From assembly GCF_022429625.1 (NCBI RefSeq), contig NZ_CP092483.1, positions 186,001 through 250,000 on the forward strand: 64,000 nt of DNA, in the 5' to 3' direction. Below are positions 1 to 64,000 of the stretch, one piece after another. Position numbers and translations under genes: made by a program. The stretch comes from Devosia lacusdianchii. Its GTDB lineage: Bacteria; Pseudomonadota; Alphaproteobacteria; Rhizobiales; Devosiaceae. Each line of letters begins with the position of its first letter. Within the stretch, counting starts at the first letter, position 1. The notes under the pieces are model-generated. The model saw only the letters and a program-made list of their open reading frames with translations, was not told where the DNA came from and made no database searches.

Positions 1-271
1 CCCAGTCGCCGCCTTGATTGCCTGTCACCGGGTTGTAGGTGTTCTCGCCATAGGCGAAGCAGATGTTGGTGCCTTCACGCTTCCAACGACCCTCAAGGAT
101 GACGGCGTTTCCCGGATACCAGAGATAGGCTTTGCCCCGGGTCGACAGATACTCGACCTGAGTGCCGTGCCCCGCATCCCAAGTCATATTGGTGTATCCG
201 CCGAGCTGCTCAGCATGGGCAAGGGGGACTACGAAGAGCGTCAGCAGCAGATAGAAAACGAGAGTGCGCAT
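1..271 (-). CDS. Secreted protein of unknown function, 3' end outside the window
   Basis: Reading the minus strand from an ATG at 271 gives an open frame of 90 codons that leaves the window, so only the N-terminal part is seen. It starts MRTLVFYLLLTLFVVPLAHA, a clear Sec signal peptide with probable cleavage after AHA, and continues as a polar mature region with several Tyr, Trp and Gly residues (LGGYTNMTWDAG, YLWYPGNAVILEGRW, TNICFAYGENTYNP). The gene lies 8 bases after the stop of the upstream secreted-protein gene on the same strand, so the two are probably co-transcribed. I do not recognise the family. The single-domain look and GRWKREGTNICF stretch suggest a small periplasmic protein, but no function can be assigned. 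Confidence 0.6.
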   Translation of the reverse strand, partial: MRTLVFYLLLTLFVVPLAHAEQLGGYTNMTWDAGHGTQVEYLSTRGKAYLWYPGNAVILEGRWKREGTNICFAYGENTYNPVTGNQGGDW

Positions 272-279
272 GGTTGGGC

Positions 280-636
280 CTATCGGATCGGTACACAAAC
301 CCCTTCCTTATGGCGAAAATCGACGTAGGCTCCGGGGCCCGCGCCTCGTTGTTCGCACACGACTTGTTGGGGCGCGTCCGGGTTCAAGCGAAATTGGCAC
401 TGGAAGGACGAGAAAGTCCGCTCACCTGCGGCCTTGACCAGGCAAGATTGCTGACAGGTGAATGCTCCCTTATGCATTTCGACATTGGCGATCTCGACAC
501 GTGGATAGGACGCCACAACCGTTAGCGCTGATCCATCGGCATTTAGCGCGCATTCCATTCTCGGAAAGGCATTACTTGCGGTCGCCAAAGCCAGCCAACC
601 CATCATTACAATTACGATCGTCGGCAGATTGCGCAA
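280..636 (-). CDS. Small secreted protein of unknown function
   Basis: The 118-residue product has an N-terminal hydrophobic signal (IVIVMMGWLALATASNA, cleavage likely near residue 23). The mature part carries four or more cysteines in a CQQSC...CQ...CE pattern, which in an exported protein would form disulfides. The C-terminal segment AYVDFRHKEGVCVPIR ends with a further cysteine. It is the first gene of a probable two-gene operon with the truncated secreted-protein gene at 1-271. No catalytic motif is visible and I do not recognise the family. Periplasmic location is inferred from the signal peptide and cysteine content. Confidence 0.55.
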   Translation of the reverse strand: MRNLPTIVIVMMGWLALATASNAFPRMECALNADGSALTVVASYPRVEIANVEMHKGAFTCQQSCLVKAAGERTFSSFQCQFRLNPDAPQQVVCEQRGAGPGAYVDFRHKEGVCVPIR

Positions 637-713
637 AACTGTTTCCCCCCAGTACGTTGGAAGTCTTCTGGCTGGTTCGGCGCGACTTGTCGAGTCTATC
701 TGGCATGGCCCAC

Positions 714-1544
714 CTACCGTAACAGCCCCTTCTTGTACTGCACCGGCGTCTCCCCCAGCACGGTCCTGAAATCGGTGATGAAATGCTGCTGGCTCGAATA
801 GCCAAGATCATAGGCGATCCCGACCCAGTCCGGCTCATCGCTCTCCCGGATCTGCGCGGCTGCCAGCAGCAGGCGCTTGCGCTGCAATAGCCATTTGAGT
901 CCGATCCCGAGATAGTCGCGAAACACCTGTTGCAGCCAGCGCTCGCTCTTGCCATAGGCGGCCGCCACCGCCGACACACTGGTCAGCGCCTCGTCGGTCT
1001 CGACGTCGCCGATAATCTCGTTGATCAGCCCGATGGTTTCGTCCGGACCCGGCAATTTTGTCCGGATCAAAGCCTGCAACTCGGCGATCGCCGCATCGTC
1101 ATCCCGTGCCAGTATCCGCGCAATGCCCGGTGCGTCGGCCCAGGCAAACACCTGCGTCAGCGGCACCACCTTGTCCTGCAGGTCCGCCATTTGCCCGCGC
1201 CAGAACGCATGGAACGCACCCGGCCGGAAGCGCATGCCGATGATCCGCCCGCTCCCCGCAGCCGAATAGGTGCGCTTGCCGCGAAACGTGCCCTGGATCC
1301 CCGATTCCTGCGCCGACAGAAACACATCGACATAGGGCCGGTGCATCACTTCGCTTGAATCGTAATGCCCAAGGGCACTGTCCCAGCGGATTACCCAGAA
1401 ATGCACAATGAACGGTGCCAGGTCCTCTGGCGGCGGTTCCATGCGGAATTGCACATGCCGCTCGAATCCCGCCGGATCAAGCCTGCCGCGCGGCTCGTAA
1501 ACCTCTGCGGGTTTTTGAAATACGGGCTTCGAACCATCGGTCAT
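714..1544 (-). CDS. AraC-family transcriptional regulator with DUF6597-type N-terminal domain
   Basis: The 276-residue protein has the AraC/XylS architecture: an N-terminal sensory domain of about 150 residues (EDLAPFIVHFWVIRWD and the GMRFRPGAFHAFW signature typical of the DUF6597-type domain) and a C-terminal double helix-turn-helix from about residue 185 to 275. The second HTH contains the family hallmark DLGYSSQQHFITDFRTVLGETPVQY. The gene is transcribed divergently from the VOC-family gene at 1577, with 32 bases between the start codons, so that gene is a plausible target and the regulator may also control itself. The inducer is not evident. Confidence in the family is high; the regulatory target is an inference from divergence. 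Confidence 0.9.
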   Translation of the reverse strand: MTDGSKPVFQKPAEVYEPRGRLDPAGFERHVQFRMEPPPEDLAPFIVHFWVIRWDSALGHYDSSEVMHRPYVDVFLSAQESGIQGTFRGKRTYSAAGSGRIIGMRFRPGAFHAFWRGQMADLQDKVVPLTQVFAWADAPGIARILARDDDAAIAELQALIRTKLPGPDETIGLINEIIGDVETDEALTSVSAVAAAYGKSERWLQQVFRDYLGIGLKWLLQRKRLLLAAAQIRESDEPDWVGIAYDLGYSSQQHFITDFRTVLGETPVQYKKGLLR

Positions 1545-1576
1545 TGTGGGTGCATCAACAAGAAGGGACCTACCAA

Positions 1577-2002
1577 ATGACCACCAACAAGCACTTCCTG
1601 CGCGGCATGGCCACCGTCAACTATTTTGCCGATGACATGATCGCCGCTCGCGACTGGTATGCCGAGCTGTTCGGCGTCGAAGCCTATTTCCAGATGCCCA
1701 GCCGCGAGAACCCGGCCTATATCGAGTTCCGCATCGGCGACGATGAGGACGAGTTCGGCATCATCGACCGCCGCTATGCGCCCGAAGGCATGCAGGCCGG
1801 CCCGGGCGGCTCCATCCTGCTCTGGCATGTCGACAATATCGAAACCGCCTTCGCCCGCTTGATCGAACTGGGCGCCAAGCAATACGACCCGATCACCAAG
1901 CGCGGCGAAACCGGCTTCGTCACCGCCTCGGTGGTCGACCCCTTCGGCAACGTCCTGGGCATCATGTACAACCCGCATTACGTCGCCCTGCACGCAGCCT
2001 GA
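1577..2002 (+). CDS. VOC-family (glyoxalase/dioxygenase fold) protein
   Basis: This 141-residue protein is a single vicinal-oxygen-chelate domain. It opens with the first beta-alpha-beta unit (MATVNYFADDMIAARDWYAELFGVE), has a central SILLWHVDNIETAFARL helix region and closes with ASVVDPFGNVLGIMYNPHY, the usual end of glyoxalase/bleomycin-resistance folds. Members bind a metal and isomerise, cleave or sequester small molecules; the substrate is not predictable here. The ATG at 1577 is chosen over upstream in-frame starts because AAGGGA lies a few bases before it and the family fold begins there. It is divergent from the AraC regulator. Confidence 0.85.
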   Translation: MTTNKHFLRGMATVNYFADDMIAARDWYAELFGVEAYFQMPSRENPAYIEFRIGDDEDEFGIIDRRYAPEGMQAGPGGSILLWHVDNIETAFARLIELGAKQYDPITKRGETGFVTASVVDPFGNVLGIMYNPHYVALHAA

Positions 2003-2018
2003 CAATTCGTCACAGATT

Positions 2019-2043
2019 GTCACCCTCGGGCCTGGCCCGAGGG
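2019..2043. repeat. Short palindromic repeat, copy 1 (GTCACCCTCGGG element)
   Basis: GTCACCCTCGGG is followed by CTG and then GCCCGAGGG, giving a nine-base-pair stem with a three-base loop immediately after the VOC gene. An almost identical element occurs at 21637-21661, so this is a repeated intergenic palindrome and not a gene-specific terminator, although it may also terminate transcription between the convergent genes. Confidence 0.6.
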
Positions 2044-2058
2044 CTCTTCACGTCCCCA

Positions 2059-2352
2059 TCAGCTCGGAAAAACCCTTGGCGCGCGCAGCCGCGTTGGTGC
2101 CGCGGCCGCTCGTCGCCGTCGCTCCACGGCCTTGCAGTTCTTGATGATGGCGCGGACGCGCTTGATCACGCCGACGCCAAGCCCGGGCAGCTTCAGCAGC
2201 TCCGGGCCTTCCATCTCTTCGATTTCGCCAAGCGTCTTGAGCCCGGCCGCCTGCAATCGCTTGCCGGTTCCGTCGACTTCCCGCAGGTCGATCACCGCGA
2301 TCTGTTGCCATTTGACGGCTCCGCGGAGCCAAGCCCGATATGTATCTGCCAC
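2059..2352 (-). CDS. Small helix-hairpin-helix protein resembling the RNA polymerase alpha C-terminal domain
   Basis: From a GTG at 2352 the frame encodes 97 residues. Residues about 28-70 (GKRLQAAGLKTLGEIEEM, then GPELLKLPGLGVGVIKRV) have the two-hairpin pattern of the RpoA C-terminal domain and of DUF4332-like domains, with the LLKLPGLG hairpin very close to the LLKTPNLG of alpha-CTD. The C-terminus is a basic RRRRAAAAP tail. Such domains bind DNA non-specifically or mediate protein contacts. The gene begins 42 bases after the stop of the dadA-like gene on the same strand and is probably co-transcribed. The start is uncertain because no ATG exists in frame; the fold assignment is from pattern similarity only. 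Confidence 0.5.
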   Translation of the reverse strand: MADTYRAWLRGAVKWQQIAVIDLREVDGTGKRLQAAGLKTLGEIEEMEGPELLKLPGLGVGVIKRVRAIIKNCKAVERRRRAAAAPTRLRAPRVFPS

Positions 2353-2393
2353 ATTGGGCTTATCGCAGGCCTGGCGCCGATAGGCCAGCCACG

Positions 2394-3641
2394 TTACAGG
2401 AACCGCTCCATGCCGAACGGCTTGATGTCGATCGCGGTGGCTTCGCCCGTCATCGCCTGCGCCAGCAATTCGCCCGTCGCCGGCCCCAGCGTAAAGCCGT
2501 GATGCGCATGCCCGATCCCCGCCCATAGCCCACGGTGCTTGGGGGCCTTGCCGATGATGGGCATCATGTCGGGCGTGCAGGGCCGCGCGCCCTTCCACGG
2601 CTCGGGATCGAGTCGTTCGCCGATCGGGAACAGTTGCCGTGCCGCCGCTTCCGCCTTGCCGAGCTGGATCGGCGTCGGCGCCGCGTCGCGCATGGCAAAT
2701 TCGGCGCCCGTGGTCAGGCGAATGCCGCGTGCCATCGGCGCGATCACATAGCCCACCTCGGCGTCGAGCAGCAGATTGTTGAGCTTGGCGCCACCCTCTG
2801 TGCCGTAATGCATGTGATAGCCGCGCTTGACGAAGAGCGGCAGCCGGTAGCCCAGCCTGTCGAGCACATCAGGCGCCCACGGTCCCAGCGCGATCACCGC
2901 TTCCTTACCGCTATGGCGGGTCCCATCCACTACTGCCGCCCAGCCATCGCCATCCTGCTCCAGCGCGGTCACCGCGCCCGAAACAAATGTGCCGCCCAGC
3001 TTTTCGAACAGCTTGAAATATTCCCCGACCAGCGCGCCGGGATCGCGCACCGTCCACGGATCGGTCCAGTGCACGGCGCCCGCCAGCCCACCCTTGAGGT
3101 CGGGCTCGATGCGCTTGAGCTCCGGCCATTCCACCACCTCGTGGCTAATACCGAATTGCTCCTTGTCCGCCCGTGCCTTTGCCGCTTCCTTCTTCAGCCC
3201 CTCATCGCTGCGGAACGCCAGGAACCAGCCGCTCTTGCTCACCAGCGCTTCCGCATCCGGCCCCGCCTGGTCCATCAGGTCCTTGTGGGCAATGATCGAG
3301 CGAGCGATCAGCGGCGCATAGCTCTGCACCACCCGCTTGTAGCTCTCCGGCGACGACGCCCACCAATAGCGCAGCAGCGCCGGCGCCAGCCGGGGCAGGG
3401 CCAGCGGCTCATAGCGGGCTGCCGTGGAAAGGTGCAGCCCCACCTGCATCAACATGGCCAGGTCGCGCGGAAACGCATGCGGGCGCACACCCTCACGCTG
3501 GATAATCCCGGCATTGCCGAACGAGGTCTCGCGGCCGGGTGCCTGTCTGTCGATCAGCGTCACCCCGCGCCCGCGCCGCAACAGGTGGATCGCCGTCGAA
3601 ACGCCAACAATACCCGCGCCAACAATAATGACGTCGTCCAT
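2394..3641 (-). CDS. FAD-dependent D-amino-acid dehydrogenase (DadA-like)
   Basis: The 415-residue protein belongs to the DAO family. It opens with the dinucleotide-binding motif DVIIVGAGIVGVSTAIHLLRRG (residues 3-24), followed by ETSFGNAGIIQ, the FAD-contacting segment seen in DadA. The C-terminal part has GARPCTPDMMPIIG and GLWAGIGHAHHGFTLGPATGELLA, typical of D-amino-acid dehydrogenases that pass electrons to the respiratory chain. The expected reaction is oxidative deamination of D-amino acids to 2-oxo acids. No alanine racemase is adjacent, so substrate specificity is unknown. It heads a two-gene minus-strand unit with the small helix-hairpin-helix gene. Confidence 0.85.
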   Translation of the reverse strand: MDDVIIVGAGIVGVSTAIHLLRRGRGVTLIDRQAPGRETSFGNAGIIQREGVRPHAFPRDLAMLMQVGLHLSTAARYEPLALPRLAPALLRYWWASSPESYKRVVQSYAPLIARSIIAHKDLMDQAGPDAEALVSKSGWFLAFRSDEGLKKEAAKARADKEQFGISHEVVEWPELKRIEPDLKGGLAGAVHWTDPWTVRDPGALVGEYFKLFEKLGGTFVSGAVTALEQDGDGWAAVVDGTRHSGKEAVIALGPWAPDVLDRLGYRLPLFVKRGYHMHYGTEGGAKLNNLLLDAEVGYVIAPMARGIRLTTGAEFAMRDAAPTPIQLGKAEAAARQLFPIGERLDPEPWKGARPCTPDMMPIIGKAPKHRGLWAGIGHAHHGFTLGPATGELLAQAMTGEATAIDIKPFGMERFL

Positions 3642-3972
3642 GCCCTACCTGTCTCCGAAATCGACTGCGTCCTGCTACTATTGCCCCTTTCTAGCAGATC
3701 GCGGCAGGCAATTTCATGCAATCTGCACCATCTCGCACCGCGTCGCGACAGAAACATCCAGCGTTAGGTCGTATCGGCGCAACAATATTGCAGCTTGCCT
3801 TCCCAGCGCGCGCGCTTCCATCACTTCGAGCCGTATGCGTCGGGATGGAAGTGGACCAGCCGTTTGCCGTTCGTGACGCTCGACCAAGCTGCAAGGCCAA
3901 TGCCGCATTGTGCCTCGCCCAATAGTTGCATCTTTGCGGCAGACGGTAGGCATTTCGGTGCTAATCTAGCTC
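3642..3972. other. Intergenic region, no convincing gene
   Basis: About 330 bases upstream of the dadA-like gene. Both strands carry short open frames but none has a recognisable protein pattern, and the strands are mutually overlapping shadows. The dadA promoter must lie here on the minus strand. I see no strong repeat or hairpin. Confidence 0.4.
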
Positions 3973-4179
3973 ATGGACAGCTTAACCCGGTATCACCTCG
4001 CCACCCATCAGGATGGGACCTGGCATGTCATCGACATGATGACTGGCGAGCCCGCAGACACCCAGATGCAGGACGGAAGTTGGCGTAGGCTTTATCGGCT
4101 CGCGCGGTGGGAAGCGGAGCTGTGGTCCACATCGCTGAACAAGACCGCAGGGATGGCTTGGCGGCAGACGCCGCTTTGA
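3973..4179 (+). CDS. Short hypothetical protein
   Basis: A 68-residue frame starting MDSLTRYHLATHQDGTWHVI and containing VIDMMTGEPADTQM. The pattern of a short query-like segment followed by DGTWHVID..TGEPA resembles small conserved proteins of rhizobia whose function is unknown, but in those the remainder usually continues with an acidic LDNEEADDLVDLLN-like helix, which is missing here. The frame could therefore be truncated or frameshifted after about residue 35. No convincing ribosome-binding site precedes the ATG. Low confidence. Confidence 0.35.
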   Translation: MDSLTRYHLATHQDGTWHVIDMMTGEPADTQMQDGSWRRLYRLARWEAELWSTSLNKTAGMAWRQTPL

Positions 4180-4392
4180 ACCCAGCTATCCGCTGGAGGT
4201 GGGCGACCTTGATGCCTCGCCTAGCCACGCCTTGAAAGGAACGCATTGCGAAAGTAGGGATGATGCTGCTTGCCGTATGTCCGTCGGCAGCAAATGGCGC
4301 TTGCCGATCCACCGACTTTGCGAATGTTGATATCCCGGTTGCGTCCTGCGCCGGGCAGCTCAGCTGCCTTCGGCAGCGAGAAAAGGCTAGCC

Positions 4393-4641
4393 GTGACCAC
4401 CTTTGACTATGCTGCGTCTGCAGATCTCTATCCAAGCCGTGTCGCTCGCGGGTCCGCTAAGGTAACCTACAGACGCTTCGGACGGGCGGCGGAAGCCCTC
4501 CGATACGCCATTGAAGACATGCCGACCAAGCTTCTGAGGGGCACCCTGCTAGAGGTCGACGAACGTCGCTTCACCGGCGAACAGATCCGTGAACTCTATG
4601 ATGCGTCGGCCTATCCACTGGACCGGTCGGTGGCACCATGA
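4393..4641 (+). CDS. Conserved small protein of unknown function
   Basis: A GTG at 4393, preceded by AAAAGG, opens an 82-residue frame. It contains FGRAAEALRYAIEDMPTKLL and the acidic LLEVDERRFTGEQIRELYDA, then a short C-terminal tail. I recall similar roughly 80-residue proteins of unknown function in Hyphomicrobiales, with the same order of a basic linker, an amphipathic helix and a VDE.RF...IR.LY motif; this recollection could not be checked. The stop overlaps the start of the next gene by four bases (ATGA), which supports both as real and translationally coupled. An upstream ATG at 4270 is rejected because the added 41 residues look random. Confidence 0.6.
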   Translation: MTTFDYAASADLYPSRVARGSAKVTYRRFGRAAEALRYAIEDMPTKLLRGTLLEVDERRFTGEQIRELYDASAYPLDRSVAP

Positions 4642-4868
4642 TTGTCGATCAAAAGCTGACCAACGCAGCGCCCAATGGCTCTTTCTTCACATACGGTCTT
4701 GTCGGAGCATTGCTGGCAGCATGCGCGCTAGTGGCCGTTGCAAGTTTCTACGGCATCAGTCTGGCACCGCATCTGGCATTGGTTTCCGGCCTTCTTGGAT
4801 TCGCCTTTGCAGGCGGCGGAATGCTGCATGTCAGGCGCACGGCACTGTATCGGCGAGCCCTGCCGTGA
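4638..4868 (+). CDS. Small integral membrane protein
   Basis: A 76-residue product with two predicted transmembrane helices, at about residues 17-40 (FFTYGLVGALLAACALVAVA) and 43-65 (SLAPHLALVSGLLGFAFAGG), joined by a tight turn, and a short basic C-terminus. It overlaps the preceding small gene by ATGA and so is probably expressed from the same transcript. Nothing in the sequence indicates a specific function. It could be a membrane anchor or partner for its cytoplasmic neighbour. Confidence 0.5.
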   Translation: MIVDQKLTNAAPNGSFFTYGLVGALLAACALVAVASFYGISLAPHLALVSGLLGFAFAGGGMLHVRRTALYRRALP

Positions 4869-5041
4869 GCACCGCACAAATACTGCCGTTTGTCCGGCTT
4901 GGGATACGGATGGTTCCGCCATCAATTTCCCTCGACATTGGATATCCACGCTTCGTACGAGAAGCGCTTCGGCCCGGCCTTCCTCTTCGTGCGAGCCAGT
5001 ACGACCGCGATCAACCCTCCATCGCCTGATCAGGGAACACG

Positions 5042-5863
5042 ATGCGCATTCTGATAGGCTGTGACCTGACTTTCGAGCTGGCGCAGCCGACGCCGATCAT
5101 CGCGATGCTCAATGTTCACTCTTCGCGAGCCGCGGATTTAGAGGAGCCAGATCGACTGGTTTCCGAACCCGCTGTGCCCATCGTGGGGTATCACGACAGC
5201 GTGGGAAATTGGTGTAACCGGCTTCTCGCACCGGCCGGGCTTCTGACCTTGCGGACACGCGGCACAGTGCGCGACAGTGGTAATTGGGACCGCGCGCCAG
5301 TAGAAGCGCAGCAGATCCCGGTTCAAACTCTGCCACCCCAGACCCTGCACTTCTTGCTTGGCAGCCGCTATTGCGAGACCGACTTGCTCACGGACATCGC
5401 CTGGAAAACCTTCGGGAATGTGCCGCTAGGGCTGGCCCGCGTTCAGTCGGTGGTGGACTTTGTCCATAACCACCTTCGGTTTGACTATTCGAAGTCTCGT
5501 CCTACGCGCACCGCGTGGGAGGCTTATAACGAACGTGTCGGCGTCTGCCGCGACTTTGCCCATCTGGCCATAGCGTTCCTGCGTTGCCTGAACATCCCGG
5601 CGCGCTATTGCACGGGCTATATTAGCGACATCGGGTTGCCCCCGCCTTATGCACCGCAGGACTTTGCGGCTTGGATTGAGGTCTTCATGGGAGGCCAGTG
5701 GCTCCTGTTCGACCCTCGAAATAACGATCCCCGCATCGGCAGGATACTGATTGGGAGGGGCCGAGACGCCACAGATGTCCCTCTGACGTTGACGTTTGGG
5801 CCAAGCAAGCTGCTGGCTTTTTCCGTGATCACCGAAGAGCATGCGACAAGCGTCGTGGCATAG
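5042..5863 (+). CDS. Transglutaminase-like cysteine peptidase-fold protein
   Basis: The 273-residue protein has an N-terminal beta-rich domain (residues 1-90, FELAQPTPIIAMLNVHSSR) and a transglutaminase core. The nucleophile is in ERVGVCRDFAHLAIAFLR (Cys169), followed by LNIPARYCTGY and LLFDPRNN (Asp224). The position that usually carries the catalytic His (HAW) reads QDFAAW, with Ala209. I recall the same DFAAW in other alphaproteobacterial members, so this may be a subfamily trait. Such proteins are predicted to hydrolyse or cross-link peptide amides and often sit near circularly permuted ATP-grasp genes, which are not seen here. No signal peptide, so cytoplasmic. Confidence 0.85.
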   Translation: MRILIGCDLTFELAQPTPIIAMLNVHSSRAADLEEPDRLVSEPAVPIVGYHDSVGNWCNRLLAPAGLLTLRTRGTVRDSGNWDRAPVEAQQIPVQTLPPQTLHFLLGSRYCETDLLTDIAWKTFGNVPLGLARVQSVVDFVHNHLRFDYSKSRPTRTAWEAYNERVGVCRDFAHLAIAFLRCLNIPARYCTGYISDIGLPPPYAPQDFAAWIEVFMGGQWLLFDPRNNDPRIGRILIGRGRDATDVPLTLTFGPSKLLAFSVITEEHATSVVA

Positions 5864-5970
5864 AGGTAGACTGACCTTGCTCGGGCGCTTCGCCCAGAAC
5901 AGCGCACCAGCAGCTTTTGGGACATCAGCAGGGTTGGCCAAATGTCAGCAATGGGGTCGAACCGCCCCCA

Positions 5971-6882
5971 TCACCCCCGGCTCTGATACACATACCCCCG
6001 CACACTCGCCGGCACCTCCGCCTTCAGCCAAGTCCGAAACGCCCGCAGCTTGCGGCTTTCCCGTCTTCCCTGTGCCGTCACCAGCCAATAGCCCAGCGGT
6101 CCCTCCACCGAATGCTCGAACGGCCGCACCAGCCGCCCGTCGCTCACCGCATCGGCGCTCATCATGTCGGCGGCCATCAGCACGCCCTGCTCCGATATCG
6201 CCGCGTCGAAGGCGAGCGAGGCATCCGAATAGATTGGGCCGGTTAGCTTGATATCAGGGTCGAGGCCCACTTCGGCCCGCCAGGCATCCCAGCTCAGCAT
6301 CGTCGTCTCGTCCTGGATCACCGGCACCTGCGCCAGGTCTTCCGGCCGTTTCAGCCTTGCCGCCACCACCGGCGCGCAAACTGGCTGATAGGCCGAGCCG
6401 CCCACCAGCTCGGCATGAATGCCGGGCCATTTGCCGTGGCCATAGCGGATGCCGCAGTCGACATCGGGTCGGCTGAGGTCCAGCATGGCCGCTGTCACGT
6501 TGAGCCGTACCTCGATATCCCGGTTGAGCGTGGTGAACTTGTTGATCCGCCAGATCAGCCAGCGCGAGGCAAAGACGCTGCCCACCGTCAGGTTGAGCAC
6601 CGCCTCGTCGCTGCCTCTGAGACCCGTCAATCCGTCCTGCAGCGCCGAAAATCCTGCCGTGAGCTGCGGGAGCACAGCCTTGAGTGCGGGCAGGGGCCGC
6701 AGCCCGTTCGGCGTGCGCTCGAACAATTCCATGCCCAGCCGCTCCTCGGCCCGCCGCAAGTGTTGGCTGACCGCGCCTATGGTCACGCCCAGTTCTTCAG
6801 CGGCCGGTGCCAGCGCGCCGCGGCGGGCCACGATCTCGATGGCGCGCAGCGCATTGAGCGGAATGGGGAATGGGTTTGCCAT
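5971..6882 (-). CDS. LysR-family transcriptional regulator (GcvA-like)
   Basis: The 303-residue protein starts with the LysR winged helix (LNALRAIEIVARRGALAPAA and GVTIGAVSQHLRRAEERLG, residues 8-50) and continues with a periplasmic-binding-protein-like effector domain. The N-terminal FPIPLNALRAIE and the domain details match the GcvA subgroup. It is transcribed divergently from the small gene at 6988 and the ATAGTTTT/AAAACTAT inverted pair lies between them, so that small gene is the likely target. The effector is unknown. Confidence 0.88.
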   Translation of the reverse strand: MANPFPIPLNALRAIEIVARRGALAPAAEELGVTIGAVSQHLRRAEERLGMELFERTPNGLRPLPALKAVLPQLTAGFSALQDGLTGLRGSDEAVLNLTVGSVFASRWLIWRINKFTTLNRDIEVRLNVTAAMLDLSRPDVDCGIRYGHGKWPGIHAELVGGSAYQPVCAPVVAARLKRPEDLAQVPVIQDETTMLSWDAWRAEVGLDPDIKLTGPIYSDASLAFDAAISEQGVLMAADMMSADAVSDGRLVRPFEHSVEGPLGYWLVTAQGRRESRKLRAFRTWLKAEVPASVRGYVYQSRG

Positions 6883-6949
6883 ATAGTTTTTCTAAAGCCG
6901 TCGCGCGACCTTGTCCATTGCTTCAGCAGCTCCACCGGCGCAAAACTAT
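6883..6949. promoter_or_regulatory. Divergent promoter region with inverted half-sites
   Basis: Two complementary half-sites, ATAGTTTT at 6883-6890 and AAAACTAT at 6942-6949, flank the intergenic space between the LysR gene and the small plus-strand gene. Widely spaced dyads are common for LysR tetramers. No match to a defined consensus is claimed. Confidence 0.35.
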
Positions 6950-6987
6950 GTCCATACCAACGAGCAGACCTTGAAGGAGGTCACAAA

Positions 6988-7134
6988 ATGTCCAGCATCC
7001 TGACAATCCTGAGCCGCCTTCTGGCAGTCTTCGCCCCCGCCGACCGCGCCCCGACCGATCCCGATACGCTGTCCCTGCGTGATTGGGCCGATCTGCCGGT
7101 GCATCATCCCCTTTCCGACCGCGCGCCGTGCTGA
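6988..7134 (+). CDS. Small protein divergent from the LysR gene
   Basis: The 48-codon frame has a near-perfect ribosome-binding site (AAGGAGG, 6974-6980) seven bases before its ATG. The product starts with an amphipathic, partly hydrophobic helix (SSILTILSRLLAVFAPA) and ends with an acidic LRDWADLPVHHP segment. I recall short rhizobial proteins with a WADLP.HHP tail encoded divergently from LysR/GcvA genes, their function unknown. The strong Shine-Dalgarno and position opposite the regulator support a real gene that is probably a regulatory target. Confidence 0.6.
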   Translation: MSSILTILSRLLAVFAPADRAPTDPDTLSLRDWADLPVHHPLSDRAPC

Positions 7135-7191
7135 GGCCATAATCGGGCTTTTGAAGGGGGGAGCAAATTCCCCGCCGACATGGAGCTTTCG

Positions 7192-7665
7192 ATGATCCGC
7201 CCTCTCGCCGCGCTCGCCTTTCTCGCCATCGGTCTCGGCGCTGCTACCGCGCAGGATAATCTTCCCGTCCAGCCGACGGCGCCCGAAATCGTCGTCGACC
7301 CGACCGCCACCGTCGACAATACGCCCAAGCAGGCCAATCTGCTGACTGGCCTCTACGCCACCAAGGCCGTCATCGAGCTCTGCACTGTCACCATCGAACC
7401 GGCCGTCTCCGCCGGCATCGACGCCGACCAGAAGCGCCTCGAAACCAGCCTCGGCATGGATCCTGCCACCAGCGAAAAAGCCTATGCGCAGGTCAAGGCC
7501 GATGTCGAACGCACCACGCCTGATTGCGCCGAAGGCAGCCCCGACCGCCTGAGCGTCGATGCTGTCACGGCCATCTACCAGGCCCAGACCGCCGCTCCTG
7601 CGGCCGCCGCCGCACCGGGCACTGAAGCGCCGGCCGCTGCTCCGGCAGCCGCGCCCGCCCAATAG
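7192..7665 (+). CDS. Secreted alanine/proline-rich protein of unknown function
   Basis: From the ATG at 7192 (GGAG six bases upstream) the frame encodes 157 residues; an ATG at 7180 lacks a well-placed ribosome-binding site. A signal peptide (MIRPLAALAFLAIGLGAATAQ) is followed by a compact domain of about 100 residues containing only two cysteines (ELCTVTIEP and TTPDCAEGS), consistent with one disulfide. The last 25 residues are a low-complexity Ala/Pro tail (AAPAAAAAPGTEAPAAAPAA). Likely periplasmic. No family recognised. Confidence 0.65.
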   Translation: MIRPLAALAFLAIGLGAATAQDNLPVQPTAPEIVVDPTATVDNTPKQANLLTGLYATKAVIELCTVTIEPAVSAGIDADQKRLETSLGMDPATSEKAYAQVKADVERTTPDCAEGSPDRLSVDAVTAIYQAQTAAPAAAAAPGTEAPAAAPAAAPAQ

Positions 7666-7734
7666 CCGAAAATTGCGCTGAGCCGTCTTGTCTGCTAAGT
7701 CCCGGCTGCACCAGACGTTCGGGAAGCAGCAGAC

Positions 7735-7764
7735 ATGGATACCGGCAAGTCGTCAGACCGCTAG
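7735..7764 (+). CDS. Nine-codon leader peptide upstream of the CmlA/FloR-like exporter
   Basis: ATG GAT ACC GGC AAG TCG TCA GAC CGC TAG encodes MDTGKSSDR. The inducible cmlA gene of Tn1696 is preceded by a leader peptide that I recall as MSTSKNADK, also nine codons. Met1, Thr3, Lys5 and Asp8 are shared, and residue 9 is basic in both. The stop codon directly abuts a ten-base-pair hairpin (7765-7794), and the exporter starts 107 bases further on. In the known system a drug-stalled ribosome on the leader opens mRNA structure and allows exporter translation. The Shine-Dalgarno of this ORF is weak (GGGAAG). Confidence 0.5.
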   Translation: MDTGKSSDR

Positions 7765-7794
7765 GCCGCAACAACCCTTCTTTGTTGTTGCGGC
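7765..7794 (+). promoter_or_regulatory. Hairpin in the exporter leader (possible translational attenuator)
   Basis: GCCGCAACAA and TTGTTGCGGC form a perfect ten-base-pair stem around a ten-base loop, starting at the base after the leader ORF stop. No T-tract follows, so it is not an intrinsic terminator. Its position fits an attenuator that responds to ribosomes on the leader. Confidence 0.5.
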
Positions 7795-7871
7795 GTTCTG
7801 TCGAACCAAATCCCAGCCCAGGCTGATCCGCAGACGCCGCCAGATGATCTCATTTGAGCGGATGCATTCTC

Positions 7872-9044
7872 ATGCCGAAACCAAACCCTGTCTGGGCCTA
7901 TTCCATTCCGGCGGCTTTGCTGCTGATGGCCCCCTTCGATATCCTCGCCTCGCTGGCCATGGATATTTACCTGCCCGTCGTCCCGGCCATGCCGGCCATA
8001 TTGGGCACCAGCCCCGATCTCGTACAGCTCACGCTGACCGTCTACATGATCACGCTCGGCGTCGGGCAGATCGTCTTCGGGCCGCTGTCCGATCGCTTTG
8101 GCCGTCGTCCGGTGCTGCTGGGCGGCGCCGTGCTGTTTGCCGCGGCCTCCTTCGCCCTGGCGGCCGGGTCAATGCCATTACCCTTCCTGCTCTGCCGTTT
8201 TCTGCAAGCGGCGGGCGCGGCGGCGGTCCTGGTCGCGACCTTCGCCACGGTTCGCGATGTCTATGCCGACAGGCCTGAAGGTGCCGTGATCTACAGCCTC
8301 TTCGGCGCCATGCTGTCCTTCGTTCCGGCCCTGGGGCCGATCGCGGGAGCGCTTATCGCCGACACTCTCGGTTGGCGGGCCATTTTCGTGGTCCTCGGCA
8401 TGCTGGCGGTGCTTGCCGGGCTCAATGCCGGCCTGCGCTGGCCAGAAACCCGGCCGGAGGGCGCTGTGCAGCGCCTGTCCTTCCTGCCGATCCTGCGCAG
8501 CCCGGCCTTCTGGACCTATACTTTGGGTTTCAGCGCGGCGATGGGGACGTTCTTCGTCTTCTTCTCCACCGCCCCGCTGATCCTGATCGAGGGCGCCGGT
8601 TTCTCCGAACTGGGCTTCAGTCTGGCCTTTTCCACCGCCGCCATCGTGATGATCGTCACCACCCGCTTCGCCAAGAGCTTCGTGACCCGCTGGGGCATTC
8701 CTGGCAGCCTGCGGCGCGGCATGCTGACCCTGCTGGTCGGTGCCGCCCTCGCTGCACTGGGCCAACTCTTCGCGGTGCCGCCCCTCATCGGCTTCATCAT
8801 GCCCATGTGGGTCATGGCGGTAGGCATGGTCTTTGCCAGCGCCGTCACCGCCAATGGTGCGCTGGCCGAGTTCGGCGACCGCGCCGGATCGGCCGTGGCC
8901 CTGTACTTCTGCGTACAGAGCCTCTTTGTCGGCATTGTCGGTACCGCCTTCGTGGTGCTGCTCCCGGGCGATTCCGCCTGGCCGCTGGTCGCCTATGCCG
9001 CCGGCATGGCGCTTGTCGTGCTGCTGGCGCTCGGCCGGCGCTGA
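7872..9044 (+). CDS. MFS drug exporter of the CmlA/FloR (chloramphenicol/florfenicol) family
   Basis: The 390-residue protein has twelve predicted transmembrane helices. It matches the CmlA/FloR group within the DHA1 (Bcr/CflA) exporters: the first helix region LLMAPFDILASLAMDIYLP is close to the CmlA segment at the same place, followed by QLTLTVYMITLGVGQIVFGP, the loop motif GPLSDRFGRRPVLLGG, ATFATVRDVYA, GPIAGALIADTLGWRAIFVV and FFVFFSTAPLI. The expected role is proton-driven efflux of phenicols. The ATG at 7872 is chosen because CmlA also has about ten residues before its YS motif; a TTG at 7854 is an alternative. The leader ORF and hairpin upstream suggest drug-inducible translation. The actual substrate range is unknown. 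Confidence 0.85.
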   Translation: MPKPNPVWAYSIPAALLLMAPFDILASLAMDIYLPVVPAMPAILGTSPDLVQLTLTVYMITLGVGQIVFGPLSDRFGRRPVLLGGAVLFAAASFALAAGSMPLPFLLCRFLQAAGAAAVLVATFATVRDVYADRPEGAVIYSLFGAMLSFVPALGPIAGALIADTLGWRAIFVVLGMLAVLAGLNAGLRWPETRPEGAVQRLSFLPILRSPAFWTYTLGFSAAMGTFFVFFSTAPLILIEGAGFSELGFSLAFSTAAIVMIVTTRFAKSFVTRWGIPGSLRRGMLTLLVGAALAALGQLFAVPPLIGFIMPMWVMAVGMVFASAVTANGALAEFGDRAGSAVALYFCVQSLFVGIVGTAFVVLLPGDSAWPLVAYAAGMALVVLLALGRR

Positions 9045-9079
9045 ACCTTCAGGGTCGGGGTGGCAACGCCGCTCCGGCC

Positions 9080-9973
9080 CTATTCGCAGATCCGCGTCGT
9101 GCAACTCTGCCCGTGGCATCCCATGTCCAGATGCAGATGGTCATGATGCTCGGCATTGGCCTCCGGCCCCAGCACCGTCATGAAGTCGCCGCAGGCGGCA
9201 TCATGCGCCAGCCGCAGCAGCCGCCCCTCCGGCTCCGCCGCCGGCATCCAGTCGCCCTCGACCCCGATGCTGCGCCCATCCTCGAGCGTGAACCCGGTCA
9301 CATCCACCGCATTGGCAAAGCCATGCTCGGAGGTAAAGCCGTTCTCGGCGCTATAGCGGTTGCGGCACATATAGCTCGTGCCCGTATCCACCTGCGCCAG
9401 CCGGCTTTCCAGCATGGTCTCGGCATAGCCATCCACCGTCTCGACCCAGTCGGGCAGGGCGCTCGCCATTTGGCAATTGGTAGTCACCGGCGACGATAGC
9501 GGCACCATCCGCCCCTTACTCAGCACCCCGGTGACCACAAGCGGCGATTGTTCCCCGCAAATCCCCTCGCTCAGCGGCGGCGCCATCTCCGCCTCCACCA
9601 GCCCCTGAATGACAGCCGGGCACGCCACCTGATAAACCCGTTCCGGCTTCGCTTCCACCTCCGGCTTCGCCTCGACCTCGGGCTCCACCGGCTCCTCGAC
9701 CGCCTGTTCGTCCACCGCCTCCTCCGCCGCGTCAGGCACGGCAGGCGCTTCCACCACGGGCACATCCGGCAGGCTGGGCGGCCGCGGCCGTGGCACCGGC
9801 GGCGCTTCCGGCGCAACCGCCACCGGCGCCTTGGGCGCTGGCGTTCTCGGCGGCCGTGGCGGCGGATTGGTCAGCTCGTCGACCATGTCCTGCAGCGGTT
9901 GGAAGATATCCTGCGCGGCAACCGGATGGGCCAGCAGCGGCAGGGCGATCAGCAGTTTAATGAGCGTGCGCAT
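9080..9973 (-). CDS. Extensin-like C-terminal domain protein, exported
   Basis: The 297-residue protein has a signal peptide (LIKLLIALPLLAHPVAAQ), then about 90 residues of Pro/Ala/Glu-rich linker (PPPRPPRTPAPKAPVAVAPE, EAKPEVEAKPE) and a C-terminal extensin-like domain of about 170 residues. This contains the family signatures CPAVIQGLVEAE, SEHGFANAVDVTGF and HHDHLHLDMG, which include conserved His/Asp residues of the peptidase-like fold, and several cysteines. Members are periplasmic proteins presumed to act on the cell wall, with no proven activity. It ends close to the exporter gene (convergent) and is divergent from lepA. Confidence 0.85.
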   Translation of the reverse strand: MRTLIKLLIALPLLAHPVAAQDIFQPLQDMVDELTNPPPRPPRTPAPKAPVAVAPEAPPVPRPRPPSLPDVPVVEAPAVPDAAEEAVDEQAVEEPVEPEVEAKPEVEAKPERVYQVACPAVIQGLVEAEMAPPLSEGICGEQSPLVVTGVLSKGRMVPLSSPVTTNCQMASALPDWVETVDGYAETMLESRLAQVDTGTSYMCRNRYSAENGFTSEHGFANAVDVTGFTLEDGRSIGVEGDWMPAAEPEGRLLRLAHDAACGDFMTVLGPEANAEHHDHLHLDMGCHGQSCTTRICE

Positions 9974-10074
9974 GAACCCGTAACGCGCCAGCCCGCAAAA
10001 GGCACCGCAACACCCCTGTTAACCTGCGCTAAACCATCTTTCTCAGCCACCCCGCTTCTGCTATCAGCGCCCTT

Positions 10075-11880
10075 ATGACAACGCCGCTTTCCCACATCCG
10101 CAATTTCTCCATCGTCGCCCATATCGACCATGGCAAATCCACCCTGGCCGATCGCCTGATCCAGACGACCGGGGGATTGGACCTGCGCGAGATGAAGGAG
10201 CAGGTGCTCGATTCGATGGATATCGAGCGCGAGCGCGGCATCACCATCAAGGCCCAGACCGTCCGGCTGACCTACAAGGCCAATAACGGCGAGACCTACA
10301 TCCTCAACCTCATCGACACCCCCGGCCACGTCGACTTCGCCTATGAAGTCAGCCGCTCCATGGCCGCGGTGGAAGGCTCGTTGCTGGTCGTCGACGCCTC
10401 CCAGGGCGTCGAGGCGCAGACCCTCGCCAACGTCTACCACGCGCTCGATGCCAACCATGAAATCGTCCCCGTCCTCAACAAGGTCGATCTGCCCGCCGCG
10501 GATATTCCGCGCGTCAAACAGCAGATCGAAGACGTCATCGGCATCGACGCCTCCGAAGCCCTCGAAATCTCGGCCAAAACCGGCGTCGGCATCGACACCG
10601 TGCTCGAAGCCATCGTCCATCGCCTGCCCGCCCCCAAGGGCGATATCAATGCCCCGCTCAAGGCGCTGCTGGTCGATTCCTGGTACGATACCTATCTCGG
10701 CGTCGTCGTTCTCGTCCGCATCATCGATGGCACCATGAAGAAGGGCCAGAAGATCCGCATGATGGCCTCGGGCGCGGTCTATGAGCTCGATCGCGTCGCC
10801 GTCAACACGCCCAAGCTGGTCGAAGTCAAGGAACTGACCCCCGGCGAACTCGGCGTCTTCACCGCCTCGATCAAGGAAGTGGCCGATACCAATGTCGGCG
10901 ATACCATCACCGACGACAAGAAGCCGACTTCCACCCCACTGCCCGACTTCCGTCCGGCCCAGCCCGTCGTGTTCTGCGGCCTCTTCCCCGTCGATGCCAG
11001 TGACTTTGACGAGCTGCGCGCTGCCATGGGCAAGCTGCGCCTCAACGACGCCAGCTTCAGCTTTGAAATGGAAACCTCAGCCGCCCTCGGCTTCGGCTTC
11101 CGCTGCGGCTTTTTGGGGCTGCTGCACCTCGAAATCATCCAGGAACGCCTGAGCCGCGAGTTCAATCTCGACCTGATCGCCACCGCGCCGTCAGTGGTCT
11201 ACGAGATCGCGCTGACCAATGGCGACAGCATGATGCTGCACAATCCGGCCGATTTGCCCGATGTGATGAAGATCGAGGAAATCCGCGAGCCCTGGATCAA
11301 GGCGACCATTCTCACCCCCGACGAATATCTCGGCTCGATCCTCAAGCTCTGCCAGGATCGCCGCGGCATCCAGCGCAATCTGAGCTATGTCGGCAACCGC
11401 GCCATGGTGGAATACGATCTGCCGCTCAATGAAGTGGTGTTCGATTTCTACGATCGCCTGAAGTCCATATCGAAGGGCTATGCCAGCTTCGATTACCACC
11501 TCGATGACCACCGCCCCGGCGACCTGGTCAAGCTCAGCATTCTAGTCAACGCCGAGCCCGTCGACGCGCTCTCCATGCTGGTCCACCGCACCGTCGCCGA
11601 AAGCCGCGGCCGCATCATGTGCGAAAAGCTCAAGGAGCTGATCCCGCCGCATCTGTTCGTCATTCCGATCCAGGCCGCCATCGGCGGCAAGATCATCGCC
11701 CGCGAAACCGTCCGCGCCATGCGCAAGGACGTGACGGCCAAGTGTTATGGCGGCGACGCGACGCGTAAACGCAAACTGCTGGAAAAGCAGAAAGCCGGTA
11801 AGAAGAAGATGCGGCAGTTCGGGTCAGTGGAGATTCCGCAAGAGGCGTTTATCAAGGCGCTGAAGATGGGGGATGATTAG
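10075..11880 (+). CDS. lepA: Elongation factor 4 (LepA), ribosome back-translocating GTPase
   Basis: The 601-residue protein is a full-length LepA. The G domain shows the P-loop [15 protein letters not shown] (residues about 16-30), the switch region [26 protein letters not shown] and NKVDLP. The C-terminus carries the LepA-specific domain ending [20 protein letters not shown] and [12 protein letters not shown]. LepA binds stalled or mistranslocated ribosomes and affects translation initiation and folding. In many bacteria it is followed by lepB, but here it is followed by a lower-GC methyltransferase gene, which suggests insertion downstream of lepA. Confidence 0.98.
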
Positions 11881-11940
11881 GTTATCATTCGTTCTTCCTA
11901 TGTTCTTCATTCTTAGCTATCATTGAAGCGGGGGAAATCA

Positions 11941-14900
11941 ATGGTGGCGGCTTTTGAAGAGACACTGCTAAGCCACGGCGGCGATCCCGGAGCAGTTTTG
12001 TACTTCGACGGGTCTGGACCCGATGCGTTGCCGTATATCACCCTAGTGTCAGCACGCAGCGAAGCTGATTCTGAGCTTTCAGCGGTTGTTGGTGTTTATG
12101 AGTGGAACCATCGACCTCTCATGTTTCTCGCCGACGGCGAGGCACTGGATAAGGATGGCATTCAGCGCGTTAGACGAATTCTCGCGATGCGTGGCGACGC
12201 ACAATACTTAGGGCTTTTTTCGCGTGGCCGCCTCAGCATCTTTCCAATCAGTTTGGACGAGCGCGAAGCTGGGCAACTAGCGCTGGAGGTGGGAAACGCG
12301 TCGGATAGGCTGATCACGATTCCGCACTTGATCAATGAGCGACCGGGCGTGGCTTCCTCGCGCGGGTGGATAAGTGACGTCATACTACGGCTGTTGATCG
12401 GGTCTCTGGACGTACTGATTGGCGAGGGGGTTTCTGACGAAGACGCCATTTCGCTGGTAGGCCGGGCATTGTTTGTCAGGTTTCTCGCCGACCGGGACCT
12501 GATCTCATCGAAAACAATTCCAAACTATGACGGTCCCGTTGGGGAGGCCTTCGATGAAGGGCCAAGTGCTATTGCTGCATCCAAGTGGCTTGACGACACC
12601 TTTAATGGCGACTTTCTGCCGTTGACTGATGGCCTATTTGATCGACTTTCGCCGCAGGCGTACGGAGTGCTGGGGGACATCCTGCGTCGCGCACCAGACG
12701 GGCAACTGTCGCTGCCCTGGCAAGAAAAATGGGCCCTTTTGAATTTCGCTCATATTCCAGTCGGCGTGTTGAGCCAGGCCTACGAACGCTACCTAAGTAG
12801 GCACGACCCAAAGAAGCAGCGACGCGAAGGCGGGTACTATACGCCTCGCCATATCGCGGACCTTCTCGTCAGAGGTACGTTCCAAGCGTTCAGGCGAGAA
12901 GGTATCGCACATAAAGCGCGTGTTCTTGATCCAGCGGCTGGCGCCGGAGTATTTTTGGTGACGGCATTCCGCCAGCTCGTTCAGGAGAGGTGGCGAGTGG
13001 ACGGCGTCCGTCCGCAAACCAGCGAGCTGCGATCCATATTGTATGGATGCATTAAGGGGTTTGACATAAATGAGGCCGCACTGAGATTTGCGGCCCTAGG
13101 CCTATACCTAGCCTCAATCGAGCTTGATCCCGAACCCGAGCCGCTCCGGAAGCTGCGGTTTGACGATCTACGACCCCGCGTACTTGAGTTCTTGGGGCAC
13201 TCTGCCGTTCAAGGCACTGACACAGTCAGCCAAGATCAATTGGGCAGTCTCGGTAGTAAGGTCGGAAAAGAGCATCGCGGGGCGTATGATCTGGTTATTG
13301 GCAATCCGCCTTGGGCCACTGCCACGAAGGTTCCAAACTGGACGGAAATCTTAAAGCATGTTGCAGACATAGCGAAGGATCGCGTCGGACATGCAATTCC
13401 AGCTCCCTTGCCCAATGACGTGCTTGATCTGCCGTTTGTTTGGCGTGCCATGGAGTGGGCGCGCCCGGGTGGGCAGATAGCATTCGCTCTGCACGCCCGG
13501 GTGCTTTTTCAAAGCGGAGAGACAATGCCGGAGGCGCGCGCGGCGCTGTTTGCAGCGCTGGATATCACCTCCATAATTAATGGCACTGAGCTCCGCAATA
13601 CTAGGGTGTGGCCTGAGATATCTGCGCCGTTCTGCCTCCTCTTTGCCCGCAACAACGTGCCGGGAGTCGGAGCAGGCTTCACGTTCGTAAGCCCTCATTT
13701 AGATGAGGGTTTGAACAGGGCCGGCGCTTGGCGGATAGACGTTGCTAACAGTGAGGTGGTTTCTTCAGATTCCGTGCAAAGAAGGCCGGAACTACTAAAA
13801 TTGCTATTCCGAGGCGGGCGTCTAGACTTGGAGGTTTATGATCGCTTGCAGAAGAAGGCGCTTCCAACAGTGATGGAATTTTGGCGCTCCACCTTTGGAG
13901 AGCATCACGGTCGAGCTCGGTTTACTGGCAACGGCTATCAACGCCTGCGAGCCAGCAGCCGAGTAAGAAAGTCGTCAACCGACCAGTTGCCGGGGGTCGA
14001 TGCCTCATACCTCCAGGGGTTTCCAGAGATATCGGATGCTGATGGTTCAATCTTCGTTGAACCAGGAAATTTGAGGAAATTCCACCAGACCAGAATCCAT
14101 GATCCGCGTCCCGTCGAATTATTTCAGGGGCCATTATTGCTCGTTAGAGAGTCACCTCCGGTAAGTACAGAGAGGATAGTAGTTGTTGTTTCGGACAAAG
14201 ATCTAGTTTTTAACCAGAGTTTTCATGGCTATAGCGCCGCAAGTCATAGTGATGGAGAGATACTGGTTAGATACCTGGCAATCTTGATTTCCAGTGATAT
14301 CTCAATTTGGCACGCACTTGTTACAAGTGGGAGGTTTGGCTTCGAGCGCGAAGTAGTCGAAAAATTTGTCATCGATCGACTCCCAATAGTCCCTTTTGAC
14401 AGGTTAAACGAATTGGATCGAAAGGAAGTCACCCGGCTATTTGATCTAGCGGCCAATGCCGGGCTCGAAGGCGCACGCGACCAGATAAATAGCTGGGTAG
14501 GCGGGTTATACGGTCTAAGCACGACTGACCTCGCCACGATATCGGATACACTATCGTTCAGCCTCCCGTTCTCCCGAAATCGCCTTGCCGCAAGATGTGA
14601 GACCACAGCCAGTCAGCGAGACATTTTTAGAACGAAGTTGAATGAGGAACTTTCGCCATGGGCGCAAAGGTTTGATCGCACGGTCCGTGTTTCGGAGGGA
14701 CATTGTCCGCCGTTATCCCCATGGGCATTCGTTCGCATCCAGTTCTCCAAGAATTCTGTTGAACAGAAGTCTGCACCTGAACAGCCAAGGTGGATGGAAG
14801 TGCTCAATGCTGCCGATGAAATCTCCGCAACTGAAATCATCTATCCGGATCGTGGTGGCGAAGAAATTTGGGTCGGAAAGATCAATCAAGCGCGATACTG

Positions 14901-14991
14901 GTCCGGCAGTCAGGCGAGGCTCGTGGCTAGAGCAATAATTTGGGATCATTTGGAAGGCCTGTTGTCCCCAAAAGGGGCCGTTAAAAATTGA
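11941..14991 (+). CDS. N6-adenine DNA methyltransferase, large (type IIG/BREX PglX-like architecture)
   Basis: From ATG 11941, with GGGGA six to seven bases upstream, the frame encodes 1016 residues. The centre is a gamma-class N6-adenine methyltransferase: the SAM-binding motif I RVLDPAAGAGVFLV (Asp330), FDINEAALRFAALGLYLASI, and the catalytic motif IGNPPW (Asn455). It is preceded by GGYYTPRHIADLLVRGT, typical of type I and type IIG enzymes. Upstream, GRALFVRFLADRDLI is the helical segment seen in type IIG and PglX proteins. The first 120 residues lack an obvious PD-(D/E)XK nuclease; one is encoded by the next gene, overlapping by four bases. The C-terminal half is probably the target-recognition region. 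Codons such as TTA, ATA and AGA are visibly commoner than in neighbours, suggesting horizontal transfer. Confidence 0.85.
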   Translation: MVAAFEETLLSHGGDPGAVLYFDGSGPDALPYITLVSARSEADSELSAVVGVYEWNHRPLMFLADGEALDKDGIQRVRRILAMRGDAQYLGLFSRGRLSIFPISLDEREAGQLALEVGNASDRLITIPHLINERPGVASSRGWISDVILRLLIGSLDVLIGEGVSDEDAISLVGRALFVRFLADRDLISSKTIPNYDGPVGEAFDEGPSAIAASKWLDDTFNGDFLPLTDGLFDRLSPQAYGVLGDILRRAPDGQLSLPWQEKWALLNFAHIPVGVLSQAYERYLSRHDPKKQRREGGYYTPRHIADLLVRGTFQAFRREGIAHKARVLDPAAGAGVFLVTAFRQLVQERWRVDGVRPQTSELRSILYGCIKGFDINEAALRFAALGLYLASIELDPEPEPLRKLRFDDLRPRVLEFLGHSAVQGTDTVSQDQLGSLGSKVGKEHRGAYDLVIGNPPWATATKVPNWTEILKHVADIAKDRVGHAIPAPLPNDVLDLPFVWRAMEWARPGGQIAFALHARVLFQSGETMPEARAALFAALDITSIINGTELRNTRVWPEISAPFCLLFARNNVPGVGAGFTFVSPHLDEGLNRAGAWRIDVANSEVVSSDSVQRRPELLKLLFRGGRLDLEVYDRLQKKALPTVMEFWRSTFGEHHGRARFTGNGYQRLRASSRVRKSSTDQLPGVDASYLQGFPEISDADGSIFVEPGNLRKFHQTRIHDPRPVELFQGPLLLVRESPPVSTERIVVVVSDKDLVFNQSFHGYSAASHSDGEILVRYLAILISSDISIWHALVTSGRFGFEREVVEKFVIDRLPIVPFDRLNELDRKEVTRLFDLAANAGLEGARDQINSWVGGLYGLSTTDLATISDTLSFSLPFSRNRLAARCETTASQRDIFRTKLNEELSPWAQRFDRTVRVSEGHCPPLSPWAFVRIQFSKNSVEQKSAPEQPRWMEVLNAADEISATEIIYPDRGGEEIWVGKINQARYWSGSQARLVARAIIWDHLEGLLSPKGAVKN

Positions 14992-15698
14992 CCGCGATCC
15001 ATACCCGAATAGAGCAAATCGACCAGCTGACGAGAGGCGTGTCACTGCCCATACCTGCGATACCAGAGACATATTTGAGGGCCATAGCGCAGACCATAAG
15101 CGACGAATGGACAAAGTTGGTAGCGGAGCTAGGCGCAACTGTGCTTGCAGAGATGGATGAGGCGGAGCTCAATGCCTTGCTTGAAGCTCGGCTGAATCAT
15201 GCTGTCATCACGGATTCGTCCTTTGGCCAATTGGTGTGTGGCGTAGCTCGCGGTAAAGAAAGTGTTAGCTTTGATGGAAGTCACTTGGAGAAGCGGCCAG
15301 ATCTGTCGATCTTATTAACTAGGGCCCATCCCGCATTCCCCTTGGTGGTGGAATGTAAGGTGATCGACGCAGCCAAGGCGAAGGGCGTGGCGCTCTATTG
15401 CACGAACGGCATTCGCAGATTCATCGACGGCGAGTACGCGTGGGGCTCTAAAGAGGGTATCGTCATTGCGTACGTTCGAGACGGGTCCTCGATCTCGTCA
15501 GCGCTGGCTCCACACTTGTCGACCCATATGGGCCTCACGCCTGACCCCTACTTAACTCAGAACCTGCCGGACGCCGGCACTGGGGTCGCTCTTGCACTTG
15601 ATCAATCCGTGCATGGTCGGAGCTTCGTCTATGTGGGACAGGCTAGCACCAGTTCGCCTGGAGACCTGTCGCTTTGGCACTTGTGGTTAGCTCAATGA
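14988..15698 (+). CDS. PD-(D/E)XK nuclease-like protein, probable restriction partner
   Basis: A TTG start (14988) overlaps the TGA of the methyltransferase gene, implying translational coupling. The 236-residue product has a helical N-terminus (RAIAQTISDEWTKLVAELGA) and a core with EKRPDLSILLTRAHPAFPLV followed by VECKV. Asp105, Glu122 and Lys124 form the D...ExK triad of PD-(D/E)XK endonucleases. A basic loop (NGIRRFIDGEYAWGSKEG) and a beta strand GIVIAYVRDG follow, as in restriction enzymes and Holliday-junction resolvase folds. Together with the methyltransferase it could be a type II restriction-modification pair or a related defence pair. The family is not one I can name, so the assignment rests on the motif and gene pairing. 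Confidence 0.65.
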   Translation: MTAIHTRIEQIDQLTRGVSLPIPAIPETYLRAIAQTISDEWTKLVAELGATVLAEMDEAELNALLEARLNHAVITDSSFGQLVCGVARGKESVSFDGSHLEKRPDLSILLTRAHPAFPLVVECKVIDAAKAKGVALYCTNGIRRFIDGEYAWGSKEGIVIAYVRDGSSISSALAPHLSTHMGLTPDPYLTQNLPDAGTGVALALDQSVHGRSFVYVGQASTSSPGDLSLWHLWLAQ

Positions 15699-15740
15699 GC
15701 AGCCAAAACTAATCCCCGCCCCTCCACCCCGCCTTACCCT

Positions 15741-15773
15741 CTCCTGTCCGGCATTCCGCCAAAAGGACAGGAG
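15741..15773 (+). promoter_or_regulatory. Hairpin that sequesters the Shine-Dalgarno of the next gene
   Basis: CTCCTGTCC (15741-15749) and GGACAGGAG (15765-15773) form a perfect nine-base-pair stem with a fifteen-base loop. The 3' arm contains AGGAG, the only Shine-Dalgarno of the gene starting at 15779, so folding would hide it. It may be an RNA-level control or a protein-binding palindrome. Confidence 0.5.
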
Positions 15774-15778
15774 TTTTC

Positions 15779-16420
15779 ATGCCCACACAAACCAACCACC
15801 CGCCTTTCGCGCCCGGCGCTCAAGGCCAGCTTGCGGCGCAAGCTGCGCCCGCCGCCAGATCCGGCGAGCCCAGGGTCACCCATGCCATGGCCGAGCGCCA
15901 TGAGGCGCTGTGGCTGAGCCTCACCGCTTTGCACAAGGATGTCCTCGCCCTCGGCGCCAAAAAACTCACCGCGCCTCTGCCGGAAATCCTGCGCATTGCC
16001 GGCGAAGGCCTGCTCAGCGATTGCGTGCCCTTTGCTCCCAAATCCGGCCGTCACACCAGGTTGCCGGTGGCGGCGTCCGATCTGGGTGGGCTGGCCGTGC
16101 AACTGGGCCAGGCGCTCGCTATGCTCGACGCCTGGGAGAGCCAGCGGAGCTTTTTCGATGCGCAGTTCGGCTGCCGCATGTGGCGTGTGGAGGGCCCGCG
16201 CCAGCCGATCATGCGGCTCAAGCCGCCCGCCGCTGCCCTGCCGCCGCGCCGGGACATGGCCGATCTGCGCGACAAGCTGGCGCAGCGCATCGATGGGCAG
16301 CGTGCCGCCGATTTCCAGCGCGGCTTCGAGGCTGGCCGCGCCGCCCGATCAGGCAAGCCGGTGGCCGAGATCGTGGCCGAAGTCCAGAAAAGTTATCCCC
16401 GCCTGCGCCTGCTCGATTAA
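15779..16420 (+). CDS. Hypothetical protein
   Basis: A 213-residue, mostly helical protein with a disordered Pro/Ala-rich N-terminus (residues 1-35). A central domain contains AERHEALWLSLTALHKDVLALGAKK and GGLAVQLGQALAMLDAWESQ, and the C-terminus is basic (GFEAGRAARSGKPVAEIVAEV). No signal peptide or transmembrane helix. The translation begins five bases after the Shine-Dalgarno in the upstream hairpin. It marks the right border of the lower-GC methyltransferase insert, as its codon use again matches the chromosome. I do not recognise the family. Confidence 0.65.
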   Translation: MPTQTNHPPFAPGAQGQLAAQAAPAARSGEPRVTHAMAERHEALWLSLTALHKDVLALGAKKLTAPLPEILRIAGEGLLSDCVPFAPKSGRHTRLPVAASDLGGLAVQLGQALAMLDAWESQRSFFDAQFGCRMWRVEGPRQPIMRLKPPAAALPPRRDMADLRDKLAQRIDGQRAADFQRGFEAGRAARSGKPVAEIVAEVQKSYPRLRLLD

Positions 16421-16429
16421 ATTTGCTCC

Positions 16430-16740
16430 ATCCCTCCGCACGGGCGGCCTGCAGGCGAACAGTAGCGGAGGGCGCTGGGCGCGGCTTCGCCGCTGCGCAG
16501 GTCCGAGCACCGGCCGGCCGGGACGAGCGTTCCCGGTCCGCGACTCCGCGTGTTGTTCCAAAAACCGGCGACCCGAGGCGATCACCGTCTCACTAAACAA
16601 AACTCAGGGGCGGCCATCGCCTCGGGTCCCGCTCGCTCTGTGCCACCGGAGGCCGCGCGCCGTCCGGCGCTTTGGCACGCCGCCGATTATTGCCCGGTCA
16701 GCGCCCGTACCGTGTATAAACACCCGGTCGGGCGCTCAGG
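16430..16740 (+). ncRNA. Highly structured intergenic region, candidate structured RNA
   Basis: No coding frame looks real here. Consecutive strong inverted repeats are present: CCCTCCGC/GCGGAGGG (16432-16439, 16465-16472), a GCGGC-TTC-GCCGC hairpin, CCGGGA/TCCCGG, then GACCCGAGGCGAT/ATCGCCTCGGGTC (16570-16582, 16616-16628, thirteen perfect pairs around an A-rich 33-base loop), GTGCCA/TGGCAC, and the hairpin at 16701-16735. I looked for the conserved cores of RNase P RNA, tmRNA and 6S RNA and did not find them. The strand is a guess, and a cis-acting leader for the gene at 16764 is an alternative. Confidence 0.3.
16701..16735 (+). promoter_or_regulatory. Long hairpin upstream of the 64-residue gene
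   Basis: GCGCCCGTACCGTGT pairs with ACACCCGGTCGGGCGC around an ATAA loop, with one bulged base on the 5' side and two on the 3' side. It ends 28 bases before the ATG at 16764 and lacks a T-tract, so a leader or mRNA-stability role is more likely than termination. Confidence 0.45.
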
Positions 16741-16763
16741 TCCGGTCCCTGCGGAGCCCTCAA

Positions 16764-16958
16764 ATGCACAAGTACCACGTCGGCCAGTCTCTCGATCTCC
16801 TGCCCAGCCATGGCAGCAGTTCGCGCCGCGCCGGCGAATGCAAGATCGTGGCGCTGCTGCCCTATGAAGGCCACATGATCCAGTACAAGGTGCAATCGAC
16901 GCTCGAATCCTATCAGCGCATCGTCAGTGAAAACGATCTGCGCCTGCCCGCTGCCTGA
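16764..16958 (+). CDS. Conserved small protein of unknown function
   Basis: The 64-residue frame starts at an ATG with GGAG seven bases upstream. The product has the regular pattern MHKYHVGQSLDLLPSHG, RRAGECKIVALLPYEGHMIQ and YKVQSTLESYQRIVSENDL, suggesting a small all-beta barrel (SH3-like) fold: a short strand-rich domain with conserved Gly and hydrophobic alternation. I recall comparable small proteins across Hyphomicrobiales but no function. It lies nine bases before the glutathione peroxidase gene and is probably co-transcribed with it. Confidence 0.7.
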   Translation: MHKYHVGQSLDLLPSHGSSSRRAGECKIVALLPYEGHMIQYKVQSTLESYQRIVSENDLRLPAA

Positions 16959-16967
16959 GTCGCGCCC

Positions 16968-17432
16968 ATGACCCAGCTCGCCGACTTCACCCTTCTCCGC
17001 CTCGACAACACGCCCCAGAACCTTGCCGACTACAACGGCAGGCTGGTGCTCATCGTCAACACCGCCAGCAAATGCGGCCTCACCCCGCAATATGAAGGGC
17101 TCGAACAGCTCTATCAGGATTACGGCGCCCGCGGCCTCGTCATCCTCGGCTTCCCCTGCAACCAGTTTGCCGGCCAGGAGCCCGGCAGCGCCGGCGAGAT
17201 CGCCCAGTTCTGCCAGGTCAATTACGGCGTGAGCTTCCCCCTCTTCGCCAAGCTCGACGTCAACGGTCCCGGCGAGAGCCCGCTCTATACCTGGCTCAAG
17301 GCCGCCCATCCCGGCGATATCGAGTGGAATTTTGCCAAATTCCTCATCGGCCGCGATGGTCAGGTCGCCCAGCGCTTCGCCCCCGACACCCTCCCCGAAG
17401 CCATCATCCCCGCCATCGAAAAGCGCCTCTAG
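16968..17432 (+). CDS. Glutathione peroxidase family thiol peroxidase
   Basis: The 154-residue protein has all family hallmarks: the catalytic NTASKCGLTPQYEGL with Cys36 (Cys in place of selenocysteine), the resolving-cysteine region LGFPCNQFAGQEP containing Cys64 and the catalytic Gln, and EWNFAKFLI with the catalytic Trp and Asn. It reduces organic hydroperoxides, in bacteria usually with thioredoxin. There is no signal peptide, so it is cytoplasmic. It follows the 64-residue gene closely and precedes the ArsR operon. Confidence 0.93.
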   Translation: MTQLADFTLLRLDNTPQNLADYNGRLVLIVNTASKCGLTPQYEGLEQLYQDYGARGLVILGFPCNQFAGQEPGSAGEIAQFCQVNYGVSFPLFAKLDVNGPGESPLYTWLKAAHPGDIEWNFAKFLIGRDGQVAQRFAPDTLPEAIIPAIEKRL

Positions 17433-17474
17433 CGGGTCTCCATAGTAAAGGTTGACTCGCAACGCCATCCGCTC

Positions 17475-17496
17475 TAATTAACAATTATGTTAATTA
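17475..17496. promoter_or_regulatory. AT-rich palindromic operator upstream of the ArsR gene
   Basis: TAATTAACA and TGTTAATTA are perfect nine-base arms around ATTA, in an otherwise GC-rich context and only 14 bases before the arsR start. Palindromes of this type are the usual ArsR-family operators, so autorepression of the three-gene operon is inferred. Confidence 0.6.
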
Positions 17497-17509
17497 ACGG
17501 AAACGTTAA

Positions 17510-17863
17510 ATGCAGCCCGCAACCGACCCCCTGAGCCAGACGCTTTCAGCCCTCGCCGACCCCACCCGCCGCGCCATCCTGGCCCGGCTGGCGCATGGCG
17601 AAGCCACGGTCAACGAACTGGCCGATCCCTTCGCCATCAGCCTGCCGGCCATTTCCCGCCACCTCAAAGTGCTCGAAACAGCCGGCCTCGTCTCCCGCAG
17701 CCGTACCGCCCAGTGGCGCCCCGTCAAGCTCGAAGGCGCCCCCCTCAAGGACCTCGCAGCCTGGGTCGAACGCTACCGCCAATTCTGGGACCAGGGCTTC
17801 GACAAGATGGACGCCCTGCTCAAGGACCTCACCAAAGGAGATCCCAATGCTCGCAAGAATTGA
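17510..17863 (+). CDS. ArsR-family transcriptional repressor
   Basis: The 117-residue protein is a compact winged helix: SALADPTRRAILARLAHGEAT, then the recognition region ISLPAISRHLKVLETAGLVSR. It has no metal-binding Cys pair (no CxC near the recognition helix) and ends with ERYRQFWDQGFDKMDALLKDL, as in the SdpR/YczG-like group that is encoded beside SRPBCC (AHSA1) genes. Its 3' end overlaps the SRPBCC gene by 17 bases. The palindrome at 17475-17496 is its probable autoregulatory site. Confidence 0.92.
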   Translation: MQPATDPLSQTLSALADPTRRAILARLAHGEATVNELADPFAISLPAISRHLKVLETAGLVSRSRTAQWRPVKLEGAPLKDLAAWVERYRQFWDQGFDKMDALLKDLTKGDPNARKN

Positions 17864-18302
17864 CACCGTCGCCGATACCGAGCTCGTCATCGATCGCAGC
17901 TTCGATGCCCCCGTAGCCCTCGTCTTCCGCCTCTGGACCGATGGCGAGCTGCTCAAGCGCTGGTTCGGCCCCAAGGATTTCACCTGCCCCAGCTTCACCG
18001 TCGATTTCCGTGTCGGCGGCCAATACCGCGGCCTGATCGCTTCCCAGCAATACGGCGACAGCTGGTTCGGCGGCACGTTCAAGCAGATCGTTCCCAACCA
18101 GCAGATCGTCATGACCTTCGCCTGGGAAGACGGCTCCGGCCTCACCGACATCACCATCAGCTTCGAGGAAACCGATGGCGTCACCACCCAGCGCTTCCAC
18201 CAGGCGCCGTTCAAGACCGTAGCCGATCGCGACAGTCATGTCGGCGGTTGGAACGAATGTCTCGACAAGCAAGTCGCGTTCATCAGCGACCAAGCCAGCT
18301 AA
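17847..18302 (+). CDS. SRPBCC (AHSA1-type) ligand-binding domain protein
   Basis: From ATG 17847 (AAAGGAG upstream) the frame encodes 151 residues with the AHSA1 pattern: LVIDRSFDAPVALVFRLWTDGELLKRWFGP at the N-terminus, FRVGGQYRG in the middle and VGGWNECLDKQVAFI at the end. These START-like domains bind small hydrophobic ligands. Overlap with the ArsR gene and the following reductase gene 13 bases away indicates one operon. The ligand is unknown. Confidence 0.88.
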   Translation: MLARIDTVADTELVIDRSFDAPVALVFRLWTDGELLKRWFGPKDFTCPSFTVDFRVGGQYRGLIASQQYGDSWFGGTFKQIVPNQQIVMTFAWEDGSGLTDITISFEETDGVTTQRFHQAPFKTVADRDSHVGGWNECLDKQVAFISDQAS

Positions 18303-18315
18303 AGGAGCGCTGACC

Positions 18316-18909
18316 ATGCGCAAACTGATCGTCTCCATCATGGTTTCCCTTGATGGCTTCTGCGCCGGTGCCGACGGCAATCCCGCCGTGCTGCCGATGC
18401 ACATTGGCTTCGACGACTACAATCTTGAGCGCATGCGAGCGGCCGATTACCTGCTATTCGGCGCCACCACCTTCGACATGTTCCGCGGCTACTGGCCCTC
18501 CGTGAAGGACGATGCCTCGGCGCATGAAACCCTGCGCGAGATTTCCCGGCTCAATACCGAGCTGCCCAAGCTGGTGGTCTCGGACTCCTTGCCCGAAAAG
18601 CTCGCCGACGCGTGGCGCGACACCACCGAGGTGGTGCGCCGTCCTGAGGCCCATGCGCGTATCACCAGACTCAAGCAGGGCGACGGCGGCGATATCCTGG
18701 TTTTCGGCAGCCACGTGCTGTGGAACGACCTGCTGACGGCGGGACTGGTCGACGAAATCTACATCCTGGTCGCCGCCGTCACCCTGGGCGCCGGCGTCCC
18801 CGCCTTCGAACGGACCAGCCACGCCGACTTTCAACTGCTCGAACACCGACTGCTCCCGGGCTCCAACACCGTCGTCCTGCGCTACGGCGTTCCTTCCATC
18901 ACGACTTGA
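18316..18909 (+). CDS. Dihydrofolate reductase family (RibD C-terminal domain) protein
   Basis: The 197-residue protein starts MRKLIVSIMVSLDGFCAGADG, the typical first strand and loop of RibD-C/DHFR-like reductases. It continues with DYLLFGATTFDMFRGYWP and ILVFGSHVLWNDLLTAGLVDEIYI, the NADPH-binding and C-terminal signature. AAGGAG lies nine bases before the ATG. It is the third gene of the ArsR operon. Such proteins are frequently paired with ArsR/SRPBCC genes but their substrates are not established. Confidence 0.85.
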   Translation: MRKLIVSIMVSLDGFCAGADGNPAVLPMHIGFDDYNLERMRAADYLLFGATTFDMFRGYWPSVKDDASAHETLREISRLNTELPKLVVSDSLPEKLADAWRDTTEVVRRPEAHARITRLKQGDGGDILVFGSHVLWNDLLTAGLVDEIYILVAAVTLGAGVPAFERTSHADFQLLEHRLLPGSNTVVLRYGVPSITT

Positions 18910-18920
18910 GGCCGAGTCAC

Positions 18921-19366
18921 ATGACCGCACGACTTTTCCCAACGCGGCTCTAGCCCAGCTCAATGCGCTGGCCGGCCATTGGTCCACGCGCATCGTCATG
19001 CTCGATGACCATGGCGCCGAGGCCGAGGAGTTTTTTGCCACCGATATCTACCGCTGGATGCCCGGCCGGCATTTCCTCGTCCATTATGTCGAGGCCCATA
19101 TGGGCGGCGAGCCGGTGCGATCCATGGAGATCATTGGCATGGCCACGGACGGCGACAGTTACGTCACCCGCAATTACGACAATGCCGGCCAGGTCAGCGA
19201 CTACACCGCGGCGCTGGACGGGCGGCAGTGGCGGATCGATGGCGCGACCGAGCGCTTCCGTGGCGACATTGCCGGTGATGGCAATACGCTGTCCGGCCTC
19301 TGGCAGCGCCATGATGCCGATCGCTGGCTCGACTGGATGCGGGTCACCCTGACGCGGCAGGCCTGA
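18921..19366 (+). pseudogene. DUF1579-like protein with an apparent frameshift near the N-terminus
   Basis: An ATG at 18921 opens a frame that ends after ten codons at 18951, while the conserved protein continues in another frame from about 18941 (PNAALAQLNALAGHWSTRIV) to 19366. That frame has no ATG until 18998, inside the conserved domain. One additional base in the TTTTCCC run at 18934-18940 would join the two parts as MTARLFPNAALAQLNALAGH. The body (EEFFATDIYRWMPGRHFLVH, GDSYVTRNYDNAG, WQRHDADRWLDWMRVTLTR) resembles DUF1579-type ligand-binding barrels. It could be a sequencing slip, a real mutation, or translation from ATG 18998. It probably belongs to the upstream ArsR operon. Confidence 0.55.
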
Positions 19367-19429
19367 TCGCCCCTGTGGCCAATAGGTCACGCCGCCTGCT
19401 CCTTTCCGTCTCCATCGGAACGAACAGCC

Positions 19430-19460
19430 AGCCGCCCCGTTTTGTCGACACGGGGCGGCT
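19430..19460 (+). terminator. Hairpin after the ArsR operon
   Basis: AGCCGCCCCGT and ACGGGGCGGCT form an eleven-base-pair stem with a nine-base loop. No T-run follows, so termination is probable from position and stem strength but not proven. Confidence 0.45.
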
Positions 19461-19533
19461 AGTCGCGTCGGCCAACTAGGCCCGCGCGTTCCGCAATGAG
19501 TGGCTCACGCCACTCCGTGAAAGGATAAGAAAA

Positions 19534-20172
19534 ATGAACAAGATACTCCTGGCCTCCGTGGCCGCACTTTCGCTTGGCTTGGCCATGCCCGCTTTCGCTC
19601 AGGACAAAGTCGTGGGCACCCAGTCCGAAGCTGAAGCCGGCGCTGTTGTCGGCGCGACCGGTGGCGGCGCCACCGGCGCGGTCATCGGCGGCATCCTCGG
19701 CGGTCCTGTCGGCGCTGTCGTCGGCGGCTTTGCTGGCGCCACTATCGGCGCCGGCGCCGGCGTCGAAGCCTCGACGGTCGAATACGCCACCGCCAATCCG
19801 GTCGAGCCCATCTATTTCGACGGCACGGCCAATGTCGGCTTCATCGTCCCGGCCGATGTCACCATCTACCCAATCGAGGGTGACCCGCAATATGGCTATA
19901 TCTACGCCAATGATCGGGTCTGGGTGGTCGATCTTGAGACCCGCGCCCTGGTCCAGTCGCCGGGCTACCTCGTGCCGCAGGCTTCGGCTGATTTCGCGAT
20001 TGCCAATCCCGTGGCGCCTATCGAAGTCGAGGGCGACGTCGTGGTCGGCTATGTGCTGCCCGATGGCACCGAGCTGAGCGTCGTGCCGGAATCGAGCTAT
20101 TCCTACGTCTATATCGGCGATCGTCCGGCCCTGGTCGATACCTCGACCCGCACCGTGGTCTGGGTGAACTAA
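19534..20172 (+). CDS. DUF1236-domain exported protein with glycine-zipper segment
   Basis: The 212-residue protein has a signal peptide (NKILLASVAALSLGLAMPAFA), then a glycine-zipper region of about 50 residues (GAVVGATGGGATGAVIGGIL, GAVVGGFAGATIGAG), and two DUF1236 repeats (about residues 85-145 and 148-205), each with the pattern NPVxPIxxxGxxxVGxxxP and a terminal hydrophobic strand. The zipper suggests membrane association or oligomerisation in the envelope. DUF1236 proteins are typical of Hyphomicrobiales and have no established function. It is a single-gene unit followed by a clear terminator. Confidence 0.85.
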   Translation: MNKILLASVAALSLGLAMPAFAQDKVVGTQSEAEAGAVVGATGGGATGAVIGGILGGPVGAVVGGFAGATIGAGAGVEASTVEYATANPVEPIYFDGTANVGFIVPADVTIYPIEGDPQYGYIYANDRVWVVDLETRALVQSPGYLVPQASADFAIANPVAPIEVEGDVVVGYVLPDGTELSVVPESSYSYVYIGDRPALVDTSTRTVVWVN

Positions 20173-20196
20173 GCCCAGCCAGTCGCCGCACCACTG

Positions 20197-20229
20197 GCCG
20201 CCCGGTTCACGCCGGGCGGCTTTGCTTTG
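20197..20229 (+). terminator. Rho-independent terminator of the DUF1236 gene
   Basis: GCCGCCCGG and CCGGGCGGC form a nine-base-pair stem with a six-base loop, followed by TTTGCTTTG. It lies 25 bases after the stop codon. Confidence 0.75.
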
Positions 20230-20335
20230 ACCGGCTCCGCACTTTGCGCGATATAGAGCATCGGGTCGAAAACTGGCTGCTGGCTTCGGGTTACCGGCGC
20301 GGCGCCCATCGGCCGCGATCGGGGCGGAGTGACAG

Positions 20336-20794
20336 ATGGCGGACATTCTCGAATATTGCAAAGGCCTCAAGCAGGTCAGCTTCAAGCCGGGCGCCATCAT
20401 GCTGCCCGAAGGCGAGCGACTGGGCCGGCTCTATGTGCTGGAAAAAGGCGAGGTGGAGGTCATCCGGGAGCGCACCCAGGTTACCCATGTCGATGAGCCC
20501 GGCTCCATCTTCGGCGAAATGGCCGTGCTGCTCGACATGCCGCATTCGGCCACGGTCAAGGCACTCTCGGCCGTCACCGCCTACGAAATCCCCGATGCGC
20601 TGACCTTCCTCGATAGCCGTCCGGAATTCTCGCTGCATATCGCCACCATGCTGGCGCGGCGGCTCTATTACACCACCTCCTACCTAGTGGATTTGCAGCA
20701 GCAGGCGGCCGGCAAGCGGCAGGATCTCGACCTGGTTGACCAGATCCTGGCCTCGCTGGTCGATCCGGCCGAGCTCAAGAGCAAGAAGGCCTGA
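20336..20794 (+). CDS. Cyclic-nucleotide-binding domain protein (Crp-like sensor without DNA-binding domain)
   Basis: The 152-residue protein is mainly one cNMP-binding beta-roll: FKPGAIMLPEGERLGRLYVLEKGEVEVI and the phosphate-binding cassette region GSIFGEMAVLLDMPHSATVKAL, followed by helices ending LVDLQQQAAGKRQDLDLVDQILASL. It lacks a helix-turn-helix, so it probably regulates by protein contact and not by binding DNA. The next gene starts at the base after its stop, indicating coupling. Confidence 0.85.
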   Translation: MADILEYCKGLKQVSFKPGAIMLPEGERLGRLYVLEKGEVEVIRERTQVTHVDEPGSIFGEMAVLLDMPHSATVKALSAVTAYEIPDALTFLDSRPEFSLHIATMLARRLYYTTSYLVDLQQQAAGKRQDLDLVDQILASLVDPAELKSKKA

Positions 20795-21094
20795 GTGACT
20801 GAAACGACTAAGCCGTCGCTGACCATCACCTATTGCACCCAGTGCAATTGGCTGTTGCGCTCCGCCTGGATGGCGCAGGAAGTTCTGTCCACCTTCAGCC
20901 TTGAAATGGGGGCCGTGACGCTGGTGCCCGGCACCGGCGGCATTTTCGAGATCACGCTCGATGGTGCGCTGATCTGGGAGCGCAAGCGCGATGGCGGCTT
21001 CCCTGACGTCAAGCAGCTCAAGCAGATGGTGCGCGACCATATCGATCCCGGCCGTGATCTGGGCCATATCGATCGGCACGCCCCGACGGAGTGA
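20795..21094 (+). CDS. SelT/SelW/SelH (Rdx) family thioredoxin-fold selenoprotein homologue
   Basis: A GTG immediately after the previous stop opens a 99-residue frame. The N-terminal ITYCTQCNWLLRSAWMAQEVL contains the redox CxxC (Cys14, Cys17) of the Rdx family, with Cys instead of selenocysteine, followed by the conserved GGIFEITLDGALIWERKRDGGFPD. Rdx proteins are thioredoxin-like and thought to have redox roles. Co-transcription with the cyclic-nucleotide-binding protein is likely, but no functional link is known to me. Confidence 0.85.
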   Translation: MTETTKPSLTITYCTQCNWLLRSAWMAQEVLSTFSLEMGAVTLVPGTGGIFEITLDGALIWERKRDGGFPDVKQLKQMVRDHIDPGRDLGHIDRHAPTE

Positions 21095-21220
21095 GCCGCC
21101 GGTCCGGCAAATCCGGGCTTAAATGCCTTCATATCAAGGGCTTCCCTTCTTCGCGCACGCCGTTAAGCTGGCTTGTGCAAAGCGGCTGCGTCGCGGCCGC
21201 TCCTGAGGAGGGCTAGCGTC

Positions 21221-21589
21221 ATGCCACATCGCTTCAAGATCACATCAGCCAAGAACGGCGAGTTCATCGCCAAATTCGTCTACAATGCCGAAACCATGGT
21301 CTGGTCGGAGAACTACAAGTCCAAGGCCAGCGCCACCAATTGCATCGAGTCGATCAAGAAGAATGCGCCCGGCGCCGCAGTGGTCGACATGACCAAGGGC
21401 GAAGAGGGCAAGGGCTACCGCTTCGAGATCGCGGCCTCCAAGGATGGCCAGACCTTCGTGCGCTTCGTCGCCGCCAATGGCGAACCCATGGTGCGCTCGG
21501 AGACCTACAAGTCCAAGTCCAGCGCCAAGAACTGCATCAAGTCGATCAAGGAACGCGCCGCCAAGGCCGAAACGGTCGACGAGGCTTAG
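21221..21589 (+). CDS. DUF1508 (YegP-like) protein with two repeats
   Basis: The ATG at 21221 is chosen because GAGGAGG lies nine bases upstream; an earlier start at 21173 adds unrelated residues. The 122-residue product has two DUF1508 units: FKITSAKNGEFIAKFVYNAE...KASATNCIESIKKNA (residues 4-45) and FEIAASKDGQTFVRFVAANGE...KSSAKNCIKSIKERA (68-108). Each folds as a small beta-beta-beta-alpha domain. YegP-like proteins are abundant cytoplasmic proteins of unknown function. Confidence 0.85.
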   Translation: MPHRFKITSAKNGEFIAKFVYNAETMVWSENYKSKASATNCIESIKKNAPGAAVVDMTKGEEGKGYRFEIAASKDGQTFVRFVAANGEPMVRSETYKSKSSAKNCIKSIKERAAKAETVDEA

Positions 21590-21636
21590 GCCCTCGGGCA
21601 TGTCGAAGCCCGCCATGCCAACCGCACCGACCGCGC

Positions 21637-21661
21637 GTCACCCTCGGGCCTGACCCGAGGG
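21637..21661. repeat. Short palindromic repeat, copy 2 (GTCACCCTCGGG element)
   Basis: GTCACCCTCGGGCCTGACCCGAGGG differs by one base from the element at 2019-2043. It lies 47 bases after the DUF1508 gene and may double as its terminator. Confidence 0.6.
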
Positions 21662-21721
21662 CACCGCACGTGCTGGCCGGCACGCTAAACACCCCATTCC
21701 CAAGTCTTGACCGCTTGGTCT

Positions 21722-21751
21722 AATCTCCCGGCAAACATTGTCCGGGAGATT
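21722..21751 (+). promoter_or_regulatory. Hairpin enclosing the Shine-Dalgarno of the amino-acid-binding protein gene
   Basis: AATCTCCCGG (21722-21731) and CCGGGAGATT (21742-21751) are perfect ten-base arms with a ten-base loop. The 3' arm contains GGGAG, the only ribosome-binding sequence before the ATG at 21760, so the fold would hide it. It could equally be a DNA operator. Confidence 0.45.
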
Positions 21752-21759
21752 GCTGCCTC

Positions 21760-22569
21760 ATGATGCCTTTCGCCAAGATTATCGCCGCCGCACTGGCAAC
21801 ACTGACGCTCGGTCTGCCCTCGGCCAGGGCGCTTGACATGGTTCCCTTGCCTGATCTGGCCGGACGCGAGATCGTCGCCGTCACCGAAAACGCCTATGTG
21901 CCGCTCAACTTTGCCGATCCGGCGACCGGGGAGGGCATTGGCTTCGAATACGACCTGTTCAACGAGATCGCCAAGCGCCTCAATGCCAAGGTCGATTGGC
22001 AGCTGTCGAGCTGGGATGTGATGATCCAGGCGGTGCGGGATGGCCAGTTCGAAGTCGGCATGGATGGCATCACCATCAATGACGAGCGCAAGAACCTCAT
22101 CGATTTCTCCGACAGCTACCTGACCAGCCAGCAATTGATGCTGGTTCGCGCCGACGAAACCCGCTTCACCGATGCAGCCACTTTCGCGCCCGATGAGAAC
22201 CTGCTCATCGGCGCCCAGGCCGGTACCACCAATTTCTACGTCGCCGTCTACAACGTGCTCGACGGCAAGGAAGACAATCCGCGCATCAAGCTGTTCGACA
22301 CCTTCGGCACCTCGGTTGCGGCGCTCCAGGCCGGCGACGTCGATACCGTGTTGATGGACCAGACCTCGGCCAATGGCTATATCGGCGCCAATCCGGGGGC
22401 TTTCAAAGTCGTCGGCGGTCCGCTCGGCACCGAGGATTTTGGCTTCATCCTCACCCCTGGTTCCGACCTGCTCGAACCCGTCAACGCCGCTCTCGCCCAG
22501 ATCAAGGCCGACGGCACCATGGACAGCCTGCTGCAGAAGTGGTTCTACGAGTACAACGCCGCGCAATAG
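21760..22569 (+). CDS. Amino-acid ABC transporter substrate-binding protein (polar amino acid type)
   Basis: The 269-residue protein has a signal peptide (MMPFAKIIAAALATLTLGLPSARA) and a family 3 solute-binding domain: VTENAYVPLNFADPATGEGIGFEYDLFNEIAKRLN, FEVGMDGITINDERKNLIDFSDSY, and AGDVDTVLMDQTSANGYI. These bind polar amino acids or opine-like compounds in the periplasm and deliver them to the membrane permease encoded after the repeat element. The ligand is not predictable from the sequence. Confidence 0.9.
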   Translation: MMPFAKIIAAALATLTLGLPSARALDMVPLPDLAGREIVAVTENAYVPLNFADPATGEGIGFEYDLFNEIAKRLNAKVDWQLSSWDVMIQAVRDGQFEVGMDGITINDERKNLIDFSDSYLTSQQLMLVRADETRFTDAATFAPDENLLIGAQAGTTNFYVAVYNVLDGKEDNPRIKLFDTFGTSVAALQAGDVDTVLMDQTSANGYIGANPGAFKVVGGPLGTEDFGFILTPGSDLLEPVNAALAQIKADGTMDSLLQKWFYEYNAAQ

Positions 22570-22590
22570 GCGGCGCTGCCGGACCCCAAA

Positions 22591-22729
22591 CTCTCAGTCA
22601 ACCTCCCTCCCCCTTGTGGGGAGGGTGGCCCCGAAGGGGTCGGGTGGGGGTATCTATCCGCAAGCCTGGCGTCTGCGGCCCACCCCCACCTTGATCCCTC
22701 CCCACAAGGGGGAGGGAGCCGACTGAGAG
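22591..22729. repeat. Large palindromic intergenic element between substrate-binding and permease genes
   Basis: CTCTCAGTC at 22591-22599, then CCTCCCTCCCCCTTGTGGGGAGGG (22602-22625), is repeated in inverted form at 22696-22729, giving arms of about 34 bases with minor differences. Further inner dyads (GTGGGGG/CCCCCAC and CCGCA/TGCGG) would make a branched cruciform. Elements of this style are dispersed in rhizobial genomes. Here it separates the binding-protein and permease cistrons and could stabilise the upstream mRNA. Confidence 0.75.
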
Positions 22730-22744
22730 CCTACAAGCCAACCA

Positions 22745-23545
22745 ATGACCTATATCCCCCGCAAACCATCCGTCCTCTCCCGCCTGCCGTGGTGGCTCCT
22801 CACCATTGCGCTGCTTTTCGTGATGGCCGGTTGGGCGATCTACAGCAACGGCACCTATTCGCAGATCTTCAACGCCCTGCGCGGCGGCATCTTCACCACC
22901 ATCTGGGTCACCGCCGTCGCCTTTACCGCCGCCACGCTCATCGGGCTGCTGGTGGCCCTGGCCCGCACCTCTGGCAATCGCATCCTGCGCGAAGTCGCCA
23001 CCTTCTATGTCGAGATCATTCGCGGCATCCCGGTGCTGGTCTTCCTGTTCTACGTCGCCTTCGTGGCGGCCCCGGCCATGGTCGTCGCCGTCAACTGGCT
23101 TTTGCAGCCGTTCGGCACCACCATCACCATTCGTCAGTTCGATTTCGCCTGGCGCGCTATCGTGGCGCTGACCGTGTGCTATTCGGCCTTCATCGCCGAG
23201 ATTTTCCGCGCCGGCATCGAGGCGGTCGATCGGGGTCAGCTCGAAGCCGCCCGTTCGCTTGGCCTGTCGCGCTGGAAGTGCTTCCGGCTCGTCACCTTCC
23301 CCCAAGCCCTGCGCACCATCCTGCCGCCGCTCGCCAACGATTTTGTCTCGATGATCAAGGACTCAGCGCTAGTCTCGGCGCTCGGGGTGCAGGACATCAC
23401 CCAGTTGGGCAAAGTCTATTCCTCCGGCACGTTCCTGTTCTTCGAAACCTATAATGTCGTGGCCTTCCTCTACCTCTCCATGACAATTACGCTCTCCCTG
23501 CTGGTGCGCCTGCTCGAACGCTACCTGCGGGAAAATCGACACTGA
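22745..23545 (+). CDS. Amino-acid ABC transporter permease (HisM/GltJ family)
   Basis: The 266-residue protein has about five transmembrane helices and the polar-amino-acid permease signatures: [67 protein letters not shown] (the EAA loop that contacts the ATPase), and [14 protein letters not shown]. It works with the substrate-binding protein upstream. Neither a second permease nor an ATPase gene is nearby, so the permease probably works as a homodimer with an ATPase encoded elsewhere. Confidence 0.9.
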
Positions 23546-23602
23546 CCCTTGTGCTGGGGCAGGGGGCGGGCCATCTGTGGTCCGCCCATCAAGGAGTGAC
23601 AG

Positions 23603-24103
23603 ATGAACCGCTTCGCCGCCCTCGCTCTGACCGCCGCCGTTGCCGTCTCCCTTGCCGCCTGTGGCGATAGCCGCGAAGTGGGCAATGTCGGCGTCGATTG
23701 GACCGGCAATGACATTTCGATCGATGCCGTCGCTGACCCGGAAGTCGCGGGCGTGGTCTGCCACCTGGCCTACTTCAACCGCTCCTTCATCGATCGCATC
23801 AGCCAGGGCAACTGGTTCGAGGACCCATCCTATTCCGCGCTCGATTGCTCGGTTACCGGCCCCATCACCATTGGCGATATCCAGACCCGCGCCGGCGGCG
23901 AGGAGATCTTCAAGGAGGGCCGCTCGCTGATCTGGAAGTCGCTGCGCGTCACCCGCGTCTATGACCAGGCCAACAATTCGCTGGTCTATCTCGCGCATGC
24001 CCGCGAAATCCAGCAGGGCAGTGGCAAGATGAGCCTCTCGGTCATCCCCCTGGCCGGCGAACAGGTCACCTGGACCAACGGGGCGCCCGCCTCCGTACAA
24101 TAG
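23603..24103 (+). CDS. creA: CreA family periplasmic lipoprotein
   Basis: The 166-residue protein starts with a lipoprotein signal (LTAAVAVSLAAC, lipobox LAAC, modified Cys at residue 20). The mature domain matches CreA: GNVGVDWTGNDISIDAVADPEVAGVVCHLAYF, FEDPSYSALDCSVTGPI and EEIFKEGRSLIWKSLRVTRVYD. CreA is conserved in proteobacteria, and its role is unknown despite the name from the E. coli cre locus. It is a single gene with AAGGAG before its ATG. Confidence 0.9.
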   Translation: MNRFAALALTAAVAVSLAACGDSREVGNVGVDWTGNDISIDAVADPEVAGVVCHLAYFNRSFIDRISQGNWFEDPSYSALDCSVTGPITIGDIQTRAGGEEIFKEGRSLIWKSLRVTRVYDQANNSLVYLAHAREIQQGSGKMSLSVIPLAGEQVTWTNGAPASVQ

Positions 24104-24190
24104 CGTATTTGCGTCAAATTCGCTTTCATTCCGCCACCGAATGAAAATGTCCCGGCCTCAATGTGCACCCCATGCCTGCTGGCGTCTGGG

Positions 24191-24403
24191 ATGGTGCACA
24201 TGGCCTGGCTGATTGCTGCGGTGACCGGGAACGCGCTCGACCTGCTCGTTACCTTTGGTGTGTTTCTGATCGTCTACATGATCGCCCGGTTCTGCAACGC
24301 CACCCCGCTCATGGCCATGGCCTTCGGCGTGCTGCCGCCGCTGATGGCCTATATCGTCCAGCACCCCGATGCGCCGACCCGGCTCCTCGCGCTGTTTTCC
24401 TGA
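24191..24403 (+). CDS. Small hydrophobic membrane protein
   Basis: From the ATG at 24191 the frame encodes 70 residues with two hydrophobic stretches, VTGNALDLLVTFGVFLIVYMIARF and ATPLMAMAFGVLPPLMAYIV, which would be two transmembrane helices. An ATG at 24161 and one at 24200 are alternatives, and no start has a strong ribosome-binding site. The hydrophobic organisation over the whole frame argues for a genuine gene, but I do not recognise it. Confidence 0.4.
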   Translation: MVHMAWLIAAVTGNALDLLVTFGVFLIVYMIARFCNATPLMAMAFGVLPPLMAYIVQHPDAPTRLLALFS

Positions 24404-24562
24404 GCTTTGCTGCGGGGCGGCAAGCTCTTGGAATGTCATAGCGTTTCGCAGCACCAAAACATAAAAGGATTTCGCCCCCTGCCGCTTCAACCGGCAGGGC
24501 GGAGTACGATATTCTCTATGCAAAGAGCGTTGGGGCCTTGCGGGCCCGAAAAGGACAAGACC

Positions 24563-25198
24563 ATGGCAATTCTGATTGGCGATACCGCCCCCGACTTTAC
24601 CGTCGACTCCACCGAGGGTCCCATCCACTTCCATGACTATATCGATGGTTCGTGGGCCGTCCTGTTCAGCCATCCCAAGAATTTCACCCCGGTCTGCACC
24701 ACCGAGCTCGGCTATACCGCCAAGCTGAAGCCCGAATTCGAAAAGCGTGGCGTCAAGGTTCTCGGACTCAGCGTCGACAAGCTCGAAGATCACGGCGGCT
24801 GGGCCAAGGACATCGAGGAAACTCAAGGCACCGCCCTCAATTTCCCGCTGCTGGCCGACACCAAGGGCGAAGTCGCTCGCCTCTATGACATGATCCATCC
24901 CAATGCTGACAACACCCTGACGGTGCGCTCAGTTTTCGTTATCGGTCCGGACAAGAAGGTGAAGCTCAAGATCGAATATCCGGCCTCCACCGGCCGCAAT
25001 TTCGATGAGGTTATCCGCGTCATCGACAGCCTGCAGCTGACCGCAAAATACTCGGTCGCCACCCCGGTGAACTGGAAGAATGGCGAGGACGTCATCATCG
25101 CCTCGTCCGTTTCAGCCGAAGCCGCCAAGGAAAAGTTCCCCAATGGCTGGAAGGAACCCAAGCCCTACCTGCGCATTGTTCCCCAGCCCCGCGCGTGA
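24563..25198 (+). CDS. 1-Cys peroxiredoxin (Prx6 family)
   Basis: The 211-residue protein has the peroxidatic motif FSHPKNFTPVCTTELG (Cys45), LLADTKGEVARLYDMIHP, LTVRSVFVIGPDKKVKL and the long C-terminal extension ATPVNWKNGEDVIIAS...YLRIVPQP that distinguishes Prx6 from AhpC. No resolving cysteine is seen, consistent with a 1-Cys mechanism. It reduces peroxides in the cytoplasm. ATG 24563 is preceded by AAAGGAC. A GC-rich hairpin (CCCTGCCG/CGGCAGGG, 24477-24499) lies in its upstream region. Confidence 0.92.
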   Translation: MAILIGDTAPDFTVDSTEGPIHFHDYIDGSWAVLFSHPKNFTPVCTTELGYTAKLKPEFEKRGVKVLGLSVDKLEDHGGWAKDIEETQGTALNFPLLADTKGEVARLYDMIHPNADNTLTVRSVFVIGPDKKVKLKIEYPASTGRNFDEVIRVIDSLQLTAKYSVATPVNWKNGEDVIIASSVSAEAAKEKFPNGWKEPKPYLRIVPQPRA

Positions 25199-25230
25199 CG
25201 CGCAAGAATTCGTTTTCTCCCTGATAAACT

Positions 25231-25263
25231 GGGCGGCAGCCATCCCTGCCGCCCTTTTCTTTC
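25231..25263 (+). terminator. Rho-independent terminator of the peroxiredoxin gene
   Basis: GGGCGGCAG and CTGCCGCCC pair as a nine-base stem with a six-base loop, followed by TTTTCTTTC. It also overlaps the 3' flank of the convergent response-regulator gene. Confidence 0.8.
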
Positions 25264-25264
25264 G

Positions 25265-26044
25265 TCAGCCGTGTTGCGTGACTTCCGCCCGCACCGCTTT
25301 GGTGAACGTCCGCCCCACCCGGATTTCCGTACCGTCGGTCAGCACAGCCACCAGCGCAGAGAACGGCGCTTGCCGCACCCGCGCTATGGCGCTGCGCCGC
25401 ACGATCACGCTGCGATGGATGCGCACGAAATCGGCCGGGTCGAGCCGCCGCTCCAGCGAACCCAGGCTCTCGCCATAGAGGTAGCTCTCGCCATTGGCAT
25501 GGATCTGCACATAATCCTTGTCGGCCTGGAAGCGAGTCACCTTCTCGGCCGCGATGCCGATGAACTCGCCCCGCGCCTTGACCCAGAACTGGGTGATCTG
25601 CCGCTGGTTCTCGCGCAGGGCTTGCCGCAGGGTCGCGACCGTATTGCGCATTTCGGCCAGTCGCTCTTCGCTGTCGCGCGCCACCAGCGTCGCCCGCGCC
25701 CGCGCCATGGCGAGGCTCAGCCGGCCCGGTTCGATCGGCTTGGTCACGTAGTCCACCGCATTCCGCTCGAAGGCGCGCAGCGCATAGTGGTCGAACGCCG
25801 TCACGAACACCACGGCCGGAGCGTCGGGGCCGATGGCGTCGAGCACGTCGAAACCACTGCCACCCGGCATCTGGATGTCGAGCAGCAGCACATCGGGTTG
25901 ATGCGTACGAATTGCCGCGATCGCTTGCGGCGCATCATTGGCCTCGATGGCCGGGCTCAGTCCCTCCATCCCGGCCAAGAGCCGCACCAGTCGCCGGCGA
26001 GCTATGGGCTCGTCGTCGACCACCAAAATCGACAGCGGACTCAT
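25265..26044 (-). CDS. LytTR-family response regulator
   Basis: The 259-residue protein has a receiver domain (residues 4-120) with the acidic pocket VVDDEP, the phosphoacceptor VLLLDIQMPGGSGF (Asp56), FVTAFDHYALRAFE and the conserved Lys in YVTKPIEP. A linker leads to a LytTR DNA-binding domain (about 150-255: FQADKDYVQIHANGESYLYGESLGSLERRL, FVRIHRSVIVRRSAIARV). It overlaps the histidine kinase gene by four bases (ATGA), so the two form a LytS/LytR-type pair. Targets are not known; the exported-protein cluster nearby is a candidate. Confidence 0.93.
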   Translation of the reverse strand: MSPLSILVVDDEPIARRRLVRLLAGMEGLSPAIEANDAPQAIAAIRTHQPDVLLLDIQMPGGSGFDVLDAIGPDAPAVVFVTAFDHYALRAFERNAVDYVTKPIEPGRLSLAMARARATLVARDSEERLAEMRNTVATLRQALRENQRQITQFWVKARGEFIGIAAEKVTRFQADKDYVQIHANGESYLYGESLGSLERRLDPADFVRIHRSVIVRRSAIARVRQAPFSALVAVLTDGTEIRVGRTFTKAVRAEVTQHG

Positions 26045-27135
26045 GCGAGGCGCAGCGGCATGGTCAGCGTGGCACGGTAGCGGCCGGGCGAGACAATGCT
26101 GCCCACACAGGAGGCCGCGCCGGGGAAGCGTGCCGCGATGCGTTCGGCGACATTCCTGAGCCCTATGCCCATGCCTTCCACCGCCGCCTCGCTGGCATCC
26201 TGGCCGTGCACCATGTCGTTCTCGACCACGAGGCTCAGATTGTCGGCATCACCGCTCGCGCTGATCCGGATTTCCACGTCGCCGGGTCGCCGTCCCACGC
26301 CGTGCTTGACGGCATTCTCCACCAGCGGCTGCAGGATGAGGCTTGGCACCAGCGCGTCGCTGACCTCGGGCGCCATGCTGATATTGACCGTCATGCGGTC
26401 CGAGAAGCGGTTGCGCTCGATATCGAGATAACCGCGCTGCAAGGCGATCTCGTCCTTGAGCGGCACGTCCTGCAGCGGATCGAGTTCGAGCGTCGTGCGC
26501 AGGAACGACGAGAGCGACAGCACCATGTCGCGCGCCTTGTCGGTGGCGCCTTCCTCGATCAGCCCGGCCATGGAATTGAGCGTGTTGAACAGGAAGTGCG
26601 GGTTGACCTGATAGCGTAGAGCCCGCATCTGGGCCGACAGCGCCTCTTCGCGGGCCGCCGCCAGCCGGCGCTCCTGCTCGCGCACCTCGAAACTGTATTG
26701 CAGCGACATGTAGAGGCACGACCAGCCGAAGAACAGCGACGTGCCATAGACCAGGTTGTAGGCCGTCTCGGTCCAACTGAACACGATCGGCGTCGGATAG
26801 GTGCAGATCGCATAGATGGCGAGGTCGATCAGCACATAGATGGGTGCGGCCACCAGTGCCAGCTCGAAGCAGAGCACCGCCTTCCACACCACTGACAGCG
26901 CCCGCAATCGGGACAGGATGGCGGTAATGCCGAAGGTCATCAGCGCCGCCAGCGCGTAATGCACCAGCTTGCCCATGGCCGAGTCGAACGGATCGGTGCC
27001 GACAAACCCCCAGAGCACGCTCGAGGACAGAAACACCACCGTCCAATAGACGACGCTGAGCCGGAATGTTGCGCCGCCCAGCGACGTGCCGAAGATTTCA
27101 GCCGCCGCGCGCTTGGTCACATGCAATGGCGTCAT
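26041..27135 (-). CDS. LytS-type sensor histidine kinase (HisKA_5/HATPase_c)
   Basis: From ATG 27135 the protein has 364 residues: four predicted transmembrane helices in residues 25-145, a coiled-coil segment (EVREQERRLAAAREEALSAQ), the His-kinase motif RYQVNPHFLFNTLNSM (phosphorylated His180), and a HATPase domain with LVPSLILQPLVENAVKHGVG and GMGIGLRNVAERIAARFPG. The membrane region has no large periplasmic loop, so it may sense within the membrane. An upstream start at 27186 is possible. A CGTACCGGG sequence 77 bases upstream on the same strand resembles the operator shared by the exported-protein genes. Confidence 0.92.
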   Translation of the reverse strand: MTPLHVTKRAAAEIFGTSLGGATFRLSVVYWTVVFLSSSVLWGFVGTDPFDSAMGKLVHYALAALMTFGITAILSRLRALSVVWKAVLCFELALVAAPIYVLIDLAIYAICTYPTPIVFSWTETAYNLVYGTSLFFGWSCLYMSLQYSFEVREQERRLAAAREEALSAQMRALRYQVNPHFLFNTLNSMAGLIEEGATDKARDMVLSLSSFLRTTLELDPLQDVPLKDEIALQRGYLDIERNRFSDRMTVNISMAPEVSDALVPSLILQPLVENAVKHGVGRRPGDVEIRISASGDADNLSLVVENDMVHGQDASEAAVEGMGIGLRNVAERIAARFPGAASCVGSIVSPGRYRATLTMPLRLA

Positions 27136-27297
27136 CCCATAATCCCCTGTCGTTCGTCGACCCAGCCAGCCATTCGTCGAAAACACCCAGCGCTCCGCCC
27201 GGCCCGGTACGTCACCGGTCGGATGGACGATCGGCTGGCCGCCACACCCAGCCTAGGGTGTAGTGCCCGTTCTGGGCATGGTCTTGTTCTTAACCCC

Positions 27298-27696
27298 GTG
27301 GATCGCCCCGTGCAGTACAATCCGCTTCCCGTCCAGTCCCGTCGCGTCGTCCTGGCTCTTGTTTCGGCCCTCGACGACAATGAATTATCGCAGCTCAAGC
27401 GCCACATGCCAAACGCGTCCCTGGTGATGCTCGATGCCGAAGGCCTCGAGGCGGCCGGTATCCAGCCCGTCGCCGCCGATTGGCCCGTTCCCGCCCCCGC
27501 GGGCAACCCGCTGACGTCCCGCCAGCGCGATATTCTCGAACTGATCGTGCAGCGCAAGTCCAACAAGCAGATCGGCCGCCTGCTCGCCATTTCCCCATTC
27601 ACCGTCAGGAACCACGTCTCGGTCCTGCTGCGCACGCTCAATGTCGCAACGCGCGACCAGGCCGCCGCCAAGGCCAGCGCGTGGCTGGCGGCGTGA
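27298..27696 (+). CDS. Orphan LuxR-family (GerE-type) transcriptional regulator
   Basis: A GTG at 27298 gives 132 residues. The C-terminal 60 residues are a LuxR helix-turn-helix: LTSRQRDILELIVQRKSNKQI, AISPFTVRNHVSVLLRTLNV. The N-terminal half (RRVVLALVSALDDNELSQLKRHMPNASLVMLD) may be a shortened receiver-like domain lacking a phosphoacceptor Asp pattern. Starts at 27220 (ATG) and 27310 (GTG) are alternatives. It sits divergent from lytS and directly upstream of five exported-protein genes sharing a palindromic motif, so it is the prime candidate for binding that motif (inference). Confidence 0.8.
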   Translation: MDRPVQYNPLPVQSRRVVLALVSALDDNELSQLKRHMPNASLVMLDAEGLEAAGIQPVAADWPVPAPAGNPLTSRQRDILELIVQRKSNKQIGRLLAISPFTVRNHVSVLLRTLNVATRDQAAAKASAWLAA

Positions 27697-27810
27697 TCCG
27701 TCCATCGATGGGCGATAATGCCCTCTGTGAAATCCGTCCATGGTGGCGCCCCTGTTCATTGCCAGTCTAACCCAGCCGGGTTTTGAGTCATGTCCGGCGA
27801 TGAACCAGTG

Positions 27811-27820
27811 GTGTACCGGA
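27811..27820 (+). promoter_or_regulatory. GTGTACCGG motif, site 1 (before first LprI gene)
   Basis: GTGTACCGGA lies 56 bases before the ATG at 27867. It is followed by an inverted repeat CGTCCGA-GTT-TCGGACG (27822-27838). Same core as the sites at 28277, 29596, 29621 and 30414. Confidence 0.55.
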
Positions 27821-27866
27821 TCGTCCGAGTTTCGGACGGCGATGCACTCGTAATGAAGCCTGTTGC

Positions 27867-28265
27867 ATGGAGTGTGCTCTAGCCTGCCTGCTGCTTTTCG
27901 CCATCGTCGTGCCGGCTGTCGCCATCGACGGCCTCGTGCCCTACGACGTGCCCGCGGCCGAAGTCGACAAGGTCTATACCCGCGACTATTACGACTGCAT
28001 TGGCGCCAGCCGCGCGGTCCCCGCCACCATGCAGGATTGCATCGTCGCCGAGCGCCAGCGACTGCAACCGCGGCTGGCGACGGCCTATTCCGACGCCATG
28101 GATCGCGTCGTCGATGGCAATGAACTCGGCCGCAACCAGACCGCCTGGATTGTGCAGGGCAGCGAATACTGCGAAGCCGAGACCTCAGGGGCCGACGACC
28201 TCGTGCGCGAAAGCTGCCTGCTCATCGAAACCGCTCGCCGCATTGCGTGGCTTAAGCAGCTCTAG
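27867..28265 (+). CDS. LprI/DUF1311 family exported protein, paralogue 1
   Basis: The 132-residue protein has a signal peptide (ALACLLLFAIVVPAVA) and a mature domain with the LprI/DUF1311 Cys arrangement: YYDCIGA, MQDCIVAERQRLQPRLATAY, NQTAWIVQGSEYC, ESCLLIETARRIAWL. The AER..L...LA.AY and Q.AW....E.C patterns are the family hallmarks. LprI of Mycobacterium inhibits lysozyme; most proteobacterial members are untested. A paralogue follows at 28359. A GTGTACC site precedes the gene, suggesting co-regulation with its neighbours. Confidence 0.8.
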   Translation: MECALACLLLFAIVVPAVAIDGLVPYDVPAAEVDKVYTRDYYDCIGASRAVPATMQDCIVAERQRLQPRLATAYSDAMDRVVDGNELGRNQTAWIVQGSEYCEAETSGADDLVRESCLLIETARRIAWLKQL

Positions 28266-28276
28266 CGTTCAGCGCG

Positions 28277-28304
28277 GTGTACCGGTGCGCAACGCCGATT
28301 GACG
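28277..28304 (+). promoter_or_regulatory. GTGTACCGG motif and -35-like TTGACG, site 2
   Basis: GTGTACCGGTGCGC starts at 28277, 82 bases before the ATG at 28359. TTGACG follows at 28299-28304, 22 bases after the motif start, the spacing seen at the other sites. Confidence 0.55.
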
Positions 28305-28358
28305 CCGCATTCGAGCTACGGTGATGGTGCGCCAATCCCGACACCAGGACCGTCACTC

Positions 28359-28781
28359 ATGAAGATCGCCGCCATTATTCTGTCGCTGGCCTTGCTCGCA
28401 ATGCCCGCCTGGGCCGTCGACGACTATGCCGCGTTCGAACTGCCAGCGGAGGACGTCGTCACCTCCAGCGATTACACCGATTGCCTTGATGCCAGCGGTG
28501 GTGTGCACCCCACGATGATGGACTGCATCGGCGCGGAATATGGCCGACTCGATCTTAAGCTCGCCGACGCCTATGCCGAGGCGCTGGAGCGCGTTTCTCA
28601 CCCCGATGCCCTCAAGCAGGAGCAGGCGGGCTGGCTCGAAATGCGCGCCGAGATTTGCGAGGCGGCAAGCGCCGAGGCCGGTGGCGGCCAAGCCAGCGAC
28701 CTGGTCTTTGCCGATTGCGAACTGGGCGAACTCATCCGCCGCACCCGCTGGCTCGATCAGTTGCAGCCCTGGCCGCGCTAG
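28359..28781 (+). CDS. LprI/DUF1311 family exported protein, paralogue 2
   Basis: The 140-residue protein has a signal peptide (MKIAAIILSLALLAMPAWA) and the same domain as its upstream neighbour: YTDCLDA, MMDCIGAEYGRLDLKLADAYAEAL, EQAGWLEMRAEIC, FADCELGELIRRTRWLDQL. The two genes are clearly a tandem duplication that has diverged. The start ATG 28359 is chosen because the signal peptide begins there; the frame is open upstream but random-looking. It has its own copy of the upstream operator motif, so it is an independent transcription unit. Confidence 0.82.
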   Translation: MKIAAIILSLALLAMPAWAVDDYAAFELPAEDVVTSSDYTDCLDASGGVHPTMMDCIGAEYGRLDLKLADAYAEALERVSHPDALKQEQAGWLEMRAEICEAASAEAGGGQASDLVFADCELGELIRRTRWLDQLQPWPR

Positions 28782-28784
28782 AAC

Positions 28785-29522
28785 CTAGCGGAACGGGCTC
28801 GCATCATAGAGCAGGCCCAGCGTTTTCCCGGTCGCGTCGGTGGCCGCTAGGGCCGTCCACACCTCTTCGGCCTCGAAGCCCAGGTCGATCGTGGTTTCGC
28901 CCAGCACATCGCTGATCTGGAAGTCTCCCACCGCTTCCGGGCAGCCGTTCCGCGACAGGGCCACGTCCAGCGCGGCGAGCTGGGCGTCGGCATCGCCAGC
29001 CGCTGCAACGGCGTCGACCACGCCCATGGCCGCCTCCGGCGTCGGGCACCAATAGGCGCCGCTCTCACCCTCCGCCACCGTGATCGTGCCGTCCATGGTG
29101 TTCCAGGCGATCCATTCCTCCAGCGGGTTGCGCGGGTGGTCGTTATTGCCTTCCTCGTGCACCAGCCCGATGACATCGGTGCCATCAGCTCTGGTGCCGC
29201 GGTAGAGGATGAAGGTCTCGCCCGCCTGCACGACCTTGCGCGCGATTACGCTGTCGATGGTGATCGGGCCCACCCGGCCATCGTCATAGGCGCAGCCCGA
29301 CGCCTTCAGCCCCGCCAGGAACGTCGTGGTATCGGCAAAGTACTGGCCCGCCACCAGGTACTGATCCAGCACGAGCTGGCCGGCCGCTTCGTCCGGACAC
29401 AATGCGGTCGCGTAGGTGTCGGGGATATCGACCGCTTCGGGCAACGGTAGTCCCTCGGCCAGAGCCGGCGACGCCGCCATGCCGCACACAAGTGCCACCG
29501 TTGTCAAAGCCAATGCCCGCAT
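28785..29522 (-). CDS. Exported protein of unknown function
   Basis: From ATG 29522 (GGAG seven bases upstream) the frame encodes 245 residues. A signal peptide (RALALTTVALVCGMAASPALA) is followed by a soluble domain with paired cysteines (TALCPDEAAG, KASGCAYDDG, AYWCPTPEAA, SRNGCPEAVG) that suggest two disulfides. The central part AGETFILYRGTRADGTDVIGLVHEEG looks like a beta sandwich. An upstream ATG at 29540 would place MNWRLS before the signal. It ends four bases from the convergent LprI gene and is divergent from the exported gene at 29700, each with a GTGTACC motif. No family recognised. Confidence 0.65.
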   Translation of the reverse strand: MRALALTTVALVCGMAASPALAEGLPLPEAVDIPDTYATALCPDEAAGQLVLDQYLVAGQYFADTTTFLAGLKASGCAYDDGRVGPITIDSVIARKVVQAGETFILYRGTRADGTDVIGLVHEEGNNDHPRNPLEEWIAWNTMDGTITVAEGESGAYWCPTPEAAMGVVDAVAAAGDADAQLAALDVALSRNGCPEAVGDFQISDVLGETTIDLGFEAEEVWTALAATDATGKTLGLLYDASPFR

Positions 29523-29575
29523 CGATAATCTCCAATTCATCCCATTATGACTGTTGAGCCAATTCTGCTGCGCCC

Positions 29576-29605
29576 CGTCAAGCGCGCCTACCGCCCCGGT
29601 ACACG
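29576..29605 (-). promoter_or_regulatory. GTGTACCGG motif and -35-like TTGACG, site 3 (minus strand)
   Basis: On the minus strand CGTGTACCGG spans 29605-29596 and TTGACG lies at 29581-29576, 23 bases from motif start to box start. The motif is 82 bases before the ATG at 29522. Confidence 0.55.
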
Positions 29606-29620
29606 AACCTGGCGCCGACG

Positions 29621-29649
29621 ATGTACCCGGTACGACGGCAATATTGAGT
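29621..29649 (+). promoter_or_regulatory. Palindromic GTACCCGGTAC motif and TTGAGT, site 4
   Basis: ATGTACCCGGTACG contains the perfect palindrome GTACCCGGTAC (29623-29633). TTGAGT follows at 29644-29649, 23 bases after the motif start. The start codon at 29700 is 79 bases downstream. Confidence 0.55.
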
Positions 29650-29699
29650 CCATGAGGCCCCGGGCCGCTAGTACCAGACCTCAAATCCGCGAGGTGATC

Positions 29700-30395
29700 A
29701 TGATAAAACCCGGCCTGCGCAATGCCCTGCTGATGGCGCTTTTGGCATCGGCATCTCCGCCGGCCTTGGCCGGGGACGATGTGCTCAATTGCGCTATCCG
29801 GCGGGGCGACTGTGCCGCCATGCTAGCCGTGATCGAATGGGCCATTCCCGAGGATCGGCTGCTGGCGTCCCTGCGCCGGATGACCGACCAGCGCCTGACC
29901 GAGCTGGCCGCGGCCCTCGATCCGCTTGCTGCCCGGGCCCTGCGTCACGACGAAGCCGTGTTCCGCCAGAGCCTCCATCGCGACCTGGCCTTCGCCGCCG
30001 ATGACCTGCCGCGCGATGTCGATAGCCTCCATGCCCTGGGCGAACGCCTCGCCGGGCGCCTCGAAATGCTGGCCGGGCTTGACCCGGACCCCGTCGGCCT
30101 CGCGGGCGAATGGGTCAGCGCCACCGGCAGCGTGATCATTGCCGCCAGCGGTGGTGGCTTCGAGGTCACCGCCTACAATGTCGAACCCAACCGGCTCGCC
30201 TGGACCTGCGAGTTCTTCGGCTACGGCCAGTCGGCCGGCGCGACGATCACAGTTGAAAATGACGGCATCGATCAGGTCGCGTTGGCGCGCGAAGGCGCAG
30301 CTTTGCGCCTGGTGCATACTGTGGCCGAAGGCCATGTCACCTGGTCCTGCGGCGGCAATGGAAGTCTGTCGGGCGTTTACTTTCGCCGCGACTGA
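29700..30395 (+). CDS. Exported protein of unknown function
   Basis: The ATG at 29700 opens a 231-residue frame with a signal peptide (RNALLMALLASASPPALAG). The first half is helical (CAIRRGDCAAMLAVIEWAIPE, MTDQRLTELAAALDPLAARAL). The C-terminal about 100 residues form a beta-rich segment (GLAGEWVSATGSVIIAASGGG, TITVENDGIDQVAL) ending with an LSGVYFRRD tail, as in small lipid- or wall-binding domains. Four cysteines could give two disulfides. It is divergent from the exported-protein gene at 28785 and has a palindromic upstream site. Not recognised. Confidence 0.65.
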   Translation: MIKPGLRNALLMALLASASPPALAGDDVLNCAIRRGDCAAMLAVIEWAIPEDRLLASLRRMTDQRLTELAAALDPLAARALRHDEAVFRQSLHRDLAFAADDLPRDVDSLHALGERLAGRLEMLAGLDPDPVGLAGEWVSATGSVIIAASGGGFEVTAYNVEPNRLAWTCEFFGYGQSAGATITVENDGIDQVALAREGAALRLVHTVAEGHVTWSCGGNGSLSGVYFRRD

Positions 30396-30413
30396 TTACC
30401 CGTATGCCACTTG

Positions 30414-30443
30414 GTGTACCCGGTACGCCAGACCACGTTGAAA
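30414..30443 (+). promoter_or_regulatory. Palindromic GTACCCGGTAC motif and TTGAAA, site 5
   Basis: GTGTACCCGGTACG starts at 30414, 83 bases before the ATG at 30497. TTGAAA follows at 30438-30443, 24 bases after the motif start, with ACAAAT at a 17-base spacing as a possible -10. Confidence 0.55.
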
Positions 30444-30496
30444 TCCCGCGCCCTCCAACCACAAATGGCCCTCGGAGCGTATCGTGGAGTGTCATC

Positions 30497-30934
30497 ATGC
30501 CGGGATCGATCATTGGCCTGCGTTGCGCGGCCCTCGCTCTTGCGGTCGCGGCCACCGTACTACCGTCACTGGCCAGTGGTCGCCTGCCGCCGGTCGTCAT
30601 GCCCGATCTGACCTTTGCCAGCTTCGCCGACTGCGTGGCCGAGCTGCGGACGCGCCACGAGGAGGCCTTGCGTTCCGTCGATCCGGCGCCGCTGCCGGTC
30701 GAAAACGGCACTTTGCAGCACATGCTCGAGAGCGCTGGGGTCGTCGAGGACAGCGCCACGACAGCCCATCTCGATCTTCGCTTTAACACGCAGGCTAAGT
30801 CGCCAATGCCCGAGACCAGGCAATATCGCTTCAGCAACAGCTATGACGAGCGCAGTCTGGTCTGCACCGGTCCGGTGCTGAGCGAGCAGTCGGTTCAGGG
30901 TTACACCCTCGATAGTTTTGCCCCCATGCCGTGA
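30497..30934 (+). CDS. Exported protein of unknown function
   Basis: The ATG at 30497, with GGAG upstream, gives a 145-residue frame. A signal peptide (GLRCAALALAVAATVLPSLASG) is followed by a short mature domain with two cysteines (FASFADCVAELRTRHEEALRS and RSLVCTGPVL). Central residues form AHLDLRFNTQ and YRFSNSYDERS strands. It ends 15 bases before the convergent MFS gene. The upstream palindrome makes it the fifth member of the proposed regulon. No family recognised. Confidence 0.65.
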   Translation: MPGSIIGLRCAALALAVAATVLPSLASGRLPPVVMPDLTFASFADCVAELRTRHEEALRSVDPAPLPVENGTLQHMLESAGVVEDSATTAHLDLRFNTQAKSPMPETRQYRFSNSYDERSLVCTGPVLSEQSVQGYTLDSFAPMP

Positions 30935-30949
30935 TGGGGGCCTCGCCGC

Positions 30950-32374
30950 CTATTCGGCGGCGAAGCTCGATGCTGTGGCGCCGGTAGTCATGAAGCTGGT
31001 CGTGCGCAGCGCCGCGACGAAGGCCAGGCCCGCCACGGCCGCGCCCAATACGAAGACCGGGATGATGGCGAGGTGGATGGCGTCGGTGGTGACCGCGCTT
31101 GCATAACCAGCCGTATTGGCCGCCACCCCGGCAAGCGCTGCGCCGATGGCATTGCCGGCTGATTGCGTCGTCGGCAGCAGTGCCGAGGTGCGGTCGCGGT
31201 CATTGTCGCTGGAGGCTTCCATCAGCGTCAGGTTCAGATAGCCGTTGGAGATGCCGAAGCCGGCCCCGATGGCCAGTTGCGCCACCAGCACGATGACGAT
31301 CTGCCCCGCCAGCAACCCGATCAGCACGCCAGCCATGCCGATCGCGATCAGCGCCGGTCCGGTCCGGATCAGCACCTTGCGCGTTTCGCGCTGGCGCACA
31401 TTGGCCACCGTGATCGCCGAGAGGCTCCACGCCACAGCCATCACCGCGCCCACGGCGCCGGCAAGCGTCGGCCCATAGCCCCAGAGTTGCTGCACCAGCA
31501 GCACCAGATAGACCGCCGAGGTCGCACCCGCGATCGGCATCAACAGCACCACCCAGAGCCCGCTGCCCACGGTCGAGTTCGGCCGGAAGGCGCCGTCAGG
31601 CATCAACCGCACGCGGCTGCGTGCATCGAGCGCTACCGCGCCGACCAGCAATATCGCGGCTACCGCCAACAGGCCCGTCGCCACCAGCGGCGTCGAGATA
31701 CCCGCCAGCGCCACCAGCATGATGCCCGCACCGATGGTCAGCAGGCGCACGCCCGGAAAACCCGGATTGAGCCCCGGCACATTGTCCCGACCAGGCACCT
31801 TGAACATCACCATGGTCGCAAAGATCAGCACCAGCGGCACGTTGATCAGGAAGGCGGCGCGCCACGAGACGAGCTCGGTCAGCAACCCCGCGCCCACCGG
31901 GCCGCCAAACGCCGCCACGGCCCAGATCACCGCCTGCATGCCGAACACCTTCGGCACCAGCCGCGAGGGAAACAGTTCGGGGATCAGCGCAAAGCAGATC
32001 GCCGCCACCACGCCTTCGCCCAGCCCCTGGAATGAGCGCCCGATCAGCACCTCGGTCATGGTCGAGGCATTGGCGGCAATCAGCGTGCCGACCAGAAACA
32101 CCGCGCTCGACACCAGCAGGGCCGTACGCGAGCCCAGCCGCTGCTTGAGCAGTGCCGCGCCGGCGCCGCCCATAATGGCAAACACCAGATAGAGCGTCAG
32201 CGCCCATGAGATCAGCGCGATGCCGCCCAATTGCTGCACTGCGGTGGGCAGGGCCACCGATGCCAGAAAGGCGTTGAAGGCAAACAGCGCCACGCCCAGG
32301 CACAGGATCAGCGTCACCGTGGCATAGCGCGGAGTAAAGATTTCGGCCCAGCTGCCGCTCGTGGAATCGGACAT
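30950..32374 (-). CDS. MFS exporter, DHA2-like (EmrB/QacA type, 14 TM)
   Basis: From ATG 32374 the protein has 474 residues and about fourteen hydrophobic helices. Early helices include FNAFLASVALPTAVQQLGG, ALTLYLVFAIMGGAGAALLKQRLGSRTALLVSS, with the motif C-like ELVSWRAAFLINVPLVLI that is characteristic of drug/H+ antiporters. The expected role is export of drugs or metabolites. The start codon lies 48 bases from a 32-base AT-rich inverted repeat that is probably a repressor operator. The frame is open from an upstream TTG at 32407, but the ATG is preferred. Confidence 0.85.
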   Translation of the reverse strand: MSDSTSGSWAEIFTPRYATVTLILCLGVALFAFNAFLASVALPTAVQQLGGIALISWALTLYLVFAIMGGAGAALLKQRLGSRTALLVSSAVFLVGTLIAANASTMTEVLIGRSFQGLGEGVVAAICFALIPELFPSRLVPKVFGMQAVIWAVAAFGGPVGAGLLTELVSWRAAFLINVPLVLIFATMVMFKVPGRDNVPGLNPGFPGVRLLTIGAGIMLVALAGISTPLVATGLLAVAAILLVGAVALDARSRVRLMPDGAFRPNSTVGSGLWVVLLMPIAGATSAVYLVLLVQQLWGYGPTLAGAVGAVMAVAWSLSAITVANVRQRETRKVLIRTGPALIAIGMAGVLIGLLAGQIVIVLVAQLAIGAGFGISNGYLNLTLMEASSDNDRDRTSALLPTTQSAGNAIGAALAGVAANTAGYASAVTTDAIHLAIIPVFVLGAAVAGLAFVAALRTTSFMTTGATASSFAAE

Positions 32375-32421
32375 TTGAAACTCGTGCGTCTTGAAATGGA
32401 CCGGCAAGCTACGCCTTCGCC

Positions 32422-32453
32422 AAAATAAAACAAGCCTTGACTTGTTTTATTTT
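32422..32453. promoter_or_regulatory. Long AT-rich inverted repeat, probable operator in a divergent promoter
   Basis: AAAATAAAACAAG (32422-32434) and CTTGTTTTATTTT (32441-32453) are perfect thirteen-base arms around CCTTGA. The element is markedly AT-rich in a GC-rich setting and lies between the divergent MFS and GT-C-like genes. TetR- or MarR-type operators have this look. No such regulator gene is adjacent. Confidence 0.65.
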
Positions 32454-32538
32454 CTCCGCCGGGATCGACCGCGCCTTCCACCCCATTTTAACCCGTCCCG
32501 GTCCATGCTGCGTCAAACGCCAGCGCAGGATCATCGCT

Positions 32539-34326
32539 TTGACCGGACAGACTTCCACCCGCCCGGGCCCTGACCTGCGCCTTGTCGGCGTTGTCATCCT
32601 GGTGGCCGCCGCCATACTCGTTATACGCACGATATTTGGCCGCGCCGGTCAGCCTTTCTTCGCCGATACCGACGACGCCATGCGCATGGTCATGGTGCGC
32701 GACTTCATCAATGGCCAGGGCTGGTACGATCTCACAGCCCACCGTCTCAACACGCCTTTCGGCGCCGAGATCCACTGGTCGCGCCTCGTCGATCTCCCGC
32801 TGGCGGCATTTGTCCTGGCCTTTACCCCGTTCCTGGGCGCCGATACGGCGCTGGTGGCCGCTGGCTATGCCTGGCCCATGCTGCTACTGGCCATGTTGCT
32901 CTGGCTCAGCGCCCGCTTTGCCCAGCGGCTCGTCGGTTCCGAAGGCGTCTTGCCGGCGCTGGTCCTGCCGGTCTTGAGCCCGGCCATCATCGCCGAATTC
33001 ACGCCCGGTCGTGTCGATCACCACAACGTCGTTATCCTGCTGACCCTGGCGACGGCGTGGACCGGTGTCGAGGCCATCCGCCGTCCGCGCTATGCCATTG
33101 CCTGCGGCTTCATCGCCGCCACCGCGCTCGCCATCGCCACCGAGTCGCTACCGTCAATCGCTGCCGCCATTCTGGTCGCCGGCCTCGCCTGGGTCTTCGA
33201 TGCCACCAGGGCGGCGACCATGCGCAATTTCGGCCTGGCCTTCGCAATCGGCTCGGCCGTCCACCTGGCTATCTTTCGCCCGCCGGCGCGCTGGCTTGAA
33301 GCGGCCTGCGACGTGCTCTCGCCGGTCTATGTCGGCGTCGCCATGGTTGTTGCCCTGGTGTTCACGGCGGCCAGTTTTGTGCCGGCGCGGGCTGCCTGGC
33401 AGCGATTGCTGCTGCTCGCCATTCCCGGCCTTGCCGGCATGGCCATCATTGCCTGGCTCAATCCGCAATGCCTTGGGGGGCCCTATGGCGAGCTCGACCC
33501 ATGGCTGCAGACCAACTGGATCGCCGGCATCGTCGAGGCCAAGCCGTGGACATCGAGCATCATCGAACTGCCCGCTTACGCCGTGGCCGTCGGCGTGCCC
33601 GCACTGCTCGGTACCCTGGTCGTGCTCTACCGGCTCTGGCGCGTGCGCGAGGAGCGTGCCGAATGGGCAGCTCTGCTGGTGTTTCTGCTATGCGCCGCCT
33701 TCATCATGCTCGCCCAGGTGCGCGGCGCGCGCCTCTCGATCATGCCGGCCATGCCCGCAGCGGCCTGGCTCATCGTCACCGTCCGCCAGCGCTATCTGGC
33801 TGCGCCGAAGCTGGGCAATATCCTGGCGCTGGTCGGCTCCTGGCTGGCTTTTTCGGGGGTTATCCTGGCGCTGGTCGTTACCGGCATCGTCGCCGTTATT
33901 CCCAGCCGCGCCCAACAAGTGACCGACGTACGCGCCGGCAAGGAACCCTGCCTCGTGCCCGCTGCCTTCGCCGATCTGGCGGCCCTGCCGCCCGAGCGCG
34001 TCATGTCGCCCATCGATCTGGGCGCCCACATCATGCTCTATACCCCGCACGAGGTCGTGGCCGCGCCCTACCACCGCAATCAGCAGGGCGTCCGCGACGC
34101 CTTCCGCTTCTTCAATGATCCCATTGCCGACGCCCGCGCCATTCTGGATGCACGCGGCATCGGCCTCGTGGTCATCTGCCCCGACATGCCCGAGCTTCGC
34201 GGCCTCTCCAGTCGCGCCGAAGACAGCTTCGCCAATCTCTATGCCGCCGATCAGCTCCCCGCCTGGCTCGACGACGTGAGCCTCCCCAACAGCCCGCTGC
34301 AGATCTTTGCGGTGCTTCCGGAATAG
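32539..34326 (+). CDS. Polytopic membrane protein resembling GT-C glycosyltransferases
   Basis: With a TTG start at 32539 (AGGA eight bases upstream) the protein has about 595 residues. The first two thirds contain at least ten hydrophobic helices. The first loop carries FFADTDDAMRMVMVRDFING and the next IHWSRLVDLPLAAFVLAF; a later loop has FTPGRVDHHNVVILL. Acidic pairs at these positions are typical of GT-C lipid-linked sugar transferases such as STT3, but the C-terminal WWDYG motif is absent. The periplasmic C-terminal domain (about 500-595) ends with AVLPE. Donor and acceptor are unknown, and the assignment is by topology and acidic motifs only. Confidence 0.6.
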   Translation: MTGQTSTRPGPDLRLVGVVILVAAAILVIRTIFGRAGQPFFADTDDAMRMVMVRDFINGQGWYDLTAHRLNTPFGAEIHWSRLVDLPLAAFVLAFTPFLGADTALVAAGYAWPMLLLAMLLWLSARFAQRLVGSEGVLPALVLPVLSPAIIAEFTPGRVDHHNVVILLTLATAWTGVEAIRRPRYAIACGFIAATALAIATESLPSIAAAILVAGLAWVFDATRAATMRNFGLAFAIGSAVHLAIFRPPARWLEAACDVLSPVYVGVAMVVALVFTAASFVPARAAWQRLLLLAIPGLAGMAIIAWLNPQCLGGPYGELDPWLQTNWIAGIVEAKPWTSSIIELPAYAVAVGVPALLGTLVVLYRLWRVREERAEWAALLVFLLCAAFIMLAQVRGARLSIMPAMPAAAWLIVTVRQRYLAAPKLGNILALVGSWLAFSGVILALVVTGIVAVIPSRAQQVTDVRAGKEPCLVPAAFADLAALPPERVMSPIDLGAHIMLYTPHEVVAAPYHRNQQGVRDAFRFFNDPIADARAILDARGIGLVVICPDMPELRGLSSRAEDSFANLYAADQLPAWLDDVSLPNSPLQIFAVLPE

Positions 34327-34340
34327 GGCGCCATAACCGC

Positions 34341-34364
34341 GTCATTCCCGCGCAAGCGGGAATC
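34341..34364. repeat. Short palindromic repeat (GTCATTCCCGCG element)
   Basis: GTC followed by ATTCCCGC-GCAA-GCGGGAAT-C is a perfect eight-base-pair stem. The GTCATTCC start resembles the outer arm of the element at 59370-59453, so both may belong to one dispersed family. Confidence 0.55.
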
Positions 34365-34398
34365 TCCGCTTCTGAATGCTGCGGGGCGGCTGTGGCTC

Positions 34399-34776
34399 CT
34401 ACAGCCCCAGCTCCAGCCGGACCTTCTTGGTCAGCTTGGCCGCCACCAGCCGGTGCGCCTCGGTTACATAGGCGCGCAGTTCGGCATCATCGAGCGGCGC
34501 TCCGGGCGTCACCTGCACCCACTTGGCCCGCGCCAGATACGGGGCAGGGCGCACATTCTCCAGTTCCGACAGCACGGCGAATGTCAGCTCCGAGCATTTG
34601 AAGCTCAGACCCAGCTCGCCGCCCGTCGACCACCCCGACAGCAGCGCGAAAATCTTGTCACCCACTTTGGCGACGCTGGCATCGCCCCATTGATGCACAA
34701 TGGTGACGCCCGGCAACGCCGCCGCATGTGCTTCAAAGCTCTCGCGGCTCAGGATATCGGGATAGGTGACGCTCAA
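34399..34776 (-). CDS. MmcQ/YjbR family protein
   Basis: With a TTG start at 34776 the protein has 125 residues. It has the YjbR pattern: an N-terminal LSRESFEAHAAALPGVTIVHQWG, then DASVAKVGDKIFALLSG, GELGLSFKCSELTFAVL, and WVQVTPGAPLDDAELRAYVTEAHRLVAAKLTKKVR. This cyaY-like alpha/beta fold is widespread and may bind DNA or other ligands; function is not settled. The start is uncertain because no ATG is in frame near the conserved domain. Confidence 0.75.
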   Translation of the reverse strand: MSVTYPDILSRESFEAHAAALPGVTIVHQWGDASVAKVGDKIFALLSGWSTGGELGLSFKCSELTFAVLSELENVRPAPYLARAKWVQVTPGAPLDDAELRAYVTEAHRLVAAKLTKKVRLELGL

Positions 34777-34847
34777 GGGTAACAGTCCGTTAATAGAAAG
34801 AGCCGATCCGAGGGCTCGGATCGACTCCTGTGTGACAGCCGTGCGGC

Positions 34848-35504
34848 CTATTCGGCGGCGACGCCCACGCCAATCGGGCAGCTCACGCCCGTGCCCTGCA
34901 ACCCGCAATAACCACGCGGATTCTTCGCCAGATACTGCTGGTGATGGGTCTCGGCATAGAAGAATTCCGCCGCCGGCGCGATCTCGGTCGTGATCCGGCC
35001 AAGCCCACGCGCACTGAGCGCCTGCTGATAGCCCGCCCGGCTTTTCTCAACGATTTCAGCCTGTTCGGGCGTGGTCGTATAAATGGCCGAGCGATACTGC
35101 GTACCCACATCATTGCCCTGCCGCATGCCCTCGGTCGGATTGTGCTCCTCCCAGAAGGTCTTGAGCAGGGTCTCGAGGGTGATCTTGCTGGGGTCGTAGA
35201 CCACCTTCACCGCCTCGGTATGCCCCGTGCGGCCCGAGCAGACCTCTTCATAGCTGGGATTGGGCGTCGAACCGCCCTGATAGCCGACAGCCGTCACAAT
35301 GACGCCAGGCAATTGCCAAAACAGCCGCTCGGCTCCCCAGAAGCAGCCAAGACCGAGATAGATGGTCTCGGCGCCATCGGGATAAGGGCCCTTGAGCGCC
35401 TGGCCATTGACGAAATGCTCTGTGGCGACCGGCATCACCGTATCGCGTCCGGGCAGGGCCTCAGCAGCGCTGGGTATGGTCGTGGGCTTGGATTTGAAGA
35501 ACAT
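34848..35504 (-). CDS. msrA: Peptide methionine (S)-S-oxide reductase MsrA
   Basis: The 218-residue protein contains the catalytic signature [16 protein letters not shown] (nucleophile Cys54), [32 protein letters not shown], and [26 protein letters not shown]. The C-terminal [15 protein letters not shown] provides the resolving cysteines. It reduces methionine-S-sulfoxide, free or in proteins, using thioredoxin. The N-terminal 35 residues form the extension common in alphaproteobacterial MsrA. No msrB is adjacent. Confidence 0.97.
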
Positions 35505-35554
35505 GTCTTGCTTCCTTTCACGGCACTATTCGGCCAGGGCCGGGCAGAAGTTAC

Positions 35555-35884
35555 TCAGATCTGGTCGTGGCGCAGGAACCGCTCGCGCCTGGGCTTGCGC
35601 CCCAACAGCGCTAGCACAATGCCGGGCAGTCCGACCACGGCGAATGCCGGATAGCTCAGCACGGCGGCCAGGGCTGCATCGAGAAGGTCGGCAAAAAACC
35701 GGCTATCGAAGAACCCTTTGACGGCTTCGAGGCTCTGTGGATGGATCTGCGCCCACCAATCCAGGAGGCTCGAGAAGACCAAGGCATTTGCGCCCAATGA
35801 CTTCGTGCCGTCGATTACAAGCAGAACCAGCGCCAGGGCGATCAGCCAGGTGCCCAGAAGTCTCAAGATAAGCCGCATCCGCAT
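35555..35884 (-). CDS. Small membrane protein of unknown function
   Basis: The 109-residue protein has two hydrophobic helices, LGTWLIALALVLLVIDGTKSLG (residues 9-31) and a second around LLDAALAAVLSYPAFAVVGLPGIVLALLG (66-95), separated by a soluble loop with WWAQIHPQSLEAVKGFF. The C-terminus is basic (RKPRRERFLRHDQI), probably cytoplasmic. I recall similar proteins near msrA and elsewhere in Hyphomicrobiales without function. It follows msrA on the opposite side of the tRNA promoter region. Confidence 0.6.
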   Translation of the reverse strand: MRMRLILRLLGTWLIALALVLLVIDGTKSLGANALVFSSLLDWWAQIHPQSLEAVKGFFDSRFFADLLDAALAAVLSYPAFAVVGLPGIVLALLGRKPRRERFLRHDQI

Positions 35885-36120
35885 TCCCTGTGCCGGCGGG
35901 GTTGGATTGAGGCTGGCCTACCTTTTTACCCCGCGCACCGGCTCTTTTTGCCACGCGCACGGCCCGTCCCACAAGATGGGATACCCCTGCGGCAAAAACA
36001 ATCGTCATCGCTGTGTCGTGATCCCTTGCGCCCCGGGCGTTGATAAGTATATTGCGCCTCGCTCGCGTCGGCCAACCAGCCGGCCCCTCCGGCGGTTCCA
36101 GCCCGGAGATTAGGCGATGC

Positions 36121-36210
36121 GGAGAGATGGCCGAGTGGTCGAAGGCGCACGCCTGGAAAGTGTGTAGGCGGGTAACCGTCTCAAGGGTTCGAATCCCTTT
36201 CTCTCCGCCA
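36121..36210 (+). tRNA. tRNA-Ser (anticodon GGA), CCA encoded
   Basis: GGAGAGA pairs with TCTCTCC at the 3' end as the acceptor stem, followed by G discriminator and CCA (36208-36210). The D-arm is GGCCGAGTGGTCGAAGGC, the anticodon loop CTGGAAA gives GGA, a long variable arm (GTGTAGGCGGGTAACCGTCTC) is present as expected for tRNA-Ser, and the T-arm holds GGTTCGAATCC. Confidence 0.97.
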
Positions 36211-36408
36211 TGCCCTGCATAGCAGCAAGATATTGATTTCTTTTGGTTTGTTGGTGACGGGCTCCGCCGTCGCCACTGTGCCAATACCCGAAAGTTGTCG
36301 GCGCAGGCCGCTAACGCCGCTCGTCCATCTGTCCGCAGGAGTTCCAGTCAGCGACCCCAGCTTCGGCATGGTCGATACCCGTCCAACTTCGCCCTCCCGA
36401 CGGGCCGC

Positions 36409-36443
36409 AAATGTTCATATGAACATTTCTCGTTTGCAAACGA
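36409..36443. promoter_or_regulatory. Two palindromic operators upstream of the ugp operon
   Basis: AAATGTTCATATGAACATTT (36409-36428) is a perfect twenty-base palindrome whose ATGTTC/GAACAT halves match the half-site of E. coli GlpR operators. TCGTTTGCAAACGA (36430-36443) is a second perfect palindrome directly behind it. A possible weak Pho-box (TGTCAA at 36455, CGTCAA at 36465) follows. The GlpR/DeoR regulator at the end of the operon is the probable ligand of at least one site. Confidence 0.6.
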
Positions 36444-36512
36444 AGATTTCATGCTGTCAAATGTCGTCAAGCGCGGGGCGAGGAGGTCCTGTGCAATAAC
36501 AAGGGAGTGAGC

Positions 36513-37838
36513 ATGTCCAAGAACGCATTGCGGCTGTCCGTGGGGCTGGCCGCCATCATCGCGACAACCCCGGCATTTGCCCAGACCGAAATCGCCTGGT
36601 GGCACGCCATGGATGCCGAACTGGGCCAGCGGCTGGAGGCCATCGCTACCGGCTTCAACGAAAGCCAGGACGAATTCGTCGTCGTGCCCAGCTACAAGGG
36701 CACCTACCCCGAAACCCTGACCGCCGCTATTGCCGCCTTCCGCGCCAATGAGCAGCCCGCCATCGTCCAGGTCTTCGAAGTGGGCACCGGCACCATGATG
36801 GCCGCCAAGGGTGCCGTGAATCCGGTCTATTCGCTGATGACGGACAATGGAGAAGCATGGGATCCATCGGGATTCCTCGCCCCGGTCACAGGCTATTACT
36901 CCGATACCGACGGCAATATCCTCTCGATGCCGTTCAACTCGTCCACCCCGATCATGTACTACAACAAGGACGTGTTCGAGAAAGCCGGTCTCGACCCCGA
37001 GACGCCGCCAAAGACCTGGGCTGAGCTCGAAACCATGAGCCGCCAGATCATGGAATCGGGCGCGGCGCCATGCGGCTTCACCACCGGCTGGGTGAGCTGG
37101 GTGCAGCTCGAAAACCTCTCCGCCATCCACGACCAGCCCTATGGCACGCTCGAAAATGGCTTTGGTGGCCTGGGTACGGAGTTCACCTTCAATGGCGAAG
37201 TGCAGGTCAAGCACTGGGAAAACCTGAAGAAATGGGCTGACGAAGGCCTGTTCCAGTATGGTGGTCCGGTAGGCGGCGCCGATGCCCCGCCCAAGTTTTA
37301 CGCCCAGGAATGCGCCATCTACATGAATTCGTCGGCTTCGCGTGCTGGCGTGATCAACAATGCCAAGGATTTCGAAGTCGGCTTCGCGCCGCTGCCCTAC
37401 TATGACGACGTGATCGCCGAGCCCAAGAACTCGATCATCGGTGGCGCCACCCTCTGGGCCCTCAATGGCAAGGACCCCGAGGTCTACAAGGGCGTAGCCC
37501 AGTTCTTCACCTATCTGTCGAGCCCCGAAGTGCAGGCTGGCTGGCACCAGGCGACCGGCTACCTGCCGATCACCAATGCCGCGTACGATCTGGGCGTGGA
37601 GCAAGGCTATTACGAAGCCAATCCGGGTTCGGACATCGCCATCAACCAGATTACCCGTGGTACACCGACCGCCAATTCCAAGGGTGTGCGCTTCGGCAAC
37701 CTGACCCAGGCGCGTACGGTGGTCGACGAAGAGTTCGAAGCGCTGCTCGCCGGCAGCAAGACCGCCCAGGAAGCCCTCGACTCCGCCGTCGAGCGCGGCA
37801 ACCAGATCCTGCGCGACTTCGAAGCCGCCAATCAGTGA
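36513..37838 (+). CDS. ugpB: sn-glycerol-3-phosphate ABC transporter, substrate-binding protein UgpB
   Basis: From ATG 36513 (AAGGGAG upstream) the protein has 441 residues with a signal peptide (ALRLSVGLAAIIATTPAFAQ). The UgpB features are EIAWWHAMDAELGQRLEAIA, VPSYKGTYPETLTAAIAAFR, SMPFNSSTPIMYYNKDVFEKAG, and GGATLWALNGKDPEVYKGVA. It is a family 1 periplasmic binding protein; with two permeases, a UgpC-type ATPase and a phosphodiesterase downstream it forms a complete uptake system for glycerol-3-phosphate or glycerophosphodiesters. It is the first gene of the operon. Confidence 0.9.
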   Translation: MSKNALRLSVGLAAIIATTPAFAQTEIAWWHAMDAELGQRLEAIATGFNESQDEFVVVPSYKGTYPETLTAAIAAFRANEQPAIVQVFEVGTGTMMAAKGAVNPVYSLMTDNGEAWDPSGFLAPVTGYYSDTDGNILSMPFNSSTPIMYYNKDVFEKAGLDPETPPKTWAELETMSRQIMESGAAPCGFTTGWVSWVQLENLSAIHDQPYGTLENGFGGLGTEFTFNGEVQVKHWENLKKWADEGLFQYGGPVGGADAPPKFYAQECAIYMNSSASRAGVINNAKDFEVGFAPLPYYDDVIAEPKNSIIGGATLWALNGKDPEVYKGVAQFFTYLSSPEVQAGWHQATGYLPITNAAYDLGVEQGYYEANPGSDIAINQITRGTPTANSKGVRFGNLTQARTVVDEEFEALLAGSKTAQEALDSAVERGNQILRDFEAANQ

Positions 37839-37882
37839 ACCTCCCCGGGTCGCTCGTGACCTCAGGGTTGCGGGCGATCCTC

Positions 37883-37904
37883 CCGGGCGGCTATGGCCGC
37901 CCGG
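37883..37904 (+). terminator. Intercistronic hairpin after ugpB
   Basis: CCGGGCGGC and GCCGCCCGG pair with a TATG loop (nine base pairs), followed by TTTCAG. Located between ugpB and ugpA, it probably protects the 3' end of ugpB mRNA or partially terminates, giving excess binding protein over membrane components. Confidence 0.6.
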
Positions 37905-37940
37905 TTTCAGTCGCGACCATCGGGGGAGTTCTCGGCCCAA

Positions 37941-38825
37941 ATGCAAACCAAGCGCACAATCTTTCCCAACAAGCTGCTGCCCTACGCCCTTCTGGCGCCG
38001 CAACTTGCGGTAACGCTGATCTTCTTCATCTGGCCCGCGGCACAGGCGGTAAAGTCGTCCTTCGAGCGGGAAGACCCATTCGGGTTCCGCACCACCTTCA
38101 TCTGGTTCGAGAACTATGCGCGCCTCTTCGCCGAGGCGGGCTATGTGAATTCTCTCAGCAAGACGGCGGTGTTCGCCGTGTCGGTGACGCTGTTGTCCAT
38201 GACGCTGTCGCTGATCCTGGCCGTGGCCGTGAACCGGGTGCTGCGCTCCAATCGCGCCTATACCACGCTTCTGGTTTGGCCCTATGCTGTCGCCCCGGTC
38301 GTAGTGGGTATCCTGTGGTGGTTCATGTTCAACCCCACGATCGGCATTGCCCCCTATGTGCTGCGCTCAATGGGCATTGCCTGGAACCACCGCGTGGATG
38401 GCAACCAAGCCATGATCTTCGTGGTCATCGCTGCCAGTTGGAAACAGATTTCCTATAATTTCCTGTTCTTCGTGGCCGGCCTGCAATCGGTGCCGCAATC
38501 GTTGACCGAGGCAGCCGCTATCGATGGCGCCGGACCATTCAAGCGGTTCTGGACCATCGTGTTCCCGCTGCTCTCGCCCACGACGTTCTTCCTGCTGATC
38601 GTGAACATCAACTACGCCATGTTCGATACCTTCGGCCTCATCGACGCAACCACGTCGGGTGGCCCCAACCAGGCCACGAACATCCTCGTCTACAAGGTCT
38701 ACGCCGATGGCTTCCTGGGCCTCAATATCGGCTCCTCCGCCGCCCAGTCGGTCGTCTTGATGCTGATCGTCATCGTTCTCACCGCCGTGCAGTTCCGCTT
38801 CATCGAGCGGCGCGTGCAGTATTGA
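37941..38825 (+). CDS. ugpA: Glycerol-3-phosphate ABC transporter permease UgpA
   Basis: The 294-residue protein has six predicted transmembrane helices, starting [27 protein letters not shown]. The MalF/UgpA coupling loop is [33 protein letters not shown] ([19 protein letters not shown]). Start ATG 37941 is preferred over 37893, since the latter lies in the hairpin. With UgpE it forms the translocation pore. Confidence 0.9.
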
Positions 38826-38837
38826 GGAGCCAGGCAT

Positions 38838-39686
38838 ATGGTTGAAAATCGTCCCCTGCTTGCCATCCTCACTCATCTGGTGCTGATCGTCGGCGTCGTC
38901 ATCGTTGTCTTCCCGGTCTACCTGGCCTTCATCGCCTCCACCCATGGCAGTGGCGATTTCATGCGCGGGTTGGTGCCATTGTTGCCTGGCCCGCATTTGA
39001 TCGAGAACTACGGCAAGATGCTTACCGAGGGCATCTCCACGGCCGGCGCGCCGCCGCTGTGGATCATGCTCACCAATTCGCTGATCATCGCCATCATCAT
39101 TGCAGTGGGAAAGATCGCCATCTCGTTGCTCTCGGCCTACGCGATCGTGTTCTTCAAGTTCCCGTTCCGCATGCTGGCGTTCTGGATCATCTTCATCACG
39201 CTGATGCTGCCGGTCGAAGTGCGCATCATCCCCACCTTCGCCGTGGTGGCCAATCTGGGCCTGCTCAATTCCTATGTCGGGCTGACGCTGCCGCTCATCG
39301 CCTCAGCCACGGCGACGTTCCTGTTCCGCCAGTTCTTCCTCACCGTTCCCGATGAACTCATGGAGGCCGCGCGCGTGGATGGGGCCGGGCCGATGAAGTT
39401 CTTTCGCGATATCCTGCTTCCCCTGAGCCGGACCAATATCGCGGCTCTCTTTGTCATCCTCTTCATCTATGGCTGGGTGCAGTATCTGTGGCCGCTGCTG
39501 GTGACCACCGACAGCAAATATTACACCGTCGTCATGGGCATTAAGCGGCTCGCGGCGACCGCCGATTCCGAGCCGCAATGGAACTTCGTCATGGCCGCCG
39601 TGATGCTGGCCATGTTGCCCCCCGTCCTCGTCGTCATCTTCATGCAGCGCCTGTTCGTCAAAGGCCTGGTCGAAACGGAGAAATAA
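38838..39686 (+). CDS. ugpE: Glycerol-3-phosphate ABC transporter permease UgpE
   Basis: The 282-residue protein has six helices and MalG/UgpE features: a short cytoplasmic N-terminus, YLAFIASTHGSGDFMRG after the first helix, FPFRMLAFWIIFITLMLPVEVRIIPTFAV, and the EAA loop LMEAARVDGAGPMKFFRDILLPLSRTNIAAL. GAGG precedes the ATG. It lies 12 bases after ugpA and three bases before ugpC. Confidence 0.92.
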   Translation: MVENRPLLAILTHLVLIVGVVIVVFPVYLAFIASTHGSGDFMRGLVPLLPGPHLIENYGKMLTEGISTAGAPPLWIMLTNSLIIAIIIAVGKIAISLLSAYAIVFFKFPFRMLAFWIIFITLMLPVEVRIIPTFAVVANLGLLNSYVGLTLPLIASATATFLFRQFFLTVPDELMEAARVDGAGPMKFFRDILLPLSRTNIAALFVILFIYGWVQYLWPLLVTTDSKYYTVVMGIKRLAATADSEPQWNFVMAAVMLAMLPPVLVVIFMQRLFVKGLVETEK

Positions 39687-39688
39687 GC

Positions 39689-40741
<1,053 letters not shown>

Positions 40742-40760
40742 TCGAAAAGTCCAGGATACC

Positions 40761-41507
40761 ATGACCATCCCAGTCAAACCCGGTCCCGACAGGGACGAAG
40801 TGCAGGCCCATCGCGGCGCGTCCGCGGTTGCACCGGAAAACACGATCGCCGCCTTCCGCGCCGCCGCCGAACAGGGCGCGCGCTGGGTTGAACTCGATGT
40901 CGCCCTGCTGGCAGACGGAACGCTCGTGGTCATCCACGACGACAGCGTCGACCGCACCACCTCGGGCAAAGGCAATCTGGGCACCTTGACCCGCGCCGAC
41001 ATCGCCCAACTGGATGCCGGCGCATGGTTCGACCCAGGCTTTGCGGGCGAGCGGCTATCCACCCTCGTAGAGACTATCGTCGCCCTCGGCGAGCTTGGCC
41101 TTAGCGCCAACGTGGAGATCAAACAGCACAAGCATCACAAGTCGCTGGACCAACTGGTGCAGGCGGTGCACAAGGCCATCGGTCAGCGCCGCCCGGAGAT
41201 GCGGATCATGATTTCCAGCTTCGACCCCGAGGCGCTCAAGGCCATGCACGCCATGGAGCCGGCTTTGGAAATGGCCATGCTGTGGTCCGAACTGCCCACG
41301 GATTGGGAGGCACGCCTCGCCGCGATCCCGGCCACGACCATCCATCTCAACTACAAGGCGCTTAGCGTCGGCTTTCTCGAGAAGGCCCGCGCGTGCGGTG
41401 TGAAGGTTCGCGCCTGGACCAGCAACGATCCGGTTGAACTCATGTCCTTCTGGGGAGCGGGCCTGGCGGGCGTGATCACCGACAACCCGAAAATCTATCT
41501 GGGGTAG
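40761..41507 (+). CDS. ugpQ: Glycerophosphodiester phosphodiesterase UgpQ
   Basis: The 248-residue protein has the GDPD catalytic core: QAHRGASAVAPENTIAAF (His17), WVELDVALLADGTLVVIHDDSVDRTTSGKG, NVEIKQ, and C-terminal VRAWTSNDPVELMSFWGAGLAGVITDNP. It has no signal peptide, so it hydrolyses imported glycerophosphodiesters in the cytoplasm to glycerol-3-phosphate and alcohol. Its place in the operon matches E. coli ugpBAECQ. Confidence 0.94.
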   Translation: MTIPVKPGPDRDEVQAHRGASAVAPENTIAAFRAAAEQGARWVELDVALLADGTLVVIHDDSVDRTTSGKGNLGTLTRADIAQLDAGAWFDPGFAGERLSTLVETIVALGELGLSANVEIKQHKHHKSLDQLVQAVHKAIGQRRPEMRIMISSFDPEALKAMHAMEPALEMAMLWSELPTDWEARLAAIPATTIHLNYKALSVGFLEKARACGVKVRAWTSNDPVELMSFWGAGLAGVITDNPKIYLG

Positions 41508-41513
41508 CCAGGC

Positions 41514-42302
41514 ATGGGGCAGGACAAGCTGTCGAGCCGCCAACGCGACATTCTTGCTCTGATCGAAACCGAGGGCGCTCAATACATTGAGCACCTGGCG
41601 GCGCGCTACGACATGACCACCCAGACGATCCGCCGGGACATCAACGCACTCTGCGACATGGGCTATGCGCGCCGCTTTCATGGCGGCGTCGACCTGCCGG
41701 TCGAGAACCGCAATATCTCGGTCAACGTGCGCGCCGCGCTCAACAGCAGCGCCAAGCAACGCATCGCTCGGCGCATCGCGACGGCCATCGAGCCAGGCTC
41801 CACCGTGTTCATGGGCATCGGCAGCAGCGTGCAGTTCGTGGCGGCGGCGCTGCGCGAGCACGAGGGCTTGCGCGTGGTGACCAACAATATCGACGTGGCG
41901 CTCACCCTGAGCGAGGCTCCACAGATCGAAGTGCACATGACCGGGGGCATTTTGCGTCACGACGATCGCGACGTGGTCGGCGCGGACTCCTTAAGGTTCT
42001 TCGAGAAATTCTATGCCTCCTACGCCGTCATCGGCGCTGGTGCTCTCGACCCGGCAAAGGGCATCCTGGATTTCAGCTACAGCGAGGCCCAGACCACGAC
42101 CACCCTGATCGAAAACTCCCGCCTGCAATTCCTGGCTGCCGACGTCAGCAAGTGGGTGCGGGACGCCTCGGTACGGGTGGTGCCGTTCAGCCGGATCAGT
42201 TGCCTGTTCACAGACCGCCTTCCCGACGATGATGGCGTCGCCGCACGGGCGCTCGGCGCGGCGGGCACTGAGGTGGTTCTGTGTGGCGAGGGGGCGGAAT
42301 GA
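41514..42302 (+). CDS. DeoR/GlpR-family transcriptional regulator
   Basis: The 262-residue protein has an N-terminal DeoR helix-turn-helix (LSSRQRDILALIETEGAQYI, YDMTTQTIRRDINALCDMGYARRFHGGVDLP) and the C-terminal sugar-phosphate sensor domain (STVFMGIGSSVQFVAAAL, LRVVTNNIDVALTL, GGILRHDDRDVVG, DFSYSEAQTT). Placement at the end of the ugp operon and GlpR-like operators upstream of ugpB suggest it represses the operon and is relieved by glycerol-3-phosphate or a related metabolite. It overlaps the next gene by four bases (ATGA). Confidence 0.9.
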   Translation: MGQDKLSSRQRDILALIETEGAQYIEHLAARYDMTTQTIRRDINALCDMGYARRFHGGVDLPVENRNISVNVRAALNSSAKQRIARRIATAIEPGSTVFMGIGSSVQFVAAALREHEGLRVVTNNIDVALTLSEAPQIEVHMTGGILRHDDRDVVGADSLRFFEKFYASYAVIGAGALDPAKGILDFSYSEAQTTTTLIENSRLQFLAADVSKWVRDASVRVVPFSRISCLFTDRLPDDDGVAARALGAAGTEVVLCGEGAE

Positions 42303-43084
42303 GCTTTCGCGGCCTCGCGCCCCTGCCCGAACAATTGCAGGGCGTACGCTACCTTTTCACCGATATCGACGACACCCTGACTACCGAGGGCCGGCTTTTA
42401 CCACAGACCTACCAGGCCCTGTGGGACCTGCACGCCGCCGGTATTGCCGTCGTGCCGGTGACCGGGGGTTCGGCAGGGTGGTGCGAGCATATCGTCCGCG
42501 CCTGGCCTGTGGCCGCAGTCATCGGAGAAAGCGGGGCCTTTGCGATGACACTTGCGAGGGGACAGGTGGAAACCGAATTTTGGGAGGGCGAGGCAAGCCA
42601 GGCTCTGCACCAGTCCGAGCACCTCAAGGCGATTGAGCCCCTGTTGGGCTCTTTCTCCCTGTCGCGAGATCAGCGCTTCCGCATTGCCGATGTCGCCATA
42701 GAGATTGCCGGACACGACAGGCAGGATGTTGATGCCCTCGCTGACACCATCCGCACCGGCGGAGCCTCTGTCGCCGTCAGCTCGATCCATATCAACACCT
42801 GGCGGGGCCGATACAACAAGCAGACCATGAGCGAACGCCTGCTTCAGCGTTTCGGGGTGGAGCCGGACGACATCTCCCGCAGCACCGCCTTCGTTGGAGA
42901 CTCGCGTAACGACGCTCCGATGTTCGCCTATTTCGCAAACGCCTTCGGTGTCGCCAATATCCTTACGGTGCTCGACGATCTCACCACAAAACCCCGATGG
43001 ATATCCCAGCGCCCCGCTGGACTGGGCTTCGTCGACGTCGCCCATGCGGTGCTGGCGGCCAGGACTATGGCCCCGGAGCTGTGA
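42299..43084 (+). CDS. HAD-superfamily hydrolase (phosphatase)
   Basis: From ATG 42299 (GGGGCGG upstream) the 261-residue protein has HAD motif I YLFTDIDDTLTTEG (Asp22, Asp24), motif II PVTGGSAGWC, and motif IV FVGDSRNDAPMFAYFANAFGVAN, with a Cof-type IIB cap in between (ISSIHINTWRGRYNKQTM region). It is probably a sugar- or glycerol-phosphate phosphatase, since it is the last gene of the ugp operon, but the substrate cannot be deduced. Confidence 0.88.
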   Translation: MSFRGLAPLPEQLQGVRYLFTDIDDTLTTEGRLLPQTYQALWDLHAAGIAVVPVTGGSAGWCEHIVRAWPVAAVIGESGAFAMTLARGQVETEFWEGEASQALHQSEHLKAIEPLLGSFSLSRDQRFRIADVAIEIAGHDRQDVDALADTIRTGGASVAVSSIHINTWRGRYNKQTMSERLLQRFGVEPDDISRSTAFVGDSRNDAPMFAYFANAFGVANILTVLDDLTTKPRWISQRPAGLGFVDVAHAVLAARTMAPEL

Positions 43085-43160
43085 CCTCCACCCTGCCGCT
43101 CGTAGCGGACCGATGCCGCGCGTGGTTCGGGAAATATCGGAAACCGCCGCACGCCGGAGC

Positions 43161-43913
43161 CTAGTGCGAAGGATGGATGGCGTCGTTCAGATACATGCAG
43201 GTCAGCATGGTGAACACATAGGCCTGGATGGCCGCCATCAGCAGTTCGAGCGCTACAATGCCTATCGCCATGATCATCGGGGCGATCGCGGCGACCATGC
43301 CAAGAGCGCCGAGGCCACTGAGATCGACTACGAAGCCCGTGAACACCTTGAGCGTGATGTGTCCGGCGAGCATCACGGCAAACAAGCGGACCGAGTGGCT
43401 GATCGGTCGTGAAATATACGACACGATTTCGATCGGCACGATGATCGGCGCCAGATAGCCTGGAATACCGCCGGGCATGAACAGGCGGAAGAATTTCAAC
43501 CCGTGCCGCCACAGGCCATAGAGCGTGACGACGGCGAAAACCAGCAGGGCCAGCGCGGCGGTCACGATGATCTGGGCGGTTACCGTGAAGGCATAGGGGA
43601 AGATGCCGATCATGTTGGCGACGAGGATGAAGCTGAACAGCGAGAAGACCAGCGGGAAGAACCGCATGCCCTCCCGGCCGATACTGGCGAGGACCAGGTT
43701 CTCGATGCTCTGATAGGCCATTTCCGCCACCAGCTGCAGCCGGGTCGGCACCATCAGCTGCTTGCGTCCGGCCATGATCATGAAGCCGGCCACCAGCGCC
43801 GTCGTCAGCATCATATAGGCCGAGGCATTGGTGAAGCTCAGGTCCTGCCCGGCGATCGGGGGCAAGGGGAAGATGGGCTCGACGACGAATTGATGGATGG
43901 GGTCAGTAGCCAT
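43161..43913 (-). CDS. Orphan F0 ATP synthase subunit a (AtpB paralogue)
   Basis: The 250-residue protein is a full-length a-subunit of alphaproteobacterial type: [78 protein letters not shown], and the essential stretch [19 protein letters not shown], with the half-channel arginine at Arg176. It is not followed by the c- and b-subunit genes normally found in the F0 operon. Instead it lies downstream of a 57-residue membrane protein gene, a ChaA-like antiporter and an MscS channel. A second, canonical atpB elsewhere is therefore likely. It could supply a proton or sodium path in another complex. Expression may depend on the riboswitch at 44135-44184. Confidence 0.85.
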
Positions 43914-43940
43914 GAAGGGATCCGTTGGTAGTGGGGAGAG

Positions 43941-44114
43941 CTATTTGTGCAGCCGCATGGCGGTCAGGCCGATGACCAGGCCACACAGGGATGGGATGAA
44001 GGAAAGGGCGAGCGTGGCGCCAAGGCCGCTCACAAGGCTCAAGTCGACCATGATGCCTGCGAGCATGTAGCCGAGCAGGCACCCGACAAGGGCGAGCATG
44101 TTTGCGACGGACAT
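43941..44114 (-). CDS. 57-residue membrane protein upstream of the orphan a-subunit
   Basis: On the minus strand, ATG 44114 opens a 57-codon frame: MSVANMLALVGCLLGYMLAG, then SLVSGLGATLALSFIPSLCG and the tail LTAMRLHK. Two transmembrane helices flank a short loop. A Shine-Dalgarno GAGGAG lies six to eight bases before the ATG. The Gly-rich helices and position before an a-subunit gene recall AtpI/AtpZ-type small proteins of ATPase operons, but no identity is claimed. Two ACGR-loop hairpins upstream make it a probable guanidine-II riboswitch-controlled gene. The gene is too short for ordinary ORF cut-offs. Confidence 0.75.
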   Translation of the reverse strand: MSVANMLALVGCLLGYMLAGIMVDLSLVSGLGATLALSFIPSLCGLVIGLTAMRLHK

Positions 44115-44134
44115 GGGGGGACTCCTCGAATGGA

Positions 44135-44184
44135 GGGGTCGTCCCCGAAAGCAAGCCCTGGTACCCGGCGGGTCGTCCCGCCGG
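44135..44184 (-). promoter_or_regulatory. Guanidine-II (mini-ykkC) riboswitch candidate B, upstream of the 57-residue gene
   Basis: On the minus strand, first CCGGCGGG-ACGA-CCCGCCGG (44184-44165), then an 18-base linker, then GGGG-ACGA-CCCC (44146-44135), followed by GAGGAG and ATG at 44114. Two tandem hairpins with ACGR tetraloops just before a Shine-Dalgarno are the defining features of the guanidine-II class. The hairpin at 44165-44184 also starts 13 bases after the chaA stop. Confidence 0.75.
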
Positions 44185-44196
44185 CGGGCAATCAGG

Positions 44197-45345
44197 TCAG
44201 GTTACGAAAAGCAGCACGCTGAATACGGCGAACAGCGCCAGATGCAGCGTGCCCTGCAGGGCCGAGGCGCGCTGGCCCATGAAGGTCAGCGCCGTCAGGC
44301 CAACCGTCAACAGCAGCAACACCGTCTCGGTCGGGCTCACGCCCATGACCACGGTCTTGCCGGTGACGAGGCCCACGGTCAGCACTGCCGGAACGGTGAG
44401 TCCAACAGTCGAAACGAAGGCTCCAAGGCACAGGTTGATCGAGCGCTGCAACTGGTCGGCCATCGCCGCCTTGATCGCGGTAATGGATTCCGGCGTGAAC
44501 ACGATAATGGCGATCAGCACGCCGCCCAGGGCCACCGGCGCGCCAACTGCGGCAATGCCAAAATCGATGATCAGCGCCAGGTCATGCGCGAGCAGAACGA
44601 TGGGCAGCATGAGCGCAACCAGCAGAATCGACCGGATAACGATGCCGCGCTTGTCGAGCGGCTCCTTGCGCTCCACCGGCGTGCCCGTGACCATGGGCTC
44701 CACCGGTACTGCCAGATGCCCGGCCTCGGGCTGCACGAAGAAGCGCTTGTAGCCCCGCGTTTGCATGAGCAGGAACACAGCATAGAGAACGATGGTCAGG
44801 ATTGCGAAAGCCACCGCCTGCACTGGCCAGAAGGTACCGTCGCCGGTGCTGAGCGTATTGGGCAGGATCAAGCCGATACCGGCCAAGAGCAGCGTCATCG
44901 CCACATAGGCCAGCGCGCCCTGCGAATTGTATTCCTGTTCGCCGAACCGCCGTCCCCCGACGACGAGGCAGATGCCCATCACCAGGTTGAGGATGATCAT
45001 CATAACGGCAAAGATCGAGTCCCGCCCAATGGTCGGATTTTCGCCCGGGCCGAGCAGCACCGCAGCGATCAGAATGACTTCGATCGCCACGATGGCCAGC
45101 GTCAGGATCAGCGTGCCATAGGGCTCGCCGAGCTGGTGCGCCAGGTAATCCGCCTCGTGCACGACCCCGAAAGCCGCCATCAGGATAATGGCGAAGATCA
45201 CGACAAAGCAGACGATGGCGACGATCGGATCGATCGGATCATGCAGCCAGGTGGGGCCACCGATCAGGAAGACAACGACGACCGCCCAGGCGATCAGCAG
45301 CTTCAGTATGGTACTGTTTGGAATGTGCTCGCGGATTGACGACAC
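44197..45345 (-). CDS. chaA: ChaA-like cation/proton antiporter (CaCA superfamily)
   Basis: A GTG at 45345 opens a 382-residue protein with eleven or so transmembrane helices in two homologous halves. The first repeat shows HQLGEPYGTLILTLAIVAIEVILIAAV and the second VALGGVLIAIIVFTPESITAIKAAMADQLQRSINLCLG, with the conserved acidic residues in GEPYGTLILTL..IE and TPES that bind the cation in the CaCA family. The match to E. coli ChaA (Ca2+/Na+/K+:H+ antiporter) runs through KRFFV..EAGH. Two ACGR-loop hairpins in its 5' leader suggest guanidine-II riboswitch control, which would make guanidinium a candidate substrate or inducer. The gene follows the mscS-type gene and precedes the small F0-associated genes. 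Confidence 0.88.
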   Translation of the reverse strand: MSSIREHIPNSTILKLLIAWAVVVVFLIGGPTWLHDPIDPIVAIVCFVVIFAIILMAAFGVVHEADYLAHQLGEPYGTLILTLAIVAIEVILIAAVLLGPGENPTIGRDSIFAVMMIILNLVMGICLVVGGRRFGEQEYNSQGALAYVAMTLLLAGIGLILPNTLSTGDGTFWPVQAVAFAILTIVLYAVFLLMQTRGYKRFFVQPEAGHLAVPVEPMVTGTPVERKEPLDKRGIVIRSILLVALMLPIVLLAHDLALIIDFGIAAVGAPVALGGVLIAIIVFTPESITAIKAAMADQLQRSINLCLGAFVSTVGLTVPAVLTVGLVTGKTVVMGVSPTETVLLLLTVGLTALTFMGQRASALQGTLHLALFAVFSVLLFVT

Positions 45346-45360
45346 GGTTCATGCCTCGCT

Positions 45361-45405
45361 GGGGCCGTCCCCTGTCGATCGAACCGCTTCCTCGGGGTCG
45401 TCCCC
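45361..45405 (-). promoter_or_regulatory. Guanidine-II (mini-ykkC) riboswitch candidate A, upstream of chaA
   Basis: On the minus strand, GGGG-ACGA-CCCC (45405-45394), a 21-base linker, then GGGG-ACGG-CCCC (45372-45361), 16 bases before the GTG start. Both loops fit ACGR, with CAACA/CGACA flanking each stem 5'. The two-hairpin architecture, loop sequences and distance to the start match the mini-ykkC/guanidine-II consensus as I know it. Confidence 0.8.
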
Positions 45406-45494
45406 TGTTGCGAACGGCAGTAGGCCGTTGCCAATCCATAATCGAGCAAGCTGGAGATGTCCAGCGAGGCGGAACCGGCTCGAAAATGCCGGTC

Positions 45495-47606
45495 TCACAG
45501 CACGATGTCCTTCTTCGCCAGCGCTTCGAGGAACCCGCCATTGAAGGCGCGGGCCAGTTCCGACTGCCGAAGGGGCGCCGTACGCAGCGTGCCGCTAACG
45601 ATCACCGACCCGGCATTGACTTCTTCGACGCCAAGATTGTGCAGATCGCCCATGAACGCCGCGGAGTATTTGGGGTTCGCTCGCAGCGCGGCGCTGGTTT
45701 CCCGCATGGCGTCGAGCACCCGCTGCGGGTCGACGCCGGAGGGCACGGCGTAGCGTGGCCGGAACACCCCATAATTGCGCGAGCTGTTCTTGAGCGCCTT
45801 GATGGTCGAGAACGGTACCGAATGCAGCGCGCCATCAGCATCGCGCAGCCTGACCGTGCGCAGAGAAATACCCTCCACCACGCCGCTTCGATCGCCGGTA
45901 TTGACCGTGTCGCCAATGGCCAGTGTATCCTCGGCCAGGATGAAGACGCCGGTGATAACGTCCTGCACCAATTGCTGGGAGCCGAAGCTGAGGGCCAGGC
46001 CGAACACGCCGGCGCCGGCGATCAGCGGCGTCACGTCGACCCCGATATTGGCCAGCACGGCAATCCCGGCCAGGGCGAGAAGCAGGATCATCAGCCCGTT
46101 GCGCAGCAGCGGCAGCAGCGTCTGCGCCCGGTTGGTCCGCTGGCGCGGCCGACCTAAAGCGTCGGTCGGGGTTAGGGCGCTGGCGATCCAGGCGTCAAGC
46201 GCGATCCAGATCAGCCAGGAGACCAGGGCGCAGACGATAGCCGCGGCAAGCGGCTGCGTCAGCTGCTGCCCATCGCGCAGCAGCCAGGTTCCCAGATCGA
46301 AGCCCCATATCCGCACGATCGTGATGACCGCAACCACGGCAATGGCAGCATCGGAGGCGACACGGAGAATCTTGAACAGCCCCGCGATCACCGCTTGCCG
46401 GACGGCGCCGCGCTGTCTGCGGCGGCCAGTCAGCAGGTTGCCATACAGCCGATGCAGGCTGAACACCGCCACCAGAGCAATCAGCACGACGCCGAACGAC
46501 CATAGCGCCAGCGTGAACACATCATTGTCCCGCTGGCCCGAAAACAGGCTAACGGCGCTAAGCACCACAAAGGCATAGGCAAACAAGTGCCAGCGCTTGG
46601 CCAGTTGCCGCATCGCACGCACCAGCGGATTGTCGGACGGGGACCGTTGCGACGCTCTGCCGAAGATCAGCCGGCCAATGGCCGGCCGGTACCGCATGAT
46701 GAAGATCAGGGTGGTCGCCGCGGCCAGCATGTTGAGTGTAAACGAGGCGATGTCAGCAACCGACCAGCCGATCACCCCCCTTGTTGCCGGATCCCGGCAC
46801 AAGGCGGCGAGGATTGCCAGCATCAGGATGGGCAGCCACCAGCGGTAGAATCGCTTCTGGCAATAAACGACAATGCGCACCCCTCTCATTCCGGCCAGCG
46901 CCGACAGGCCTGCCACGGCCAGGTCGGTCATCAGCATCGCCAGAACAGTGCCCGCGGCGACGGTGAGAAACATGCTGCCGCTCACTTCGGTGGGTGAGAA
47001 CAGCGCCAAGCTGGAGGCAAGCGCGATAAACAGAACCACATGGGCGACGAATTTCAGCAGCAGCCCGGCAGCAAGCCGCCGCTTTCGCACCGGCTTTGTC
47101 GCAGCGGTAAGGCCGCGACCGACGCGCCGCAAGGCGAAAGCGGCAAGCGCCGTCACCAGCAGCAGGGGCAGGGCCCACGCGGCAAACTGCAGCAATTGAC
47201 CATCCTTGATCCCCGCTTCGATGCGGGTGCTCAACTGGGTCTGAGCCTGCTGCGCCTTCTGGTCGATCGGAATGCCGAACGTCGTGGTTGGCAATTGTTC
47301 GACCAGATCAGTCGACCAATCCGACAGGGCATCGATCAGCCCCGGCGTCGTCGCACCCTCCTCGGTCGGGGCAGGGGCCGACGCACCGTCCGCCGCTGCG
47401 TTCTCTGCCGCCGGCGCTTCGGGTGCCGATGACAGACTGCGCAATTGCTCGAGCAATTGACCACGCAATTGATCGTCGTCCAAAACGACGATCAGCCGGT
47501 CGATCGCCTCGATCTTGGCATCGGCCGCCAGGTTGTCCTGCCCGGTCGCAGCTGCTCCAAACATGATGACGATCAGTGGGGCGAGCCACAGCGCCAGTCG
47601 TTTCAT
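45495..47606 (-). CDS. Large MscS-family mechanosensitive channel
   Basis: The 703-residue protein has a signal peptide (RLALWLAPLIVIMFGAAATGQ), a periplasmic coiled-coil-like segment with a DQLRGQLLEQLRSL repeat and an Ala/Pro linker, then about eight to ten membrane helices and a C-terminal MscS core. The core has the pore helix region DVTPLIAGAGVFGLALSFGSQQLVQDVITGVFILAEDTLAIGDTVN and beta domain SGVVEGISLRTVRLRDADGALHSVPFSTI. It opens on hypo-osmotic stress to release solutes. It is upstream of chaA on the same strand, separated by a riboswitch-containing gap, so it may be only loosely linked. Confidence 0.9.
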   Translation of the reverse strand: MKRLALWLAPLIVIMFGAAATGQDNLAADAKIEAIDRLIVVLDDDQLRGQLLEQLRSLSSAPEAPAAENAAADGASAPAPTEEGATTPGLIDALSDWSTDLVEQLPTTTFGIPIDQKAQQAQTQLSTRIEAGIKDGQLLQFAAWALPLLLVTALAAFALRRVGRGLTAATKPVRKRRLAAGLLLKFVAHVVLFIALASSLALFSPTEVSGSMFLTVAAGTVLAMLMTDLAVAGLSALAGMRGVRIVVYCQKRFYRWWLPILMLAILAALCRDPATRGVIGWSVADIASFTLNMLAAATTLIFIMRYRPAIGRLIFGRASQRSPSDNPLVRAMRQLAKRWHLFAYAFVVLSAVSLFSGQRDNDVFTLALWSFGVVLIALVAVFSLHRLYGNLLTGRRRQRGAVRQAVIAGLFKILRVASDAAIAVVAVITIVRIWGFDLGTWLLRDGQQLTQPLAAAIVCALVSWLIWIALDAWIASALTPTDALGRPRQRTNRAQTLLPLLRNGLMILLLALAGIAVLANIGVDVTPLIAGAGVFGLALSFGSQQLVQDVITGVFILAEDTLAIGDTVNTGDRSGVVEGISLRTVRLRDADGALHSVPFSTIKALKNSSRNYGVFRPRYAVPSGVDPQRVLDAMRETSAALRANPKYSAAFMGDLHNLGVEEVNAGSVIVSGTLRTAPLRQSELARAFNGGFLEALAKKDIVL

Positions 47607-47808
47607 ACTATCCCCTTACCGTGGGTGACCGCAGCCATACCTCTGGTGTCAATCATATCTTCCAACTCACCCGGCTCCGCCAAGGCTTCTTCTTTCGCAC
47701 GTCTCGTGGGTGGGTGCATTACGGCGCTGCAGGTCATATCCAGGCGCTTCCCAATCAGCCACGTGAATGCCATAGCTCTCCCAATCGTCTAGCGCCGGGA
47801 GCCCATTC

Positions 47809-48636
47809 ATGACAGATCATCAATCGCCGGGCCGCCCGATGGCCAGGCTCAGCCTCAAATGGAGCATGATCGAAGAGCCTCTCGGCATCCTGGAGAAGTT
47901 CCAGCTGGTCAAGGATCTCGGCTTTGATGGTGTCGAACTCGACGCGCCCAATGACCTGCCCGTCGCCGAAATCATCGCTGCACGCGACAAGACCGGCCTG
48001 GCCATTCCGGGCGTGGTCAATTCCCTGCATTGGAAGTACCCGCTGACCCACCCCGACCCGGCGATCCGCCAGGCCTGCATCGACGCCACCATCACGGCCC
48101 TCGAAGACGCCCGGCGCTATGGCGCCGACAGCGTTCTGCTGGTGCCCGGCGTCGTCAACGCCGACACCAGCTACAAGGCCGCCTATGAGCGTGCCGTCGA
48201 GGGCATCGGCAAGCTCCTGCCGCACGTAGACGCAACCGGCGTGTCGCTGGCGCTGGAAAACGTCTGGAACGATTTCCTCTTGAGCCCGCTCGAAGCCGCC
48301 CGGCTCGTCGATGAATTCGACCACCCCCTGGTCGGCTGGTATTTCGATGTCGGCAATGTGCTGCGCTACGGCCGCCCCGCCCACTGGATCGAGGCGCTGG
48401 GATCGCGCATCCGCAAGGTCGACATCAAGGAATTCAGCCTGACGAAGATGAATGTCGAAGGCCCGTGGAAAGGCTTCGAGGTCGAGCTCGGCGAGGGTGA
48501 TTGCGATTGGCCCGCGGTCAATCGCGCCCTGTCGGCAGCAGGCTATTCGGGCTGGGCTTCGGCCGAAGTCCCCGGCGGCGATCGCCAGCGTCTGGCTGAC
48601 ATCAAGGCGCGCCTGGACCGCGTCGCCGCCGCCTGA
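47809..48636 (+). CDS. Sugar phosphate isomerase/epimerase family protein (TIM barrel)
   Basis: The 275-residue protein has the xylose-isomerase-like TIM barrel: LGFDGVELDAPNDLPVAE, VVNSLHWKYPLTHPDP, ADSVLLVPGVVNADTSY, VSLALENVWNDFLLSPLEAARLVDEFDHPLVGWYFDVGNVL, and VDIKEFSLTKMNVEGPWKGFEVELGEGDCDW. The Glu, Asp and His residues of these strands form the usual divalent-metal site. It may isomerise or cleave a ketosugar; related proteins act in 3-keto-glycoside and C-glycoside pathways. The next gene is convergent with no gap (the two stops form TGATCA). Confidence 0.85.
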   Translation: MTDHQSPGRPMARLSLKWSMIEEPLGILEKFQLVKDLGFDGVELDAPNDLPVAEIIAARDKTGLAIPGVVNSLHWKYPLTHPDPAIRQACIDATITALEDARRYGADSVLLVPGVVNADTSYKAAYERAVEGIGKLLPHVDATGVSLALENVWNDFLLSPLEAARLVDEFDHPLVGWYFDVGNVLRYGRPAHWIEALGSRIRKVDIKEFSLTKMNVEGPWKGFEVELGEGDCDWPAVNRALSAAGYSGWASAEVPGGDRQRLADIKARLDRVAAA

Positions 48637-49530
48637 TCAGGCCGCTTTGATCTCGGCCAGCATCCTGCGGATATTGCCGAGGCTGGTGGCGCAGCCTTGC
48701 AGTGTCGGCTCATTGGCCTCGTATTCGAGCGAGACGAAGCCGTCATAGCCCGAGGCAACCACGGCTTCGAGGATCATCTTGGTCTCGAGGTCGCCAAAGC
48801 CGAAGACCGAGCCGCGAATGAACTGCCCGCCCAGTGTCTGCAGCCAACCCGGGCCTGGGTTGGTACGCCGGACATAGAAGTCCTTGAGGTGGACGAAGCT
48901 GGCGTCGCCAAGGCTGGCGCGGGTGGCGACCACGGCATCCTCGTCGACGCACAGGAAGTTGCCGACATCGACGGTGAACTTGAAATTGGACTTGCCCACG
49001 GCATGCAGCAGGCGCTGGATGCGGCCGCTGCCATTCATGAAGAAGCCGTGGTCCTCGACGCTGGTGGTGACGCCGTGGCCCGCGGCAAAGTCCGCAATCT
49101 CCCGGCAGGCATCGACGATGGAAGGAAACGCGCCTTCGAACGCCGCCGCATCGGTCAACCGCTGCGACCACAGCACCACGTCATGCCGCAACAGGCCGAT
49201 GCCCAGCCGATTGCACAGCTCGATATGGCGTTTGACCTGCTCGATCTGGGCCCGCCGCTCGTCCGCATCGACAAAGGCGAATTTCGCGGCCATGCACAGG
49301 CCCGAAACCGGAATGCCGGTCCGCGCCGAATTCGCCTTGACGCGCTCCAGCGTGCCCGTGTCCGTCGTCAGGTCGTATGCCGCTTCCTGTCCCGGCGGCG
49401 AGAACGAGAATGTCGCGATTTCCAGATGCTCGGCGTCATGGGCCTGCATCCAATCGAACATGCCCTCGATCTGCAGCGAGCCATCGGCAAGCAAGGGGCG
49501 GAAACTATAGGACGACATGCCGAGTTTCAT
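48637..49530 (-). CDS. Sugar phosphate isomerase/epimerase family protein (TIM barrel), second copy
   Basis: The 297-residue protein is another xylose-isomerase-like barrel: KLGMSSYSFRPLL, HDAEHLEIATFSF, GLCMAAKFAFVDADERRAQIEQVKRHIELCNRLGIGLLRHDVV, VTTSVEDHGFFMNG, KFTVDVGNFLC, FVHLKDFYVR and GYDGFVSLEYEANEP. The metal ligands (Glu in VEDHG, Asp in VDVGN, His in FVHLKD, Glu in SLEYE) are present. It is divergent from the GMC oxidoreductase gene across a direct-repeat region and probably belongs to the same sugar pathway. Confidence 0.85.
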   Translation of the reverse strand: MKLGMSSYSFRPLLADGSLQIEGMFDWMQAHDAEHLEIATFSFSPPGQEAAYDLTTDTGTLERVKANSARTGIPVSGLCMAAKFAFVDADERRAQIEQVKRHIELCNRLGIGLLRHDVVLWSQRLTDAAAFEGAFPSIVDACREIADFAAGHGVTTSVEDHGFFMNGSGRIQRLLHAVGKSNFKFTVDVGNFLCVDEDAVVATRASLGDASFVHLKDFYVRRTNPGPGWLQTLGGQFIRGSVFGFGDLETKMILEAVVASGYDGFVSLEYEANEPTLQGCATSLGNIRRMLAEIKAA

Positions 49531-49619
49531 GGGCTGGCTCCAAAAAATGCTGCAGGAAAAATTCGATCATGACGTTGCGGCGGAAGAATGCCGTCACGGC
49601 ATAAAATGTGCTCTTTACG

Positions 49620-49669
49620 TACCAATAAAGTACCATTAATACCATTTCCATACCAATTTTTGATACTGG
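49620..49669. repeat. TACCA direct repeats in the divergent promoter region
   Basis: TACCA occurs at 49620, 49631, 49640 and 49651, with TACTGG at 49664, so the copies are spaced 11, 9, 11 and 13 bases, about one helical turn. The region is AT-rich and lies just before the GMC gene start at 49681 and upstream of the divergent isomerase gene. A regulator binding array is likely. Confidence 0.45.
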
Positions 49670-49680
49670 CGGGACATTTT

Positions 49681-51171
49681 ATGAAGCGCGTAGAATCCAC
49701 CGATGTCGTCATTATCGGCAGCGGCCCCACGGGTAGCGCCTATGCACGAATCATCCGTCGCGATTGGCCCGAAGCCCGCATCGTGATGGTGGAAGCCGGC
49801 CCGCAAATCCTGCCCAAGACCGGCGCGCACCTCGACAACATCACTGATCTCAGCGAGCGCGCCGCGCTCGAAGTGCTGGCCCAGGGTGGCGATCGCACGC
49901 CGCGCCTTTCGGTCAGCAAGGAAGAATGGGAAGCCCGTCGCGCCGGTGGGTTCGATGCTTCGCTGCTGCGCCGTTCCGGCCTTTTCATCACCAACGAGAG
50001 CGATCCAGCCGAAAATCTCTTCACCGGCTTTGCCGCTGCCAATGTCGGCGGCATGGGCACCAAGTGGTCCACCGGCACGCCGACCCCGTCGGAAGCCGAG
50101 CGCGTGCCCTTCATTCCCGCCGACGAGTTCGACGCGGCCCTGACCATTGCCGAAGGGCTCCTGGGTACCAACAAGAACACGCGGCCAGATGACACCGCTG
50201 CCATAGCCATGCGCGATCGGCTGGGTGCTGTCTTCAATCCCGGCCGCAGCCCGGACCGTCTGGTCAAGGCCATGCCGCTGGCGGCGACGTCCGGCCCCGG
50301 CAACCTGACCTATCATGGCACCGACGTCGTGCTTGGCCCCCTGGTCGAGGAACCCGCGGAACGGTTCAAAATCCTATCAGAAACCGTCTGCCGTCGCGTG
50401 GTGCATGAAGACGGTCGCGCCACCGGCGTCGAGCTGGCACGCGTTGGCGAGGACGAAACCTGGTTCCTGTCTGCCGCCACCGTGGTGGTCGCCTGCGATT
50501 CGCTGCACACGCCGCAATTGCTCTTCGCGTCGGGTATCCGCCCCGCTGCCCTTGGCCGCCACATCAACGACCATTTCATCATCTCGCAGATCGCCGAAGC
50601 GCCGCTGTCCAATCCACCGATGCGGGCTATGAGCTGGATTCCCGCTACCAATGAATTTCCCTTCTCGGTGACCCTCTATCCGAGCAGCCTCGATTCCATG
50701 GAGCGCCCGGCCGAGCTGACCGGGCAGCCGATCGGCATGGGCGTATTCTGCCCCTCCGATGTCGATGCCGAAAACCACCTCGAATTCGACGAGTCCAAGC
50801 TCGATTGGCATGGCCTCCCCTCGATCTCGATCAAGTGGAAGCCCTCCGAGGCCGATAAAGCCCGTATCGAGGAGGCCAAGGCCACCGCGCTGCGCGTTGC
50901 AGAAGTCATCGGTCGGCCGGCACCCGGCTTTGCCACTTTCGTGCAACCGGTGGGCAGCTCGCTGCACTACCAGGGCACCATTCGCATGGGCGAAAGCGAC
51001 GACGGTACCAGCGTCTGCGACCGCAACAGCCGCGTCTGGGGTTTTGACAATCTCTATGTCGCCGGCAATGGCGTCATTCCCACCATGACCGCCACCAATC
51101 CGACGCTTTATTCGGTTGCCCTCGCCACCTTCGGCGCTCGGCAGATCGCCGCACAGCGCCGCGCTGTTTGA
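49681..51171 (+). CDS. GMC flavoprotein related to pyranose oxidase / C-glycoside 3-oxidase
   Basis: From ATG 49681 the protein has 496 residues. It begins VVIIGSGPTGSAYARIIRRD (FAD Rossmann motif), like pyranose 2-oxidases, and ends GTSVCDRNSRVWGFDNLYVAGNGVIPTMTATNPTLYSVAL, close to the P2Ox C-terminus. The catalytic His/Asn pair appears as His429 (SSLHYQGTIRMG) and Asn473 (ATNPT). The site that in P2Ox carries the covalent flavin-histidine (THWTCATP) reads GGMGTKWSTGTPTP, with Lys, so FAD is probably non-covalent. No signal peptide. It likely oxidises a secondary alcohol of a sugar or glycoside, giving a 3-keto product for the neighbouring isomerases and dehydrogenase. Confidence 0.8.
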   Translation: MKRVESTDVVIIGSGPTGSAYARIIRRDWPEARIVMVEAGPQILPKTGAHLDNITDLSERAALEVLAQGGDRTPRLSVSKEEWEARRAGGFDASLLRRSGLFITNESDPAENLFTGFAAANVGGMGTKWSTGTPTPSEAERVPFIPADEFDAALTIAEGLLGTNKNTRPDDTAAIAMRDRLGAVFNPGRSPDRLVKAMPLAATSGPGNLTYHGTDVVLGPLVEEPAERFKILSETVCRRVVHEDGRATGVELARVGEDETWFLSAATVVVACDSLHTPQLLFASGIRPAALGRHINDHFIISQIAEAPLSNPPMRAMSWIPATNEFPFSVTLYPSSLDSMERPAELTGQPIGMGVFCPSDVDAENHLEFDESKLDWHGLPSISIKWKPSEADKARIEEAKATALRVAEVIGRPAPGFATFVQPVGSSLHYQGTIRMGESDDGTSVCDRNSRVWGFDNLYVAGNGVIPTMTATNPTLYSVALATFGARQIAAQRRAV

Positions 51172-51188
51172 TTTCGGAGACCACAGAC

Positions 51189-52247
51189 ATGACCGACAAG
51201 AAACTGAAAGTCCTGGTCGTTGGCTTGGGCCAGATGGGCCGCAGCCATGCCATGGCCTATCACGATCATCCGGGCTTCGAGATCGTTGGCCTCGTCAATC
51301 GCTCCACTCCGAAACTTCCTGATGGACTGGCTGGCTATCCGGTGCGCCACGACTTCGCTGCCGCGCTGGCAGAGTTCAAGCCCGATGTCGTTTCTATCGC
51401 CACCCACACCAACACCCATGCCGACTATGCCGTGGCGGCCATGGAGGCGGGGGCGCATGTGTTTGTCGAAAAGCCCCTGGCATCCACCGTCGAGGACGCC
51501 CGGCGCGTCGTTGCCGCCGCCGAGAAGCACAAGCGCAAGCTGGTCATCGGCTATATCCTCCGCCACCACCCGTCCTGGACCCGGCTGATCGAGGAAGCAC
51601 GCAATCTGGGCGGACCTTATGTGTTCCGCATGAATCTCAATCAGCAGTCCAGCGCCGCCGCCTGGGACATTCATCGCTCGATCATGCAGACCACGTCGCC
51701 GATCGTCGATTGCGGCGTCCACTATGTCGACGTGATGTGCCAGATCACCGATGCCAAGCCGGTCGAAGTACGCGGCATGGGCCTGGGCATGGCGTCTGGC
51801 CTGCCCGCCGGCATGTACAATTACGGCCACTTCCAGGTGCTGTTCGACGATGGCAGCCTGGGCTGGTACGAAGCCGGCTGGGGTCCGATGATGTCGGAGA
51901 CAGCCTTCTTCGTGAAGGATGTCATCTCGCCCAAGGGCTCGGTCTCGATCGTCATGGATGAAGGTGCGGCGTCCGACGACATCAACGCCCACACCCAGAC
52001 CTCACGCCTGCTCGTGCACCACGCCGAACTCGGCGGCGATGGCAAGTTCACCCGCAAGGATGATTGGCTGGACATGCACGATGAGCCCAATCACGACGCG
52101 CTCTGCTATCGCGAGCAGGATTTCGTCTATCGCGCCGTGAGCGAAGATATCGACCTGACGCGCCATATGAACGACGCCGTGACCTCGCTCAATATCTGCC
52201 TGGCGGCCGACGAAAGCGTCCGCACGGGGCTCGCCGTGCGGCTCTAG
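51189..52247 (+). CDS. Gfo/Idh/MocA family NAD(P)-dependent dehydrogenase
   Basis: The 352-residue protein has an N-terminal Rossmann domain (KVLVVGLGQMGRSHAMAYHDHP, VVSIATHTNTHADYAVAAMEAGAHVFVEKPLA with the catalytic Lys of EKP) and the C-terminal GFOR domain (SPIVDCGVHYVDVMCQITDAKP, with Asp and His of the D-x-x-x-H motif). It is 17 bases after the GMC gene and so in one operon with it. The pair could interconvert keto- and hydroxy-sugars, the dehydrogenase acting with NAD(P) on the product or reverse step. Confidence 0.87.
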   Translation: MTDKKLKVLVVGLGQMGRSHAMAYHDHPGFEIVGLVNRSTPKLPDGLAGYPVRHDFAAALAEFKPDVVSIATHTNTHADYAVAAMEAGAHVFVEKPLASTVEDARRVVAAAEKHKRKLVIGYILRHHPSWTRLIEEARNLGGPYVFRMNLNQQSSAAAWDIHRSIMQTTSPIVDCGVHYVDVMCQITDAKPVEVRGMGLGMASGLPAGMYNYGHFQVLFDDGSLGWYEAGWGPMMSETAFFVKDVISPKGSVSIVMDEGAASDDINAHTQTSRLLVHHAELGGDGKFTRKDDWLDMHDEPNHDALCYREQDFVYRAVSEDIDLTRHMNDAVTSLNICLAADESVRTGLAVRL

Positions 52248-52254
52248 CTTTTGG

Positions 52255-52277
52255 TGGTGGGCGGCAAGCGCCCACCA
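52255..52277. terminator. Bidirectional terminator between convergent genes
   Basis: TGGTGGGCG and CGCCCACCA form a nine-base-pair stem with a five-base loop, eight bases after the Gfo/Idh stop and directly before the stop of the cytochrome gene on the other strand. Flanking AGCTTT and ATCATTTATT give short T/A tracts. Confidence 0.65.
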
Positions 52278-52282
52278 ATCAT

Positions 52283-52666
52283 TTATTCCGTGAAGGTCGC
52301 GAGATACGCGATCACGTCCTCGATGTCCTGCGTTTCCTTGAGGCCGGCAAAGCTCATCTTGGTGCCGGGCACCATGGCCTTGGGAGCGGCAAGGTATTCG
52401 GCCAGCTTGTCCTCGGTCCAGGCCAGCCCGCCAGCGCCGGCTTCGACCATGGCGTTCGAATACTTGTAGTCGCCGCCCGTGCCGGCCGTACGGCCGACAA
52501 TGCCGTTGAGCACGGGCCCGACCTTGTTCCTGGCGCCATCGCCCACCGCGTGGCAGGCCATGCACTTCTTGAACACCGTCTCGCCGCGAACGGCGTCGCC
52601 CGCGGCGGCAGCAGGCACGATCGATGCGCCTACGATGGCCAGGGCCAGTAGCAGTTTCGCTTTCAT
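52283..52666 (-). CDS. Class I c-type cytochrome (cyt c2/c550-like), periplasmic
   Basis: From ATG 52666 the 127-residue protein has a signal peptide (KLLLALAIVGASIVPAAAA), haem-binding KKCMACHAV (Cys35, Cys38, His39), NKVGPVLNGIVGR, and the axial methionine in PGTKMSFAGLK (Met104). It closes with DIEDVIAYLATFTE. It is the last gene of the minus-strand amine-oxidation module and is well placed to accept electrons from the flavoprotein and pass them to a terminal oxidase. Confidence 0.9.
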   Translation of the reverse strand: MKAKLLLALAIVGASIVPAAAAGDAVRGETVFKKCMACHAVGDGARNKVGPVLNGIVGRTAGTGGDYKYSNAMVEAGAGGLAWTEDKLAEYLAAPKAMVPGTKMSFAGLKETQDIEDVIAYLATFTE

Positions 52667-52688
52667 GATTGTCCTACCTTCCTGCTTG

Positions 52689-53174
52689 TCAGGGCCGCAC
52701 GGCCGTGACTTCGATTTCGACAAGCCAGCCCGGATTGACCAGGCCGGCCACCGTCACCACCGAGCGCGATGGCAGATTGGGCTGCGCTTCGGTGCCGAAA
52801 AACTGGGTATAGCCGGCCATGAACCCTTCAAAGTCCAGCGCCCCCTCGGGCGCCACGAGAAAGGCCTGCATCTTGATCACGTCGCCCATGGTCAGATCGA
52901 GATCAGCCAGCGACTTTTCGATCGAGGTCAGCACGCTGACGGTCTGGGCCTGCATGTCGCCATAGGCGGCCGGGGTCGAGCGATCGGCGGATTCGTCAGT
53001 CACCGAGGGCACGGCGCCGCTCAGGTAGACGACGGTCTTGCCGGCGGGCACTTCAACGGCACGGGCAATGGGAAAATTGGAGCCGGGATTGGTGTGGCGC
53101 ACCACATCCTGGGCAAAGCCCGAGCCGGCGAGCGCCAGGGCCAGGCCCGTGGCGAGAGAAAGCGTCTTCAACAT
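52689..53174 (-). CDS. Exported RidA-family enamine/imine deaminase
   Basis: The 161-residue protein is a RidA (YjgF) domain with an added signal peptide (KTLSLATGLALALAGSGFAQ). The core has VYLSGAVPSV, AAYGDMQAQTVSVLTSIEKSLADLDLTMGDVIKMQAFLV and PNLPSRSVVTVAGLVNPGWLVEIEVTAVRP. Arg137 corresponds to the catalytic Arg105 of E. coli RidA. RidA hydrolyses reactive imines and enamines to keto acids and ammonia. Periplasmic export beside an amine-oxidising flavoprotein suggests it removes the imine product outside the cytoplasm. Confidence 0.85.
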   Translation of the reverse strand: MLKTLSLATGLALALAGSGFAQDVVRHTNPGSNFPIARAVEVPAGKTVVYLSGAVPSVTDESADRSTPAAYGDMQAQTVSVLTSIEKSLADLDLTMGDVIKMQAFLVAPEGALDFEGFMAGYTQFFGTEAQPNLPSRSVVTVAGLVNPGWLVEIEVTAVRP

Positions 53175-53230
53175 AACTTATGCTCCTGCGGGATAAGGGC
53201 AGCGGGCCCGGAGGTCCGCCGCCGGTAATG

Positions 53231-53626
53231 TCAGCGGGAGTCAGTGACTTCCTGCACGGTCACTTCTTCGGCGTAGCTGTTGCCGAAATTGGTGCGGATA
53301 TAGCTGACCACCGCTGCGATCTGGGCGTCGTCCAGCACGCCGCCAAGCGCCGGCATGCCTTTCTGACCATGAATGATCAGGTAGATGGGGTAGCCGGCCG
53401 ATTCCAGGTTCTCGTTATTGGCGAGCGCCGGATACATGCCGGCGCCGACGGCGCCTTGCCCTTCGGGCATATGGCAGCCGGCGCAGATATTATTGTAGAT
53501 GTCCTTGCCGTCGGTTTGGGTCAGCTTGCTCGGGTTGGCGAACAGCATCGACGCATCCGATTGGGCGAGTGCGGGTGAAGCCAGCAAGGCGAGCGCCGCC
53601 GCTACGGCAATTTTGAGCGAATTCAT
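53231..53626 (-). CDS. c-type cytochrome, periplasmic
   Basis: The 131-residue protein has a signal peptide (SLKIAVAAALALLASPALAQ) and a single haem site NICAGCHMPEGQG (Cys48, Cys51, His52). GMYPALANNENLESAGYPIYLIIHGQKGMPALGGVL contains the Met ligand region, and the fold resembles small cytochromes of dehydrogenase electron-transfer chains. It lies between RidA and the amine oxidase, so it is the most direct electron acceptor candidate. Confidence 0.9.
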   Translation of the reverse strand: MNSLKIAVAAALALLASPALAQSDASMLFANPSKLTQTDGKDIYNNICAGCHMPEGQGAVGAGMYPALANNENLESAGYPIYLIIHGQKGMPALGGVLDDAQIAAVVSYIRTNFGNSYAEEVTVQEVTDSR

Positions 53627-53652
53627 GTCAAAAGTCCTTTCTGTAGCGGCGA

Positions 53653-55239
53653 TCAGGCGCCAACAACGTGCTTGTGCAAGCGCGAGATGGCGTCGAGGGC
53701 GGAGAGGATGGCGCCTTCCTGCCAGGCCGGCAGGTAGGAGATGTGCTCACCGGCCATGAGCGTCCGGCCGTCCATGGCCGCAGCCGTGGCATATTGAGCT
53801 TCCTTGTCGGCCCAGATGCCGTAGCAGCCGAGCACCCATGGCACGCGATGCCAGCTCACCGACACACCGTTGGAGAACTCCTCGGTATATTGCGGATGGA
53901 TCTGCGCACCGTATTCCACGGCCTTGGCCACTCGGTCTTCAGGAGCCATGGCGTTGAACTGGTAGGCCGTCGCGCCCCAGCTATAGCCACCCAGCAGCAC
54001 GCCCGGACCATCGCTGAAATAGTCGGTCGAGGGATACGAAATCTGCGAGATCGGCAGGTTCGTATAGGTGATGCCGCCATAGATGCGCTCATCCTGTTCC
54101 CAGAACCGGCGCTTGAACTCGAGGCCGAACTTCACCGAGCCGGCATAGGACATCGAGTCGATGACCGCCGTCATCTCGCCGGAGAAGTTGTGCTCGATCT
54201 GGCCGAGAATGGAGAAGGGGATGGTGCAGATGCAATAGTCGGCACTAGCCGTCATCTCGCCTTCGGCACCATTGCTATCGACATAGGTGACCGTGACCCC
54301 GGTTTCGCTCTGGTCGATCTTGGTGACCTTGGCGTTATAGGTGATCAAGTCGCCCACGACCTTCTCGAAGCCCTGCGCGATCATGTCCATGCCGCCGACC
54401 GGCTGGAAGATCGTGCCCTGGTGGTCGATCGAGTCGCCCGTGATCAGGTTGGACCACAGCTTGGACTGCAGGATATCGCTGAGCGCGATCGGCTCGGATG
54501 GAATCGGTTTGCCATCGACACCGCCGCCGGGCTCTTTTTCCCAACCACGGAATTCCGAAGAATCGTCGCCCTTCACATAGGCATAGTTCTCGTCGAGCAT
54601 GCCGTAGGTCTTGAGGGAATCCAGCAGCAGCTTGGCGTCTTCGGCCGTGACCGTTTCGTCGAGACCGTCCTGGTTGACCACCTTGGCCAGCAATTCGGAG
54701 ACGTGGCCGCGATAGTCGGTCGCGATTTCGCGGAAACGCTGCGGCTTGCCGTCGAAGGCATCGGTGCGGTGCAGGTAGGCGTTGTGATTGACCTGCATGA
54801 AGGGCTCGAGCTTGACGCCCAGCCGCTTGCAGTAGTCGAGCACGCCATAATGGTGGTGCGGAATGCGCCACGGGCCCGGGTTGATGTAATTGCCCTCGGC
54901 GAACTTGACGTCCTGCTCGAAGCCACCCAGTTCCACATACTTGTCGCCGCTGCGCAGGGTCCAGCAGCGACCGCCGGCCTTTTCGCGATATTCGAGAACC
55001 TGCACCGTGTAGCCTGCATCGCGCAGTTCCAGTGCTGCCGTCATCCCCGCCAGACCGGCGCCAAGGATGAGCACCGAAGCCCCCTTTGGATCGCCTTCCA
55101 GCTTGATCGGACCGCTATAGGTGGACTCCTGGGCAAACCCCAGGCTTGTCATCGCGTTATACATCGCGACGCTGCCCGCCGCAGTGCCGATCATGGCCAG
55201 CAATTGCCGCCGGCTCATCTCTGTTTGAAAACCAGACAT
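53653..55239 (-). CDS. Tat-exported flavin amine oxidase/dehydrogenase
   Basis: From ATG 55239 (GAGGAGGGGT upstream) the 528-residue protein has a twin-arginine signal (SRRQLLAMIGTAAGSVAMY), the FAD motif SVLILGAGLAGMTAALELRDAGY, and MAO-type features: GGRCWTLRSGDKYVELGGFEQ, YLHRTDAF, GGMDMIAQGFEK, and C-terminal RTLMAGEHISYLPAWQEGAILSALDA. It is a flavin amine oxidase (LAAO/NicA2-like). Placement with two cytochromes c suggests it is an amine dehydrogenase that donates electrons to cytochrome instead of oxygen, as in the NicA2/CycN pair. The substrate is unknown. It is the first gene of the four-gene minus-strand unit. Confidence 0.88.
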   Translation of the reverse strand: MSGFQTEMSRRQLLAMIGTAAGSVAMYNAMTSLGFAQESTYSGPIKLEGDPKGASVLILGAGLAGMTAALELRDAGYTVQVLEYREKAGGRCWTLRSGDKYVELGGFEQDVKFAEGNYINPGPWRIPHHHYGVLDYCKRLGVKLEPFMQVNHNAYLHRTDAFDGKPQRFREIATDYRGHVSELLAKVVNQDGLDETVTAEDAKLLLDSLKTYGMLDENYAYVKGDDSSEFRGWEKEPGGGVDGKPIPSEPIALSDILQSKLWSNLITGDSIDHQGTIFQPVGGMDMIAQGFEKVVGDLITYNAKVTKIDQSETGVTVTYVDSNGAEGEMTASADYCICTIPFSILGQIEHNFSGEMTAVIDSMSYAGSVKFGLEFKRRFWEQDERIYGGITYTNLPISQISYPSTDYFSDGPGVLLGGYSWGATAYQFNAMAPEDRVAKAVEYGAQIHPQYTEEFSNGVSVSWHRVPWVLGCYGIWADKEAQYATAAAMDGRTLMAGEHISYLPAWQEGAILSALDAISRLHKHVVGA

Positions 55240-55554
55240 ATACCCCTCCTCAACAGGGAAAATCAGGCGCCCGCGACAGCGGCGCAGGCACCTCATCCAA
55301 CCTAGTGGGGGAAACTCATGCTGGCAACTCCTCTATTTGCTGTCTCGGTGGAGGCAAATCGGAGGGGGTTTGAGTATGAGTGTCCAAATATCTGGCAATT
55401 GAAGAAAAATTCTCCCGATGCCTAATTCTTGTGCAGATGCAAATTTCGTCGTCCGGCAAGCCGCCTCTCGGCAGTGTCGGTCAATGGAAATCACCACCCG
55501 GAATCCGTTCCGAGCTTCAGTCAACACAATGCGCGAAGCATGCGAAAGTTACAC
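55240..55554. other. Intergenic region upstream of the amine-oxidation operon
   Basis: This 315-base stretch holds the promoter of the amine oxidase operon (minus strand) and the 3' flank of the Gfo/Idh gene. A TTGCCA...CATACT pair on the minus strand near 55375-55400 is a weak candidate promoter. I see no other gene or strong hairpin. Confidence 0.3.
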
Positions 55555-56598
55555 TCAGATCGCCTCGTCGCGCTTGCTGGTATTGGACGCCATGGCAGCA
55601 TCGAGCACCTTCTGAATATTGGCGGCGCGCCGGAACGATGGTTCCAGCGTCTTGCCCGCCCGCACCGCCGCCACGAAACGCTGGTAATTGGTCTCGACCG
55701 GCTCGAACGCCACGTCGCGCCAGGTGGCCGTGTGCACATCCTCGCCCAGGCACGCCCGCAGCGTCGACGCGCCGGTATCGTAGATAATCTCCACCGATCC
55801 GGTCTCGCCGTAGATGCGCAACCGCAGCTGGTCCATCTGCCCGGCCGCCGTGCGGGTGGCCTGGATGGTGCCGATAGCGCCGCTGGTGAAGTCGACATTC
55901 ATGGTGAAGCTGTCATTGGCGTCCAGCGTATATTCGCCGATGGCACCGCCTGGCGCCTTGTCGAAGGTCTTGAGCCGGCCAAACACATGCGCCACGTCGA
56001 GCCCTGAGCCATAGGAGGCGAAATCGACGATGTGGATGCCGATATCGCTCAGCGCGCCGTTCGAGCCGTGCCTTGTGCTCAGCCGCCATAGGAACTTGGT
56101 CTCGGTATGCCAGTCGCCCCAGTGATTGCCCACCAGCCAGCTCTGCAGATGCGATGCCTCCACATGCCGCACCGCGCCGATCGCGCCCGATAGCACCAGC
56201 TCGCGCCCCTTCTGCACCGCCGGCGAATTGCGGTAGGTGAAGTTGACCATGCCCACCTTGCCCGAGCGCTCCATCGCCTCGGCCATTTCCATGGCCTTGC
56301 CGGCATCGGTCGCCAGCGGCTTCTCGCAGAACACATGCTTGCCGGCCGCGATGGCCGCCATGGTGGTGGGGTAGTGCACACTGTCGGGCGTCACATTGGC
56401 CACGGCGTCGAATGCGCCCCAGGCCAGTGCGTCCTCGATCGAACCGAATTGCCGCTCGATACCGTGCTGGGCGCAGAACGTTGCGAGCCTGCCAGCATCG
56501 ACGTCGACGCCGCCGACCAGCGTTACGCCATCGATGGCGCCAAAATTGCTGGCGTGGCTATTGGCCATCCCGCCGGTTCCCAGGATCAACAGGCGCAT
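55555..56598 (-). CDS. Gfo/Idh/MocA family oxidoreductase (sugar dehydrogenase)
   Basis: The 347-residue protein starts RLLILGTGGMANSHASNFGAIDGV (Rossmann motif). It continues with NVTPDSVHYPTTMAAIAAGKHVFCEKPLATDAGKAMEMAEAM (EKP with catalytic Lys), YRNSPAVQKGRELVLSGAIG, and SDIGIHIVDFASYGSG, which supplies the Asp/His pair. It is 24 bases downstream of the lacI-type gene and presumably co-transcribed. Within the mannoside locus it probably oxidises or epimerises a monosaccharide released from the imported substrate. Confidence 0.87.
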   Translation of the reverse strand: MRLLILGTGGMANSHASNFGAIDGVTLVGGVDVDAGRLATFCAQHGIERQFGSIEDALAWGAFDAVANVTPDSVHYPTTMAAIAAGKHVFCEKPLATDAGKAMEMAEAMERSGKVGMVNFTYRNSPAVQKGRELVLSGAIGAVRHVEASHLQSWLVGNHWGDWHTETKFLWRLSTRHGSNGALSDIGIHIVDFASYGSGLDVAHVFGRLKTFDKAPGGAIGEYTLDANDSFTMNVDFTSGAIGTIQATRTAAGQMDQLRLRIYGETGSVEIIYDTGASTLRACLGEDVHTATWRDVAFEPVETNYQRFVAAVRAGKTLEPSFRRAANIQKVLDAAMASNTSKRDEAI

Positions 56599-56622
56599 GA
56601 AATCCTCCTTGGTGCCTTGCGC

Positions 56623-57675
56623 CTAGCTTCTCCAGCTCGCGATCGGTTCGGCAAGTGTCTGTAATTGTTGGGCCGGCTCACCCTCTATCCGCTTGAGCAA
56701 CAGTCGCGTCAGCTCCACGCCCGCCGCGAAGACGTCCTCGCGGATACTGTCCAGAGTGGGAAACAGCGTCGGCACGATGTCGGAGGTCTGCTTGTAGATC
56801 ATATGGACATCGCGCCCCAGCATCAGCCCGCCCTCCTGCAATCCGCTGAGCAGGGCTATGCTGTACATTTCGCTGTCGCAGATGATGCCGTCGGGGTGAT
56901 CTGCCAGCTTGGCCAGCTCAAGCCCAAGGGTTCGCATTTCGGCATGGGTGCGGAAGCGCAGGCCGTCGAGTCTGGTATCGAGGATCTGGGCGTTGATCCC
57001 GGCCTTGGCCGCGGCGCGGTGATACGCGGTGACGATATTGTGGTGATTGGTCGTGCTGTCGTCGCCCACTGCCAGCAGCACGTTGCGGGCGCCCTTGGCG
57101 GCGAGCCGGTCAACGGCCATCGTCGCGAACACCTCGGCATGAAAGTCGTGATAGGCGTGGGGCGTATAGAACTCGGTACGCCCATGGCTGACGAAGGGGA
57201 AATCCGCGTCGATCATCAGCTGCACCCGCTTATCCCGCGGCGTAGTATGCGTGATGATCACTCCGTCGGCGGTGCGATTGTCCAGGATGTAACGGATATT
57301 GTCGGGGGACTGATGCCGGTCGAATTCCGGCGTAACCGTCATATGATACCGCGTCCCCTGGATCGACTGGCCGATGCCTTGGATCATCTTGCGTGCGAAG
57401 TCGATCGAGTCACCCGATCCATCGAGCACTAGGGCGATGACATTGGTCTTGCCGGTCCGCAACCTGACTCCGGCGCGATCGGGCACATAGCCCAGTGCGG
57501 CGGCGGCCTCCGCGACCTTGTCCCGCGTTTCCTGCTTGAGCGTCGTTCCGCCACGCAATGACAGCGACACGGTGGAGAGGCTGAGACCCGTTACATCCGC
57601 GATGGTGCGCAAGGTCACGCGCTGGTTCGCCGTGGTGGCCCGCCCCTTGCTGCTGATCGTGGTTTTCTGGTTCAT
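56623..57675 (-). CDS. LacI-family transcriptional regulator
   Basis: From ATG 57675 the 350-residue protein has a LacI helix-turn-helix (VTLRTIADVTGLSLSTVSLSLRGGTTLKQETRDKVAEAAAALGYVPDRAG) and a periplasmic-binding-protein-like sensor domain (VIALVLDGSGDSIDFARKMIQG, DGVIITHTTPRDKR, NVLLAVGDDSTTNHHNIVTAYHRAA, DGIICDSEMYSIALL). The sensor presumably binds a mannose-type sugar. It is divergent from the ABC-transporter genes with two TGCAACGWTGCA sites between, consistent with repression of both transcripts. Confidence 0.92.
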   Translation of the reverse strand: MNQKTTISSKGRATTANQRVTLRTIADVTGLSLSTVSLSLRGGTTLKQETRDKVAEAAAALGYVPDRAGVRLRTGKTNVIALVLDGSGDSIDFARKMIQGIGQSIQGTRYHMTVTPEFDRHQSPDNIRYILDNRTADGVIITHTTPRDKRVQLMIDADFPFVSHGRTEFYTPHAYHDFHAEVFATMAVDRLAAKGARNVLLAVGDDSTTNHHNIVTAYHRAAAKAGINAQILDTRLDGLRFRTHAEMRTLGLELAKLADHPDGIICDSEMYSIALLSGLQEGGLMLGRDVHMIYKQTSDIVPTLFPTLDSIREDVFAAGVELTRLLLKRIEGEPAQQLQTLAEPIASWRS

Positions 57676-57738
57676 CTCTGCCGCGTTCCCCAGCCTCGTT
57701 TCTACACTGGGATACCGGCAAACCAAACCCAGAAATTT

Positions 57739-57750
57739 TGCAACGATGCA
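57739..57750. promoter_or_regulatory. LacI-type operator O1 (TGCAACGATGCA)
   Basis: TGCAACGATGCA has a central CG and differs by one base from a perfect palindrome. It is 64 bases upstream of the lacI-type start codon and 119 bases from the second copy, a distance compatible with DNA looping. Confidence 0.6.
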
Positions 57751-57768
57751 CAGGCGTCAAGCCGGACA

Positions 57769-57784
57769 TCGAAAACGATTTCGA
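57769..57784. promoter_or_regulatory. Second operator-like palindrome (TCGAAAACGATTTCGA)
   Basis: TCGAAA and TTTCGA flank ACGA, with a central CG as in LacI-family sites. It differs in sequence from the TGCAAC sites and so may be bound by another member or be part of the promoter. Confidence 0.4.
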
Positions 57785-57857
57785 GAACCTATATAACTGA
57801 AATTACTGCACAATATTCTCAATATGTCATTGATCCTGTCCAAATGCGATTCTGAAT

Positions 57858-57869
57858 TGCAACGTTGCA
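57858..57869. promoter_or_regulatory. LacI-type operator O2 (TGCAACGTTGCA)
   Basis: TGCAACGTTGCA is a perfect twelve-base palindrome with central CG, 92 bases before the transporter gene start, in the likely promoter of the ABC operon. Confidence 0.65.
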
Positions 57870-57960
57870 TAAGATGTGTTTACTTTCTCGGCGCGTCCGG
57901 ATGAGGGTTCTGGCGCAGGCTGCCCCGGTGAGAGGTGGCGCGAGCAACAGAGGAGGAGAT

Positions 57961-59286
57961 ATGATGCTCAAGAGGAGTTTGCTGACCACCGCAGCGGTGC
58001 TGTCGATGGTCGCCGCCGCCGCGATCCCCGCAAGGGCCGAAGTTTCGATCATGTATGCCGAATGGCTGGCATCGCTGGTCGAGCCGGGTATCGAGGCGTT
58101 CGAAGCCGAGACCGGTGAAACCGTCAACGCCATCAAGCTGCCCGGCCAGGGTTACGACCAGCGCATCGCACTCGACCTCAGTGCCGGAACGGCCGCCGAT
58201 GTCGTGCAGATGGATAGCTTCATGGTCTCCGAGCTGGCTTCGGCCGGCTACCTGCACCCGCTCAACGAACAGGGCGCCGGCTGGGACCAGTATCAGTACT
58301 ACCAGCCCGGCCTGCTTGAGGTTGCCTCCTACGAGGGCAATGTCTACGGGCTGCCCACCGACACCGACGTGCGCATGCTGTGGTACGACAAGTCCAATTT
58401 CGAAAAGGCCGGCATCACTGTACCGTGGGAGCCCAAGAGCTGGGCCGACATTCTTGACGCCGCCCAGAAGCTCAAGGATGCGGGCGTCCAATATGCGTTC
58501 ATTCTGCCCGCCGGTACCAAGCAGGCCGAAGCGGCCACCATGCAGGGCTTCTACATGGCTTTGCTCGGCGCCGACGTGCCCGAAGGCGACCGCAACCGTC
58601 TGCTCAATCGCGAAACCGGCCAGTGGATCGGTGACAGCCCGGCCATCCGCCGCACGCTCGAGCTCTACCACCAGGTCTATGTCGAAAACGAACTGACCCC
58701 GGCCGACATCAACTACGCGACCGACGTCGGCGCCGCCGTGCGCCAGGCGCTGGCCGACGACAAGGTTGGCATCATCGCCAGCGGTTCGTGGGAAGACGCG
58801 TGCCTGTGGGATTGCAACGGCGTCAACCTGCCAAGCCGCGAAGAGCGCGACGCTCAGGTCGGCTGGACTCCATGGCCTGGCTCGGGTGAGCCCGGCACCA
58901 AGGCAACGACCAATATCTCGGGTGGCTGGACCATCGGCGTCAATGCCAAGGCTGCCGATCCCGATCTGGCCTTCAAGCTGGTGACCACTATCTTCGACGT
59001 CGACAACTTCAAAGCCTGGACCCTTGCCAACCACCGCATGGCCGTCCGCACCGACATTTCGGAATCCCCGGAATATATGGAAGACGCCTACCTCGCCAAG
59101 GCAACGGCGCTGGCAGCCGACACCACCGGTCGCGACACCATCCCGGGCTACCAGACCGTCTCGGCCCTGGTGCAACAGGCAACCGCCGACATTCTTGACG
59201 GCGCCGATGTCGAAACCGTGGTCCAGGAATACCACGATGCCCTCGTCGACGAGTTCGGCGAAGAAAAGGTCATGACCTACGAATAA
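57961..59286 (+). CDS. Carbohydrate ABC transporter substrate-binding protein
   Basis: The ATG at 57961 (or the adjacent ATG at 57964, which has the better spacing to AGGAGG) opens a protein of 441 residues with a signal peptide (KRSLLTTAAVLSMVAAAAIPARA). It is a family 1 solute-binding protein: ADVVQMDSFMVSELASAGYLHPL, NVYGLPTDTDVRMLWYDKSNFEKAGI, DKVGIIASGSWEDACLW, and GGWTIGVNAKAADPDLAFKLV. The two permease genes and the GH38 gene that follow indicate import of an alpha-mannoside-type oligosaccharide. Upstream LacI sites suggest substrate induction. Confidence 0.92.
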   Translation: MMLKRSLLTTAAVLSMVAAAAIPARAEVSIMYAEWLASLVEPGIEAFEAETGETVNAIKLPGQGYDQRIALDLSAGTAADVVQMDSFMVSELASAGYLHPLNEQGAGWDQYQYYQPGLLEVASYEGNVYGLPTDTDVRMLWYDKSNFEKAGITVPWEPKSWADILDAAQKLKDAGVQYAFILPAGTKQAEAATMQGFYMALLGADVPEGDRNRLLNRETGQWIGDSPAIRRTLELYHQVYVENELTPADINYATDVGAAVRQALADDKVGIIASGSWEDACLWDCNGVNLPSREERDAQVGWTPWPGSGEPGTKATTNISGGWTIGVNAKAADPDLAFKLVTTIFDVDNFKAWTLANHRMAVRTDISESPEYMEDAYLAKATALAADTTGRDTIPGYQTVSALVQQATADILDGADVETVVQEYHDALVDEFGEEKVMTYE

Positions 59287-59369
59287 GCCACACCTCCCGA
59301 CGCGGCGGTGCCCAATTGTCCTCTGGGTGCCGCCGTGACGGGTGTCTGATCACTCTCCGTGCTCCCGAT

Positions 59370-59453
59370 GTCACCCGGCGCAGACCGGGGGCCATCCTGA
59401 GATCGACGAGCCGGCAACATCTCAGGATGGCTTCCGGCCTTCGCCGGAATGAC
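59370..59453. repeat. Long imperfect palindromic intergenic element
   Basis: Inner arms CCATCCTGAGAT (59392-59403) and ATCTCAGGATGG (59419-59430) are perfect. The outer parts GTCACCCGGCGC...GGGGGC and GCTTCCGGCCTTCGCCGGAATGAC pair imperfectly. The ends start GTCA/TGAC, as in the element at 34341-34364. It lies between the binding-protein and permease genes, as does the repeat at 22591. Confidence 0.7.
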
Positions 59454-59482
59454 GCCGAGCAAATTCATAGGCCCGTGTGACC

Positions 59483-60373
59483 ATGAAAAATCAGGCCAAC
59501 CCCTGGCTGACCAACAATCTTTTCGTCCTCGGCTTGGGCATGCTGCCGGCGCTGCTGCTGATCTGCGTGCTGCTCTATTTCACCGCCTGGGCCTTCGCTT
59601 TCAGCTTTACCGATCTGGCCCTGGTGGGTCGCAAGGCGGTGGAGTGGAGCTGGGTTGGGCTCGACAATTTCGAGCGCCTGTTCACCCGTCGCGGCTTTCT
59701 CGAAGCCCTCTGGACCACTGTCATTTTCGTCTTCTTTTCGGCCATTGTCGGCCAGTCGGTGCTCGGTTTTCTCCTGGCGGCTTTGCTGCGCGGCAGCAAT
59801 TCCTCGATCAAGACCGTGGTCGAGGTCTGCATCATGCTGGGCTGGCTGCTGCCCGACATCGTCGCGGCCTTCCTGTGGTCGGCCACGACAAGCCAGACCG
59901 GGCTGATCAATTCCCTTATTATCGTGCCGCTCGGCTTCCAGCCGGTCAATTTCATCAACGACTACGCGCTGCCCGTCGTCATCGTCGCAAATATCTGGAA
60001 GGGCACAGCCTGGTCCTACCTGCTGTTCTCGGCGGCGCTGGATTCGGTGTCGCGTGAAGTGGTCGAAGCGGCAAAGGTCGATGGCGCCACCCCGTTCCAG
60101 CGCATCTGGCTGGTGCAATTGCCGATCATCCGGCCGCATATCGCCACCAATATGCTGTTCATCACCATCTGGACCTTCACCTACTTCCCGCTGATCTTCG
60201 CGATGACCGGCGGCGGACCAGGCACCCAGTCCACGACGCTGGCGGTGTTCCTCTATAATCAGAGCTTTGCGCGCGGCAATCTCGGCTTCGGCAGCGCCAT
60301 TTCGGTCGCCATGCTGCTCATCGTCGGCGTGCTGTCACTCTTCTATCTGCGCCTGTTGCGGGAGCCCAAGTAA
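59483..60373 (+). CDS. Carbohydrate ABC transporter permease 1 (MalF-like)
   Basis: The 296-residue protein has six transmembrane helices and MalF-type features: LFVLGLGMLPALLLICVLLYFTAWAFAFSFTDLAL, GFLLAALLRGSNSSIKTVVEVCIMLGWLLPDIVAAFLW, and the EAA loop VSREVVEAAKVDGATPFQRIWLVQLPIIRPHI. ATG 59483 is chosen over an upstream GTG at 59477. With the second permease it forms the pore. No ATPase gene is in the window. Confidence 0.9.
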   Translation: MKNQANPWLTNNLFVLGLGMLPALLLICVLLYFTAWAFAFSFTDLALVGRKAVEWSWVGLDNFERLFTRRGFLEALWTTVIFVFFSAIVGQSVLGFLLAALLRGSNSSIKTVVEVCIMLGWLLPDIVAAFLWSATTSQTGLINSLIIVPLGFQPVNFINDYALPVVIVANIWKGTAWSYLLFSAALDSVSREVVEAAKVDGATPFQRIWLVQLPIIRPHIATNMLFITIWTFTYFPLIFAMTGGGPGTQSTTLAVFLYNQSFARGNLGFGSAISVAMLLIVGVLSLFYLRLLREPK

Positions 60374-61188
60374 TGGAAACCAATCCCGCTCATTCGCGCC
60401 TGACCGCCATCGCGCTGGCCTTCATGGCCGTTATCTGGGTCAGCCCGTTCTCCTGGCTGTTCCTCAACGCCTTTGACACCGCTTCCGTCGGCCGCCTGGC
60501 GATTCCGCAATCGGTGGGCCTCGACAATTTCGCCATGGCCATGAGCGGCAATGCCGGTCGGCAATTCCTCAATTCCATGCTGATCGCCGCCGGCACCGCT
60601 ACGCTGAGCGTCGTCGTCGGCATTGCTGCCGCCTATCCGCTGTCGCGCCTGCGCATTCCGGGCCGCAATGCTTTCCTCTGGACGTTGGTGCTGCTGCGCA
60701 TGCTGCCTTCGGCCGGCGTTCTGGTGCCGCTCTACTTCGCGGCGCAGCGCGGTGGCCTGCTCAACCAGCTCGGCGTCATCATCGCGCTGACCATTCTGAA
60801 CCTGCCGTTCACGCTGCTGCTGCTCAAGAACTTCTTCGACACCGTGCCGATCGAGCTGGAAGAGGCCGCCTATGTCGAGGGTGCTTCCCTGTTCCAGATC
60901 GTCACCCGCATCGTGCTCCCCATGTCGCGGGCGGGCCTGGCGGTGGTCTGGTTCTTCAGCTTCACCGGCGCCTGGAACGAGTTTCTCTTGCCGCTGATTT
61001 TCTCGCGCGTGCAGGATGGTTTCCCGATGTCGGTCGGGCTCTACGCGGCTTTCGGCCAGCAGGGCGCCATCAATTACGGGTTCCTCGCGGCCTATTCGAT
61101 TATCTACGCAGCGCCGGCGGTCGGCGTCTATTTCTTGTTGCGGCGAAACATGAACACAGGGTTCGCCGGTGTCGGAGTTAAAGGATGA
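60373..61188 (+). CDS. Carbohydrate ABC transporter permease 2 (MalG-like)
   Basis: The ATG at 60373 overlaps the stop of permease 1 by a base. The 271-residue protein has six helices, GLDNFAMAMSGNAGRQFLNSMLIAA, LVLLRMLPSAGVLVPLYFAAQRGG and the EAA loop IELEEAAYVEGASLFQIVTRIVLPMSRAGL. Its stop overlaps the start of the GH38 gene, so permeases and mannosidase are translationally coupled in one operon. Confidence 0.92.
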   Translation: METNPAHSRLTAIALAFMAVIWVSPFSWLFLNAFDTASVGRLAIPQSVGLDNFAMAMSGNAGRQFLNSMLIAAGTATLSVVVGIAAAYPLSRLRIPGRNAFLWTLVLLRMLPSAGVLVPLYFAAQRGGLLNQLGVIIALTILNLPFTLLLLKNFFDTVPIELEEAAYVEGASLFQIVTRIVLPMSRAGLAVVWFFSFTGAWNEFLLPLIFSRVQDGFPMSVGLYAAFGQQGAINYGFLAAYSIIYAAPAVGVYFLLRRNMNTGFAGVGVKG

Positions 61189-64000
61189 CGTATTCCAACC
61201 CCCTTTCGTCCAAGCTTGCTCTGGTGGACGATGATCTCAAGATGGAAGGAAAGCTCCTCCGGCTCTGCAAGGATCTGGGCGACAAGATTCTGACTCCCAT
61301 CGCCGATGCCCCGTTCCAGTGGCATGTGCAACGCAAGGACGTGACGACCGAGCAGGCTCTCGCCGACCAGTGGCAGGCTTGGGAAAAATTCGGCCCGCAT
61401 TCGGTCTGGGCCAAAAAGCAGGGCCACACCTGGTTCGCCGCCGAAGTCGAAGTGCCCGAGGCCGCGCGCGGCCAGACCCTGGTGCTCAAATTCACCAGCC
61501 AGTGGCAGGACCGCCCCGGCTCCACCGATCCGCAGTGCCTCGCCTATCTCGACGGCAAGATCGCCCAGGCACTCGACGGCAACCACACCGAGCTGGTGAT
61601 CGAGCGCAAGGCCAAGCCCGGCAGCAAGCACACCCTGCTGGTCAATGCCTTCACCTTCTTCGATCGCCCGCTGGTCGGCTTCACGGTGGAATTCTTCGTG
61701 CGCAATGAGCGCGCTGAAAAGCTCTACTACGACCTGCAGACCCCGCTCGAAGTCGCCATTCGCCTGCAGCAGCAGGATCCGCGCCGACACGCCATCCTCG
61801 CCATCGTCGAACGCGCCCTGCGCGCCCTCGATCGCCGCGACGGCCACACCGAAGCTTTCGTCGCCTCGCTCGCCGCTGCCGAAAAGATCGCTGCCGAAGT
61901 CTATGCGCTGGTCGATACAGAAGTGCAGCCGCAGATCACGGCGGTCGGCTCGACCCACCTCGACGTCGGCTGGCTCTGGCGCGTCATGCATACCCGCGAC
62001 AAGACCGGGCGCAGCTTCGCTACCGTGCTCAACCTCATGGAAGAGTACCCGGAATTCGTCTTCATGTATAACCAGTCGGTCCTCTTCGACTTCCTCAAGA
62101 AGGACTATCCCGAGCTTTGGGACCGGCTGAAGGGCCGTGTCAAATCCGGCCAGTTCGAGATCGAAGGCGCCATGTGGGTGGAGCCTGATGTCAACATCAC
62201 GTCCGGCGAGTCCCTGGTGCGCCAGATCATGCGTGGCCGCCGCTTCCACATCGAGGAATTCGGCGTCGACCCCAAGACCATCTGGCTGCCCGACACCTTC
62301 GGCTATTCGGCCAACCTGCCTCAGATCATGGAAAAGTCGGGCCTCAAGTATTTCGTCACCAGCAAACTGAGCTGGAACGATACGGATCGCCACCCCTATG
62401 ACACCTTCTTCTGGCGCGGCATCGACGGTACCGTCACCAAGGCCCAGCTCATCACCGCTCAACGCTATGAGAGCGAGGAGATTTTCACCACCTATAATGG
62501 CGATCTCTCGGTCAGCGAAACCATGGGCGCCTGGAAGCGCTACGAGCCCAAGGCGGCCAACAACGAAGTCGTCATGTCCTATGGCTATGGCGACGGCGGT
62601 GGCGGCCCGACCCGCGGCATGATCGAGCGCGGCATCCGCATGGAGCGCGGCATTCCCGGCGCACCCAAGGTCAAGCTCGAAGGCATCGTTCCCTTCCTCG
62701 ATCGCCTGGGCAAGCGCATGGACGCCAACTCAGGCAAGTTCCCGACCTGGAATGGCGAGCTCTATCTCCAGTACCACCGCGGCACCCTGACCTCGGTCGC
62801 CAAGAACAAGGCCAATAACCGCCGGGCCGAACGCATGCTGCGCGAGCTCGAATTCCTCGGCGCCATGGCCCTGACCCAGGCCGGCGCCGCCTATCCAACC
62901 GATACGCTCGCCGAGTTTTGGGAACTGGTCCTCATCAACCAGTTCCACGACATCCTGCCCGGCACCTCCATTCCCGAGGTCTATGTCGACAGCGACAACG
63001 AGTACGGCCAGATCTTCTCGACCCTGGGATCGCAGAACGGTCCGTGGCACGCTGCCGCCCAGGCCTTCGCCAAGCCGGGTGCCAATCAGTTGCGCCTTTT
63101 CAACTTCACCGGCCAGACCCGGTCGGGCTTCGTCGAGCTCGGCAGCGAAACTGCACTGGAAGGCCATTCGCTCGCCACGCCCGCTGGCGTCCACCCCATC
63201 CAGAAAACTGTCAGTGCCGACGGCTCGACCGCCTTCGGCACCAGCGTATCGGACCTCTCGCCCCTCGGCTGGACCGGCGGGCAGATCGTCCCCGGCGGCG
63301 CCGCCAATACCAGCTCACCCCTCTCCGTGTCTGAAAAACACCTTGAAAACGAACTGCTCAAGGTCAGCTTCGACACATCGGGCGAGATCACCTCGGTCTT
63401 CGACAAGACCCGCAACCGCGAGACCCTCGCCAAGGGCGAAAAGGCCAACCGCCTCATCGCCTATGAAGACAAGTCCATGGAATGGGACGCCTGGGATATC
63501 GATCGCTATTTCGAGGAACAGTTCTGGCCCCTCGCCGATTCCAAGGCGAAAATCTCGGTCGTGGAAACCGGTCCCTATCGCGCCGCCATCCGCATCGAGC
63601 GCGACTATCAGGCCTCCAAGGTCGTGCAGGTCATCTCATTGGCCGCGGGCGCGCGGCAGGTCGAGTTCGATACCTTCATCGACTGGAAGGAGCGCCACAC
63701 GGTGCTCAAGGCTCTCTTCCCCTTCGATCTCAACACCTCGGAAATCCGCTCGGAAATCCAGTTCGGCCACGTCAAGCGCCCAACCCATCGCAACACCTCC
63801 TGGGACAAGGCCCGCTTCGAAGCATCGATGCATCGCTGGGTCGATCTCAGCGAAAGCGATTTCGGCGTCGCCCTGCTCAACGACAGCAAGTACGCCTATG
63901 ACTGTTTCGAGCAATCTGTCCGCCTGACCCTGGTCCGCGGCTCGACCTTCCCCGACCCGAATGCCGACGTTGGCGAACATCGTCTCCGCTATGCCATGTT
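61185..64000 (+). CDS. GH38 alpha-mannosidase, C-terminus beyond the window
   Basis: The frame opens at ATG 61185 and has no stop before the window ends, giving at least 938 residues. It has the N-terminal ancillary domain (residues 1-250), then the GH38 catalytic barrel: VGSTHLDVGWLWRVMH (metal ligands His258, Asp260), YPEFVFMYNQSVLFDFLKKDYPELWDRLK, EGAMWVEPDVNITSGESLVRQI, and the nucleophile in IWLPDTFGYSANLPQIM (Asp370). A middle and C-terminal beta-sandwich region follow. It cleaves alpha-mannosidic linkages of imported oligosaccharides; no signal peptide is seen, so it acts in the cytoplasm. The adjacent LacI, Gfo/Idh and ABC genes form its locus. Confidence 0.93.
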   Translation, partial: MTYSNPLSSKLALVDDDLKMEGKLLRLCKDLGDKILTPIADAPFQWHVQRKDVTTEQALADQWQAWEKFGPHSVWAKKQGHTWFAAEVEVPEAARGQTLVLKFTSQWQDRPGSTDPQCLAYLDGKIAQALDGNHTELVIERKAKPGSKHTLLVNAFTFFDRPLVGFTVEFFVRNERAEKLYYDLQTPLEVAIRLQQQDPRRHAILAIVERALRALDRRDGHTEAFVASLAAAEKIAAEVYALVDTEVQPQITAVGSTHLDVGWLWRVMHTRDKTGRSFATVLNLMEEYPEFVFMYNQSVLFDFLKKDYPELWDRLKGRVKSGQFEIEGAMWVEPDVNITSGESLVRQIMRGRRFHIEEFGVDPKTIWLPDTFGYSANLPQIMEKSGLKYFVTSKLSWNDTDRHPYDTFFWRGIDGTVTKAQLITAQRYESEEIFTTYNGDLSVSETMGAWKRYEPKAANNEVVMSYGYGDGGGGPTRGMIERGIRMERGIPGAPKVKLEGIVPFLDRLGKRMDANSGKFPTWNGELYLQYHRGTLTSVAKNKANNRRAERMLRELEFLGAMALTQAGAAYPTDTLAEFWELVLINQFHDILPGTSIPEVYVDSDNEYGQIFSTLGSQNGPWHAAAQAFAKPGANQLRLFNFTGQTRSGFVELGSETALEGHSLATPAGVHPIQKTVSADGSTAFGTSVSDLSPLGWTGGQIVPGGAANTSSPLSVSEKHLENELLKVSFDTSGEITSVFDKTRNRETLAKGEKANRLIAYEDKSMEWDAWDIDRYFEEQFWPLADSKAKISVVETGPYRAAIRIERDYQASKVVQVISLAAGARQVEFDTFIDWKERHTVLKALFPFDLNTSEIRSEIQFGHVKRPTHRNTSWDKARFEASMHRWVDLSESDFGVALLNDSKYAYDCFEQSVRLTLVRGSTFPDPNADVGEHRLRYAM

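Follow-up and report, generated by a model that had tools for sequence, protein, structure and literature searches.

Guanidine-II riboswitches (RF01068) usually precede genes for SMR exporters or guanidine carboxylases, and before gdx/sugE the class appears as two tandem hairpins with ACGR loops just 5' of the gene. Target-replacement resistance relies on an inducible, drug-insensitive second copy of an enzyme that is altered at the binding site. The genes given for mini-ykkC RNAs in excerpts of two reports are those of multidrug transporters, urea and agmatine utilisation, and emrE (PMC3766115, PMC2864571), and efflux is described in an excerpt of a review as the sole guanidine-specific response characterised (PMC12186494). 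According to an extract of PMC9971707, the genes driven by the Na+-I riboswitch are those of Na+ transporters and, occasionally, of Na+ ATP synthases.

The window analysed here, i.e. the whole 64 kb stretch of Devosia lacusdianchii DNA (64,000 nucleotides), contains the following features.

45360..45409, minus strand: predicted guanidine-II riboswitch 5' of the chaA-like gene (RF01068 24.8 bits, tandem pattern, orthologous leaders conserved)
45354..45357, minus strand: Shine-Dalgarno-like GAGG 5' of the chaA-like GTG start (sequence reading)
44197..45345, minus strand: ChaA-like CaCA-family cation/proton antiporter, 382 aa (ORF, GTG start; PF01699 73.5 bits; PDB 4k1c)
44134..44184, minus strand: predicted guanidine-II riboswitch 5' of the 57-residue gene and the a-subunit paralogue (RF01068 38.5 bits)
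44122..44127, minus strand: Shine-Dalgarno-like GAGGAG 5' of the 57-residue gene (sequence reading)
43941..44114, minus strand: 57-residue hydrophobic protein (ORF; no Pfam or NCBIfam match)
43161..43913, minus strand: orphan F0 a-subunit (AtpB) paralogue, 250 aa (PF00119 208.8 bits; NCBIfam 342.6 bits)

Compared with the usual guanidine-II arrangement, the window has the same two tandem ACGR hairpins just 5' of the gene, and the standard gdx case is also found in the source genome. However, in the window the class stands before genes for a CaCA-type antiporter and for an F0 a-subunit paralogue, and the Rfam cut-off is exceeded by the atpB leader and not by the chaA leader. The Na+-I system is likewise a cation-sensing RNA placed over ion transporters and parts of ATP synthase, but its RNA and ligand are different, and the window holds one a-subunit paralogue instead of a complete set of complex genes. 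The likeness to target-replacement resistance is a candidate one, and it would here involve a small cation and a single subunit of a membrane complex. In the open-licence literature, a scope outside which the 2017 guanidine-II paper and the PMC2864571 supplement lie, guanidine-II was not found reported before chaA or an F0 a-subunit gene, and nothing there contradicted the remark of the sequence-only reading that no CaCA antiporter or ATP synthase a-subunit was known for this class. The RNA class is already known, and its pairing with chaA and an F0 a-subunit is unreported in the literature covered.

Both leaders consist of two tandem ACGR-loop hairpins with G-C closing pairs, and both pairs were found where the sequence-only reading had placed them. 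On the chaA side, P1 is GGGG-ACGA-CCCC at 45405-45394 and P2 is GGGG-ACGG-CCCC at 45372-45361; the GTG begins 15 nt after P2, and the pair indeed lies just 5' of the start codon. On the atpB side, P1 spans 44184-44165 and P2 spans 44146-44135. The strict hairpin GGGGACGRCCCC had three matches in the window (44135-44146, 45361-45372, and 45394-45405, minus strand), all within the two leaders, against an expectation of 0.01 from 100 dinucleotide shuffles. The tandem hairpin pattern returned exactly the two leaders in the window and nothing in 100 shuffles. The guanidine-II covariance scan, which had been proposed as a check, gave a hit, with one qualification: the atpB-side leader (44184-44134) scored 38.5 bits, above the gathering threshold of 32, and the chaA-side leader (45409-45360) fell below that threshold with 24.8 bits, its E value being 0.031 when 2.6 kb were searched. 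By comparison with the family, assignment of the leaders to the guanidine-II class is supported, and ligand binding is predicted. Riboswitch control of the chaA-like gene and the a-subunit paralogue is, on the comparisons given below, very probable.

Covariation was assessed in 74 Rfam-picked sites, which were anchored on their two ACGR loops. Since the anchors were chosen by three inner pairs, only the outer pairs count as evidence. Read with the proviso that Rfam selection favours paired stems and that the shuffles ignore relatedness, 273 of the 296 outer cells of P1 were paired, against a shuffled mean of 145 and a maximum of 178, and P1 positions showed up to six standard pair types each; for P2, 112 of the 148 outer cells were paired, which is not above the largest shuffle (115). 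As judged from this alignment, P1 covaries. The loops, which the script required to be ACGR, were ACGA in 65 and ACGG in 9 of the sites for P1, and ACGG in 40 and ACGA in 34 for P2; the loops and the two innermost pairs showed hardly any variation.

Simple folding was applied to the occlusion of the Shine-Dalgarno sequence and did not discriminate. The unpaired value of the Shine-Dalgarno was 0.17 in the free fold and 0.33 with the hairpins held on the atpB side, 0.55 and 0.37 on the chaA side, and 0.40 and 0.12 in the gdx control leader. The folding model weakly backs a ligand-freed Shine-Dalgarno for the atpB side, but not for chaA or the gdx control.

The chaA-like product exceeded the gathering threshold of Na_Ca_ex (PF01699, 73.5 bits against 24.9), which assigns it to the CaCA superfamily, and a PDB relative, at E 9.6e-11, was 4k1c ('Vacuolar calcium ion transporter'). 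Acidic residues are found in both alpha repeats (E89 and E286, in 13 printed rows and invariant in a 7-row alignment), and we take these to be the ion-binding residues. E. coli ChaA, a CaCA-type Na+/K+/Ca2+-H+ antiporter, has PF01699 in common with the window protein and is its best NCBIfam match; however, the score on the ChaA equivalog NF007895 was 186.1 bits against a cut-off of 505, and the window protein belongs to a separate clade with its own S110, L121, H254, and F310. The 'chaA' of the sequence-only reading is thus to be corrected to ChaA-like, since the protein is not a ChaA in the NCBIfam sense. An ordinary ChaA was considered and rejected, since the eight distant ChaA proteins of the genus (34-41% identity) lack the tandem GG-ACGR-CC pair.

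At least one guanidine-II site (E up to 0.001) was present in 68 of the 75 genomes of the genus, and orthologues of the window's ChaA-like protein (at least 74% identity) were found in seven, the source genome included. All seven orthologues have a tandem ACGR pair just upstream, and the conservation before homologous chaA genes of related genomes on which the earlier proposal had been staked is therefore observed. In six of the seven loci, a second tandem pair follows and then an a-subunit paralogue, 77-82% identical to that of the window. The 57-residue protein gave no family in Pfam and NCBIfam scans, and may resemble AtpI/AtpZ, by look only. Its relatives were detected in five of the six genus modules (window included; 40-43% identical) at the threshold used. 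In one relative (G064/L080), the a-subunit gene lies directly 3' of the riboswitch, with no space for a 57-residue gene. The placement of the 57-residue gene and atpB under one leader is accordingly correct for the window, but the small gene is not a constant part of the module.

Beyond the genus, the ChaA alignment was searched against one genome per species, 80 of 107 loci were kept, and the Rfam scan covered the genomes of 79 of them (L124 excepted). For 24 of the 80, no guanidine-II was found anywhere in the genome at E up to 0.001; the other 56 (L092-L145, L153, and L171) were tabulated. For 47 of the 56, the 800 bases upstream of chaA contained an Rfam match (E up to 0.001), a count in which contig numbers were unmatched in the script and the narrow 800-base window served as the safeguard; another in-locus site (L099, 4544) shared its coordinate by chance with a different contig and was excluded. 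On direct scan, the leaders of L098, L100, L111, L124, and L144 scored 26.1-33.9 bits, only L124 being above the cut-off; L095 has the tandem pair by hairpin scan, and no leader was found upstream of chaA in L128, L132, and L153. The hosts of leader-bearing chaA genes include Devosia, Mesorhizobium, Aminobacter, Shinella, Pseudochelatococcus, Rhizobium/Agrobacterium, Paracoccus, Roseivivax, and Rhodoplanes, and further Achromobacter, Variovorax, Acidovorax, Hydrogenophaga, Pseudomonas, and Microbacterium, a range from Alpha-, Beta-, and Gammaproteobacteria to one actinobacterium. The chaA site was the sole guanidine-II site (E up to 0.001) in 8 of 8 Achromobacter and 5 of 5 Acidovorax genomes, which fits a direct role of the antiporter in guanidinium handling. 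The genes 3' of chaA in 28 loci look unrelated (ORF reading only).

In a ChaA tree of 118 rows, built by a quick method with SH-aLRT support only, all the riboswitch ChaA rows fell into one 56-row clade (SH-aLRT 99), in which S110, L121, H254, and F310 are among the fixed residues (56 of 56). The tandem ACGR leader was found for 54 of the 56 rows inside the clade and for none of the 62 outside. The clade was first labelled as 51 rows with a leader and 5 without, and L077 (30.3 bits), L098 (26.1 bits), and L100 (29.6 bits) were then added, which leaves L128 and L132 as the only clade rows in which no leader was found. Of the outside rows, 25 (L146-L170) come from Rfam-searched genomes and 37 were covered by a stem-based hairpin scan, by which weak leaders are missable. 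Long branches (Microbacterium, Rhodoplanes, and Stenotrophomonas) make the deep placement in this tree uncertain. A tie of the leaders to one clade of ChaA-like antiporters is supported by these comparisons.

The a-subunit paralogue exceeded the cut-offs of both ATP-synt_A (PF00119, 208.8 bits) and F0F1 subunit A (NF004482, 342.6 bits, cut-off 225). Only the antiporter gene and the 57-residue gene adjoin it, with no other atp gene beside it (ORF reading), and a second atpB copy is present in the source genome at contig coordinates 905693-906460. Such a second copy was seen in all 20 of the paralogue-bearing genomes examined (of 26). An alternative ATPase (N-ATPase) was considered and rejected on the score of the altF1 a-subunit model (61.6 against a cut-off of 302) and the lack of an adjoining atp gene. 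The 26 riboswitch AtpB copies and 38 others form the two sides of one branch (support 99/95); the 38 are called housekeeping here as a presumptive label. Rfam placed guanidine-II upstream of 26 of the 26 riboswitch copies, and the strict tandem scan within 600 nt found it for 24 of them and for none of the 38 others. An association of the riboswitch leaders with one clade of F0 a-subunit paralogues is thus supported.

Four differences between the two groups are fixed (26 of 26 against 38 of 38), namely V158I, L173H, N180V, and V226M in window numbering, and F166Y (25 of 26) and A235T (24 of 26) are near-fixed in the paralogue. R176, the stator arginine, is invariant in the 26 and the 38 rows and aligns with the arginine of solved a-subunits. 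L173H and N180V flank R176 on either side and correspond to E. coli aL207 and aN214; aR210, aL207, and aN214 were assigned by counting from the arginine, and aH245/aQ252 by the 7-residue spacing. The aE196, aS199, aE219 (His here), aH245 (Glu here), and aQ252 sites are invariant in both groups. The a-subunit of 5dn6 (Paracoccus) also has His at the aL207 site, so that only the change from N to V is special there. Compared with the housekeeping F0 subunit a, the window copy likewise reaches the family cut-offs and keeps the stator arginine and most channel residues, but it has no adjoining atp genes (ORF reading), belongs to its own clade, and has L173H and N180V fixed.

Since a polar residue of the channel is lost in N180V, the paralogue might be an impaired or regulatory decoy that enters F0 in competition and blocks or slows it under guanidine stress, with ATP saved or a proton leak stopped. 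An excerpt of PMC11121307 reports that E. coli aN214V strains have a reduced ATP-coupled proton conductance, that aN214L in simulation lowers hydration near the c-ring carboxylate, and that in the simulations the proton chain is interrupted when position 214 is non-polar, a result that fits a decoy; the same excerpt, however, states that the aN214V strains still grow on succinate. An extract of PMC8754430 adds that aN214L shifts pKa values and that natural variants at this site include hydrophobic residues or Gly (Toxoplasma, Thermus). Against a decoy also stand the 63 columns that are invariant across both AtpB groups, including R176, H185, E223, Q230, E162, and S165, and we regard it as improbable.

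Plasmids offered an independent check. A protein search with the AtpB paralogue matched 10 plasmid records, of which 8 were read; the two left out, both from Sinorhizobium, had the same scores as one that was read. The best match, on Phyllobacterium sp. T1293 pT1293b, reads SHSVRLFAV at the signature positions and lies downstream of a guanidine-II of 34.0 bits, and it is the only one of the 8 records with the His/Val signature and a tandem leader. Six records have SLSVRLFAN or SLSIRLFAN, i.e. the usual Leu/Asn, with no tandem pair, and one of these copies is annotated inside an atp operon; for the Methylobacterium bullatum plasmid, neither the signature pattern nor a tandem pair was found. If the hairpins were chance or inherited GC-rich repeats without function, a chaA leader that is sub-threshold on its own would be no surprise. 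Chance hairpins are nevertheless unlikely because of the shuffles, the covariation, the clade-wide conservation, and the plasmid case, and we give this possibility almost no weight.

A third guanidine-II in the source genome (38.2 bits) precedes a gene for a SugE/Gdx-type SMR exporter, the SugE identity of which was given by NCBIfam (135.3 bits, cut-off 126). In a genome of a related genus (G273), a riboswitch, atpB, a second riboswitch, and gdx stand in tandem, the second site scoring 31.8 bits, just below the cut-off. The leaders might be relatives of guanidine-II with a changed ligand, such as a substituted guanidine, a biguanide, or another cation. The gene set is unlike the usual guanidine-II one, and a plasmid of Aminobacter niigataensis MD1, a metformin degrader, carries a chaA-like gene whose leader is sub-threshold (29.6 bits). 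These two points are outweighed by the ACGR loops and two innermost pairs, which hardly vary in the 74 sites (the loops as required by the script), by the atpB-gdx tandem, and by the gdx switch of the source genome; a changed ligand is therefore judged very unlikely.

In a survey of 202 guanidine-II loci (195 after dropping 7 duplicates), the next gene was placed in a family by tblastn, each family being represented by a single query. The survey comprised the best-scoring genus sites (about 30), all 98 sites of a phylum sample, and part of an order sample; it also took sites elsewhere in the chaA genomes, and the chaA sites are accordingly not in it. The 195 loci were followed by SMR/gdx (103), PACE (30), urea/guanidine carboxylase (24), UAAP1 (23), atpB (10), and Amt (2), with 3 unassigned. 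Among the 98 phylum-sample sites, gdx followed in 64, carboxylase in 21, UAAP1 in 7, PACE in 5, and atpB in 1, the window's own. Since chaA followed none of these 98 sites and atpB only one, the pairing appears to be lineage-restricted.

Guanidine-II also precedes two further kinds of gene, as supported by the following comparisons: in Rhizobium/Agrobacterium it is an MrpF that stands alone, in Pseudomonas a second copy of NuoA. Five Rhizobium/Agrobacterium loci (L109, L110, L116, L119, and L142) have four guanidine-II sites in one locus, one divergent site before MrpF and the others before chaA, a short ORF, and the a-subunit. PF04066 was run on three of the five four-site loci, and the MrpF scores were 59.9, 62.1, and 60.0 bits (L110, L142, and L421; cut-off 23.3, exceeded in each); the L110 protein also passed NF004812, K+/H+ antiporter subunit F (104.9 bits, cut-off 93). 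The riboswitch MrpF stands alone, with no adjoining mrp gene (ORF reading, 4 of 5 loci), and in one genome an apparent MrpG comes after the other MrpF (L431). Three of the small ORFs between the Rhizobium riboswitches were scanned and gave no family, and these ORFs do not look conserved.

In three Pseudomonas loci (L123, L126, and L127), a second NuoA lies between the riboswitch and chaA, and each of these genomes has another NuoA, 66% identical. The riboswitch NuoA exceeded the PF00507 cut-off of 23.3 (98.8 bits in L123, 93.3 bits in L127); the L123 copy, the only NuoA scored against NCBIfam, missed all three cut-offs (74.2 of 163, 62.5 of 145, and 48.5 of 155). Glu replaces Asp and Tyr replaces Trp in its FDxEALxLFAW stretch. 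NuoA corresponds to ND3 (PF00507 is named chain 3), at which the biguanide metformin has been proposed to bind complex I, according to an excerpt of PMC6514102, which also cites a 1955 work entitled 'Guanidines and oxidative phosphorylations'. In the riboswitch NuoA, the loop at which metformin is proposed to bind shows almost no change.

We consider it reasonably probable that the window holds a guanidinium-response locus under two guanidine-II riboswitches. The 'guanidinium tolerance or export module' suggested by the sequence-only reading is the best reading of these data, and it would extend to the MrpF and NuoA paralogues. Guanidinium would bind the two ACGR hairpins and free translation. 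The ChaA-like cation/H+ antiporter would then be switched on, and guanidinium would be exported or cation balance restored; that the protein itself exports guanidinium has about an even chance. In addition, the alternative a-subunit would replace the housekeeping copy in F1F0. Free guanidinium is the same chemical group as the side chain of the stator arginine, and Val at the aN214 site with His at the aL207 site may hinder it from reaching the rotor-ring carboxylate, while the arginine is kept and ATP synthesis would still be allowed. That riboswitch control leads to replacement of a guanidinium-sensitive target by a paralogue is proposed tentatively, at somewhat less than even chance. The a-subunit, NuoA, and MrpF copies may all be guanidinium-tolerant replacements. 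The proposal draws on the guanidine ligand class, on the siting of the a-subunit change next to the stator arginine, on the succinate growth of aN214V strains and the pKa shifts with aN214L, and on the biguanide action proposed at ND3. Counting against the overall reading are the sub-threshold chaA leader, the lineage restriction of the pairing, the poor showing of Shine-Dalgarno occlusion in the folds, the simulated interruption of the proton chain, the hydrophobic residues or Gly found naturally at aN214, the His of 5dn6, and the missed NCBIfam cut-offs and little-altered loop of the riboswitch NuoA. With slightly more reserve still, we suggest that guanidinium poisons proton paths (F0, complex I, and Mrp) and that several lineages swap in tolerant subunits via guanidine-II, beside a CaCA exporter.

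The same genes could instead serve a general repair of cation and energy balance, with no escape of a target: entry and export of guanidinium would upset the membrane potential and the Na+/K+/Ca2+/H+ balance, the ChaA-like protein and MrpF would rebalance cations, and the a-subunit and NuoA variants would tune coupling, e.g. toward less ATP-driven pumping. The ChaA and Mrp families handle Na+, K+, Ca2+, and H+, and MrpF is named a K+/H+ antiporter subunit by NCBIfam. The lower ATP-coupled proton conductance of aN214V with growth on succinate left, and the Na+-I riboswitch as a parallel for ion-specific bioenergetic control (PMC11121307 and PMC9971707), point the same way. However, the ligand class is guanidine and not a metal ion, and the chaA site is the only guanidine-II site in the Achromobacter and Acidovorax genomes described above; such a general repair is considered unlikely, though less so than a decoy.

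Export together with subunit replacement would have several consequences. The link of guanidine-II to single F0, complex I, and Mrp subunits makes these candidate guanidine targets with ready genetic tests, and one riboswitch target corresponds to ND3, the complex I subunit proposed, in the excerpt of PMC6514102, to bind metformin. If the CaCA clade does export guanidinium, it would add a second type of exporter to SMR. If the replacement holds, it would be an inducible, riboswitch-run target replacement of bioenergetic subunits, which would show what guanidine, and perhaps biguanide drugs, attack. The pairing suggests that cells may meet guanidine by swapping the blockable parts of their membrane machines, besides pumping it out.

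In the survey of the genes that follow guanidine-II riboswitches, PACE-type efflux genes were found directly 3' of the riboswitch at 30 of the 195 distinct sites. One of them, at locus L203:2256-2681, matched PF05232 with 163 bits and the NCBIfam PACE model with 140 bits (cut-off, 80). To our knowledge, and within a limited literature search, the pairing of guanidine-II with PACE has not been reported earlier. In two Aminobacter genomes, a guanidine-II site was followed by an ammonium transporter gene (L209:751-2208 and L212), with the sites scoring 31.3 and 33 bits; the transporter of L209 matched PF00909.

A chaA-like gene with a guanidine-II leader was also carried on plasmid paAMD1 (NZ_OX341518.1, L443) of Aminobacter niigataensis MD1, a metformin-degrading strain; this leader scored 29.6 bits, which is sub-threshold. 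The gene immediately upstream of the chaA leader in the window was as follows.

45495-47606, same strand as the chaA leader: MscS-type mechanosensitive channel gene (PF00924)

In Variovorax and Ottowia, a short hydrophobic ORF was located 5' of chaA (L133:3763-3978; L128, approximately 3770-3950). The two ORFs were alike as judged by eye, and the Pfam scan of the Variovorax ORF returned no family.

Four guanidine-II riboswitches per locus, with both strands used, were present in five Rhizobium/Agrobacterium loci (L109, L110, L116, L119, and L142; approximately 3700-5450). At G273:C1:609817-613210 (L275, L359), from a different genus of the same family as that of the window, the tandem order was riboswitch, atpB paralogue, riboswitch, and gdx.
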